In this document: piece by piece, positions 1-64,000 of the stretch
Position numbering within the stretch: position 1 is the stretch's first letter
Layout of the letters: each line of letters opens with the position of its first letter
The notes under the pieces: generated by a model
Told to the model about the DNA's origin: nothing
The model's input: the letters and a program-made list of their open reading frames with translations, nothing else
The model's database searches: none
Position numbers and translations under genes: made by a program
Assembly: GCA_010645155.1 (NCBI GenBank)
Contig: CM021323.1
Location: 4,244,781 to 4,308,780 of the forward strand
DNA: 64,000 nucleotides
From: Tigriopus japonicus
Lineage: Eukaryota; Arthropoda; Copepoda; Harpacticoida; Harpacticidae
Direction: 5' to 3'

Positions 1-1270
1 CCGTCTTCTCACTCATACGTACATATATGATCCACAACAACCACTCCATCCAGTCAACTCGACCAAAGATGGACCCCGTTACTTGGAAGGTCCATTTGAG
101 CACTGAGAAAAATCGTCTCCGTCAATCAAAACTGACTCTACTCTTTATCACGTTAAAGAGCTGTTCGTTTTCAATCATGGATTGGTGTGGAACAAACATC
201 CAATTCATTAAGTGATGCGCCAACAACAATGTTGGCTGAGGGTTTACTAGGATGAGTCCTCTGACTTTTTTCTCCCCCCTTCGACCTCGCCATGAGCCTT
301 CGTAAAGGCGAAGGAGAGTGAATCATTTTTCAAAAAAAAGGTCTCTGGTGGATGCGAGGGATCATATCTCAAGATCTCGCAAGATCCCCACTCATGTGAG
401 CGTGTGTCTATGGAGTTGCTTTCGACACACACATACACTCTTCAGACAGCTTCCACTGACTCTCGTTCCTTATCCGATGATGGTTCCAAGGAAAAATGGG
501 ATCCACAACCAACAAATTTCTTTGATAAATTTCATCATCACAGCCCTGAAAGCTCAAAATACAGAGGCATGACAAGCCAAAGTGAAAATTGTACTTCCAA
601 ACCCGAGAGCCTTTTTTCTTTGGAGAAGCATCCGTTTGCTTTTAAGGCATCAGTTTCTTGATATTTGGCCAGCTCAAATACCAGCTGATGAGGGCACGAA
701 GAATCTGAGATTAATCAGAGAAAAAAGCTAAGAAAAAGAAAGCTCTCCTAGTTGTTTTCTCCACATGCGACGTAAGAAGGTTCTTCATCTAAAACAAAGT
801 ATGGCACACATGGTCCAATGATTGAGGGATATTCGTAATATTCGAACCCGCATATTCACGATTAGTGGGTGGGAAACTTGCAGGGATAATGAGGCAGAAG
901 TTTCATGAAGGAAACCATTTCCGTTCACGGAATAACGTTTCCCACGCCATGACCAAAGCGTCAGATTTATCTCGGTGGGTAGAGGGATCAAGGTGTTTGG
1001 AAAGATTCGAGGGAACATCAAGAATGGGTTTGGTCTTAAATCGTATCTTCAGGGTTCAGATTATCGTTCAAAAGCTGAAATATCAGTCCATTACTAAACT
1101 AAACAAATCGTGCCAAAACCTTTCACACGAAACAAATACGTTTTTGGTTAACTTTCGATTCAGAAATGACAAAAAATTACATCTTGTTGATCGGATAGAA
1201 TACTAAAGAAAAAAGTTCAACGCTAATTAAGGGTCATGACATGGGATGTACGTACTACGTACAGGCTGCG
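1..1270. other. Non-coding left flank
   Basis: No reading frame here has convincing coding character, and no paired splice sites or RNA gene could be recognised. The frame at 865-1206 (+) is open for 113 codons but has no recognisable domain. A short run of TACGTAC-type palindromes at 1247-1262 abuts the inverted-repeat element that follows. Confidence 0.4.
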
Positions 1271-1880
1271 CAGGGGAATTTTTCCGACTATCTTTGAATT
1301 TCCCGCCAAAACAAATACCGTGTGATGAATCAAAAAACAGCATTTTGAAGCTTTGTGTTTCTTCTATTCATGTTCTTTTGCATACTTTTTCGTAAATACG
1401 ATCATGTCCGAGCAAGAAACAAAAAGGGTCCGCAACTCGGATTTGCTCTGCGCCGGAAAAGAACTCATGAAGACTTGGGAAATTGTCAGGTTTATTTGTT
1501 TTATTAAACGCAAAATCAGAGGAACCAAAAACTTAAAGCATAGAAAAAGGGCAATGATCAGATAGTTCAATTTTCACCATTGCAAGTCTTCATTTGGGGT
1601 CCTCGGCTTCCATTTCTTGGTCGAGTTATTTTTGAATGGGATGTGACTATCGAAACCAATCGATTTCCCCCGTCTTAATTCATACTGTTCCGGCGCAGAC
1701 CAAATCTGAGTTGATGCGCTTTTTTATTTTCAGCTTCGACATGATTATTTTTACGAAAAAGTTAGTAAAAAAACAGAAATAGAAGATAAAACAAAGCTTC
1801 AAAATGGTGCTTTTAGATTCATCAACCCTTGTTTGGTTTGACAGGAAATTTAAAGATAGTCGGGTTGAAAAATTCCCCTG
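1271..1880. mobile_element. Inverted-repeat (MITE-like) element
   Basis: The left arm (1271-1458) and right arm (1688-1880) are diverged reverse complements of each other. Both ends read CAGGGGAATTTTT inward. The arms also share the segments GACTATCTTT, CATTTTGAAGCTTTG, ACTTTTTCGTAAA and TCTGCGCCGGAA in the same order. A unique spacer of about 230 bp separates them. The short mirrored open frames on the two arms (each containing an IIMS/TIMS then CAG-type peptide) arise from this symmetry and are not genes. No transposase is encoded. No clear target duplication is visible, so the exact ends and the superfamily are uncertain. Confidence 0.65.
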
Positions 1881-4800
1881 TATATTTAGGGTTTTTTGCA
1901 CAAAAAGAGGTTTGTGTCCCATTTTGTTTATTTGCAGATTATAAATACCGCTGCGATTGATGAAATCACTTGAAATAAAGACATGAGATTCAAAGCTTGT
2001 CAGGCCTTCAGGCCCAAAGTCTTGTCAGGCCTTACTTGTAACCTGATATTCGGGGCTTTGGTTAAATTTTCATTTCACTTGCTATTTTTCATTTCTATTT
2101 GTCATTTTCGACAAAATAGACTCACGAGACGTAATTTTCCCAAAAAAATTAACGTGACTAAAAAAACTTGCCCTAATAAAACTAGCCCAAAAAGTTTTTA
2201 GCTTCAAACAACGAGGTGAAAAAATGTGTCGAAAAAAGAGACCAAAAAATTTAGATAAAAAATTCCACTTTTTTTTGAGTTTATTTGCCCCTTTTTGTAC
2301 CATGCACCGACTTTCATTTGGGAGTTTTGAGGCATAAAAGGTTTAATTTTTTTGCCAGAAATCTGCACCCCTGACAGTGACGCCATTTTTTTACTGAAAT
2401 TTGTGATCAATGTTAACAATCGAAATGTTGATTTAGTTCCTATTCAGAGTAAAATGAACAAAGAGAAAAATTCTAATTTAGATAAGTTGTCTGAACTTTT
2501 GCCAAAGGGATGACATGAGTACGAGGATGATATTTAAATGGAGTCAAGTGAGAGAGAGAAAATGTCTTCTGACTTGAGGCTAGAGCAAGCAAATAAGTAA
2601 AATACTGAATTGTTTACTGCATTTCACTATAGTTATTCATGTCATAACATAACATGGAGAGCAAGTCTCATGGAGACTGAGCTGAAATCTAACTGATTCT
2701 TATATCGTGCCTCGAGGGATGGAAATCTAATCTAAAAAAGTATTGGAAAACAGATTCGACATCCATTTCAACTTTTGCCTCGCTAAGACTTTCTTCTTGA
2801 AACTAATCTTCGCAATAATGGCAATACTGATTGAAAGTGCCGTCACCACGAACCAAGCTAACAAGCTAAACTTGTAACTGCATGTAACTTTTTGTCATCT
2901 TAAATCATCATTGCTGCCAGATCCTCAATTTCTCAATTGGAATTAAAGAACCGGAAAGCACCTTAGTTAGCAATTCAAACGATTATTATGAAAGCTTATT
3001 GTACACGCAAGCTTATAAATTTGGTCTTTATCTTCATAGCGAAGAACTCATTCTTTTTGTCGTGGAATGTTTTGTACAACTAATCTTAATCCTAAGCTTC
3101 ACGACTTCACCTTCAAAATACAGTTCCATGTGGGTACGACCGCCAGATATAGTTTAGCATGTAATGTTGGTTTTATTCTTCATTATATCCAAGCCGTCTT
3201 AAATCTTGGCATAATAAATACCTCTGAGTTATGCTTTGCCAACAAAGGCCAAGTTCGTGGCCTAAATCTTCCGTAAACTCTCGTTAGCGTCAAGAAATGC
3301 CTACTGGAGGTTACTGATATCAAGGATGTGTGCACTTTTATTGCCAGCGGGTCAAGAGGGAACAAATGCACTTTCCATCCACAAATGTAAAGCCAACAAA
3401 TCTCAAGCTTGTTCAACTTGAACAAATGACCTTTTTAAGAGATTACGTCTTCGAAGGCCGTCTCCATGTTCGCTTCCAATCTTGAGCAAGTTCAATCCGG
3501 TTTAGAGCGAGCGAGCGAGATGAAGAAAAATTAACATGAAATGATAATTTGTTTTCATGCTCGGCGTTGTTCCTGTCTTATATCATTATTAAGGTGTACA
3601 CACCATTTAGAATAAGCCTTGTATGGGGACATAAAAATTACAACAGACCTTTCTTTGGTCTTCTTCCCTTTCCCTGAAATTAAAATTCTGGCTGGCACAT
3701 GACACTAAAATGTGGACATCGGCAAGTCCCCAACGGAACCACAAGTTCCAAAGGGTAATGCAGGTGTGATTATTGAACCCAAAGTGGTCCACGAGGACGC
3801 ATTGACACATGGAACTTTACAACCTTAGGGCAACCTCCTGAACAACGTCAAACCTTGGCCAAAGAATTGGAACACACAGATACTCATAATGCCCAACATA
3901 CATCTTCAAACTGATCCTTTTAACATATGCCATCATTAGGTGAATCATTTTCTTAAAGTAAAAGTTTGGTGGATTTGGGTTTGACTTCACTCATTTCCAC
4001 ATCATGTGTTTACATCTATGGCATTTACCCAAGTGTTCTACTGTCAAGAGGTAAGACCACAACAGATGTGGTGCCATTGAGCGACCTTGACCATTTTCGT
4101 CGGAAGTCAATAGAGCTTTTTCCAAGGCGAGTGCCAACATTATTTGGATTTTTGTGAACAAGGGATCGCCATCTTGTTAAATTTTAATCTAGAAGACACC
4201 GTACGTATATAACAAACGAAGCCAGCTTTCAAAAGGGGAAAATACATCCAGTTCCCACACAAAATCCAGTTTCCGCGGAGTCTCACCATCCTAAAACAGC
4301 GAATCCAATTGTTCAGGTTTGTGCTGTTTTCGTTAGACTCGCTTTTCTTTTTTAGACCCCACAAATACGATTCCAAAAGAAGCCTGGCTACTTTTTGCCA
4401 CAACCAAAATTTTTCTCTAGGATTACTTCAAGGGTAGCAATAATAATGTTCCCTGGAGGTTGTTCCATCTCTTTGGCTTTCACCCACGAATCTCCCTCAA
4501 AAACTCCAGCTGAGCGAGATGATGATAATGTTGATGATGCTCTTCATTTTCCCTGGCTACTCTTTATCTCTATTTCTCGCTCTCAGACCCCAACTTGCAC
4601 TTTCAACAAATGAGACTTTGGCCTCATGTGAGCAATGTCCAAAAACGTGGAAAACGGAACCTGTTGCTGCCAGAAATGGAACGAACCCCTTCACTTTAAA
4701 CCCTCTCCATCATCCACGAGGATTAGAAAGCCTCTACCTACGAACAACTACCCGGAAACTACATTCTACGTATTGGCCAAGTCCCTCGCAAAAGTCAATT

Positions 4801-5090
4801 CTGCCACGTCTTTTCATGAATATTAAGAAAAGAAGAATTCTATGCAAGAATAGGAAGCCATTCAAAATCTCCGATTGATCCCCTCTTTTATGCTTGGCAT
4901 GCTTCTTTCGTTCCGTCTTCTTCGAAATCCCGTCAAACCTCAGAAAAAATGGCTCGAAAATTTGGGAGGCGATGAAGCCGTGTTCCAAGGTTCCGCCACT
5001 CAAAGCTGGCGAGTAAGTAGTGGTTCCACGTGGGAAAGAGAAGACCACCGTGAAGGACCAAGAAAGGCCGAACTTTGGAGGTTCGGAGAC

Positions 5091-5159
5091 CAGAGAGAGA
5101 GAGAGATACTTGGAACAAGAGGAGAAGACGAGAAAGGAGAGAGAAAGAGAGAGAGAGAA
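5091..5159. repeat. Purine-rich GA tract
   Basis: Interrupted (GA)n, roughly 70 bp almost free of pyrimidines on the + strand. Such tracts can bind GAGA-type factors or form triplex DNA in arthropods. Nothing nearby shows that this one acts as a promoter. Confidence 0.75.
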
Positions 5160-7438
5160 CAGAAGCGGAGACGACTTGCAAACAGGAAAACTTGGAAATG
5201 GAATAGACGAGTGGTGAATCTTCCTCGGTGTACACGGAATATCGTAGTAGTCTTAGGGGAGTAAAAATGCCGTTGGGCAATACTACTTGAACTTTCTAAA
5301 CCGCTTCAAAGTTTGGGTGAAAGTGTTAAAGATACAACGCCAAGGGGGAGGTGTGTTACTCTAGAAGCAAGCCTGGTTGCAATTTGCTTGGACTGGAACC
5401 AACTAACGAGGAAATCTTAAGGTAAGACCAACGAGTTCCCGAGAAGATCATTTAAGGGGAACATTGCCTCATTTACTCCGACATCTTGATGAGAGTGAAT
5501 CCGGGTCTTGACATCTCAATTAGAGATCGAGGCCATGGAAGCGAGACAAAACGACAAGCGAACGAATTCTTGGATCAATTAATTATGGACCAAGAAACAA
5601 TTTCACCCTTGCTTTGATTTGAACTGTTCTTGAAGGACTGACGAAAACACAGCTTAAAATTACGGACCTCACTTTAAGGTCATTTGAAACTATATTTCAA
5701 AGGACTCAATCTGGGAGATCATCATCACTTGTTTGGTCAAATAAGAAATCTAGCTAGCTAGGCAAACAACATCCCTAACTTTTTCCGCCCGTCAAACGGC
5801 CAAAACGGTGGATTGGAAAATTTAAAAAAATATAGGAAACTTACAAAACAGCTCAAAAGCTTGTTAAATCGCTCTGTCCAAACCCGTCTAACAAAAGACC
5901 CCTTGCCTTATCAAATGCTGAATGTTTGCTCGAGGCTCTCTTACAAAAACTATACAATGGTGTATTTTGCCGCCAATGACGTGTTCCACTTTTCTGCAAG
6001 ATTAGATGTCCGTGAATCCTCGAAAGGTGCTGTTCCTGAAAGTGTATGTATGTGTTTTGCAGATTTTTAAATGGCATCATAAAAAACTTCAATCATTCTA
6101 TTCGAAATTTGGAATGTATGTAACAGTTGGCTTAAAGTAACATGGAAGCGTTCTCAGTCAAAGAGTCGGGATATTTCGACATAAACTGAACGTAAGTTCA
6201 ATCGGGAGAAATGCATTTACCAATAAAGTTGAGCTTGGCATATACGTATTTTGATCTTTCGGCATGCCATTGGAAAAGGAATTTCATCAAAAGAACCTGA
6301 ATCTTCTTCATCAATTGAGGCCAGCACACGCCAAATTTCCTCTCTGGCAATCTAAGGCTGCTATCGATCCCGAAGGGCCAAAAAGAGAGCCCCTTTTTCA
6401 AAGTCCTACTAGCTCCTCTTCACCACGATTCGTCCATTGGGGACTTGAAAAGTTCAAAGCCATCCCTGTGTCTTCGACACGACTCAGGTGTTTGATATAT
6501 TCTCCATTCTTTTGAGACTTTTCCAGCCCTTGGCACTGAAATGGCTCGAGGCCCTTGAGTTATTATTGGCATTTCACGGTGAATTCGAAAGGTTCTTTCA
6601 CTCACGAGTCGCGGTTTTTTGTGGCCTCAAAACGCCTGGGAAATGCTTTCTATTGTACAATGTCAATGCCACTTCTAAAAAGAGTTATGAAGAGTTCTGA
6701 CATTGATTCTGATTGAGAAGATAAATGTTGCCAAAGGCTTTCCGTCATTACGACCGTTAAAAGAAAAATCTCTGATTGTTCCATTCAGGGACACTTTGGA
6801 GAATCGGGAATTGAGCCAATTTTGATTTCCGACTCTACAGAAAATGGGATCACGTAATCCAGCTCTTCATAGAATGCCCTCTTGGACGTACATTGAAAAG
6901 TGTGTTCGGATTAGAATTCCAAGAAAGAACCTCATTGTTAAGCAATATCCTCCCCTTGATCGGAAAAGATTGTTTACAACCAAAGAGGAATTGAAGGACG
7001 TGCAAATAGTAATTTGAATAAGATCTGAACAATGCTTGGGAGAGTACCATATACCCTTGTATGTGAAAGTGAATGAATGGTATAGTACGGAGTAGATGAC
7101 TCGTCAAAAACCAGAGATCAAATTGCAGACAAGACGCATCGTTTGCTCAGGAGTGTGTAAACAAATGTTTCCAAGCAGCGAATTTGGGTTTGTTCATTTA
7201 TCAGGGCCCTCCAATAACGACGACGACAACAACGAACTCTCTCAACTTTCTCATAACTTGGTTTGGCGAACACAAGGCTGACTCTTATCTGCTCAATGGA
7301 AGAAGCTAGAATGAGCCTCATCTAGTCGTCGTAGAAATAATTTATTATGGAACAGGCCCCCCTTCTTTGTGAGGAAAATATAATATCAGGGCCTTAGCCT
7401 CGACCTTATCTCTCATGTGTGAGACTAGCTAGTTAGAA

Positions 7439-7464
7439 GGTTGGTTGGTTGGTTGGTTGGTTGG
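7439..7464. repeat. TTGG microsatellite
   Basis: Perfect tetranucleotide array of about six TTGG units. A shorter array of the same unit occurs at 54290-54305. Confidence 0.85.
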
Positions 7465-10400
7465 CTGTGACTTTGGTAGGCTAATGGAATAGTTCCTCTT
7501 TTTTGGACGTCGAGGAGAACAAAAAATGACGAGATTACATTCGTTTCAGGTTAAAAGGGGTAGAAATTCGATTTAACCTCGGTCAGAAGCAGAGTTTAAT
7601 GTGCACGGAGTTTCTCAGACAAGGTTTGATGGTGAGAGAAAATCATTAGAGTTGAGTGAGGTATTCGGAAGTATAGAGGGAGTATAGGAAGAAAAAGAAC
7701 AAACGATCCTCCGCAGATCTAGTCTAAGTACATTGATTGCTTTGTAGCATTTCTCAAAAGGTTGCAGTGTAATTGAACTCAATAAAATATTCGGATTTTA
7801 CTCAAATGTAGTTAGACTATTGATCCCCCAATCTACATTAGAAAAGCAGCAGTTGTGCTTTCAAGTATACTCCATGCACATTAAAATGACTTAATTAAGA
7901 TGTATTCGAGCCATTTGAATTAGCCTAGCTATCATCTGAACTAAAACTCGGCTTATGAGTTTTAGAATTAGAGTATTCTTGAAGATAGTAGTAGACTTGT
8001 ACACTTCCTGATGCCCTTAACAACTCACCTACAGAACGCATTAACATCATGGAGCCTCAGCACACTAGTTGTGTTTGTTGTAATTGCAAACGCAAAATAA
8101 GTGGATGGTTATTTTTAGCCTAGACATTTTCCAGTAACTTACCAAATATCTTATAATTTCGAGCCAGGAACCAACAAACAAATACAAACCCAACAAATGT
8201 TCGAAAACGAGAGGTGAGGAAGTATTCTGAGGCAACCAATATAAACCAGAAAGCTCTCGCTTTATCCACTTTCGTCATCTCGCAACTGAATTGCTTTTAT
8301 ATAGGTTGCCATTCGCTTCTCTCGCCGCATGCGCTTCATTCCCGCGGGATGTTTCCATGCACACGAAGTGCGGATCTTTTTCCCGAAAAAAGTGAACCAA
8401 GTTGTAAAGAAAACAGTCTCAATTTATGACAGACCCAAACCAAAAGTGCAGTGGCCACCTTTCTCAATTCCTTAGCCACTGGAAATAGGGGTTATGTCTA
8501 GCTTGTTACCTGTGCTTTGCCCCAAATCTTGTACCAATCCGGAGGGTCCTTTTTTAGGGGGTTGAGCAAATCCATAAATTTTGCGATTGTCCCTTTTCGG
8601 CCTCGCCTTCTTTCTTGGAACTTCTTTTGCGTTAGTTCAATAGCGTCACAATACCCCAAAAGGATTCTCAGATGCCTGGAACACTAGGGATTACTTTGAC
8701 TATGATTTCCTTGGGGTTCATTATTTGAACAGTGAGAAACTTTGTAGGTCAAAGGAAGTACAGTGTTAGCAAAGGGTAAATAGCACCAAACGTACCACAG
8801 TTTCAGTTTTTGCACGTGGTCTAGATCACAAGATCAGGGTGCCCAATTTTAGATTTTTCTTTTCTTTCAAGTGAAATCGATTATTAGCTTTTGTTCAATG
8901 GAAACTGGTTCGTCGTTGGCTGCTATTAATTGTCAGTGCATCTTCTTTCTAAGCCTCAGATCCACAAGCTCAAGCCAGTAAGAAGAGCCGATAAATCCGG
9001 AAGGATTACGTAGAACTTTTTGGGGTTACTTTATCCCGACGAAGTACTCGTATCCTCTCTTCCTTGCCCCCATCCTTTCATTGGCCTTCATTTGGGACAC
9101 TTCCTAATGACGTCATAGGCTTTGACAGGATTGTATCCAGTATATTGAAGGATAATTCGTGCACAGCAAGCTCGCAATTTATCGTTGTTTGTGCAAAGTT
9201 TTGGCAGAATTCGTATCGTAATTCGCAGACACCCTGTTTTCTGCCATGTAAAGACAAATCTCTTTGGGCAAAGTTAGATTAGGAAACACATTTGGGTCTT
9301 GTAAACATGTCACTTCAAAGTGTCTTCAACCATATGTTAGAGGTTCCAGTTGCCGTCATGACTTCTAATACTGAACCATTTCCTGTGCTTTTGTAACCTT
9401 CATACCGGATTCAAGAGCCAAGCGAGGATCCATGACGCATGCTCCAAACCATTAAGGGGTCCTTCCCACGCATAGTTGATCAAGGCTTTTTAGATAGTTT
9501 TTGGACATTAGTTTCTGATTGTAGTTTCAAAGAAGAGACAATTTTCAGGACATTTTCAGTCTTCTAATAGTCAACTAGTATTGATTTTGTTTGAATGAAT
9601 ATCTAATGATCATCAAACAAAACAGGATCTCAAGACCGAATGAAACCATATTGAATAAAAAACTTCATTGAAGATGCAAATAATTTGTAAAAGCAAATAA
9701 AACTTCATTGGGCGAAAATCAACCTGTTTATTATTTAGAAAAGTTAAAAATCACTGTCTCCAAGAACGAACAAATAAAATAGGTTCTGGGAATTTTTTTT
9801 CCACGTTAAATTTAAACATTTTATTATTGCCACGTGCAAATGAACCATATTTTATGACGGGATCATGTTTCATTGAAGAGTTCGTTACTTTCTTTTCAAA
9901 CCCAAAATTAACAGTCAATTTTGGCACTTTTTCTGCCACATAAGCGACAAAATCTTGTATTTGGACTCGTGTTTTTCGTTTGAATCTTAGACGTTGAATG
10001 TGAAAATTTTGTAGGACATGCTAGATTATACCGAAAAACTTAGAAGGTGGGATGTTAATGTCGAATGTGTGTGAACACGAAATTTAGAGGTTAAAGTAAA
10101 ATCAAAATAATCACGCTCAAGTTAAGTCTTAACATGTAAGGCGGGTTTTAAATGTAATCAGGGTTTTTAGAGTGTGATTATAACTCATTCTGCAAAAGTG
10201 CTGAATGATGACATTCTGAAATGGATCGTCTTCGTAAAATGAAATGAAGAAATGAATCCTTCGAAAATTTGTCTAGCTTTAGCCAATGGGCATGCTCAAG
10301 GCTCCTGTTGTTGGCATCCTTGATTAAAAACGACCTCTACCTCAATCGAGTAGATTTCGAACTTGAGAAAAATGTAAAAACAAGCCTTTTCCAATTTTCT

Positions 10401-11677
10401 CTGTAATGAATCGTCTCAATCGTAGTCAGTGTGCTGCACTCAGCAACTTTAGATGGCTAAAGCTCATTCCAATGAATCATCTTTCCGGGACATGAGCAAG
10501 ATTAAATCCAAAGAGAACAAATATGCTCCGAAGTAATGAGAAATCAGGCTCTAAAATAAAGGGAAGTTTGACCTTGCTACATCATTCCTAGCAAAAAGCT
10601 TTGGTTGTTTTTCTGGGCTAATTGATCATACCACGAAATAATGACCAATCCCCAATAACAGCGTTCGAGCTATTGATCCAAAGAAAGGAACCCTAACAAA
10701 CCACACATTCGCACCCTTCAACCCTCTTGATGGGTCCTTTCTATTTACTTTCAAAAGCCATTCACAAATACCATATCGTTTCAGTATCTCTAGATGAGGT
10801 GGCTCAAGTCAAATTGGGATCGAAAGAAGGATGAAGAGCAAAATCTCTCCTAAGACTCTAAAGTCTCGAGCTAATGAGGTTTCCAGGGTTCTCCAAGCAG
10901 TCCAGAAAAGCGAGTCACGAATCTACTACGTACTACATGTAGTAGGTTGCTTCTTCCCTATGCCATTGATCAGTCTAAGAAGACTCGTGTGACCAAGTTC
11001 CAATTGACCACTGAACCGGCCGTCTTGGCCTTCGTTAGTCTCAAATTGAGGATCAGGTCGAGGCCATCGGGTTTAACATACCACTTTTGCTCCGTTCCAA
11101 AGTACGTCCAGCATCTTGTGCCAGTTTCAGCCAATCAAATCTCGTCTGACGGCCTTTGTCTGCTGGCCTTGTTGTTCCATGATCCAGGCCAAAAGTTTTA
11201 GGGATCCATAATGGCTCATAGATGAGCCTCATCTCGATCGAAGGTCAGAAATAGCACACATCCCAGAAAGAGAACCAACCATTTCCCCAATTTACGAGCC
11301 GAGATATGAAACTCCACGAAAGGAACGAGGTGGAAAAAGTAGTTTGTTGGCCAAAAATTTGGCCAACATTGACGTATCCATCCCAAAAAACAACGTGTAT
11401 TGCGATATCTGCGTATGGGAAAACCTTTTTGTGTTTACATTACCCAAGGTTTTTTCTCCCGAACCAAACAATAAAGACCGTCTCGTCATTCATTTCCTAA
11501 TCCAGCCAAGGGCAACTCACCACATGGCAAACAAGCTACAAATATTTGATGTGTGGTATGGATTAGTGGACGTCTTTTTCATCCATGTGTTTCTCTTTCA
11601 TTCTCATTGCAGCCAGCTCTTGAGGCCTTGTCCAATTCTACGAAGCTCATTGGCCTCTAGTTGGTTTCCGGACGAAC

Positions 11678-14600
11678 ATGATTCTGGGACACGGAGCCAA
11701 TACCATGACCCTCGAAGAGGCCAGACTCAAACTCTGTGCCCAAGCCAAGTATGTGAACTCAAGTATAAGGAAAAGATCTTTTTCGAGGATGCTTTATCTT
11801 AGTTACTGTCTGTGATTGTTTTGTTTTGAACTGCGCAACTTTAGGTCCTTTCCTATCATTCAAGTTTGCACTTTCCAAGTTCCTTTTTTGTCATCTCAAG
11901 TCAAGCGAGAACTTCCTCAAATTTCTGGCAATTTACTCACTTCCCCCGTTCTGAAACGCAAGTGGACCTTTTTTTGTTGGAAGGAGAGCATTCGAAAATC
12001 AAGTTGAGCACGGAATAAAGTCATTTTGACAAATTTTGCATGTGTGCTACAGGCAACTATGGCGTTAAGAAAGAACCATCTCTACGTTTCTTGCCTCGTT
12101 TGTTCGTGGCGTCCATGAGAAATTGGTCCGTGTCATGGAAGCACCTAAAATGGAACACAGTGGGACACAAAAGCATTTGTCGTCCTGTCTTGCCTTCCTT
12201 TCATTCGCGCATTCTTGTCGTGGAACAAACTCAAATGGTATGAACACTCCAAGAGATTCTCGTTCTCTCAGACACACTCACATACAAAAACAAGGAACCA
12301 AACTGGAACGTCTTGATAAAACAGACCCCCAAAAAGCGGTCCATTTAGAGCCTTTTATGAGTGGCTTTCTACGAAACCGGATAATGGCGTTTTTCCCGAT
12401 AGATCTCAATCCCCCCAACTCGTATCAATGGGTGCCGAGCGGATAATCAACTACCCATATTGTTACTGATATGATTCGATTTTCCTTTCAGATTAATGGG
12501 CAAGGAGTGCAATCCTTCACTATTGACAGGCGCTCTCCAGCACCATTATCATGGTCATGATGATGTGGCCGCACAACAATCCAAAGACGCCATTATCTAT
12601 GTCACGGTAAATGCACATCTTCATTTCTTGTTGTTCCGATACACAACCAACCATGGTAGTACGTACGTAGATGCATGTCCATAAGTATTCAGCCTTGCGA
12701 GTTGTTGACCAGGGTCGTTCTGGAAACACTCAGGGGAATAAAAGTTATCCCTCTGTTTGTCGTTGGAAACATTGTCAATACTAAGAACCAGCCGTTTCTC
12801 GTCATGGATAGAGACGGACTCAATTAGTACATTAAGCCGTGTAATCCAGTTACGCAAAGTTTGGCCCATTCCAAACGAAGAGAAACACCGACACAACTTA
12901 TGCACCTCTCAGAGCTAACTTGCTTGACAGGGAGCTTTCAAAAGGCGACAAAGGCGTCATTTGTTTGTTCATGAATATGTACCATGAGGTAGACTTAAAG
13001 TCTGGGCTCAAAGACCAAATGCAAACGAATACATTTGTAATATATATAAGAATTCTAAGGCTGGAAAACGTCCAATGTCGACGTGACTTGTGACTGAATG
13101 TTCCACAACATTAACCAACAGCTGGCTTTTTAAGGCAGAAAACAGGCGTAGACACGCTTTGTCTCAGAAAGAGCTTCGACGAGGACCTCGTCAGGATAAG
13201 GTCGTGAAGCGACGAGTTTCACGAGAACGTGAGGAGGCCCTCATCATCTTTGCCTTGGTGTATTCATCTCGCCTTAAGAAATTAACAAGCTGCCAGGGAC
13301 AAGCTTCGTGGTGTCTAATTATGCTCCAAATGAGTTTGAGATGTCTAGGCCTACTCAAGTCTGATGGTCGCAGGAACCTTTGCCTTTGCAAGTACATATG
13401 GACCAAGATAAAAGAAAAGGTGTCCGCTTGTTCCATTCACGTTATGGACCAGGAGATTTTGTATTCATTCCTGCTTCCCGAATGTACCAACCTAGTACAG
13501 ATAGTGGAGCCTTGGAAAAGATGGGGATCAAAACTCACCAAGGCAGTTTTTTGGCAAAGGAACCAACCATTTCGTCTTTTATCTTTACGGTTTCACGGTT
13601 GAACTACTCCTCTTTCCTGAGACTTTCTGGTGGTGAGGCCAAAGCAGACAGACACAAGACAAAACCGGATACGTCGAGGCCAACCCTGACAAAAAGTGGA
13701 ACATCACATCTCGCTCCATGTGATCCACAATCAAGCATTGCATTTGGAACACGAACTTTGCCAGAAGGAATGGCAACGACAGCGAAAAGAAACCTCTTGA
13801 AATCAAGGCCTCTCAATTTTGTATTTAATGAACCGAAAAGTAGGCAGAAGACTTTCAGGAGAAAAAGGAGCTCCTTGGAAGTTTTTGGAACCCTCTAACA
13901 AATGTTTCTTAAATTGGACCACTCAAGTTTGAGACAGATCTCAAAAGGTTTTTCGTTTTTTGATAATCTTTATTTTAAGCTTTTGGACTCTCTCCATGAT
14001 AGTTTATGGAACTTTGGGCATGGAACCTCGTCGCAAATGTTGGAATGCATTCTCCTCTAGAGAGCGATGGAAAACGAGTGCATTAGCCAAGAATAGAATA
14101 TTTCCCGAAAGACAAGCCGATCCCCCAACTTGAATAGATCCCTTGGAAGCCTTTTCCAATACTTAGTGATGAATAAGACAAATGGAAAAGTGTCCAGTTC
14201 CAACATTATGGACACTTCCACATCCAACGAGGTCTGAGGAGGATTTCCCAAAAAGACTACCTCATTACTGATATCAATGAAAGATACACCCTTGGATCCC
14301 TTGAGTGCCTCTTGGGCTTTTCGGAATACGCCAAAACTGTCTAGAATTTGTTGGGTTGGACATGACAGGCCAAGATAATTTGAGAAGAAGTAAAGAACTC
14401 GATTCGAGTGCGAAGTTTTCCAAATTAAAAAAAAATCATACATTTGATTGTCGTCGTCATCAAAAGAACCAAGTAATAATAGGCCCTTCATTGTTTGCGC
14501 AAAGTAAGGAAGCTTTAAAAGTGTGAACTTTGGGTGTGGGAGTCATTCTTGGTTGAAAAATCGTATTTTCACCACAAGTCAATCAATTTCTAGAAACCAA

Positions 14601-15367
14601 AACCGAAAGTTTTGGCTGAAAGACGGCTTAAACTTAACCAAATAGCAACTGCTTTACATACAATCAAAGTTGGATATCAGAACACTCAATGTAAGAATGT
14701 CTCTGAATATAAAAAGTAGTTTTGCAGCTGACCGGAAAACTCATTTAGTACTTAACGCCTCCTGATATTAGACCAATCTCTATTTATATAATAAGCATGT
14801 TGAACCCCATTGTTCCAATATCCAGCTTTGGTTGAGTATTTAAAGTTTAACTTCAAATCTTTATAGGGCACGAGAACAAAAAGAGCGCATGTCTGCTTTC
14901 AGTTTCGGTAAGCATAGACGAATGCGACGAAACCAAATTCTCAGCGAAAGCACTTTCACTTGTACATTATAATAATTATAGTAATCAATGTTTCAACGTG
15001 ATTTATCAATATTTCATATCAATATACCTCAATATATTTGTCCCTGATTTTGTTTGGAGACTCCAATAAATGATAGATACCCTGTCCCCCTTAATTTTTC
15101 TTGATTCGCAGTTCCACAGCAATTTTTCATGTTCCAAATTCTTTTTAGATTGTGGTGGTGTTTTACGTGGCCATCGTGTTGCTTCTGATTGGCACCAATC
15201 TTCGAGCAGGACGAGCCAATCGGACAGCTCGATTCAAGAAACACGTGGTGGAATACTCGGAGGGATCTGGGCGGGCCGAGAATCGTCTGGTAGCCGAACC
15301 GCCCATGGGTTCTCGCACGAATGGATCCATGGCCATCGACTATGACGAGGAGATCGCCGATGTTTGA
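11678..15367 (+). CDS. Single-pass membrane protein of 134 aa, family not recognised (3 exons)
   Basis: Coding exons are 11678-11748, 12492-12606 and 15149-15367. The first lies in a larger exon that starts after a strong pyrimidine-rich TTGCAG at 11612. The ATG at 11678 is the first ATG of that exon, has A at -3, and follows an in-frame TGA at 11621, which fixes the start. The junctions AA|A (phase 2) and ACG|ATT (phase 0) keep the frame open across two GT-AG introns of 743 and 2,542 bp. The protein has no signal peptide. It has a 60-residue N-terminal part containing HHYHGHDD near residues 41-48, one membrane segment at about 61-81 (VTIVVVFYVAIVLLLIGTNL), then a basic stretch (RAGRANRTARFKKH) and an acidic end (DYDEEIADV). 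The positive-inside rule suggests the N-terminus outside and the C-terminus in the cytosol. Size and layout resemble small channel-accessory subunits, but I see no sequence motif that proves such a role. Function unknown. Confidence 0.75.
11749..12491 (+). other. Intron 1 of the 134-aa membrane-protein gene
   Basis: Begins GTATGT and ends in a pyrimidine-rich TTTCCTTTCAG. It interrupts codon 24 after its second base. No nested gene is visible. Confidence 0.7.
12607..15148 (+). other. Intron 2 of the 134-aa membrane-protein gene
   Basis: Begins GTAAAT and ends CTTTTTAG, phase 0, placed directly before the membrane-spanning segment. It contains several long but unassignable open frames: 170 and 172 codons overlapping at 13090-13898 (+), and 144 codons at 14057-14491 (-). 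None has a domain I recognise or usable flanking splice sites that would add it to a gene. Confidence 0.6.
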
Positions 15368-15851
15368 GCCGTGTCCATCGTTTTTTGTAACTCAAACCAA
15401 CCTGTATCCCTTGTAACACTCACCTTTAAAATCACGTGTGATTGCGTCTTTGGTCAAAGATAACGAAGGCGTTTGTCTTGCACCCATTTCCCCTGTTCGG
15501 TTATTCAGAATCATGTCGAAAACCCTTGAGGCGAGTTTGGGGTGGATGGGGTCGGATTATAACGACTCGATCGACTACTGTTTCTGCATCAGTACCTTGA
15601 CAATGCCTTCATTGACATTCATTTATGTAACAATTTAGTCCTAAACATGCAGCAACGACAATTTTTATCCTGAGTGGAGATCTGAAACGGATTAGAGGTT
15701 ATTTTGTTGTGCTTTGTGGCACCTCATTTGGACTTCATCGGTTTTGGAACAAGATTAGGAGGAGCAATTCCATATCAAAAAAAATTAAGTTTCAGCTCTT
15801 GATTATGATCTGCGTGCATCATTTCTATTGGTCCCTCATCTTTTTACTTGA

Positions 15852-15899
15852 AATAAACATTTCCAGGCGGATCTTAACAAATTAGAAAGGAACAATAAA
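15852..15899 (+). terminator. Candidate poly(A) signals of the membrane-protein gene
   Basis: AATAAA occurs at 15852-15857 and 15894-15899. These are the first such hexamers after the stop at 15367, giving a 3' UTR of about 0.5 kb. Their use is inferred. Confidence 0.35.
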
Positions 15900-18275
15900 T
15901 GAATTATAAATCTTTGTCGTCGTCCAAGTCCAAACATTGGAAAATAAATCTAGCCTGTGTCAATTTCCTCCAGATCTGATTGAAATAAATCATCAATTCC
16001 ATCGTGCTCTGGACGTTTCTCTTTCTTCAGCGAAGTTGGTCTTGAAAGCTTCAATTTAGGACGTGCTGAAGGCTGAAACGGTCTACAAATCGTTTCAGCT
16101 CAGAAAACCAACATATTTTAGGGGACTCGGGGGGACATCAAAACGGGGAAGTCCAAAAGTTTTGAATGAATGAAAGGGCAGGTCACAAGTTTTGAAATCA
16201 CAAATGGAATGTTGAAAAGTCTAAGTGTATTTAAGAGTACAAAAGGCCATTGTGCCATTCGCGACTTAACCCCAACAGCTATTTTCAAACTACCCGTTTA
16301 CTGATTTGAAACCTTGATGCCGCCATTTTCCATGGTTTGATACCGTGTCTCACATGCTGTCAAGGTAATTGAAAACCAGGACAATTTATTCCTTCACCAT
16401 CATCATGATCATTATGAGTTGGATGTCGTGGCTGACGTTGCCAGCTTTCAGCAGATCTTCGCTCGTTCATTCGTTCGTCTCCCATTTTCATTTCCGTTGT
16501 GGAGGTCGTTCATCATCTATTCATTACTCACCAGGAGCTGTCCACCAATCGTCAGTCAGAGGAGCCTCCACAATGCACGTGCTGGGATGGTAGAATATAT
16601 ATACATGGACCCCACATTGTACATTACGTACGTACATACAGTACTGTACATGTCACAAATGAGAGGGAGGAGTCGCCAAGCTCTATCTTGGCATGATCAA
16701 GTCATTTTGGGCCTTTTCAATCCATTCAGTGATTTGCCGCAGTTGCCAGCCAACCTTCCCTCATTTGGCCTTGGACGGTTACGCCTTCGCCACGTGAGGT
16801 CGTTTACGTTTTTTCCATCAAGGCGAGACAAAAACATTTTGGACCCTTCGGGGAATTGAGTTAGGACACTTGTGGTAGGGTCTTTGAAACCCCTCTGAAC
16901 ATCGTTTGGTACTGTTTACTTTTCCTTCAAATGGATTTGTTGTTAAACCATGGGTAAGTATATTATGTTTGACTATTTCAAAACTGGAAATAACAAAATT
17001 GTACCTATAAGATCACCTGCAACATGGTTTGAATGTGAATGATTGAAATTAGAGGGTTTGACTTCTTCCTGATTGACATGGAAATTGGTATTTTTCATTT
17101 TATTTTTAAGAAACATTCTGGAACGAAATATGTAAACAAAAGTTACAACCCGAATCAAATAAAAAATTCAGTTTAGTTTTTGCAACTACGGGTTTTATGT
17201 TACCGTCCATAACAGAAAATCTAGAGCATGATTAAATCCAGTCAGAATAACGGTTCTTGAGTTGTCTCTCTTCTTTGTTGTTGTGTTTCAAACACAGCTG
17301 ATGACCTTCAAGTATACTCGAGGATACTTAATCTGACTTAATTTTATGAAGTTCAAAATTTTCTTTTACGAAAGAGAATATGACGTAAAAAACAAAGTGA
17401 CAATGAAGATGTATTTTTAAATTGATTAGGTCGTATGTTAAGTGCATATTTCGAATAGCTCGAGTATACTAAATGATATTCCAAAGGCAGCTTACCGTAT
17501 GTACTAAGACTAGACTTGAGCTATGTGAAATATTGTAGTTCACATCAGATTAACTGTCTCTCGGAGTCAACAATGATTGTTCTTGAGATGTCTGTTTTTG
17601 AACAATTTCTTAAAATATATGTCCTTGAAAGCGGTGACAATTTCTCAGAAAATTTAGCAACAACTTTAAACTGGCTTCCTTTGTCTAGCTTGACTTTGAA
17701 ATTGCATCCCTTTACGAGGCTTCTGAAAATGCCGTAGTCAGGTTATTAGAATCTTCTGGTTGTCATGTTATTCTCATCCTTACAAATACGTATTCACAGA
17801 ACTATTGGTAAGTCATGGTTTGCAAAGTAAATCAAAAATATTCTTCATCCTTCCAAAAAGGGAAAACGTTCCAAGTTGACCTACAGTTCCACCTATTTGA
17901 GCTCTTTCTGACACATACAATCATTTAATCAAAGATAATCCACGTTTTTGCGCAAAAAAAGACTAACAGAAGGGGAAAGATAAGGAAGTGTTTTTGAAGG
18001 TGGACAAGTCCTTCCACCAGATTAGTGAAGGTTGTTTTGGAAAAAACGCCTTTAGTGTTTGGTGCCATGGCCTTTAGAGTAGGCCTCTCGGCCTACGCAG
18101 TCTATCTCTAACATGATATTTGGATTCGTGGAAGCTTTCGGTCCTAATTGGATCACTTACGTCTCCGTGTTCCAAAGGGAACTTTGTCAAAATTACAATT
18201 CATTCTGTGGAGGTGGAAGAATTTCATCTACCACCAATTTCATCAACAACTCAACCACAGGATCCTGCGCTCACG

Positions 18276-18281
18276 TTTATT
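18276..18281 (-). terminator. Candidate poly(A) signal of TYW1
   Basis: AATAAA on the - strand (TTTATT on +), about 165 bp beyond the TYW1 stop codon. Its use is inferred. Confidence 0.4.
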
Positions 18282-18445
18282 ACGACGGATTGGGTATTCT
18301 CAGGAAAAAAACTATCTTTTTTTCAGCTTAAATTGGAACCGGATGATTGGATCCAATCATCATGTGTCATAACCGAATAATCACTTATGATTAGGCAAGT
18401 GGTCAAATGCCAACAACAAGGCCACAAGAGCCCTCTCCAAAGAGC

Positions 18446-21400
18446 TCATCCGTCATTCTGGTTCTGTTTGCTCTTGCGATGGAACCGTTTCTCCTCTGGA
18501 TCAAAGCCACGCTCTTCACTGCCAAAGACAGCCCAATTTGGCGTCTCGGCCATGTAGTCTAATGCTGAGAAGGTTTGAGTTCCATTGGTTCGCTTGAACT
18601 CGCGGACCAATTGATGGAACTTGGGATAATTGATCCAGGTGTGCCATTTCCCATTGACCAGGAACTTCTTGTGACTGACCAGGACACAATTAGAGTGCTC
18701 GTGCTCACAAGAGATCTCGTAATCCGGCAGGCGTGAGGTCAGTTGTCGCACAAAATGGAGCACTTCCTCGTGCCATGGAACATTGTCCATGGTTAACGTG
18801 GAGGCTGAAAGAGAGGAAATTGAACCACGGATTACGATGAAATCTAGGCTTGTGTTAGGAAATGGAACTTGGAGCTTCCTTTGGCTCTTTTTTTTTGCTC
18901 TGAGTGAACAGTTAACGAGGCCTAAGTGGAATACCCTTATGAACAGAGAAGCAAATAATTGAGCAAGTTGGAGGCAATTACGAAAATGGCGCCGCAGGGA
19001 ACACGAATTGGGCTGTGTTTCTTGCATATATAAGCTAATGCTCTTGCGCCACAAATTCCATCAAATTAGGTACATCGGTATGGAGGAGTATCTCCCCTGA
19101 GACTTATTATTGCTCACATAAGCCTAAATGTATGTTGGTAAGATGTTGTCCCTTAAAAATGAAATGTCTCTTAACATCAGATTGAGTGGTCCCAAGTGTC
19201 TCCACATAACTTTTTTTAACATATTTTCCAAAAAGTAAGTGGAAATTACAGAGTTGTCGATTATGTTTATCGCGGTTTTGTTGCAAACTTTAATTGTTTT
19301 ATTCCTGCCCCATGTGGAGAGACTAAGACGGGAAAATATTATGCTTGTACTCTTTATCCACAACGGTTCTCGCATTTCCAATGTACCTTGAGATACATAA
19401 AGAAACATTATGCCACAAGTACAAATCATCTCATGGGAAGTTAGGTTTTCTCGGGTAACGTTTCAACATCGATCATAACTGCTCATAAGGCGGTGCTATG
19501 CTTTCGTTGGAATGTAATAATTAGTGCTAACCCAAAGGTGCCCACCGAAACCTGAAACCTTCTTTAGACAACACTTCCTTTCCCACGAACTCTTTCCGAG
19601 CGTTTGGATCTGTATCCATTAAGTGGAACAGTGTTTCAGTTGGTTCCCTAACCTTAATTGCATTGGCTTGTCAAGCGCATAATCCGACAGACTACATCAA
19701 GCATGCATCCTGGACAGGTCCAAATTGCCATGGAACAATTTCACGTTCCTCAAGTGGTCCAAATTTTTCTTTAGGAATTTCAAGTGCCGCTTAGGATTTC
19801 CAGCTCAAGGGATGGAAACGACTTCTCGAATGAACTCAACTATGTATGTACTGTGTGTGGAAATTCTTTCACATTGGAAGCGATCTCGTCTAATTAAATT
19901 TGTGATATCAAGTCGACCTTTACTCTCTTTCTCTCGTCTTTCAAATGGAAATCCGGTTCCATCCCGGGAGACTTTATATGTTCCGATTAAAGACTGATTG
20001 CTACTAGGTTGTGCTTTGGAAATCCTGCTCAAGTTTAATGAGCAAGAGCGCCCCTTCGCTTCATATTGGAACAAGCCTTATCTGTTCCCATTTTAGAACT
20101 GCCTTTCGAATGAAAGACGGGAAAAATGCTCTTTCGTGTCCTCAGGATACAAATGAGGTAACACAGAGGATGATAAAAACAGGTGCTCTCTTATTAATTA
20201 ACTGTTGTTTGCTGTCAAGAGGAATAAGATGTTCCAAAATGCAGTTGCAAGAAAGAGGAGCAATAACGGGACATCGAATAATGCTGGAAGTACAAACACT
20301 CTCGAGGATCTCGCCGCCAGCGTGAGGAAACGTTACACAAACAGGAACAAAGCGAGATAAAAAAGGCCTTTCCCACAATCAATCAAGACTCAACCAAATC
20401 AGACTAACATAATGATGAGCGTTGCCTCAAGGACTCAAAGTCCTTAACCCACATTGAAAGGACGAAAGGCACGAAGATGAGTACAAATCAGGGGTCAGCA
20501 ACTACTGAGCCGCATGTGGTAGTAGATCTGAAGCTAATGGGAATGTCCAAAATGGTGGGTCATAGAGCAATCTAATGTAATGTATTGTCTTCTTGGCTTA
20601 ACATTTCTGTGGTTTTTGTAAATGTTGAAGCTATTTGAGACTACTTTTCTTCTCCCTCTTTCAATTGGCAAAAATTTAAAATAAGACGACATATAGTGAA
20701 TACAAACACAGGTATCTTTAGGATTGTTATCTGTCGCGCCTTTTTGAGCATTGTAAATTTTGCGTGAGATTACAGAAGCTCATGTGAAAGAAGCGTCGTT
20801 AGAACACTAGCACCGGTGGCTTTATCATGAGGCTTTAAAAATCCAAACATACCGGGAAGTGCAAGAGAAAAAAATACAGCAAATAGGAGACTTTGACCAA
20901 AAAATATCTATGGAAGAAGGTGAATTCATCTTATTTTATGATCCAATGACTGGATCAATCTTTACTGTCATGATCTAGGTATACTGATTGCCAAATCGAC
21001 TTTCGTTATAACTTGAACTTCCTGATTGATGGTGGCGACAACAACGGCAAACATTTGAAGCTTCGAAAAAGCCAAACAATGTGACTGTGTTGACGCTTCT
21101 TTCCCATGAGCTTCTTTACGTGAGATCAACCATTTCCGAGTTACGGACATTGTTGCTCTGTTTCTTATTATTCGCCCAATATTTATGAAACTTCAAATGT
21201 CATGTAATAAAAGAATCGTTTCGATGTGGACAACCTTTTGAAAATATCCCATTAGTGTATTTTCCTCTTCAAGATCCCGAAAAAAACCTATGGCCTAAAA
21301 TTTTAGAAGGTTTTTTGCAATCGCGTCAATCGTTCAATTAAGGTAAAGTGGCTAAAAACTGTTCAAGCACTTTCAAAATAAAAACTCCCAGAAAACATTT

Positions 21401-24400
21401 TAAAAGTTTGGTTGAACATACAACAAAAAATATACCCCCATTTTTAGATCAGTCTTGTGAGGAAAGAGTTGTCTCGAAATAATCTCTGAAGTCATAGTTG
21501 CAGGCAATTCTTTGATCTCTTGGGTTCTAAATTTTCCCTGATCCACTTCAAATCAAAACTTTCAGACATTTGGAAGATCAAAAGATATCTTGGTCTTTGA
21601 TTTTGTCACGTTTGGTTCGTATCTATGTAATACAATGTCTGGCACCGAGTGATCTCAAAACAAGCTTTTGTCAGATTCTCCTCTGAAATGAGTTGAAGTC
21701 TGAAAACACGAGTTTCCTTCATATTGTTATTGAAAATCTGATATAGCCTCTCGAACTAAGGTGTGAATTTGAAGTTTTGCACGCCTTTCTATTTACTAAA
21801 TGTTCTGGAAGGCTCAGGAAAATAAATCCTCGACATACGAATCAACTACAACAAATGCGGGAGACAAACTTTATGAACTGAGGAGAAACTCGACAATTGA
21901 TGCCGTTGTCGCCACCTCAACGATCCTACAATAAAGTTTTTCCTCAAAGATTAGAATCCCCCAAGCTTGCATTTTTGGGGAGCTCTCCAGTTTGACAATG
22001 GAACTTGCAAAACACGTTGATGGATTATGCAAATCTTCACATTCAAATGAAGACGTCGACGACTCTCATTCCTTGGTGAAAGCCTCTCAATTTCCCAAGA
22101 GATCCTGACGTTCCGTTCCCTTTTATGAATGATCTGTTTACCTTTGGAGGTTCCGCAGTAAGTGACCCCTTTCACCTCGATAAAGTCGGGTTTGGCCATG
22201 TCCACCAATTTGGCGTAGTTGTCCATTTCCTCGGCATTCCAGCCTTTGACCAACGTCAATCGGTACACGGTTCTTTGGCCTTTGCGCGAGAGCTCCTTCA
22301 AACTGTCCATGAATCGCTCCCAAAAGTCCCGGAACAAAGGTCGGTCGATCTTCTTCAACGAGTCCTTGGTGGAGGCGTCGATGGACACATAGAGCTGAGT
22401 GACGGGACTAATGTCCCGAATGGCCTCCGGAAATTGAGCGTTCGTAACCAAGAAGCTCGAGATGGATTTCTCGTGGAGAAGTTCCACAAACCTAGAGTGG
22501 AACAAATTTGAGTGGTTAGAACAGGTTCGATGTACACACTTGTTCTGAGTTAGCCCTCAAGTTATTTTGGGCGTCAATATCAGATACTGGCTTTCTTCCG
22601 GACATTTTAAGGAATTCTATATTATTCAGGCTGCAAATGTGTGCATAAAATAGGATTGTTTTTGAGAGATTTGGGCTGTCATTCTGTGTTCTTCAATTGG
22701 TTTTAGTAGTCATTACTTTTGTGTGTCGAAGAAATTCGCCTTTTTTGGAGGACTCTTACATGTGCAACCCTGTAATTAGGTATGGTCTTTCTATTTTTCA
22801 GTGATTCAATATCAATCAAACTATTCCAGGTGATCTAACTAAATAACTAAGAATATGAATGGGTTCTCATCCATCCGTCAAAACTGAATCTGAGAAACGG
22901 CTACTTTTACGTTCAATTGAAGACCGGTAATGTAGTGGAACGAAACTATTGATATTGATCTAAAAGAGTAATCGATTTGGAAAAGGATCGAGCTTGATTT
23001 ACTTTAATGCAATTCTCGGTATTAGTTTTTCGATAAAGAAGTTGAACTGACAATAACATTCCTCATTTTTAGGGCATATTTAACCATGGTAACTAAACAC
23101 ACTACATGCAAGTTCCGGTTTTCCTAAAACGACCAAAAACATCCCATAACCCCGAAATTACGGGAAAGGATCTGATCATTTTGATGTCCATTTTCTTGAA
23201 TTATTGCACTCAGCTAATCTTGATCAAAAGAAGGCTTTAATACAAGATATTTCCAAGCCAAAAGAGTTCGAACTTCCATTCCATCAAAGGTTTACTTCTT
23301 GAGCCTTAACATCATGATTGGCTTATTTGATGTTTCATCTGGATCAAAATGATGAAACAAACTTCAAAAATCCTACTTTGGTCTCATGATTTAGATGTTC
23401 TCCACAAAAATATTACTTCGTCATAAGTCCTTTGCACTGATCGTCTTGACCAAAGCCACATTTATATTGATCATCCTAAAGTTATGGCAGACAATCTTGT
23501 TCTAATAATTTTTGAACCAAAGAAAAACGTTTCGAATCCACCTGCCTGAACCTATCCTAAACAAAAAGGTTGTTTTCCTTGCAAACATGACTATTTGGGT
23601 TACGAAATGAAACGGGTGATCGGTGCATCTCAAGAGATTTTTCTTACATAAGTTAAGACATAACTTGATGCGAGCAAAGTTTTTTTGTCCCTTCCGTTAG
23701 ACAAGCTTACGTTTGAGAGGCAATCTTGAACTTACAGGCCTCAACTTCCTTTCAGGGCTTTGAAGGGATTATTCCACTTACGAAAGCCGTTTTTCCCCAA
23801 CTTTTTCTCTCTTAACGAATACCGAGAAATTCTGCTTTAGCTACAAGAAGATTGGTGCATTTCAAATTCGATGTTACAAGATGTCAAATTGGCTTATTGT
23901 AGGTGTGAAAGGTAAACAACCTTTCGTTTAAAGGTTGTCCTTTAGAGAGAGAGAGAGAAAGAGGCCCCTAATTGATACTTGTCAAATTTTGTTCCAGCAA
24001 ATCCCTGTCCAGGCAATGGCAATACCTAACTCGTTCATTCGTCTTCATCATCTTTCTTGACACCAAAGGAGAAAGTTGGCTCATTTTCTCCTCTCTTCAG
24101 TGGAGACCAATGCCATTTAGTCCATTCAACAGGCGTGCGAATCTTTTGTCAAGGCTTTTAAAACAGGGGAAAACTAGCTGAACTTTCCGTGCCTTCAAAA
24201 TAGTTGCAGACGAGGTGAAGCATTGGATCTTATTAACAAACTTGTAATAATAAAATCTTTGAAAGCTAAGAATATTGATTAAGGGATTAACATTGAAAAT
24301 CCAAATAGTAATCAAATTCAATTACTATAAAATCAATCAATCCAATTCATAGACCACATATTTCGAATAGTCTGATTTCGGTGAGTTAGAGGATCTATAT

Positions 24401-27400
24401 AACAATAGCGCGGATCAAAAGAGAGTGTGTACTAAATAAAGCCAATCAAAATAGCGCCACTTCAAAATAGTGCCAAATCAAAATAGAGCCAAATCATAAG
24501 AGAGCGCGACATTTTAGAGCCGATCATAATAGAGTGCATTTTCCTTCATCTATGTATTTCTTGAGGCTAGGATGAATAGTGAAGCCTTTTAATATTCGAA
24601 AGGCTATTTTCGGGAAAATTGTTCCATAAGCGTTCTAGAACTTTTTCTTCATGAAGGGCATATTCCATACTAAGCATTGTGTCAACTAATGATGGACCGA
24701 AAGCGCTTATGATTTCGAAATTACGATCGAATTTTTGGTTTCGGTTATGCCTGCCGAAACCGAAAGCAGACATGCACTTAAAGGATGGAGATTGACAACA
24801 AAATCGAAAAAAAAAAATGATTTTGTTTTTCAAAAACCTCTAAAATTTAACCGTTTCCCGATTTTTCAAAATTTGCGACTACCAAACATCGAATTCATGA
24901 GTAATTTGATTTTGAAGGTGGATTTTGCATTTGTACAATTTTGCAGCAAGTTGCTTTCGGTTTCGGTTTCGGTTAGGCCCTCTTTCAGCCGAAATTTTCG
25001 TTTTCGGTTATGAGCCCTTTCTGTCTATCACTAGTGTCAACTGACTCAATCATTTCATCAATGTCTATGCTCATTCAAGACCAAGCAAGGGCTTGGATAG
25101 GAAAGTGCAAAAATTTTCAACATCTGTTTATCAATACTTTGTGATTTAAAACTGTAAATTGAGAACCGAAAATTGTAGTGTTCATGATAGTCTTGCAGCG
25201 TCCACATGTTAGATGCCGACTTCCTGTTGTTGGGATTTTCTGCCACAAAATGAGCCTTGGTAAAAAAGCGTTTCCTTGACCTTTTGGGTGATTGTGAACT
25301 CTGTCAACATTATTGACTGATTTGATTTATCATTATCATCTATAAATTTCTACCCAACAAAAAATTGACGAATTGAACGAACGCTATTTTCGCTCTAATT
25401 CAATACACTCTCTTTTGACCTGGCTCTAATTTGATTCGCTCTCTTATGAAGCGACTCTATTTTGAACCGACACTATTTCGATTCGCTCTATTTTGTATAC
25501 ACTCTCTTTTGATCCGCTCTAATTTCATAGGATCCCGAGTTAGATGTAAAGAGTTTAGTCACGTCAGAGTCGACCTTTTGGTTCTATAAATAAAGCTGTT
25601 GTAATTGATATTAACAGACAAGATAAAAGCACTTCAAAGGATACCCCAAAAATGTCAGCCGAACAAATGAGAATTGTTGAAAAAGATATTTTTGCAAAAC
25701 TCGAGTTAATCTTTAAGAACTATTTAACATTTATGCCAATCTTTAAGGTCTTGAGTATACCCATGTTTTATGGATTTTCAGGAAATATTTCATGATTGTC
25801 AAACTTTGGCATACCTGCAAAAAATCTACTTATATATCACATAAAATTCATGAGTTTATAAACGAAAGAAAGTACCAAGGTCGAAAACTCTAAAGATGAA
25901 TAAAGGTAGTCTAACAAACTGTGGAACAAACCGGATCTAACTTGTACCATTTGTGCCGAGATCAGAGGTATGTGTGCTTTGTATTCTTGAAGATGATTGT
26001 CAAGGCACGGAAGTATTTGGAGACAGATAGAATGTGTTCCAACAACATGAAGCGCCAGCCATGTCGTACAAAAAGGAAACCTGGGGAATTGGGGTTCGAA
26101 CACGAATTTCTCCCTAATAACTGAGCAAGAAAAAATGTGCATAGATTTACTCGAATTATATCCATTGAATCATCCAAATCAAAAATTAGGGGACTTAAGA
26201 GCGATCCATGAGCAAAATCAGGGATTAGGATCAAGTTTGCATTGGCTAAGCATGGTGTCAAATTAGTTTGAATGATGAAGTTCCTTTTTCACTTTCAATG
26301 GGCTTCTTCAGTGTTTGAATTTGTTACCCCAATTTATTTGTAAGGAATGTCTAGGAACAGTGATCGACAAATTTTAAGTTATAATCCTGATCAAACCTTT
26401 GTTTAAGGAATGTTCCAATCAACGAAATTACATTCGTTGGCAGACCAAAAATATTTTTCTCTTAACTGTAATCAATGTTTCTGTTATATTTTTCCAACGA
26501 TGTTAAAAAGACCTGCATATTAGGTATACTTCAAAATATCATTCAATTAAATATGGGGCCTTAAATCTGAAAATTATCCAGCTTTTTGGGTCTCAATTTT
26601 AACTTTCATACGAAATGATGACGTCACGACAGTGTCCTGCATCAACTTTTGAATATTTTTGTGTTTGGTACTTCAAATATGGGGTGCATTTTACTAGTAT
26701 TAGTTAGCCAATCTTTTAGCTTTTTGTCCTGTGGAAGTCGCTTTAATATATAGCACTGTTGCCAAGTTTCCGAAAGAGTTAATGAGCAAAGTTAGTTGCT
26801 GGAAACGGTCTAGAAGAGGATTGAAAGTCTGCCAGGTTTTTGAACCCTCTCCTCTAACTAATCTGTACTCCATGTAACTTCAAACGGAATTCGCAAACAC
26901 TCTTGACCTTTTCAAGCTTTTGAACATTGTACACTTACAATTTAAACGTTCAAAGAGCATCTATGAGTTTAATCAAGAACAACTATTTTGAGCATGTATG
27001 GATGAGTTTTATGAAGAATGTTAATTGATGGTTACAAAAATTGCCACTAGATGGAGCCAAAACAGGGGCAAAGCCCTTGATTTCAGATGTATCCTCAACT
27101 TTGATTTGTTGCCAAAATTGTACCTTCCATCTTAAAATGGATTTTTCTTCATATTTCGAGTCTTTTGGAGCTGAGCTCCGACATTAATGTGTTCAAAAAG
27201 TAAAAAGTTACACTGAGTCATCACAAGTTGAGGCTAAATATTTACCAGAAGCACCCACAAGTGTTTTTTTCTATCTCAAGATGGCGCTGATTGTCATTTT
27301 TCTTTTTGACTGAAGCTCAACTTTGCTTTCTTCAGAGGGCTTGCTCTGACGGCAGAGTTGTTCATTTTGAGAACAAGAGAGGCCACCCTAGTAGGATGTG

Positions 27401-29397
27401 TTAAGGGCATGCTAAATCATGTCAGCACATCTAGGTGAAGCGAATGTTAGTTTTCTTTAAAATCCTAACAGATTTTTTTTGCATTAAAAAATGTGCTCAC
27501 CCATATAGCACGGTGTTTTTTTCCTTTGCCCTTAAAGTGCTGGAATAGTTTATTTTTTAACTTGTTTTACATTGAAAATACCGGGAGAGCGGCTAATTAC
27601 CTAGTCAAACCTTTATGATATATCTAATTTAACTATTTATGTTTCATTATTCCTGACTAGACTTACATTTGTATTACCTTCTCACATACTTTTTGAGTTG
27701 AATCTGCCATTTATGGCATACAGATATCTACTACCACTACAACTAAAAATCCTCGACTACCTTAACAAACTTAGCGCAAAAAATAAAAAAAACGTAATTT
27801 CTGTAAATATTCACGAGCAAGCACTCTCGAAAAATATTCATGAATAAAATACAAATTATGTAAAGGAAAAGAAAACCCATTAGTTTGACCTGGCTTCTTG
27901 AGATGGATTGATATGATTCTATAAGGCTTTTTCAATCTTTCTCCTGAACGGTTTACAGAAAATAATCATGGGTCAATCGCATATTATGATTTACCTGTTA
28001 ATTTCCGGATACATAATGGGTTCACCCACTAACGAAAGAGCGCAATGTTGGACATTCATGCCTTCCTCAAGTTTTTCGGGCAACACTCCGGGAACGCCTT
28101 TCATCTGCTTGATCATCTTGTAATGATTCTCCAGGGCTCCATCCAGAATCATATCCGGTGGGTCCATTTGCCAACGCCATTCCGTTCCTACGGGATTGGA
28201 ATGATGACGCCAACAAAAGACGCACTTATTGGCACAAGCCAAACTGGGCGTGGTCTCCATACACTGATGTGAAGCGATGCCATAGAAAGTGTGCTTGTAA
28301 CACCCTCCTCGTCCTCGCAACATCGCCTTCGTCCATCGACAAATCTTGACCCCCGAATGGCTTCCGATTAACTTGTATCCTTGTTTGGTCAAGGACTTCC
28401 GCAAACTGGGCGTGATCATCTCTCTAGGCCCACTTGCGGCATCTTGTTTCTTCTTATCCTTGGCCTTTTTCATCACATTACCAATGTCCTCCAAATCCAC
28501 CAAACCATCGCCTCCATCTTCATCAGCCTCATTCTCATCGGCATCGCTGAATTCCGAATCAGTTCCCGAATCGGATCCATCCGTACTCTCAGTATCCAAA
28601 TCACTCGTTTTCTCTTCCGATTGAGTTCCACACGATTCGACACTATTAAACCTTTGTAATCGATTCAAGAACTGACTTTTCCAGTGATCGAAATCGCTTT
28701 CTAGATTTCCATGCTTGGATCCGGCCACGTTTTCATCGCCAATTCCCAGAGAATGGAATCGAATGGCACTCAATTGGTAGAAATACTTGTCGCAGTTCTT
28801 AGCAATGGTGTTAAAATGATCTTGGTATAAAGAATTGCCCAAACCAAACACGGCAAATTTCAAGCCCTGCAAGATGGAATGTTGGGTTCGAAAATCCTTG
28901 GCCGCTTCCTCCAACCATTGATAGAACCATTTGGCACTTTCCGGTGGAGTTCCTTCGGTGTAAGTGGATATGATCAGAACCAAGACCGCATTCTCAGAGG
29001 CTTCATGGGTTAATTTCTCTTCAAAATCATAAGTGGAAACATCCAACACCTCAGATTTGATCTGAAGTTGTTCCAAACTTTGAGCGAGTTGATTGGCCAT
29101 GGACTTGGCATTGCCCGTAGTGGTTCCATATAGAATCTTCACCCTTTGAATGACGCTTTGATTGCTATCTCCCACTTGACAGCATTGGGAGCCTTTGGAG
29201 CAAGAATTTTGCTCTGGTTCTTCGGCATTGCTCTGGATTTGCCTTTGATCAGCGACATCGTGAATAACACGTGTTTCCTGATGTGCCTTGATTTTGGGTT
29301 TGGGCGAACGAGATAACCAAGCTACAATGACGATGGTTAAGAGCGTGCACAGAACAACCGGAACCGTGAGTGTTCCGATGATTGGCAGACCTAACAT
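18446..29397 (-). CDS. TYW1: tRNA 4-demethylwyosine synthase TYW1 (3 exons, 703 aa)
   Basis: Exons in transcript order are 29397-27995, 22491-22142 and 18804-18446. All borders are GT-AG and the phases fit (AG|G, then G|CC), giving 2,112 nt. TYW1 condenses pyruvate-derived carbons onto N1-methylguanosine-37 of tRNA-Phe to form the tricyclic base 4-demethylwyosine, the second step of wybutosine synthesis. Domains in order: an N-terminal membrane segment at about 7-27, as in animal TYW1; a flavodoxin-like FMN domain at about 85-248 with GTTTGNAK and STYTEGTPPESAKWF; an acidic Ser/Asp/Glu linker at 265-303; the radical-SAM core from about 325, with the iron-sulfur cysteines C388, C392 and C395 in CANKCVFC; then LSLVGEPIMYPEINR, the strand-rich second exon, and the wyosine-base domain in exon 3 (PWHEEV, CEHEHSNC, FGSEERGFDP). 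Length is close to the ~730 residues of vertebrate TYW1. The start has A at -3 and no upstream alternative. Intact and presumably functional. Confidence 0.97.
18805..22141 (-). other. TYW1 intron 2
   Basis: A 3.3-kb phase-1 intron, GTAAAC to TTTCAG. It contains a hAT-type terminus at 20489 and otherwise only short chance frames. Confidence 0.85.
20489..20525. mobile_element. Solitary hAT-like transposon terminus
   Basis: The sequence beginning CAGGGGTCAGCAACTACTGA, followed by GCCGCATGTGG, has the form of a hAT terminus (CAGGGGTCGGCAAC-type). It resembles the ends of the complete element at 32539-32787. I could not find a matching opposite end or target duplication, so it is a fragment or a chance resemblance. 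Confidence 0.35.
24391..25536. mobile_element. Foldback/hAT-like non-autonomous transposon with 8-bp target duplication
   Basis: A 1,146-bp element flanked by identical GAGTTAGA octamers (24383-24390 and 25537-25544). The ends are inverted copies: GGATCTATATAACAATAGCG at the left and, read inward from the right, GGGATCCTATGAAATTAGAG. Both are followed by CGGATCAAAAGAGAGTGT. Each arm (about 24391-24540 and 25380-25536) is an array of degenerate 17-18-bp units of the type TCAAAATAGAGC. The middle carries CGGTTTCGGTTTCGGTT-like runs near 24.95 kb. There is no transposase frame. The octamer duplication favours the hAT superfamily, while arms built of short tandem units recall foldback elements. 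Confidence 0.8.
27048..27073. repeat. Dispersed repeat segment (copy A)
   Basis: A 26-bp block, TAGATGGAGCCAAAACAGGG plus GCAAAG, matches 50140-50165 with one mismatch. Weaker similarity continues for a few hundred bases on its right. Probably part of an old interspersed family. Confidence 0.5.
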
Positions 29398-29941
29398 TGT
29401 TCTCTAAGGATGTCGATGATGAATGAAATTTTGCTAAGGGATTTGTTTCTTTTTCGACTGAATATGAACACTAGCAGCTGTAGCAGCTGTGAACGAAAGC
29501 AAGAAAGCGGCATCTACTACTCAAGTAAACAACTGCAACATCAGTAGAAATTGAGGTTGAGAGAGTAATATTTGGATCGGCCGATGTCATTGACATTGAA
29601 ATTGTTTTTTTTTTCAAGATTTTTTTGATAATGTAAAGGACAATCAATAGCTTATCCGAAATCTGGAGAGTATAATTCATGTCCTGTGAAGACTCCTGAA
29701 TAATATGAACAAGTAAAAGAGATTCCTGAAGTACAGTACAATTCAACGTTCCAAGAATGAACATTCCATCCTCTCTTTGGAACTTCTACACGCTTTTGAA
29801 GAAAACAAAATGTCAATTACCTGAACATTATATGGTACTCAAAATTTATTCATCTGATAGGTCAATGGCTAATTTATCCTTAAGAGGTAAAAGGCCGACA
29901 AAAGCAGTGTAGTAATCCTTATTTTGCGATTGGATTCCATA

Positions 29942-30274
29942 GGGCAATTGAAGTGTGGCTTTGTTGTGCCTTTTCATGGAGCGAGAACTTCGACAAGTAT
30001 GACGACCAACTCGCACTGTGCATGCACTTGCAAAGAGACAAAACTTGGCATAATTCAAGAAATTGTGCAAAATATGTTGCATTGACTTGTTCTAGCAATG
30101 TAATGATAGTTCAGCTACATCAAATAGGAAATTGTGTTACAAGTTTGGCACATTTGCTTGAGAAATGATGAATTTTGTCTCTTTTCAAGTGCATGCACTG
30201 TGCGAGCTAGCCGTGGCAGATGTTGACGCTCTCGCTCCATGAAAAGGCACAGCAAAGCCACACTTCAATTGCCC
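29942..30274. mobile_element. Young palindromic MITE with TA flanks
   Basis: The ends read GGGCAATTGAAGTGTGGC inward on both sides and are flanked by TA (29940-29941 and 30275-30276), as in Tc1/mariner insertions. The outer ~45 bp of the arms differ at only one or two positions. Inner arm pieces (CGCACTGTGCATGCACTTG and AGAGACAAAA) also mirror each other. The centre of ~115 bp is unpaired. A transcript through it would fold into a long hairpin. No coding potential. Confidence 0.75.
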
Positions 30275-31470
30275 TATTTTTGGATACAGGTTTCCTTGAC
30301 TTTCAGTTTCTGTTTCGATCAGAATCCAATGCTTAAAAAACTTTATACTGAAGTAAATTTCGATAGTAGGTAGTAGTATTAAAATTTAATCTTGCGTTTT
30401 GGCGACAAAAGCAACTTTCCCTCTTGATCCATCGTGAATTGAGTGGAATGTAGTAATAGTTGATCTGCTAATAAGTTTTTATTCGTTTCATGGTTTCTGT
30501 AATGATATAGTTGATGTGGAGGTCTTAAGTAAATTGATACGAATACAATTATGACAAATTGGAATAAGATTGCTGAGGTTGAAATATGTTTGGAATAATG
30601 CATAGGTAGACTCGCATTACTTAAACAATCGTCGAATGAGTAACATTCAAGGATGACCTTTTATAGACAACAATACGTATACATCTTGCTACTCAGTGAA
30701 AGGAACAAGGTATTTGGATGCAGTAAAAAGAAATAGAATATGTCAGGGCATGTTATAAAAAGGGATTATTAAAGCGAGTTGCTCTAACACGTGGAGCAGA
30801 AAACATGATGGAATGTGAAAACAGGGGTCGTAAAACCACTCAAAACCTATTTTAAGTCGTTCTTTTTTCCTTTCACTCTCCAAACAGCTCATTCATAAAG
30901 GACATTTGAACCATTAGTTTGACTAATTTTTCCTCAAAATTCATCCAAGCGATTACAATCAAACTCATTTCCATTCAATGTCGACGTTTAGGGGTTCCAT
31001 TAGTCATCAAAAACAATCACACTTTAGGGCAAAGTTTTACAATTCACAAAAACCTAGATGAAGATACAATCTTATGTTGAGAATCCATGAGGGATAAGCA
31101 GTCATGCAAGATCCCAATCACTTGGTTTGTTTCGTCTTCCATTGTCGAGATTTGGGGTGTCAGCACATTTCTTGTTGCTTCCATTAGTTTTTGAGTTTGA
31201 AGTTGCCGAAGCAAGTTGCTAAAATGTCACAACCAAAAATTTTATGGCAAGACTGGGACGATTTCGAGTGATTTGCCAGAAAGAAAGCCAAAGTTTTGCT
31301 TATGAAAGCCTTGAATGACAAAGTCAATGAAAACCTTATTTGAGGATGTTGAGGAGAAGGAAGCAAAGAAAGAATGATAGAGAGAAGATTTTTGTTTAAA
31401 TAGCACCCTCTTGATTCTTGAAGTGGGTTCCCGGCCAAATTTAACGGTAGGGCACTAACCCTGGCCCACT

Positions 31471-31476
31471 TTTATT
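31471..31476 (-). terminator. Candidate poly(A) signal of the ENPP gene
   Basis: AATAAA on the - strand, 130 bp past the stop codon. Its use is inferred. Confidence 0.35.
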
Positions 31477-31605
31477 ACTTTTCGGAAAGTCGGAGATCGG
31501 AGTCGTACTGGAGTGAAGCAATAGTATTATTTCGTAGTAGTTGCTGAAGTGGATGTTGATGATCATGATGATGGAAGAAGAATTGCGAGGGTGTAGTCCT
31601 CAGAT

Positions 31606-34600
31606 TCACATCTTGAATAGTATCCAAAGAGCCGCGAGCAGAATTGACCAGGTGGCATTAATTGGAGCGGAGGAGTTTCTGAGCAAAGCACGGATCCGAT
31701 CCCACACGCCATCGTTGGTCTGAGGATCGATATTCAGTAAGAAACAGAACATTTGATAAACATCCACCAACTCGATGGGAGCATAAGTGTGGCCGTCCGA
31801 ATGGAAACCTGCAACCAAAGTTGGAAGTTGTAGGAATAATAGGTGATGTTCTGGTGCATCGAAGCATCAAAGTTTGCTTTGCTTTAATTTTCATTGTTTC
31901 TTCTGAATTTTCCTCTCAATTGAATTGAACTCAATTGAATTTTAACTCCGATCAAAACTCTTTCTACAAGAATGAAAAAGAGCATACAGTCAAAACTGGA
32001 CAAAGAAGACTGGACTTAGAAAATACCAGGTGTAACAAATAACAATAACTCTCAAAAAAAGGATATTTTGTGACCGACCAAAATACAGCTCTAAAACATA
32101 GCGTCCCTTGATTTAAGAAGAACTCTCGATAGAAAAATACTATTGCTGCTGACAGCCATTTTTTTGTGTCAGGCTTTGAAGGTGCTAAAAACGGCGCTTC
32201 AAAAGCCGTCAAAACAATGAGATATCCAGAATTTGGGGTCAACTCTTTGAAATTCGTGGGCTTTTACCATCTCGAAACTCTAAAGTATTACAAAAACGAG
32301 TATTTCACGTAACTTCATAAGTATTCATCCTGAACTTAATTATCGGTAAAGCCAAAGTTCATCAAAATAATAGAGAGTATTGTTATGAGTTCTTTCTTAT
32401 AACTATGCTTCTAGATATGCTTCTACAATACTTCAAAACTACCTCAAACCGACCTTCTATCTCGAATATTTTGGTCGGCGGCAAAGCTTTTCTTCTTTCG
32501 AGAGATTTTACCATATTTAATGGCTTTATCATCTATTGCAGGGGTAGGCAACCGGTGGGCCGCGGCCCACATGTGGGCCCTAGGGTGGTCTTTGGTGGGC
32601 CCAGGCGCTATGGGGACAGTCCACAATAGTGGGCCCGAGAGCCATTCATTGTCCAACCTCGTGGGCCCAGAGCTCTTTGATCATTGAATTGTGGGCCCAT
32701 GAACCTTCTAACATTTGTTTGGCGGGCCCCAGACTACAGAAAGTTAAATTTGGTGGGCCTTGACCCAATAACGGTTGCCGACCCCTGATCTATTGAATAT
32801 TCCTTTATGTGTTAAAAGCTCTATACACCCTGACATGAAAGTTTTGTCGTAATTTGAACCAAAATATTTGCATTATATAAGAATAGATTTGAACGACTTG
32901 ACATCCAATCTGTTCCCAACTAGTCTCTTCATCCTTGGAAATGATATTTGGGATGCTATCGACCAAAGTGGAAAGTGTGGACGGCTCAACGTTTTTCCGC
33001 ACTTTTTCAAGTGTCTTCCCTTTGCCTAAAATTTTGATGAACGGTTGACATTCTTTGAGCTCTTGAATTAGGACAGACAGTAATATTTCCCGTTATTTTG
33101 AGTTAGAGGTGTTCCAAAACTAGTCTCCTTTCTCCAAAACCGGGTAAAATTTGATTCCCGCCATTCACTATTTTTCCACAGCGGTTTAAAGGCAGATGGA
33201 AACGTGCAAAAAAAGCCGGACATCAAGTTGACAATTGGTGTTCCAGGAATAATTTGTCACCTATTTGTCCTTAGATTACACCATAACTAATCCAAAAATA
33301 TTCTAGGCACTTGTTGGTGCACATGGGTGGTTTGATTGCGCCAAAATGTCCAATCATTGCCGTTATTTTTAGCCTCAAAGTATAACTACGAAAAACTTTC
33401 GTGTCAGGGTGTACGATTTCATAAAAGATTTCGTCTCTTGCGCCCATAGTCGAAATGGAGAAAACCACAAGAGGCAATGTAATTTCCTACCGGGTCCTCT
33501 CGCCATGAAGACGCCTCGCATATCAGTTTCCTCGGGATCGTAACCGGACACGCCTTGTTGCGTTTGCTCTGTGATGCGGGCGGGATCGTATCCACCTCCA
33601 TACAACTGAAGGCTGGAGGCCGGCCTTTGAAGGTTGCCACCGGCCCGTAACAGAATCACACCCGGTCTAGCCAGGATCAAAATGGGCGGGGTGTTGACAT
33701 TGTCCCGCCAATGGAGATGATCCGGGATCTCATCGCGCGTAAAGATGTCCACACCTTTACCATCGAGCTCTGCGCGAAGAGCTTCGATGATCTCGGGGAT
33801 GAATCGCTCTTGCTTTGGATAGATCTGCATGTAAGCTCCGGATCCGACGGTCATCTTGACGATGCGTTGAACTGATTTCAAGATGTAGCTCATTTGAATC
33901 TGGCGCACTTCTATGGTATTGAATGGGAACGATGGCGGATGATGGATTGGGATCGGATTGGAACCGTAGGTCATACCATGATCGGACATGATCACTACAT
34001 TCACCTGTGTGAGAACAATCCTCTGCTGATTAAGTGGGACACAGATCGTGATGGAACAAAAAGTATACTTTTGTTGGGGACAATGGTCAGGGTTTCTCAT
34101 TTAAAATACAGCATTAGATTATGATCACACTTTTTTGGATGTCATCCAAGTTTTCCTTCTCAAAGACAAATGTGTCTCTAGACGTCACATTGATGTGCAT
34201 TTATTTTCCCCCCGAAGAAACTTTTGTGCATCCTTCTTCAACGTTGCACACAATTAATTATTTCCCCACCCAAAACAGTTATATGAACGTGCATGAAGCG
34301 GAATCAAATTCTTCTCCAACACTTCAACTTCTAATTCTCTCAGTTACGTCAAGAAACCCAAGAGCGATATGGAATAGGAAGGAGGATAGAAAAGATTCAC
34401 TTACGATCTGATCCATTCTCACTTCTCTGAGTCGGACGAGGAAATTCTGAATACTCTTGTCAAGGGCCCTTAGTCGCATTTCGACATTTTTCGACAAAGG
34501 TCCGAAGGCTTCTGCCGCTTTTCCCAAGCTATCTTCGTAAATCTGGAAGAGGAGCATAAAATGAGGATAGCTAGAAGCCAGGAGAAAAAAGAGCCCCAAT

Positions 34601-37600
34601 GCCAACCAACGCATCTGAGGGTCCTTTTCCCGACAAGACGAGGGGGATTTTTCATCTGGTCTTAACAAAGGACCAAGGATTGACTTTGTTGGCATCTTTG
34701 GCCCATTGGGTATTGGACATGTATGGTTTGCAAGTACATTTCTTTGGAAGCGACAGGGCCATAAATTCCAGAGGAGGAAGTACATATCAAACTGTGAGAA
34801 GTTGAAGGGAATGCTGTCCAATTGAAACTGGCCAGGATTCTCGGCTTATTTGCCGTTGACGGACTGAATTTATCAAGTAGGCTTGAGTTAAGTATTAGAG
34901 AGTCTGTTCTTGCAGCATGATGATGCTTCGTCACTCTCTCAGATGAATATTAAGACCCTCGAGAGTGTCATTGGACCAGGTCCAGTCGTGTCCTTTTACT
35001 AAACATATAAAGGCCAGGCAAGCATGGACTTAGTGAGGGTCAGTGAGAAAAGGCCGATGCAAACAAAATGGTCCCAGTGAGAGACAGGTCAATGAGAAAA
35101 GAAACAACCGAAGGCTCGTTGTTTGTATCATTTATATTGCCATGGTTCGAATCATCTTTAGGGACACCGAGAGGTTCGCGACAATTCATTCATTCGCGAT
35201 AGGAGTTCAATAGAACCATTGACTAGACTAATTACTTTATTTTCTCGCTGCAGTCATCCTCTCTTGGAAGTGCTGTAAAAAGTTTGGAAGGGAACCGCCG
35301 CAAAACTAGGGTGGTCTTTCATGAGACCTTTATCGCCACAAGAATGCTCCTTTTGAGGCTTGCCACTGAATGGGCACCAAACGGAGGAAGCCAATTTGAA
35401 AGGCCATCTAAGAAGGCCATCCCTGTCCTTTGTGTGGCCTTCTCCCACTCTGTTAGCTTCCTCGTTCGTGTCTCTCTTTGGCCTTCTTTCTCTCACGCAC
35501 TCATTGCAGAGGAGGCATGTCAAAACTTTGGAGGTCTTCACGGAAAAGGGGGCTTAACAGTATTGGGGGGTCCAAGATGTGTTAGAAGGAAGGGGATTTG
35601 TGCAATTTCACATGATGACAAAAGTTCAAAGATTTTCCAATTCGCCCGTCAAGAGCGCCTTGCCTTTTCACAGTTCCGCAACCAGTTTTGCGCGTAGAAA
35701 ACACTTTGGACCAATAAGGTCATATGGCGTTTCTACATTATGTTCCACTTTCTTACCAATGCCGCTGATCGTCCCGTTTGAAACTCCATGAGAGCCATAT
35801 CAAGATTGATGTGAAGGGTCTTCGAGTTGTCCTTGTGGTAAACGTTTTCACACACCCTGGGCGTGATTGGATTTACATCATCCCATTCCACGTCACATCT
35901 GCAATAAGAGAGACGCCGTGACCTCGAGAATACCTCTACTAACAAGGTCGTCTATGTCTCAAGAATGTCCCCTTGGCCATGTTACTCAATCCCGGAAAAT
36001 CACAATATTTACCTGCTCCAAAGGAATGTGACAAAGTCTTTGCCTTGTTTTTGAGCCGTGGCCCAAATGGGCTCGGGATCGTGCCACCATCTGACATCGC
36101 CTGTCATTCGTTCATCGATGTGATTGAAGAACTTGGACTGCTTGTGACCTCGAGCCGTGGTATCGTAGAATTGGTTGGCCAGAATCCCATGGTTCTCCGG
36201 ATACAGACCCGTGCTGATGGTTTGCCAAGATGGGAACGATTCAGCAGGGAACACTGATTTGAGATACTCGCTTTGAACGCCGCCCCGAATGAACTCCTCG
36301 AATCCTGGGAATCCTTGTCGACTCCGTCGAGTGAACCGACTGATGTAATCCCATCTAAATCTGTGAAGGAACAAAAACACGTCCACATCTATTATTCCGA
36401 CTGGTAATTCTGGCGTTTCATCCGAGCGAGTAAATTTGACCAAAAGCGCGAGAAAAAACGGGATATTAAGGGAGACTCGAAATGGATGAATTGTGGTGGA
36501 GGAGGAGGAGACCTAGAGAAGTGGGTTGTCATGAAGTTCTGCTGAGTCGGGAGCTCTTTTCAAGCTTTTTTTTACCACTTTCGACCAAAATCCATTATCT
36601 TGACGCATGGAAAGAGTTCCGCTGAAGAAAATAGAGAGGGTAAAAAGAGTAATGAACGAAGAACCAACGTGGAACAAGCTCACTAAAACGGATAAATGTG
36701 AGTACTCCCAGTACATTCAAATGGATAAGAACCAGTTTCACGTGTATCATAGTCGTGGAATGGAACTACAAATAGCTCTCGGAGCTCGAAAGAGAACACC
36801 AATTCCGATAGGCGAGCTAAGTTACTTCCACAGCATATTTACGGAGGAGGTTCCCATTTTCGGTCTAATTTATGTCGTCTGTGGGTGAATCAATTATAAG
36901 AGGCAAGAGGGCTATTGAGCTATTTTGGGCGCAATTTGGCTCCACCGGCAGATTCATGGCCTTGCAATCAGATCAAGTGAAGGCCTGGTTTAAGCGGTCC
37001 TTCAAACTCCACTGAGATTCTTCTTCAGCATTAGTTTCTGATATCTTTTTTCCTCCCACTTCAATGAGTATTCAAACCATTTATACCATTACTTTGCATG
37101 AAAAAAACTCTTAAAATGAGTCAATACAAGACGTTCCATTTTTCTTGTCGTGGCCTTCAAGAAGATTCGTGTGGTTGCGTGTCAATTGAGATTGTATGAT
37201 AGTGCCTTTGCTCGTGGAGTTACTGAACAATGACCAACTTACAACATATTCGATGTTCATGTCACTCAAGATACCCGACCCTTGCCACTTTCAGGATAAG
37301 GATCTTCAGGAAAATGACGAGGAACTGCCTCAGTGAATATTCTCGATTGTCTAACGTTGAGGGGTTTAGTACCGTGTGTTTTATGATGCACTTATTTGAG
37401 GGTAAGAAGAAGTCAGATTCCAAAATTTGCCACTCTCCACGTGGAAAACGAACAGCCAAGTCATTGAAATTCTGAAGACACTTTTGACAGAAATCCTTCT
37501 TTGAACCAAAAAAAGGAAAAAAGGGATCTTCTCGTTTCTGTTGTAAGCTTCCAGTTGGCTTGAACGAGGGTTTGGGTGGAACGAAGACTCTCTGAAATCT

Positions 37601-39162
37601 CAATCATGTGTCGATTCAGGATCTAAATCTCCCTCTTTATGAAGGAGGAGAATCGGATAGGCAAACCCATCCGGCAACTTTGGATGGTATTCTTGAAATG
37701 CCCGGCCATCATGACAATCAGATAAAACTGGAAACCGTCCGTGAGCAACCAAGGTCATCATGATCCTACGTTTCTTGTTTGTCATCGACAATCATTATGG
37801 AATTCCCAGGCGGTCCGCATAATGGAAGACGAAATGATCTTGGGATGATGTGCTTGACTAGTGGCGAGAGCTCGAGAAAAAGATGGACATCAATGCCTTG
37901 GGCGTGTGGTACATTTACACCCCTTTTACAAGTCAGTCCGAGATCCTTTCTTGTAACGTTCCCATGGTTTCCCTTGACCTAGGAGAAGTGTTCATGTGCA
38001 ATAGGAGACTTGGACTGTGAACTGAATTCAATGTGTTTACCCTCTTTTCGGCTATTTTGTGTTCCTTTTCATTCTTATTGGAACAAGACCGTTTTCTTTT
38101 GGCCGAGGTTTATTTCAAGAATGGACCCTTGGGCTTAGAAAAAAGAAGAAGACGAAGGGACGAATAAGATGAGAAGACGACGAAGAACGAGCTCAGGAAA
38201 AGAGAAAATTGAGTTACGCTCAACTTTTTGAGTTTGTGGGATTTGGAGGCCAGCCCACTATTGCCACGGATGGAGGAACACCTCACCAGAAAATGGAAAA
38301 TCTTGGATTAAGATCATGGTTTGCACTTTTACTTTCAATTTGGCTCCTTCTCAAAGGTCTTTGGAGAAGATGGAAGAAGAATACCCTCTTGTAGTACTAC
38401 ATATCCAGCCTAGTACGAATTGAAGGAACGTGGTTTTCCAAGTGCGCATGCGCTCAAGTTTTGTTTCCAATTCAGAGGATCTTTTTTCATTGTCTAAGGC
38501 TGGGAACTCGGGAGACAAGGCCACGCGCACACAAAGTGGAACATGTCAGAACATCTTGTTCTTGCACCTCATCAACACTGGCTCCAAAGTTTGAGCCCCA
38601 GAACTTGGAGCCCTCGACAAGTATGGGACATTCCAAGGCTTTGGGTGACACCTCACTCACACACGAGCACTCATATGCTCTTTTTTTCGCCAAATCTCTC
38701 TCAATCAAGACAAAGTGCCTGTGGTAGACTACTGTTACTTGCCAAGTGAGGGAGGGTGATAGTTTCAAGCATATTCAAGGAGACAAATGGGCTAAAGGCA
38801 AAAAACTTTGCTCTCTTTGACGTCCAGCGTGGAACCAACATCTGTTAGCAATGCAGTACATTTAATGCTGGACTTGACAGATGTATCAAAGTGGAACAAG
38901 AGTGTTCTTTCATAGCGTACATCATTAGTAAGTGTATGGTACTCTTTTGCTCATCGTGGCCGGGTTTTATTTCGTTCTCCAAATGGCTGACCTACTCCAA
39001 CTCATTCACTTACCCATCTATAACAACCACAAGTAGTTTATCATCGGGTCTACTTCGATCCGAGTATGGATCCTGTCCGTCAGTAACCGATTGTGGATTT
39101 GTCGAGATTTGAGTGATTAAGGGAAACAAGAGGGCCAGAACCTGAGAAACGAAGATCTTCAT
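31606..39162 (-). CDS. ENPP6-like ectonucleotide pyrophosphatase/phosphodiesterase lacking one metal site (6 exons, 497 aa)
   Basis: Exons in order are 39162-39014, 36360-36013, 35898-35757, 34542-34405, 34004-33491 and 31808-31606. All have GT-AG borders and phases add to 1,494 nt. Exon 1 codes a signal peptide (MKIFVSQVLALLFPLITQIS) and the strand KLLVVVID that joins GFRWDYI. ENPP6 relatives are GPI-anchored cell-surface enzymes that cleave choline phosphodiesters. Kept here: D49, the nucleophile-position S91 in ESFPSW (Ser as in ENPP6, Thr in most ENPPs), N in HGILANQ, and D267-H268 in SDHGM, that is the ligands of one zinc. The other zinc site is gone: where ENPP6 has D and H (IDVEGHHYGP) this protein has G220 and E224 (LGKAAEAFGP), and the third ligand His before GYDN is S412 (GVSGYDP). 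The C-terminus (RNSSAPIN, then a 14-residue hydrophobic tail) suits GPI attachment. Fold and family are secure. Catalysis is doubtful. Confidence 0.93.
31809..33490 (-). other. ENPP intron 5
   Basis: A 1.7-kb phase-1 intron, GTAGGA to TTGCAG, holding a complete hAT-like MITE at 32539-32787. Just left of it, 32404-32455 resembles the arm of the palindromic element at 41171-41331. Confidence 0.85.
32539..32787. mobile_element. hAT MITE with perfect 8-bp target duplication
   Basis: A 249-bp element with ends CAGGGGTAGGCAACCGGTGG and, inward from the right, CAGGGGTCGGCAACCGTTAT. It is flanked by identical ATCTATTG octamers (32531-32538 and 32788-32795). Terminal sequence and duplication length are diagnostic of the hAT superfamily. 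Inside are about seven copies of GTGGGCC or GCGGGCC spaced some 25-40 bp apart, making the element a GC-rich island in AT-rich intron. Such subterminal repeats are typical transposase-binding sites. It encodes no transposase. Confidence 0.9.
34543..35756 (-). other. ENPP intron 3
   Basis: A 1.2-kb phase-0 intron, GTAAGA to CTTCCAG. I looked in it for an alternative fourth exon restoring the DxxxGHxxGP motif and saw none. The 137-codon + strand frame at 35284-35697 here has no recognisable domain. Confidence 0.75.
36361..39013 (-). other. ENPP intron 1
   Basis: A 2.65-kb phase-2 intron, GTAAGT to CTTCACAG, splitting the Gly codon of the conserved DGFR motif. Several short + and - strand frames occur, for example 93 codons at 36607-36888, none recognisable. 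The two shorter ENPP introns are 35899-36012 and 34005-34404. Confidence 0.8.
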
Positions 39163-41170
39163 CCTGAATGGCCTCACCAAGTCCTTCCGTCCTTTCTTCC
39201 TTCTACCTCTTCATCCTCGGAGGTCGTTTTGCATGTCTGAAATTAGAACAATTCATACACATAACATACATTATTATGCGACTGTTCCACAACAAAATAA
39301 TGAGAATGGATGTTCAATGCACGGTTGATGACCCTTCTTTCTGCTCCTCTATGTTATCACCCTATCATAGCTCTACCCTTTAACAAAAGATATGAATCAT
39401 GTTAAGCTTCCCTAGGGAAGAAAGAGATTTATGAACCCTTCTTCTTCTCGTGAATCTGCCTGAATCATGGAAGAGAACATTGGGTGTTTGGAACTAATCC
39501 CATCTAAAGACCTCATGATACCCTAAGAATCTGAGAACTGACCACGTGGTTCCTACAGGGAAGGAACAAGTTGATCCCGAGGGGATTTACACCTGTTCGT
39601 CTCTGATTGGATGCTCTTAAAGGCAGGGGGAACTTGTGCGTGGAGAGTTGAATTGATCGGGAACGTTTTACGTTAAAATTGGGAACAACGTTTACTGTCA
39701 GTCATCCCATTTTTGGGGAAGAGATGAAAATCGCCTGCATTGGATGTTTTGTTTGTTGTTGTCTAGGAAATGTCCTGAATTGTTTCCCTTTGAGAAAGGT
39801 ATCTAAGATTCGTGCACATCCTGGTCGAATATGGCGAGTCATTCCTTCTTTGTAATCAAGGCTCTTGGGCTTTCATAAAAACCACCGAAGTGGAACACAA
39901 AAGGATCACGAAAGAAAATTTTTGTCCTCGAGATATTTCACGATGGAAAAAAGTTTTGATTAGACTCCCCAATTACGGGAGATCTTTGAAGTAGTATTTT
40001 TGGAATATTGCGTGCTCAAAATGTTCCTTTTACCTCATTGTAATCTGCTTGTTCCCTCTCTATGCTAGCTTGCGAAGGGAACAAAATATGGAAATATGGA
40101 CCATTACGAGCGGCTTGCCTTCAATAAAGTGCGATCGCTTTTCTTTGTTGAGACCTTACTCGTAAATTCAAAAGGCATGCGTCCTTTGAAATGGGTGCTG
40201 TTGTTGTTATAGAGATCGTTGAATCTTGTCGCACCCCATCTCAAGCAATCCATTCATGCCAAGTTTGGCCTTGAAGTAAGTACGAATTGTCCTCTGTTTG
40301 TCTACAGTTCTTGAAAAACTTTATTCTTTTTGTTGTCAAATCAGCAGAAACACATTTTTGCTCCTCGAAGAAGATAAATAGGACGGTCTGAAAACAGTTT
40401 TTCCCTGCCTTTACTCAGGTTACTACACGTTTGTAGCGCTGCCCAACAAGGCCTAAAGGATCCTTACAATTTGCTTTTCTTCCATCCTATTTCGCAGATC
40501 TTTCACAGACCATTGCTTTTTGAGGCCCGGCCATGGAAACATCGAACAGGAAGGTCTCCTAGTCTGTTCACCAGCCTTCAAGTCAAGCGGCCTTTACCAG
40601 AAATATTACGCTCAACTACTAGATCAACTCTACTGTAGCCTACATTGTACATACGCCAAAGAAGAAGGGCACATTCGAGACCATGGGGAAGAAAAGTCAG
40701 TCATCTATCATCCAGAATTACTAAAGAAACTTTGATGGGGTTGAATTGGTTGTTTGCTTCATTCGGTTCTTCACGATCAGGTCAATTTGTTTAGCAACTT
40801 TGAGAACATCAAAGAACAAAGTTTTACGCGGGTTGAACGGGTGCGAAAGAGTCAATGAAAGATTGTTTTACCTTGGAAAGTGACCAACATTCGTAGATCA
40901 ATGGACGGAAAGTGCATCAGAGGGATCTTTATTGACCATTTTAATAGACATGATTTTTAGTACATTCTTAACGAACATCTTTTAAGCGGTAAGGGACGCT
41001 TGGAAACGTGATTCGATGTAATTTTTTTCCGACAAGTCAAATATGATTTTTGGGCAAAAAGGTCACAGACAAAAAAGTCATAAGGAAAAAAGGTCACATC
41101 GCCATCTAAGGTTGAAGAAAAGGCCACGATTGTCAAGTCTCCTTGGCTCAGAAATCTAATGGGCATACTA
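39163..41170. other. Upstream region of the ENPP gene
   Basis: Should contain the ENPP promoter, which reads leftward. I could not identify a TATA box or initiator with confidence, and no other gene is seen. Confidence 0.4.
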
Positions 41171-41331
41171 GGTTAGTTGTTGAGGTAGTTTGGAAGTAAA
41201 ATAGAAGCATATAAGATGGAGTAGAAATAAGCATGCCCTTGATTAAGCAGAGTTATTTCTACTCCGTCTCATATCTTCTATGTTTCCAGATGTGCCTCCA
41301 CTATACTTCCAAACTACCTTAACAACTGACC
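41171..41331. mobile_element. Short palindromic MITE with TA flanks
   Basis: A 161-bp element. The ends GGTTAGTTGTTGAGGTAGTT and, inward from the right, GGTCAGTTGTTAAGGTAGTT are followed by TGGAAGTA in both. Inner arms also pair (ATGGAGTAGAAATAA with TTATTTCTACTCCGT). TA dinucleotides flank both ends (41169-41170 and 41332-41333). Partial relatives are visible near 8.0 kb (CCCTTAACAACTCACCTA) and 32.4 kb. Confidence 0.7.
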
Positions 41332-41631
41332 TATTGTCAGTGGATTCATGCTCTGAAACATCTTGAACCTCAAAAGAATTTGTGATGAGAGTAAATCATC
41401 TAAATATGGAAAGAAACTCTTCCGAACTTTGAGAAATGTCGTTCATCTCTCCTCGTTTACCAATTTTACTCAATAGAAATGTCTTAAGCGATGAAACTGA
41501 GACTTATTTGCTTGTGGCCTCCATGATGAGAACAGAAACACTTTTAACTGTGACCTATTTACCCATAACTTCTTTAAACGTATCTTAACCATTTTGTCTA
41601 TGGATTCATCTCTAATTTTGAAGGATATATA

Positions 41632-42743
41632 CACTCGAATCTCGATGCAAGAAATCTCAGTTTAAGAAATTTTCGCGATATAAGAAACTTCTCCGTGTTG
41701 TCCAAAAGTTTACTACATAAGAATTCTCGATATAAGAAATTTTCTATTTTTCCTCAATCTCGATATTTTGCATTGCAAATATTGTCAAAGTTTTGGCCTA
41801 CTTCTCTTGCTTAAATTGGTCACAGCACAAAACAAAACGAAGCATTTCTAAAGGGATCAATGCAGTGGTTCCATATTTTGCGCTTTTGCGTAAACTTTGC
41901 TCTTTTTAGGGTGACTTTTGTGCACTTTTTTGTTCTCTCGCGTCTTGCGCTTCTTTTGAAAAAAACAACTTGCCCTTTTCAAGTTTCAGTCAAAAAACGA
42001 AAAATTGCATTTTGAACCCTAAAATCGCTAAAAATTGTCCAATATGCCACTCAACAATAACTATTTTAATGACAATAAGTTAAAAAATAGTAATTAGTCG
42101 ACAATTTAAAAAATAATAATTTAAGTTCATTTTGCCAACAAATTTGCAATGCTTGAGATTGAAAAAAATTGTGTGTCTGCCAAAGCAAAACCTAGTGGAA
42201 AATAAGCAATCCAAGGAAGTGTCATGTGAACCTAAGAAAGTCTCTCAAATTTGAAGAAATTTAAGGTCAAACTGAAAATAGAAGATTTGCAGTTGAGATA
42301 TTCCAAAAAAAATAACAAAAAAAACTTCGTCAGGATGAAAGCGTGGAAGGCTCATTTTTTCAAAAAAGTTGTTTGTTCTTGGTTAGATAATTAACCAATC
42401 ATGATGACAAAATTATACTTTCATCTTTCATATTTTTTGTCAAATTGAGATTGAAACAAGTTCTTAAGCTTTGTAATAGAGATATAAATGCATGCACTTG
42501 TGTAAATTTGTGTGTTTTAAAAACTATTTTTTGAAAGCTAAATTTTTGAGTCATTGTCGGATTTTGTAGTAATAAAAGTAAGCTTATAAGGTTATATAAC
42601 GGTGAGGTAAACTCCTCTGGTAGTTTCCTTGTATTTTTTATCGTTTCTTGAGCCAATTTTCTTGAGTCTCGATATAAGAAAAATCTCGATATAAGCAACA
42701 TTTTGCCGCTGACAGAAAAGTTTCTTAAGATGAGATTCTACTG
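41632..42743. mobile_element. pogo-like non-autonomous DNA transposon
   Basis: The terminal inverted repeats are CACTCGAATCTCGATGCAAG at the left and, inward from the right, CAGTAGAATCTCATCTTAAG, flanked by TA (41630-41631 and 42744-42745). Copies of CTCGATATAAGAAA lie near both ends. This layout matches pogo/Tigger-type Tc1-mariner elements, whose ends commonly read CAGT...CTCGATATAA. The 1.1-kb interior is AT-rich and has no transposase frame, so it is a deletion derivative. Confidence 0.75.
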
Positions 42744-45700
42744 TAAGTCCTTTCTAGTCAACTTAGAAACACGTAAATACAAACCAAAGCCTAAAAATGG
42801 TCACATGAAATAAACTGAAAATATAATTTTAGGATAACGTGTAATTTAGGAAACGAATCGAATGAAGGATCCTAATTCCGTTTGCATGTTTTCGGCTCCA
42901 ATGATTTTTATCGATGGAGAACGACCAACAGCCAAAACATGTTTAAGATTCTAGTACTCACTTGTATGTAACTTGGAGAAAATAGGTGCCATAAAAATGA
43001 ACATTGATACTATTTAAGAACATTTGTTGTAGTTTCTTTTTCTGACATTATAAAGAAAGTGGTTTGAACCAATACCAAAACACTGACTGTTTTGGGGTGT
43101 TTTTTTAGGGATTTTATAATCTTACTTCATTTTCTTTCAATGTTATTCTCATGAATAAACATTTCATTTTTCAAAGCAAAATCTGCTTTTACTCCTCATG
43201 AATTTGATTGCTAGGGTTGTAACCCAATATTTGACATTTGATGAACGGACAAAATTCCTTCAATACCTGCAGGATCCAGGATTAGAAATGTCGATATTTT
43301 CAAATTTGGCATCGAACTTGATTTCTTGGTTGTTCTTTCCATCAAAAGGCAGACAAAGAGACAGACATCGAGTGCACTTTTCTCGGTTTCCATTAAGGTC
43401 GCTCGGCCTTTAAATTTGATCTCAATGGTCTTTTTAGGGCAAAGAAACGGGCGACGAGTACACCTAAAGTCTTGTTCCCATTTCCAAACGATAATTCTTG
43501 GGAGGAAACCATTGTAGGTCAAAAGACCTTGGGATGAATTGGTCCCTCTCTGTCCCCACCATCAAGTTCTGGTGACTTGACATCAAACAAAAACGCTCTT
43601 GTCACTTTTGTTCTCGGGGCACCAAGCGTTAACCACATTGTGGTCTTCCTTCCCATCAACTTTTGACTAACTCTCTTATTTAAGCTGATATTCATGTTAA
43701 ATCTTCTGATCTAGCTTTCATGGCATCAATCAGCTTCTTTTTTTAGAGAAGAGCGTTCCAATTTTGGGATGGCAAGAAAGAACACGGTGCCAGATTGAAT
43801 GCAGTTTTGAGTGCATTCAAGAGCTCTTTCACAGATTACTACGTACATCTCCGTATGCATCAATTCAATCCCAGTACTCACTAAAGACTCGTTGTTCTCA
43901 ACCCTTTCGCCAAGTGTACCATGTAGTAAAACTCTCGATCTATTTCATAGCTATGAATGACACACTCCAGAGTTCGTATTTATTGGTTGAGCTCAGCAAA
44001 TTGAGTGCTTTTTCGTCCAAGTTGACCTTCAGACTCTTTTTTGCCTCCATTCACATCACCACAAGGCCAAGGACAGTCAGGAAACTAGACTTAATAGCAC
44101 TGTGAACTGAAGTGGTTCATGTGTGGAAATGGGCGGGGTTTTTGTGCCTATAAATTCTGTGCCACAGTGCAGCTTTAGGGCTGATCCTGAGGATGGATCA
44201 ATGCATTTTGCCTGGCCAGATTCAGAGTGGAAGGTCCTCTCCAAAAAAAGTGAGCAAATCTATTGATTGGAACAGTCACTCCGAGGCTAGGAATTATGAC
44301 CAAGTGCCTAATCTTCTTCTGGCCATGGAACATGGAACTAACTCGGCGGTCCCTCGTTCCTCTGTCTTTCTATCATCCAATCCAGTGGATCAGGCGGACT
44401 GTGGTGGTCCATTTCTAATCTAAAGCACCACTCCAATCGTTTTCGCTCTCTTTCTTTGGGTGATTCAATTTGAGGAGTGATGGAAATTGGAAAGGACTCT
44501 TCGTTCTCGGGAGCTCAAAAGACATCGATTGTTCATCAAAATTAGAGCGAGGTACAGAGAGAGACCTTCAGACTTTACCATTGATTTGGTGGAAAAATGG
44601 AGTTTTAAGAGTGTCTTCATGACCAAGTACTGTACTACCACCCATGTCAATGTTTTTGTTTTCTTTTAAGGGGGATGATGTTGAAGAACTTCCTCCATGA
44701 TCTCACGATCTCAATTGTATCCGCAGAATCTGGAAGATCCTCTCTTCCTCTTTCTTTGCTCGTTGAATGGGTCCAAATGGAAAAGAAGAGCAAGCCCAGA
44801 GAGCGAACTGATAAACACTTGCCTCAGCGTATATGTACATACTTTATTCTCGACGCTTCTCTTTTCGTCGAAAAGTCGAAACAAAGTACTGTAGACGAGA
44901 TTGGATGGGAGAGACGACAATGGTTCCTTCTTACACTTGTAACATGCGTTGGCCAAGGATCGGGATCTTTTGCAAAATCAGCGATTTTTCTCAATGAAAC
45001 TGTTCATGTCGTCGAGTTTGGGGAGTCAAAACTTTTACTAGCGTAACTTACGCTAGAAATTTGAACAACATTTGTTTTCTGGAGGACCATTTTGAGCAGT
45101 GAATTCGTTGTTTTTTCCATGATGGAACAGAAAACTTCTCGTCCCAAAGTATTATCCTTCCTGCCTCAAAACAAGGATCTAAAACGAAACATTACTAAAA
45201 GGGGGCCTGACTGACACTTCCCGTAAAAAGGTTCCAATTCGTAAAGTGTTTTTCAAGGATAGTATGCTTGGTGTTTTCCATCGTTTGCCATGGGCTCCAA
45301 ACCACTTTATCATTCTTTTTCCATCCATTGCGTTCCCAGTGACCTTCAAACTCGCCTTTGAGCTCACAAATGAAGTGGTTGAATGCATATAGGATACAAG
45401 ATGCACTTGGTTTCGATTCAAGACTGCCAAAACCTCTCCAATGACAACCAAGGCGTGTTCAGGCGAAAGTTCCAGAGAAGCCTTCGGCCTTTGCTCTGAT
45501 TGGTCTTCATCAGGGAATGATCCTTGTCAGTAAGATTGGGCTCCTACACGAGACTACGGTACTTTGACTAGAATAATCCGAGTTCCAAAGCCAAGGAGAA
45601 ATTTGTGTTCTCTCTCTCTCTGTCTGTCTAGTTAGATGGAACTGTCCCATCTTCGAATACTCATGAATAGATTGAAGAACTTAAGCACACCAACATTCGT

Positions 45701-48700
45701 TTTTATTTATCAAATCTTTCTCATAATGAATCAATTTTCCGCTTATCGAGGATGGTTCATGATTTATGAACCGTGATTGTTGTTCTGTGATACCCATTGT
45801 CACACTATATTTAAGTGTGTATTCCAACATTAGAGCTCGATTCGCCGAAAGACGTCGGAACGCTGCGTTGGAATCGCGCCTTTTTCCAGCACTCTCCGCT
45901 TGCACGTACAGTTGATCGCAAAAGTGAAGCGCCCTCCTTTATGTCAGAGTAAAGGCCAAGCTATGCCTTCATTTCAACAATAACACTGAGTTTTTACTTT
46001 CTAAGCGTAATTTTGAGTTCTATAATTTACAATACTTTCTTAATAGAACGTCGGAGAAAGCCTAATTTTGAGATCAAGTGTTCGTAAAGAGAAGGACTGA
46101 GAGAGCGAAGTCTCTGGAGCAAAAGGCAATGTGGCGCGTACATTTTACGGGAAGGAAGGCTGAGAGATTCAAGGCCATCTGATTCCTTCTTCTTCTCCTT
46201 CTGCCCCATGGTCGAGTGGTCTGTGGATGTCTGTGTGTTCGACGTCTTGCCGTATTTTGGTAGAAAGGTTCGTCTTGAACAGCGTGGTCTTCGTGGTCTT
46301 CGTCAAGGGAGGAAGAAATCTCGTGTGCCACTGCTCGAATGCGACTCTGGCTGGAATCGCTACCACCAACAGCAAGCACAACTGCATAAACTCGCGATGT
46401 CTTTCGTTCGCTCTCCTTCTCACTCCCTAACCTTGATGGTAGACTCTCAAAAAAACTGAAAATAGTGAAAGTACTATTGCACGGAGTTTGGGGAGAGGTT
46501 CTTTTCGTCCCGTTGGATGGAGGGGCAAAGAAAATATGGGAACTGCAGCCAACGTTTCCAATGAAGTGGGACGTTGAACGAGGAACTTGGGAGATGAATC
46601 AGTCTCCTCCGTAGTTTGTTTTCCTTGACCGTCTGTAGATAAACCGGGTAACATACACGTTCTTGAATACGTTGAGTCCGCAATACATTTTAGGGACTTT
46701 AGAAGAAACGCAAACTGAACCATATTTGGACCACAATCGTTGGAATGGATGAGGAGAAAACAAGGTTTTGCCATGACGTAAAGGCCACACATCCAACCAC
46801 CCACCCACCCTCTTTGCAAAGAGTCCACCAGAGCATGAAGAAGTAGGGAAAAGTTTGAATTTGGAGGAGTTGGTTGGGCTTTGCTGTGTTCTACTATATG
46901 TAGTACTAGTTTGGGTTGGCCTTGTCCTTCCTCGAGGTTCCTTGACGTGGATTGAAGATGGATGGCAGGAATAAAGAAAATTGAAAAACCCCTTCACCAT
47001 GTTACGTCGCCAACGTCATTCCAACTTGTTTTGTGACTTCCTTATTCCATTATCCCAATGAGCTAAGGAAGGATTGGGAGGAGATGAAAAACCGTGAAAG
47101 AAGGAATCGCCAGAACACCTTTTTTCACGCCTGATATGAATCCCAAGTCTCTTGAGAAAGTGAACACTATCCAAATACTTCGTCATTGCATTAATATTAA
47201 GCTTTTTGGGTGTTATATCTTTTCAAAGAAAATATAAAATAGTCTTGCTACAGCAAGAAAGAGGCTTTTACGTACGTAAGCTTCTGGAAGCTAATTGAGA
47301 ACCCCCAAGGATTACACGTCATAAATGTAGTGACATGATAATCTGAGATACAGACAGGGTACAATCAATGTCTTCTTGTTCTTCATGCTCAAAGAGTACG
47401 GTATGGTATGCAGCCAAAACGAAAACTCATCAAATTGAGGAGGAAGAGGCGACAGGAACATACATCCATGCATTTTGTCCACTTGGCACGACCAGGTCGT
47501 TATTCGAGTGGTCCATCGAATTTGGACCATGCTCCAACTTCCATTGCTTTGAATGGGACATACTGAGATATTTCTTGGACCTTCATCATCAAGAAATGTC
47601 TCAACACACCCTTACGTTCGTTTTTCTCACACAAAAGTAAAAACAAAAAACAAAAAAACTGTCAGTAGGAAGGTTAATTTTTTTCCCTCATAGTTTCGCA
47701 CATGAAAGTTATGAGGAATTTGCCCTGGGAAATTATTAATCTTGATCTTAAGAGTCAAGTCTCAAGAAAAGATGTTCAATGTCCCAATGTTATTCACTTG
47801 ACGCCAAGGTTTGGCACATGTAGCAAGATATTCTCAAGGACTCAAGCAAAGATCCTGTTTAAGGTCACGAACAACCTGCCTTGAAGGTCATTCCTCCACT
47901 CGCATTTGTAAAGCCTTCCTCCCATTCTTCGAGCGACGTTGGTTCTTGATGAGATTAGTGTCTTCCTACTAGACTCGGATTCCTACATTCATTGATGCAA
48001 TGACTTCGATTGAAGGGCAAAATCGAAGAATAACGAGACTGTGCTTGTAAGTAATTGTGCTCGAATTACCATCATGGGTTCCATACAAAGTCGAATTAGG
48101 ACAATGAAATCCTAGGGCCATGGTAGACTTGAATTAAGATGTCTCCATCGGGCGGGACTTTACGACTTCCTGTCAAGGGTCATTGATGCTCAGAGTACAT
48201 TTCAAAGTAGCTTTACTGATTTTATTTTGTGATGGGAGCAGGACGGTAGAAAAAGCCATGAAGCAATGGAAACCAACCGTGGGGTGGTATTTAGGGAATA
48301 ATTTGACCACTTTCACCATTCTGCTTACTTAAAGGAAGTGCTTAGAGTTAGGCCCTCATTAGGATGTTTTACTTTTTCTTGCTGTGGTCAGCCAATCATG
48401 TGCTGATGAGGTGCACAATCAGCAAATGCCCTTTTGGAATCAACCCTTTGGGTTCTTTCTGCTCGAAAGTTGTGCTTTGGGAAGTCTCACTCTTTACATC
48501 ACAACTTTTCCTGGATATAATCAATACTAAAAGAAAAGTCTTGGAGCCCTTAGTGGCTTGAATACCGTGTTTATCATTGGTTTAATGGTTCGGGCATGGA
48601 AACGATTTTCATTTTGTGCGTAAAAATGAATATAATTTATTCGTTGCATCTGTTGAAACCATTACATATACAGACCTATATTCAGCTTGTCTTGAAATGA

Positions 48701-50139
48701 GAGTTTGTTCATAGTTTCGAGCGTTTAGCTTTCAAAATTTTATAGCATTGTTGTTTTCTGTTCAAATGGTTAGAGGACGCAAAGTCTTTTAAACCACGAG
48801 CTTGCAAGGGATTGGATGTGCTCGTTGAATTCCAAGGAATGTGATGTAAAAGAATAATTTTTATGGAAATGTGTAAAAAAGTGCATTTCTATTTTTTTGA
48901 CACCTCCCATCTTCACAATGTGCTTGCAGATCATTGTATTCTTCTTTTGTCCTTATTTTTCTTCAATTCAGCCTTTTCTCATTTAATTAGAATGAAACCA
49001 CTTCATTCCATGAACCAAAGGTTGAGTCATGCATATTTTTCAAACATTCATTTAACATTACGTTGTTACTTTTTATCAAGCCCTCCCTCATGCATCATGA
49101 AGATGACGAAATGTGTAGATTTCTGTCGCTTTCTTCGGGTACAAAGCGGAACCATATGAAAAAGCCCGACTATTGATAATGGTCTTGCATCCATCATTGT
49201 CCTAAATCAAGGAATATGATCTGTCAGACGCCCAAAGAATAAAGGCCGGGTTATTACGCTGGTGATGGAGGAAAAATGGACCACGACACCAAAGACAGGA
49301 AAGACTTTAAGGCTGGTTGGCTGACTGGCCGCTCGGCTGTCTGCCGAGGGACTTTAAAGGGGAACATTCGCCACTGGACTGGGACCAAGGAACATCACTA
49401 AAGAAGGAGTTTTGGACCACCCAGGGGATTAATGGATCGGAGGGATCAAGGATGATCAGCACCACAACAGAGACCAAAGGCGAGAATCGGGTTAGAAAAG
49501 GTCGAAATCTCCATAAATGTGCTGAGGGAAACGTCAGTCAAAGAATTGGCTCAAAGAAATATCTATGAGTTGTGATTGTACCCTATTGCCACATGACGTA
49601 GTCCTTGATGCATTTGTTTAAAGATAGCCTTTATCCGTTGCCTCTTTGGTCAATTCAGTCGTGGATCTAACATGTTTGTTCAGTTCAAAAATAACACGTT
49701 TTACTTCCACTCCTAATGATACAAATACATACAAATCTTTTTTTTTTCCATCACACATCGGTCCTTCAATGAACAACTGCCTGGAAGGTCACCGTATTGA
49801 TAGAGGTCCCAAAATTGAACCCTGACACAGAAGTTTGACCCGCTATCGAACTTTTCAATGCACGCCGGACATGTAGGTGCAAATATTTTGTGCCATGAAA
49901 CTGAAAGGTTGCACATATTTTCTATTTCACTGGTTGCGCTTAAAGGCCTATTTGTGCCTCACAAGATCGCTGGAAGAAGGGTGCCACTTTTGGCGCTCAA
50001 AAAATTGAAGACCAACGTCTTTATGATCCACAATAGGTTCCACATTGTGAACTGATGAGCATGTGATTCGGATATGGCATTATGCAACTTTTGGTTGCTC
50101 CCCATCGTGGATTTTAGCGCAAGCTTCAAAATTTACCAT

Positions 50140-50165
50140 TAGATGGCGCCAAAACAGGGGCAAAG
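50140..50165. repeat. Dispersed repeat segment (copy B)
   Basis: The 26-bp counterpart of 27048-27073 (TAGATGGCGCCAAAACAGGG plus GCAAAG), with one mismatch. A degenerate CTAGATG motif follows at 50.37 kb. Confidence 0.5.
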
Positions 50166-51919
50166 TCATGGGAGAAAAGAGCGTAGATATTTTTTAACTT
50201 GATGTGAACCTTAATGGTTGAGACTAAAATGCCATTTTTCATCATATTTTCATCCTACTCGACCTTAGGAACAATGTCTATAAGAAAGAATATCGCCAAG
50301 TCATACTGTTTGATCCTAAATTAAGGCCAAAGATTGCATCAAAATGTGAAAGACTAGTTTCTGCCGCTAGATGTCATTGAGTGTCATTTCATTGGTGCGT
50401 GGAATTGCTGTTCAAGATGTTCGGCTTCCTCTTGACAGGCCTCAATATTTTTCCATTGAAAGCCAAATTTTCTTTCTTTGCAAAGCTACTTGAAAACAAA
50501 TTGATAGTTTTTCGTAGGGTTTCTGAGCAAAAAAAAAGCTCAAAATTATTTATTAAGTATATGAATAAAAGAAATACTCTCCATGTTGGCAAACTTGTTT
50601 AAGAGAAAAATTCTCGTTAAATTTTCAGTTTCCCTGCACATAATCGTTTGTGCAGGGCTGGCATCAAGAGCACTTCAGTGTACTAGAGCGTCTCTACGTT
50701 GCATCATAGATAAATTATATAGAGATATCTCAATTTTGACGTCGCCAAAACCGCTCTCTACGAGGGATTACCTAACAACATTGTTAAAAATGATGGTTTC
50801 ATAAGGAACGTCATAGAGTGCGCTACCTTGTTTGTAACGCAAATATCCTTTTTGAAGTTTGATCCTCCAAGTCAATCCAGAAAATACAGCCTGAGTCATC
50901 TAGAGGACACGGATTAAACAACTGTCGCCGTCATCTGCCTGCTTAGCTAGAACTGAGAAGTCTGGGGCTAGTTTGTGGTTGCATGTGGAACGAAAACTAC
51001 CAGGGTAGCTGAATTAAGAAAGTATTCTCATCTTTTTCAATGTGGGCACTAGGTAATTTACAATCCTTTGTGATTAAACACGGAAATAACAATCCTCCAT
51101 GTCTTTTAAAATATTTTGGTAACCTTGAGCAATTCAGAGATATTTATTTTGGGTGAAAGTTTTATGTAAAATCAATAGATGACGTTACTAGCATTGCGTA
51201 GACGTTCCTTTAAAAACAATAGAGGTGCCATCTAGAGAACAAAAATGCTTGTTTTCTCTAATAATCTTCATTGGGAAAAAACAGGAAAAATAACATCCAG
51301 GACTTGGAGTGCCTCCAAAAAACTCCGGTAGGGGTCACCAAAAACAGCCCTAAAAGTTCCTTTGCTACCTGCTTCAAGGAGCGGTTGCACCTTTTGAAAT
51401 AGGTTAAATCTCAAGACCATGATCATGTCGAGAAATAGCTTTTCATGATTGTGTACTTATATCTTACTATTCTCAAGTTATTAAGCCATTAGCATTGTTT
51501 TTGGTACGCCCCTCGTAATATTCTTTTAGAGAGCAATATTGAAAATCGTGAACTTTTTGTATTTCGTGTTCAGTTTGTTGCATGTGCTCTTTTTGTACAG
51601 AGCGAAAATGAATTATAATGATTCATTTTAGCATTTTCATTTTTAATTAGAATGAGTGAATAATGATAAATTGAATTTAGTGTAAACAGAATAAAATAGA
51701 AATTAAAGGGAAAGTATAAAGGACGTTCCACAACGTCGATCAGAGATAAAATGAGAATGATTTATCCTTTATTAATTCTGTTGATCCACTCTAATTTTCA
51801 CTTCATCACAATAATGCACTGCGAGAGCTTGATTTTTAATGATGGCGATGGCATCTCTAATGATTATCTTGTACAGATGAAAGACTCGTTAAAAGGGCTA
51901 GGATGAGGTCGCGATTTTT

Positions 51920-52195
51920 TAGTCTAAAGTTACAAGTTTTACCAAAGTTGCAATTATTTTTGCTAAAAGTTGAAGTTCTCAATTTGATATTAACAAAGTT
52001 GCAAATAAATTGTCACTATTTCGATCTAAAATGTCGTTTTTCACCTAAAAAATGTAAGAATTATGATTCAATTATGAATGCTGAAAATTTGTCAAAGTTG
52101 CAGTTTGTTCAGGAAAATTGAAAGGTTGCTAATTTTGACCAAAAACCAAAAGGAGCAATTTTGGGGGCGATTTGAATTTGCAACTTTGTCCGAAT
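51920..52195. repeat. Irregular AAAGTTGCAA repeats
   Basis: The motif AAAGTTGCAA or a near copy recurs about five times at uneven spacing (near 51.93, 51.94, 52.00 and 52.09 kb) and once inverted (GCAACTTTG near 52.18 kb) in AT-rich DNA. Its nature is unknown. Confidence 0.45.
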
Positions 52196-55100
52196 CCTAA
52201 TTTTTTGCTCGTTAAATAGTTAAATCAAAGGGTGGTTGCTCAAAATTAAATTGGAATCAAAAGAAAACTGAAAAACTGCCACCCATGAGGAATATGCATA
52301 CGTACAAGAATTTTGTTGATACTTATTTTCAACCATTTTTTTAACATCAACCACCAAAGGACGGTAGGAGTTTAAGCTCAGCCAATGAAATTGAACTCGC
52401 ATTAATTTTTTTTTCACATTTAACATTTCAATCTTGTTCAGATGCTTGACGAGTTTTTTACTTATTTGAGTTTGATTTCAGTCCGGAACAAAACGTTCTT
52501 ACAAATCGTAATGCACCCCTTGATGCGTTTTGCAACCTTTTTGAATCTTGACTTGAAGTCTTTTGCTACGGGAGAAGAATTTGCAAAGCAACCAACGTCA
52601 AAAGCACAACATACAAGTTTTCCTTTGCTCAAAATAGAATCCACTACTCTGGCCCGGGTTTCCACACTTTTAGTTGAATCCTAAGCTAATCCCAGTTTCA
52701 TGATTTTTTAACATAATGTTCTTCAAATTAAGCATTACCGTATGAACTACAAAGATTTCAGCTTCAAGACTCGTTGGGGGAGTTCTAATGTCAGAAAAGG
52801 CAAGAATCTGTGAGACGATCTATGGCTCCGAATTTCCTTACAATGCTTCCTAATTTCATCTGCAATTCACCTTTAATCTTGAGAACTTTGATTATGACTT
52901 GATAAAATATTGTTATGGCTAAAATAGTGAAAAATTTGGGATCAAAGCGAAACATATTAATTTGCCACTTGGTTTAGTTCAATCTCAACCCTGAAAGCGT
53001 TTATAAAAACTGAAAGTGTTCACTTGAGCTAAAACCAATTCAGATAATTGGATTCCGAAAAACATCACGCAAAATATCTTTCTATATCGTGTATTTTTTG
53101 ACCTCTTTTTGAAACTTTACACCTCTTCGTCGTTCTTTTGGGGTATTGGCGACCCAAAAATTTGGTTATAAGGCATTATGGCTCTTGTAAAAAGTACGAA
53201 CCTTTATTAACCCTCCTTTGTCGAGAACGAAAAAGCAAACAAACATTGGAAATTTCCAAAAGCGTTAAGGATTACTAGTCGCGAGCTTAATTTTTCTCAA
53301 AAGGTTAGAAATAATCCAATGAGTAAGTCAGAACTCAGAACTACTTAATGCGATGACATTAATAGCTAGTTCATGCTTTTGGGGAGGCAAAGATACTTTT
53401 AAAAACAGGACTGTTCATAAGATGGAGATAGCTGGTAAGATTACGTTAGTAGATATTTATTGCAGTACAAAGAGAAATAAGTAACAAAAGCAACCAATTG
53501 CTACCTCACGTTCGCTTCGGCAGGAAAGTTAGTTAAGTCTAGTAATTACCATTGTTGGCAATAGGATAATGCTACCCAGACCCAAAAAAGCCCACTACCA
53601 TTCATACGGATGTGACTAATAGAACAAAAAATGAATGATTCACGTGTTCTAACGATATTGCCTTTATCGTATTGGTGAGTAATCCAAAACTCAACCCTTA
53701 CAACTGCAGGAGTATGTTACCCAATCATTCATAAATAGATTTTCCGCTCTTGCCAATGACCTTTCTCAAGTAAAAACCTTGACCCATGTAGTACCTTACA
53801 TGATCAACAGATTGGAATAACCTTGTCTTACCTTGATCGTTCTCCGTTTCTCAAAATCCAGTTAACTTGCCAAGTACACACAACAAAATATAACAATAAA
53901 AGTGAAAGCCTTTGATGTGTTTAAATGTATCACTATCTTCAGAGATGGAACTTTGTGCTTGGAAATAAGTACCGAATTCAGGCAAAAGGGGATTGCACAA
54001 GAAAAGTTTCTTCTCATGAAGCCAACGAGGAACTCCAATCTGATCTGATAACGTCGGGGGTCCAAGCCGTCTCCAGTTCTTCGTTTTCTTGCAACAATCA
54101 TCCGTCGTTGAAGGGCGCCCTTAGCGGAGCAGCCTTCGTCCAGAACTCTGAATAAAGAAGGCCACATGCGTGCGACGCTGTCTAACTCTGAGCCCATGGC
54201 CCCTCTCTGACAAAAAGGCCAAGAAATCCGGGCTTGGTTGCCGAGGTCGCAGACGACGCCTCTTGACGGCGGTGAGAATGGTTGGCTAGTTGGTTGGTTG
54301 GTTGGACGTTCGTTGGATGGATGGATCACGCAAGGAACGTTGGAGAAGAAAGGGAGGATCTCACTTTGCTTACTAATGCAGCCCATGGAAGATGCTAGCA
54401 CGCTCTTTTGAATATGGTAGTGGTTCATAGAAATACTAGACTCATAGTAGAGAGGGTACCAGATTATTTTAAGCCTCCATGCTCGTAACTCTTTTGCCTT
54501 GCTTTTCATGTACATGTATAGATTGGTATTAATGTGAGAAGGAAACAGATTCCCTTCTAATTTTTTCAAGTGCTTTGATTTTCAAGTCTATTAAACGGTG
54601 TAACATTTCCAAGGGAGGAAAAGTTCGTCTTTGGCCAATAGCCATGAAGGCTGACGACGTTCTCCCGTCGTCGCTGTTAGGGTCAAATGGTGGCCTTTTC
54701 CACAACCCAAGAGCATGCAAGCGAAGATCAAGAAGCACCCACCACGAGGGTTTCAACTCGAGACTTTGGGTGACCCGTTGGTTGGTTTCGATTTGAGCAA
54801 GTGGTGTGAGTATAATGTGCTAGAAGGATTCCTTGTTTGAAAAAGGCCACCGGAGCTGTCAGCATGGGCTCATTTCATCGCAAGTGGCATGTTAAGAAAA
54901 AGAGAATGGGCAAACTTAGGGCAACGCACCCCACATTTGTTCAAAGGCCAGTGGTACGAACGCATGATATGTCCGTAGCCTTCTTGTGCGTCTATGAACT
55001 TGGAGTTGGTCTTGCTCAAGGGCGATGGTAGATCCAGCAGCCCCAATTGTGATACTTTGTCGCATGGGAGGAGCGGCCTTTTGGGTCAGGGCCTCGATGT

Positions 55101-56694
55101 CGAACAACTTGTTTTGAAGCAGTTGTTGCATTTTTGTCGCAGAAAGACATTTTAGCTTCATTGCTCATTCTTTGGCCTTCGTTGAGTTGGCCATTGGGCA
55201 GCTGGCTGCCTGTCCTTGCTGAATGAATGGGACCATTTTGGCAATCCCAGCTTTGTTGTCTAAAGCAAACACAGATAAATGAGACTCTAACGGGCACTTA
55301 TCACAAGGCTCATGTCAGATTGAGAAAGTCTTCCCCTTGGTTTTGAGACTCCTGGCATTGGTTGTGGGTCGTCCCAAGTGTGCTACTGAATGCCTCTTTG
55401 CAACAAATTCATGGTCTCTACTCCACCATCCATTGCCCGTTGGTTGGGTCATTTAACCATTCTCTCAATTGTGGGCCTCGTTGAACCTGGTTGTGAAATA
55501 ATATCCGGGAGCATTTGAATTGTTCCCACATTTCGAAGAAGGTTACTCGCGCAATTAGTTTTAATGGCAAGTTTGAAGTTGGGATTTCCAGTCGAGGTTC
55601 ATCTTTAAAAGATTTTTTTTGTAATTCTAATTGTGATTAATGTAAGTGCTCAATTGGTTTTTCTACCTTGAATATCCAAGTACATATCCAAAACATGTAA
55701 ACCCAAGATAAAATTGTGCTGCTTTCTTCCCCGTTGCAAAAAAGGTCTCAAGACTCAAATAACTCAGTTTCTGATAGGCATGATGTCCCACATGGATCTA
55801 AATTCATTTTCTAGCCTCTCAGTTAAAAAAATTCTATGAGTTGAAAGACTACTAAATATTTATTGATTGTGTAAGTCCATCTGCTTTCTGAATACTCAAA
55901 ATGTCATTAAATGCAATACAAAAATTCATACACCATAATCAAGCAAATTTTATGCGAAGTGTGAGAAAATCATAACAAAATTATCTCTTTTTAAACCTTA
56001 CTTTTCAAAAGCGAGCCCTTTTATCGGCAGACGGCAGGAATTTCAGTAGGTGACGTTTAATAGAGAAAAAAAATATTACTTGATGAAAAAAAACATTTTT
56101 AAAGGCTTGGTGGTGTCGATTGTGAGAAATGTCTGGAGTTATCAAACAATAAAGATTTGTCAATGGCGTTTGTAAATAATAAAAGATGAACGTCCATTAC
56201 ATTTGCCTGAAATAGTTGTAGAAAATACATTTTTGAGGCCTCAAGTGGATGAACGAAAATCTTTCATGATCACTGAAAACAAAGGCATTTTATATATTTG
56301 GTAAATAATGGGTTCACTGAAAACTTGCACTTGATTGACATATTCAATTTAAAGTGTGTTTGACAAGTTGAAAGTTCATCGTATTTAGTTTGTACCGAGA
56401 GGGTTGTATTACTTCGAATTTTATCGATAAAATTGTTCGAAACTGTAATGGCGTAAACTCTTTATTCTATCTTAAATTTAAAGCAAAAGATCCTTTTTAA
56501 TATTTAAAAATCCTTACCATGGCAAATGTCAAGATCGTTTAACTTTTTTTCAGTCTCCTAGGTTGAGTGACAAACTCTGGTTGTTGCGCAGCCAAAATAA
56601 ATCAACGCCAAACCTTGTCACAACAATCAGCGAGCAAGTTTCATGAGTAGCATTGCAAATTGGAAACAGCTTTGAACGCAACGTGTCTTTTTGA

Positions 56695-57658
56695 ATGGGT
56701 TTTGAAATGGCATTGCTCGAGTCAGAGATTACAATTAAAGAGGAGTTTGATTTCGTGGAAGTCCCTGAAGACCACTTGTCGGAATCAAAAACAGAAATAG
56801 AAAGTGAACATGAAATTCAACCTTCCAGTTGTTCAAATGAGAATGTCAACTCAGCTTCAGATCACACCTATGCAACAAAAAAGCAAGTATTGGAACGAAC
56901 CAGAAGAGAAAAGCGTAAAGAATATGGAAGACGTTATTGCTGTGTGGTCAATTGCCACAACAGGGAAGGAAGGTAAGTCCCTGGTGTAATATTTGGTGTG
57001 GCAATGATTCACTTTTGCACATGTTTTGATCCATTTCAGACCATCAAAAGACACAGGAGAAAAGTTGATATTCTATCAGTTTTCAAAAACATACCAAGAT
57101 CAAACCAAGCTATGGGTCAAAGCTCTTAATGAACTTATTGCCAGTAACGAAGTGTGGCAACCCAAACCCAATTCAAGAATTTGTTCAGCACATTTCTTGG
57201 GCAATAAGAAGAGTGTTGATCCAGAGAGCCCATCTTATATGCCAACCATTTTTCCAAATGATCATCGGAAGCGGCCAACAGAGGCGGATTTGGCCAGATA
57301 TAAAAGACGAGTAGAGAGAAGGATTCAAAGAGAAAGAATAATTAGTGGGAAAAAAACAAAAAAAATCGAGACGACAAAGACTGTACCACAGTGGGAAGAC
57401 AATATTCAGTTTGTGAGTGATATTGAAGAAAATCTTTTAAAAGCTCAGTCTGAGGTGATTGCTCAACCTAAGCCAGAGGAACTCCCAAAATTTGTTCGTG
57501 CTGAAAGTCCATTCAAAATTATGTTGGAGTATGGGACTCAGACTCCGAAATATTGGTTAAAGGAACTTGTAAGAGGAAACATGATTCCGGCCATGACAAA
57601 TCAAGCGACGCAAACGGACCAAATGGAGATCGTCTCGACAGCAACGATGACCCAATAA
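56695..57658 (+). CDS. THAP-domain zinc-finger protein, copy 1 (2 exons, 298 aa)
   Basis: Exons are 56695-56972 and 57040-57658, joined over a 67-bp phase-2 GT-AG intron (AG|A) that cuts through the THAP domain. THAP proteins are nuclear, sequence-specific DNA-binding factors related to P-element transposase. An acidic N-terminus with EITIKEEFDFVEVPED (a SUMO-type IKEE at 14-17) precedes a basic patch at about 69-80. The C2CH finger uses C83 and C87 (CVVNC), then C141 and H144 (ICSAHF), with the invariant W118 and the PTIF box at 161-164. A basic, possibly helical stretch (about 175-200) follows. The tail carries two TQT motifs (GTQTP at 258-262, ATQTD at 282-286). Met5 (56707) has a better start context than Met1, but both Met residues are present in the sister copy. 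The THAP domain is internal rather than at the N-terminus as is usual. Target genes cannot be inferred. Confidence 0.92.
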
Positions 57659-58238
57659 ACTATGATAAATAAAGACATTTTGATGCTTCGAAGTTACTCC
57701 CAGAAATACATTTTGATTTTGGGCACTAAATCTCTCAAGTATAGAATGAAATCATGAGATGCAACCTCTTGCCATCACAGATGTTCAGACCCAAGAAGCA
57801 AAGTTTCACTACAATAAATTTTGATTATAACCCCTTTTTGACTAAAAAGAGTTGTCCAAACGTGCCGACGACTTTTTTCAAAAATGAGAACCATGATAAG
57901 ATGAAATAGTTTTAGAGGTTTAATAAGTGGGTTTACATTAGAAATGATTGAAGAAATCAGTGTTCAAACTATCTATTTGGCCAATTTCTGATTATTCTTT
58001 TATTTGTTAGTGCTTAGCTTTGCTCTATGAAAGTGTTTCTAGATTTTATACAATTTTTCAATGTCAAAGTATATTACGAAGATATTTTGGTAAGTTGTGT
58101 ATTTTAAATTTGCTCAAATACCTTTTATTTAATGATTTTAAGGCTTAAAACAGTTATTTAAACTAATCTAAAATGCACACCTTGACAAAATATCTTAATT
58201 AGAATATCTTTCTAGTCTTCCAAAATGTTGATTGCCAA
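57659..58238. other. 3' region of THAP copy 1
   Basis: AATAAA occurs at 57668-57673, too close to the stop to be a likely sole signal, and again at 57813-57818, which is a better poly(A) candidate. The rest is AT-rich with no gene. Confidence 0.45.
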
Positions 58239-58711
58239 GCTGTGTCTGAACAAGAAGCACGGAAATCATGGAGTAGGAGGCTAGCAATGAGAATTATGAT
58301 TTCCAGCAGAAAGAACCATTTGCGTTCTTCTGCAAGTGAGACCTGGCTTGCATTGAGAAAAACACGTATTTCAAGTTTCAGCCCAATCGAATGCCGGAGT
58401 GAAAAGTTATGGCTTCTCAAACTTATGTACTGAAGAGAGCATAGAATGAATGAACTCGCCCTTTTGTGGTAAAACGATTACCACAAAAGGGCTAGTTCAT
58501 TCGTTCTTGGCAGGATTTGGACTGAACTTTGAGTGAGCATAACTTTTGTCTCCGACGTTCGATTAAGCTGAAAATTGAAGAACGTATTCTTGTCAACATT
58601 TGCAAGGTCTCATTTGCAGAAAAACGTAATGGAACTGTTCTAACTGGAAATTATTATTCTCATTTCTAGCCTCCCACTCCATGATTCCAGTGCTTCTTGG
58701 TCTGAAGCAAC
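58239..58711. mobile_element. Foldback palindrome of ~470 bp
   Basis: Two ~230-bp arms are reverse complements with almost no spacer. The centre (58442-58505) is a near-perfect 30-bp stem around a ~5-nt loop, including CCCTTTTGTGGTAA and its complement. The outer arms have diverged by roughly a quarter but keep order (GGAGGCTAG, ATGAGAAT, TTTCTGCAA or TTCTGCAAG, CAAGAAGCAC). The open frames on both strands here are mirror effects. No target duplication was identified. Confidence 0.75.
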
Positions 58712-58769
58712 CTAATTAAGGCAACACGCTACCTCTCACTATTGGTTTCTGTTTTTGGGACCTCAAGCT

Positions 58770-59240
58770 CATGTTTCTCTATTTTTCCTAGATTTTTGAA
58801 TTATTTTAGCTCTTTCAAGGAAAATAAATAAATATTTTCTCGAGTATTTGAGCCTGAATAAAACATTTAAAGCAAAATTGAGGAAAATAAATGAATGACC
58901 AATGCTCAAGAGGGCTTACCCGAAATGAATCTAAAATTCAAAAACCTCTACAAAATGGCATGTGTACTGGGATTAGACATTAACAACCAAAACTACCAAC
59001 AAACACAAAAAACTGCGCCATCTACTGAGGCAAATTGAAAATTGTATTGTTAAATCAATTACATGCAAAGGATAACTCCAAACAAGGCCAAATGCATCAA
59101 ATTTAACAAAAACAAATTTGGAAAATCCGTACACATAACCAAAAATCCAAATAATGGCGTTCTCAAAAAAACATTCTTAAATATCTGGCTTTTTGCAAAT
59201 ATTTAGCAAACTTTTAGGGATTTTGAATAAAATATTGGAT
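58770..59240. mobile_element. Diverged inverted relative of the element at 61778-62325
   Basis: Read in reverse complement, the 61778-62325 element matches this stretch over about 450 bp. Shared blocks include CAAAATTGAGGAAAATAAAT, GACCAATGCTCAA, CAAAAACCTCTACAAAATGG, GGCAAATTGAAAATTGTATT and GGCCAAATGCATCAAATT. The GGGCCCGG termini seen at 61778 are missing here, so this is an older or truncated copy. Confidence 0.65.
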
Positions 59241-59460
59241 ATGTTGTACTGATGTGAACAAATTGGCCATTTCTTTGTATGTTTGTTTATTTGTTTGGGG
59301 TTTCGGCCTTCAGAAAGCCAAATAATGGCGTTCTCAAAAAACATTCTTAAATATCTGGCTTTTTGCAAATATTTAGCAAACTTTTAGGGCCTCTGAATAA
59401 AATATTGGATATGTTGTACTGATGTGAACAAATTGACCATTTCTTTGTTTGTTTGTTTGT
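59147..59460. repeat. Two-copy tandem duplication of ~170 bp
   Basis: The segment starting CCAAATAATGGCGTTCTC at 59147 is repeated at 59318 with only a few changes. It runs through ATATCTGGCTTTTTGC and ATATTGGATATGTTGTACTG to a GTTTGTTT-rich end. The left part belongs to the transposon relic, and the GTTT-rich part extends as a microsatellite to about 59.5 kb. Confidence 0.75.
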
Positions 59461-61777
59461 TTATTTGTTTGGGGTTTCAGAATATTTTTTTGTTTGGGGT
59501 ACATCCGTACCTAGTGATGTGACTTGGGCAAGTAATGAGTCATCACAAACACCCCAAGCACAAGTTGTTGACAAGCATTACTTGGGCAATACACCAATAC
59601 ACTTCCCAAGCTCAAGGAACATTGGAAGATGCAGTTGCCGGCAGTTGCTCTTTGAAGAGTTAAGATATTCGCAGTGTGACTTAGAAGAAAAGAATGTCAA
59701 GTTACATTTTCGATGATCTTTTGACCTTAATAATTTAGCAATAAACAGTGGAAGTGAAACAAAAAATATTTTGATTTGGATAGCATTTGCAAAACCATGT
59801 TTTTTCTTTAGTTTCTGTTCTAAGCCACACTTGAATACACTTTTTGGGCCAGTCAAGAATGAGATTTAACAGTCACACTTGGGAACAAGCTCGGTCACTC
59901 AGAGTTGCTAGAAAAAAATATAAGATGCCAACTCTTTTTTTTTTTTTTGAAATATTCTCAAAAGCTTTTGCATTTCTCGATACATAAGCTTTGAATTGTG
60001 TATTTTCATCTAAAAATCCATCCTAACAAGGGCATGGGCCCTATTTCGCTGAAACTTTCTGGTTAATTGAAATTCTGATGCCGAAGGTTTAGTCTTCATT
60101 CCTAGCAAATTTGGCAAACCTGTAAGGTGGGAAAAATACTTGTACAGGCACCCAAGTAGACCCAAGTTTCGGCAAGTCCAAGGTACTGTACCGGACCGCT
60201 TGCCCAAGCTCTTGTTTGCCTCCCATCACTATCCGTACCATTCCCAACTTAAAAGTGTTGCCCTCATGATTTGTAGCGATTTGTAAATGCAAGTGTGGAA
60301 GGATCATTTTCGACAGAATTCTTCATGCTCATGAAAGAATTGCTGATTCAACAGAGATATTTCATACAACTGGAGCTCTTGGTTTTGACTGTAGAATGTT
60401 TTCAAGACCTTAAGTTACTTTTGACCTTTTTTTCTCGCCTAAAGGGTGTCTCTTTTGGCAGCCCTAATTTACTGGTGGACCAAAACATTCAACATATGTT
60501 GACTTCTGTTTCCGATTTGTTTGTTATTTATTTGTTGATTTGTATTTGCTTGGTATGCAGTTATTTGGTATATTTGTTTGTTTCCCATAAGTAATATTTT
60601 AACACTTTTTGCAAATATTTTCTTGGCCCTAATGATTACCGAGAGACCAGCAAGACTTTCATTGTATTGATCTGGGCCATAGACCACGGAACTAATAAAA
60701 TAATACTAATAAATAAAATAAAGCAATCCTTGTCTGGTCTTATACTGTCTGAGACATTGCTGGTATAAGTTCCATCAGTTCTTAGAAGTAACGACGCTTG
60801 ATCGCATGGAGAACTTATTACTTAGGCTACGCCGAGTTTATTCAGGATTTGGCCACGCTGGCAAATTTTTTAAAAATTCGAAATTCCCATCATTTTTGAG
60901 GGGACAGTGTTTTGTACCAGCTGATGCATGAATTAACCTACAGAAGAGGATGCGTAGTGAGCTGTTTGTTATTGTTTTTGAGAGCCCAAGGCGATGCCAA
61001 GGAGCAGGCAATAGGGAAGTCTAAATATTCTGGACTAAATATTCAATATTTCATACTAAACCAGTGGACGAAATGTCTAGACATCATTCTAGTATGTGTA
61101 TCTGTATCTCAAAGATCATTATATGCACCCCACTCTTAGGTAAATCATGTTCACCACTCATATCATCTACCCTGTTCAACTTATTCTGTAATTCCAATGG
61201 CTTCAGGTTAAAAGTATGAAACAACACCACCAAAAGGAAGAATATAGTAGTAGTCCATGAAGGTGACCTGCTCCTTACTGTATTTGCATGAGCAAACATT
61301 TAAAAGAATCATCAATAACTCAACTTTGAAATGACAAAGAATGACAAAGAATTAGTTCAATTAACTCTCTTTTTGGTCAATAAAAATGTTGATATTGGCA
61401 TTTAATTGATTTCAACTATTTTAGACCATGTAATATTGGCTGAAAACGATGTTTTAAAGAGACAGAATGTGCGTAGTGTGGCTGTGAGCTTCATTGTTAA
61501 TATGGGAGCCACATTTCTCTAAAAACACACCCAATTCTTATGAAACTTTGTCTTAGTATAGTGTAACCCGTTGTTTGAATTATTGTTTATATTATTGTAT
61601 TAAGGTTTCAAATGCATTTACTTGAGATTCATTCTCAATTTTGTGCTAGATAGTGTTTTAAAGTAGCTCAGTTTTGTCTAATTCCTGAGAACAGAAAGCA
61701 TCATTTTTAAAATAAATGGATGGCAAGAGGAGCGCTATCTTATGCTGCAACTTTGTTTTGAAGTGGTTTGTTATCAG
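59461..61777. other. Spacer between the THAP duplicates
   Basis: AT-rich DNA. Repeated ACTTGGGCAA-type words occur at 59.52-59.59 kb on both strands, and there is a T-tract at 59.93 kb. Open frames of up to 99 codons (60295-60594, +) have no recognisable content. No gene seen. Confidence 0.4.
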
Positions 61778-62325
61778 TAGGGCCCGGAAAAATGTTTGCA
61801 AAAAAGTGTCAAAATATCCAATATGTATTTTCTTCAAAAGGCCAAAATATTTGGAAAAAAGCCGGATATTAAAGAAATATTTTTTTTAACAAAGCCATTA
61901 TTTGGTATTTTTGTCTGTGTGCATCGATTTTTCAAAATTAGTTTTTGGTGAATTTGATGCATTTGGCCGTTTTTGGAGGCATACTTGAATGTAATTGATT
62001 CAAAAATACAATTTTCAATTTGCCTCAAAAATGGCCCAGCTCTTTCGTGGATGACAATAGTTTTGGTTGTGACTGTCTTTAATCTTAGAACAAATGCCAT
62101 TTTGTAGAGGTTTTTGTATTTTGGATTCATTTTTGGTAAGCCCTATTGAGCATTGGTCGTTCATTTATTTTCCTCAATTTTGCCTGAAATATTTTTTTTT
62201 GACTCAAATATTCGAGAGTATATTTATTTTTTCCTTGAAAAAGCCAAAATATTTAAAAAATCGACGAAAAACGGAAAAAAAATTTAAAAAAATTTATATT
62301 TAAAAAAAAATATTTCCGGGCCCTA
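61778..62325. mobile_element. AT-rich MITE with 8-bp target duplication
   Basis: A 548-bp element with TAGGGCCCGGAAA at both ends in inverted orientation. It is flanked by identical GTTATCAG octamers (61770-61777 and 62326-62333). Duplication length suggests a hAT-type transposase in trans. The interior is strongly AT-rich and non-coding. The insertion lies about 240 bp upstream of the second THAP start codon. Confidence 0.8.
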
Positions 62326-62562
62326 GTTATCAGACACCATTTTCTTTTGTCTTTTCTTAGTTTTGTTCGAATTCGCTGCAGAGAGGTCAGAGGTGCACCG
62401 TGTTTAGGGCCGTTTTGGGCTACTTGTCAGCTGAAGTTCACATTCTGTGGTGAGAGGTTCCTGCCTGATGCAAGCTCTCTGGTGTTTATTGAGCCAAACC
62501 TTGCAATATTAATAGTCTGTCAGGTTTATTGAAGAGTTTTGATAATAACCAACCATCAATAA

Positions 62563-63523
62563 ATGCATTGTGAAATGGCATCATTGTCAGAGCCTACAAT
62601 TACAATCAAAGAGGAATTTGAATTTGTGGAAGTCCCTGAAGACACTTTGGTGGAACCAAACCAAGAAATTCAAAGTGAAAATCTGCTTATCATTTGTTCA
62701 TTTGAGGATGTCGAATCACCTTCGGATCACACCCATGCCAACAAACAAAAAGTACCGGAACGATTTGAAAGTACAAGGCGTGGAAAACGTTACTGTTGTG
62801 TTCCCAATTGCCATAACAGGGAAGGAAGGTGGGTATAAATCCATGGTTAATATTTGGTAATAAAAGTGTTGATTTCGTATTAAACGGGATTTGATTCATT
62901 TCAGCCCATCAAAAAACACAGGAGCAAAAGTGACACACTATCGTTTTTCGGAAAAATTCCCAGAACAAACCAAGCTTTGGGTCAAGGCTATTAATAAGCA
63001 TATACCCACTAGAAAAATGTGGCGACCAAAAATCAGTTCAAGAATTTGTTCAGAACATTTCTTGGGCAATAAGAAGAGCGTTGATCCAGATAGCCCATCT
63101 TATATCCCAACCATTTTTCCAAATGATTATCGCAATCGGCCAACAGGGGCGGATTTGGCTAGGTATAAAAGACGAATAGAGAGACGAAATCAGAGAGACA
63201 GAATGTTGGGAGATCTACAATCAAAGCACATTATGGAGACAGAGACAGTATTACAATCCGAAAAAACCGTTCAGTCTGCGGGTGATTTTCAACAAAATCT
63301 GTTAAAGGCCCAGTCTGAGGTGATTGCTCAACCAAAGCAAGATGATCCCCAAGAACCTGTTCGTAGTGGAAGCCCATTCAAAATTATGTTGGAGTATGGG
63401 ACTCAGACTCCAAAACATTGGTTGAAGGAACTTATAAGGGGAAGCCCGATTCCGGCCATGACAAATCAAGCAACGCAAACGGACCATAAGGAGCTCGTCT
63501 CAATTTCAACGATGACCCAATAA
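62563..63523 (+). CDS. THAP-domain zinc-finger protein, copy 2 (2 exons, 294 aa)
   Basis: Exons are 62563-62828 and 62905-63523, with a 76-bp intron in the same position and phase (AG|C) as copy 1. The second exon is exactly 619 bp in both copies. The protein aligns with copy 1 end to end, apart from a few residues in the variable N-terminal region: ITIKEEFEFVEVPED with a SUMO-type IKEE, zinc ligands C79, C83 (CVPNC), C137 and H140 (ICSEHF), the PTIF box, a basic stretch, and GTQTP and ATQTD in the tail. Met5 (62575) again has the better start context. The two finger regions differ at many surface positions (for example IFYQFSKTYQDQ against THYRFSEKFPEQ), so DNA preference may have changed, whereas zinc ligands and tail are kept. 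The reading frame is intact, which points to selection on both copies. An AATAAA at 63553-63558 is the likely poly(A) signal. Confidence 0.92.
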
Positions 63524-64000
63524 TCTATGTTGCATAAAGATATGATGATGCCAATAAATATACTTCGGCTACACCTCGTTAAACGTGAGAATTGTGACCA
63601 CAGAAAACAATTATCTTCGTTAAGAATTCGAGATTGTTGAATCATGAAGCCTTTCCATTTTTGACAAGGTAAACATTATGCTTAGTTGATATTTCTGACT
63701 TCCGTATTTTCAGTTTTAGTCTTTAAATTTCTCAAATTCCAAAATCATCTTGGTAAAATTCCAAAATTGCAATCATTAAGAGGTTTCGTTTATGTTGATT
63801 TGGGTCTCACCGAAGTGTTGTTTTGGGGACCACCAGAGATTCAGTGTTGTTAGATTTTAGGATTCTTCCTAATCTTTGTAAATTGGAAGGGACAACCCGG
63901 TAGTTTTTTTAATGTGACTAGATTAAAAAATAATGCGCCTGACAGTTAGGGAGGGATTCCATTAATTCTAAAACTATTTATCCCATGCTTTTTTATATTC
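63524..64000. other. 3' flank of THAP copy 2
   Basis: Contains the AATAAA at 63553-63558, 30 bp past the stop. Beyond it I see no further gene or repeat before the window ends. Confidence 0.5.

What the first reader, a model, noticed from the sequence alone, without database searches (positions are those of the whole stretch)
33491..34542. ENPP protein has lost all three ligands of one catalytic metal site
ENPPs use two zinc ions. In this 497-aa protein the ligands of one (D49, S91, D267, H268) are intact. The three ligands of the other are all replaced: Asp by Gly220 and His by Glu224 in the motif before FGP, and the late His by Ser412 before GYDPEETDMRG. The changes lie in two different exons, and frame, splice sites, signal peptide and GPI-type tail are intact. 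This looks like a selected pseudoenzyme or a one-metal variant, not decay or sequencing error.
Basis: partly seen in the sequence, partly recalled or inferred. Interest (0 to 1): 0.78.

Follow-up and report, generated by a model that had tools for sequence, protein, structure and literature searches.

The report
Copepod ENPP6-like surface protein, catalytically disarmed
A gene of a small crustacean, probably a copepod, looks as if it encodes a zinc-dependent enzyme that releases choline, but it and its closest relatives have lost one whole metal site, and the two other family members found in its genome are disarmed too, so these proteins were probably turned from enzymes into surface binding proteins.

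Summary
The gene (minus strand, 39162-31606, six exons) encodes a 497-aa ENPP6-like protein with D49, S91, D267, H268 intact and G220/E224/S412 in place of the other metal site. A database protein agrees at 495 of 497 residues and comes from contigs too short to be unspliced.

It is neither decay nor a one-off. None of 21 close database entries keeps any of the three ligands where readable (0 of 20, 0 of 19, 0 of 20); 138 of 153 other fetched hits keep D/H/H. The 19 entries that entered the tree form one clade (100/100); one is named, Eurytemora. Fold, disulphide loop and aromatic cage persist. Ten clade-specific fixed residues lie mostly near the old active site in sequence. D49 of the second site is lost in 4, perhaps 5, of 18, which favours a pseudoenzyme over a one-metal enzyme.

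Beyond the finding: this genome (a Tigriopus, inferred) shows two other ENPP genes, both intact frames and more thoroughly disarmed; one is 82% identical to a T. californicus protein named as an ENPP6 enzyme. Three answered genome searches found no complete ENPP. Best reading: an ENPP6-derived surface binding pseudoenzyme; ligand unknown, a choline headgroup the leading guess.

The parts
39014..39162 (-). exon 1: start codon, signal-peptide-like start, D49 (metal-2 ligand)
   Evidence: helix 2-21 in the model
36013..36360 (-). exon 2: E90, nucleophile-position S91, F92 and W95 of the aromatic cage, N112, W164
35757..35898 (-). exon 3: C167 and C182 of the insertion loop, E183, Y186, D189, A211
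34405..34542 (-). exon 4: Y215, then YEDSLGKAAEAFGP in place of the D..GH..GP motif (D193->G220, H197->E224)
33491..34004 (-). exon 5: D267 and H268 (metal-2 ligands) and GVSGYDP (late His -> S412)
31606..31808 (-). exon 6: end of the fold and C-terminal hydrophobic, GPI-type tail, stop codon

Best explanation
This is a member of a clade of ENPP6-derived pseudoenzymes, probably of copepods: a secreted, GPI-type cell-surface protein that keeps the ENPP fold and much of the ENPP6 choline pocket but should not do two-metal phosphodiester hydrolysis. Shown by sequence: loss of all three ligands of metal 1 wherever readable, retention of S91/D267/H268 and of the pocket's disulphide and aromatic residues, and new fixed residues near the pocket. 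Inferred: it binds without cutting. The most likely ligand is a choline-type headgroup (glycerophosphocholine, phosphocholine or lysophosphatidylcholine), or a protein that docks over the old pocket, so it would act as a receptor, carrier or decoy on the cell surface. A single metal may still sit at the second site in members that keep D49.
Against: S91, D267 and H268 are invariant (18 of 18, 21 of 21, 21 of 21), which one would not expect if metal 2 were useless. ENPP6's hallmark Y72 and Y75 are F and W here, E190 is not conserved, and the loop tyrosine (Y186) lies one residue further from the cysteine than Y157. The fold comparison does not single out ENPP6: ENPP5, ENPP6 and ENPP4 score within 1 Z unit. 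No ligand, partner or site of expression is known and no activity was measured. The cluster test was made after seeing the residues and uses distance along the sequence, not in 3D. P0018, one of the D49-less entries, also lacks part of the motif region and W95, so it may itself be damaged.
Confidence: 0.62

Rival explanations
1. A one-metal enzyme: metal 1 is gone but metal 2 (D49, S91, D267, H268) still activates the serine, as in LtaS/EptA-type members of the superfamily, giving a slow hydrolase or a transferase.
For: S91, D267 and H268 invariant in readable clade entries and D49 kept in 13 of 18. LtaS has a Mn ion near its nucleophile threonine, and E255, T300, D475 and H476 are among the residues listed around it (PMC7576196, passages); that these four are the counterparts of the set kept here is recalled. 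YejM was first called a non-enzyme and later reported active, so residue loss alone is weak proof (same passages).
Against: D49 is replaced in 4 sure cases of 18, which I place on two branches of the tree (not computed). N112 is replaced in 3 of 19. In PorX, mutating the Zn1-site Asp/His pair cut bound zinc from about 2 to 0.63 per monomer (PMC11320123, passages), so metal 2 may not hold alone. The residues at 220 (E, G, A, L, T) do not look like a new catalytic group.
Confidence: 0.22
2. A regulatory partner: the pseudoenzyme works by pairing with or competing against an active ENPP or another ectoenzyme.
For: Known logic of dead phosphatases regulating live ones (myotubularins, mentioned in PMC11314389, passages).
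Against: No catalytically complete ENPP was found in this genome by the three answered searches, which could miss one split into small exons.
Confidence: 0.1
3. A decaying gene or an assembly error.
For: The long stem branch (0.93 changes per column) fits relaxed constraint at some time.
Against: Intact frame and splice sites; second source agrees at 495 of 497; the same losses in 21 entries; 94 of 425 tested non-active-site columns fixed in at least 16 of 17 members.
Confidence: 0.02

Closest known systems
ENPP6 (mouse 5ege/5egh), choline-specific glycerophosphodiesterase
   Different: D193, H197, H354 replaced; Y72->F, Y75->W; E190 variable; clade-specific E90, Q96, F159, Y186, D189
Decapod ENPP6-like proteins (six named entries: P0023, P0024, P0025, P0026, P0027, P0029)
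   Same: Among the closest named intact relatives, 30-33% identical to P0001; they already have F or Y at 92 and W at 95
   Different: 6 of 6 keep D/H/H
LtaS / EptA / YejM (superfamily members described with a single-site metal centre)
   Same: The remaining ligand set resembles theirs (correspondence partly recalled)
   Different: Bacterial membrane proteins, distant in sequence; YejM's status as an enzyme was debated
P0034 and P0066 (unnamed ENPP-like database proteins)
   Same: Also lack all three metal-1 ligands in the alignment
   Different: Outside the clade in the tree, so probably separate losses; both are long branches and their place is unsure

Membership tests
ENPP family (Pfam PF01663 fold) | Significant match to the family profile and ENPP fold | tested here: met
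Catalytic two-metal ENPP | Asp/His/His ligands of metal 1 | tested here: not met
   G220, E224, S412
Catalytic two-metal ENPP | Asp, Ser/Thr, Asp, His of metal 2 | tested here: met
   D49, S91, D267, H268 in the window protein
ENPP6 | Ser nucleophile and the two cysteines of the insertion loop | tested here: met
   S91, C167, C182; features from PMC4757880 passages
ENPP6 | Y72 and Y75, said to be conserved among ENPP6 proteins | tested here: not met
   F92 and W95; aromatic but not Tyr. Six named decapod ENPP6-like proteins also have W95. Hence 'ENPP6-like', not ENPP6
ENPP6 | Y157, Y188 and E190 of the choline pocket | tested here: inconclusive
   Y186 is offset by one, Y215 kept, D217 in the window protein but variable in the clade
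ENPP6 | Hydrolysis of glycerophosphocholine | not testable with these tools
   needs an assay
Pseudoenzyme | Conserved loss of catalytic residues in an otherwise maintained protein | tested here: met
   shared loss with conserved frame and fixed columns; dN/dS not done
Pseudoenzyme | No catalytic activity | not testable with these tools
   needs an assay

The most novel reading that the evidence does not exclude
In Tigriopus the whole ENPP family has been disarmed: the three ENPP genes found in the genome (window gene, C9:2485845-2483795, C2:9286967-9288822) are intact surface or membrane pseudoenzymes, and no catalytically complete ENPP remains. The animal keeps the folds for ligand binding, while extracellular choline and nucleotide phosphodiester cleavage is done by other families or not at all.
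Probability: 0.5. Interest if true: 0.85.

Novelty: new variant of a known kind. Interest (0 to 1): 0.72.

Why it matters
Dead kinases and phosphatases are well studied (recalled); my searches of an open-licence library listed nothing on an ENPP pseudoenzyme family. A clade holding at least the window species (Tigriopus, inferred) and Eurytemora, with a confident model and a close solved template, makes 'what does a dead ENPP bind?' directly testable. It also shows that an automatic name on a Tigriopus californicus protein (P0175, 'glycerophosphocholine choline phosphodiesterase ENPP6-like') is probably wrong about chemistry, which matters for metabolic reconstruction and expression studies of zooplankton.

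Full report
Observation. The gene runs on the minus strand from 39162 to 31606 in six exons with GT/AG at all five introns and encodes 497 aa. The protein matches PF01663 at 197 bits, and ENPP6 is its best solved chain by sequence. In that alignment mouse D193, H197 and H354 fall on G220, E224 and S412. The ENPP6 structure paper gives those three as ligands of one zinc, and Asp32, His241 and Ser71 as ligands of the other (PMC4757880, passages); the fourth, D240, is recalled. Database entry P0001 is the same protein at 495 of 497 positions. Its longest contig is 2,989 bases against a gene span of 7,557, so the junctions are supported by an independent source.

The loss is shared. The first protein search listed 120 of 2,407 hits: 20 entries, P0001 itself and 19 relatives at 42-54% identity, and then a drop to about 32%. 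A profile from 17 of the 20 (the fragments P0016, P0019 and P0020 left out) listed 120 of 2,042 hits and added one fragment, P0121, at 51% identity. In these 21 entries the metal-1 ligands are kept in 0 of 20 (Asp), 0 of 19 (His) and 0 of 20 (late His) readable cases. S91 is kept in 18 of 18, D267 and H268 in 21 of 21, D49 in 13 of 18. Of the 153 other listed proteins 138 keep D/H/H. Of the 15 that do not, 8 have Asn for the Asp, one (P0036) is unreadable at the late His, and only P0034 and P0066 lack all three. A tree of 54 rows with the motif columns removed gives the 19 clade rows used (P0001-P0019) 100/100 support and a stem of 0.93; P0020 and P0121 were left out as fragments. Two subclades, one with Eurytemora (96/89) and one with the window protein (100/99), both lack the site, so I infer that the loss predates their split. 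Only P0007 bears a usable organism name, so 'copepod clade' is partly inference.

Mechanism. Two-metal hydrolysis by the ENPP route needs metal 1, so the protein should not work as ENPP6 does. The ENPP6 choline pocket is built from Y72, Y75, Y157, Y188, E190 and D32, with a C142-C154 loop. The clade keeps an aromatic cage (F92, W95, Y215), W164 and the two cysteines, does not conserve E190, and has its loop tyrosine one position further on. I therefore favour binding without cleavage at the cell surface, choline-type ligands first. The one-metal rival rests on D49/S91/D267/H268, which resembles the metal site of LtaS (PMC7576196, passages; exact correspondence recalled). It is weakened by D49 loss in P0002, P0005 and P0006 (within one five-row group, two of whose rows cannot be read there) and in P0018 (the other subclade), and by the PorX result that mutating the Zn1 pair lowers zinc to 0.63 per monomer (PMC11320123, passages).

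The rest of the family. The own genome (194.85 Mb, 158 contigs) has two other ENPP loci and two genes that I read as PIGN-like and PIGO-like (names recalled), which show that distant family members are detected. The C9 paralogue (577 aa, five exons) reads G, D, R, E, Y at D32, S71, D193, H197, H241 and keeps D240; its late-His region is hard to align (Q). The C2 paralogue (527 aa, five exons, with a membrane-spanning stretch by inspection) keeps D32 and reads K, G, Q, T, P, S at the nucleophile, D193, H197, D240, H241, H354. Both match PF01663 (154.5 and 122.3 bits). The C2 protein's one hit in the protein database is T. californicus P0175, 82% identical, with the same replacements; that search missed more distant relatives that BLAST found. 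A canonical ENPP5 as query found only these three loci, and a decapod-type ENPP6 (P0022) these and, at E 0.9, the PIGN-like gene. Exons are searched singly, so a complete ENPP split into small exons could have been missed, and later searches did not complete.

Literature. Searches for ENPP with pseudoenzyme, copepod with ENPP6, superfamily terms, copepod with ectonucleotide pyrophosphatase, NPP5 with pseudoenzyme (12 of 17 listed), and Tigriopus with glycerophosphocholine (listings, with passages of three listed papers) showed no report of this family. The library holds open-licence papers only.

Verdict. The loss is shared by a whole clade, and the two other ENPP genes found in this genome are disarmed as well.

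Noticed in passing
G000 C9:2485845-2483795 (minus), locus L002: Second ENPP6-like gene, 577 aa, intact frame with a GPI-type tail; D32, nucleophile, D193, H197 and H241 replaced, D240 kept.
   Followed up: yes
G000 C2:9286967-9288822 (plus), locus L003: ENPP-like membrane protein, 527 aa, Lys at the nucleophile position and five metal ligands replaced; 82% identical to a T. californicus protein named as an ENPP6 enzyme.
   Followed up: yes
P0034 and P0066 (database proteins): Two unnamed ENPP-like proteins outside the clade also lack all three metal-1 ligands, suggesting repeated loss.
   Followed up: partly
window 18446-29403 (minus): Neighbouring frames with flavodoxin, radical SAM and wyosine-formation domains, together like a TYW1-type tRNA modification gene (the name TYW1 and that they are one gene are recalled or inferred).
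   Followed up: partly
window 57008-57658 and 62873-63523 (plus): Two similar 216-aa frames with THAP domains, probably a duplication or of transposon origin.
   Followed up: partly
window 29939-30277: Inverted repeat, two 139-nt arms 81% complementary with 61 nt between, perhaps a small mobile element downstream of the gene.
   Followed up: no
window 32545-32790: Stretch rich in repeated GTGGGCCC-like words inside the last intron; seen by eye only.
   Followed up: no
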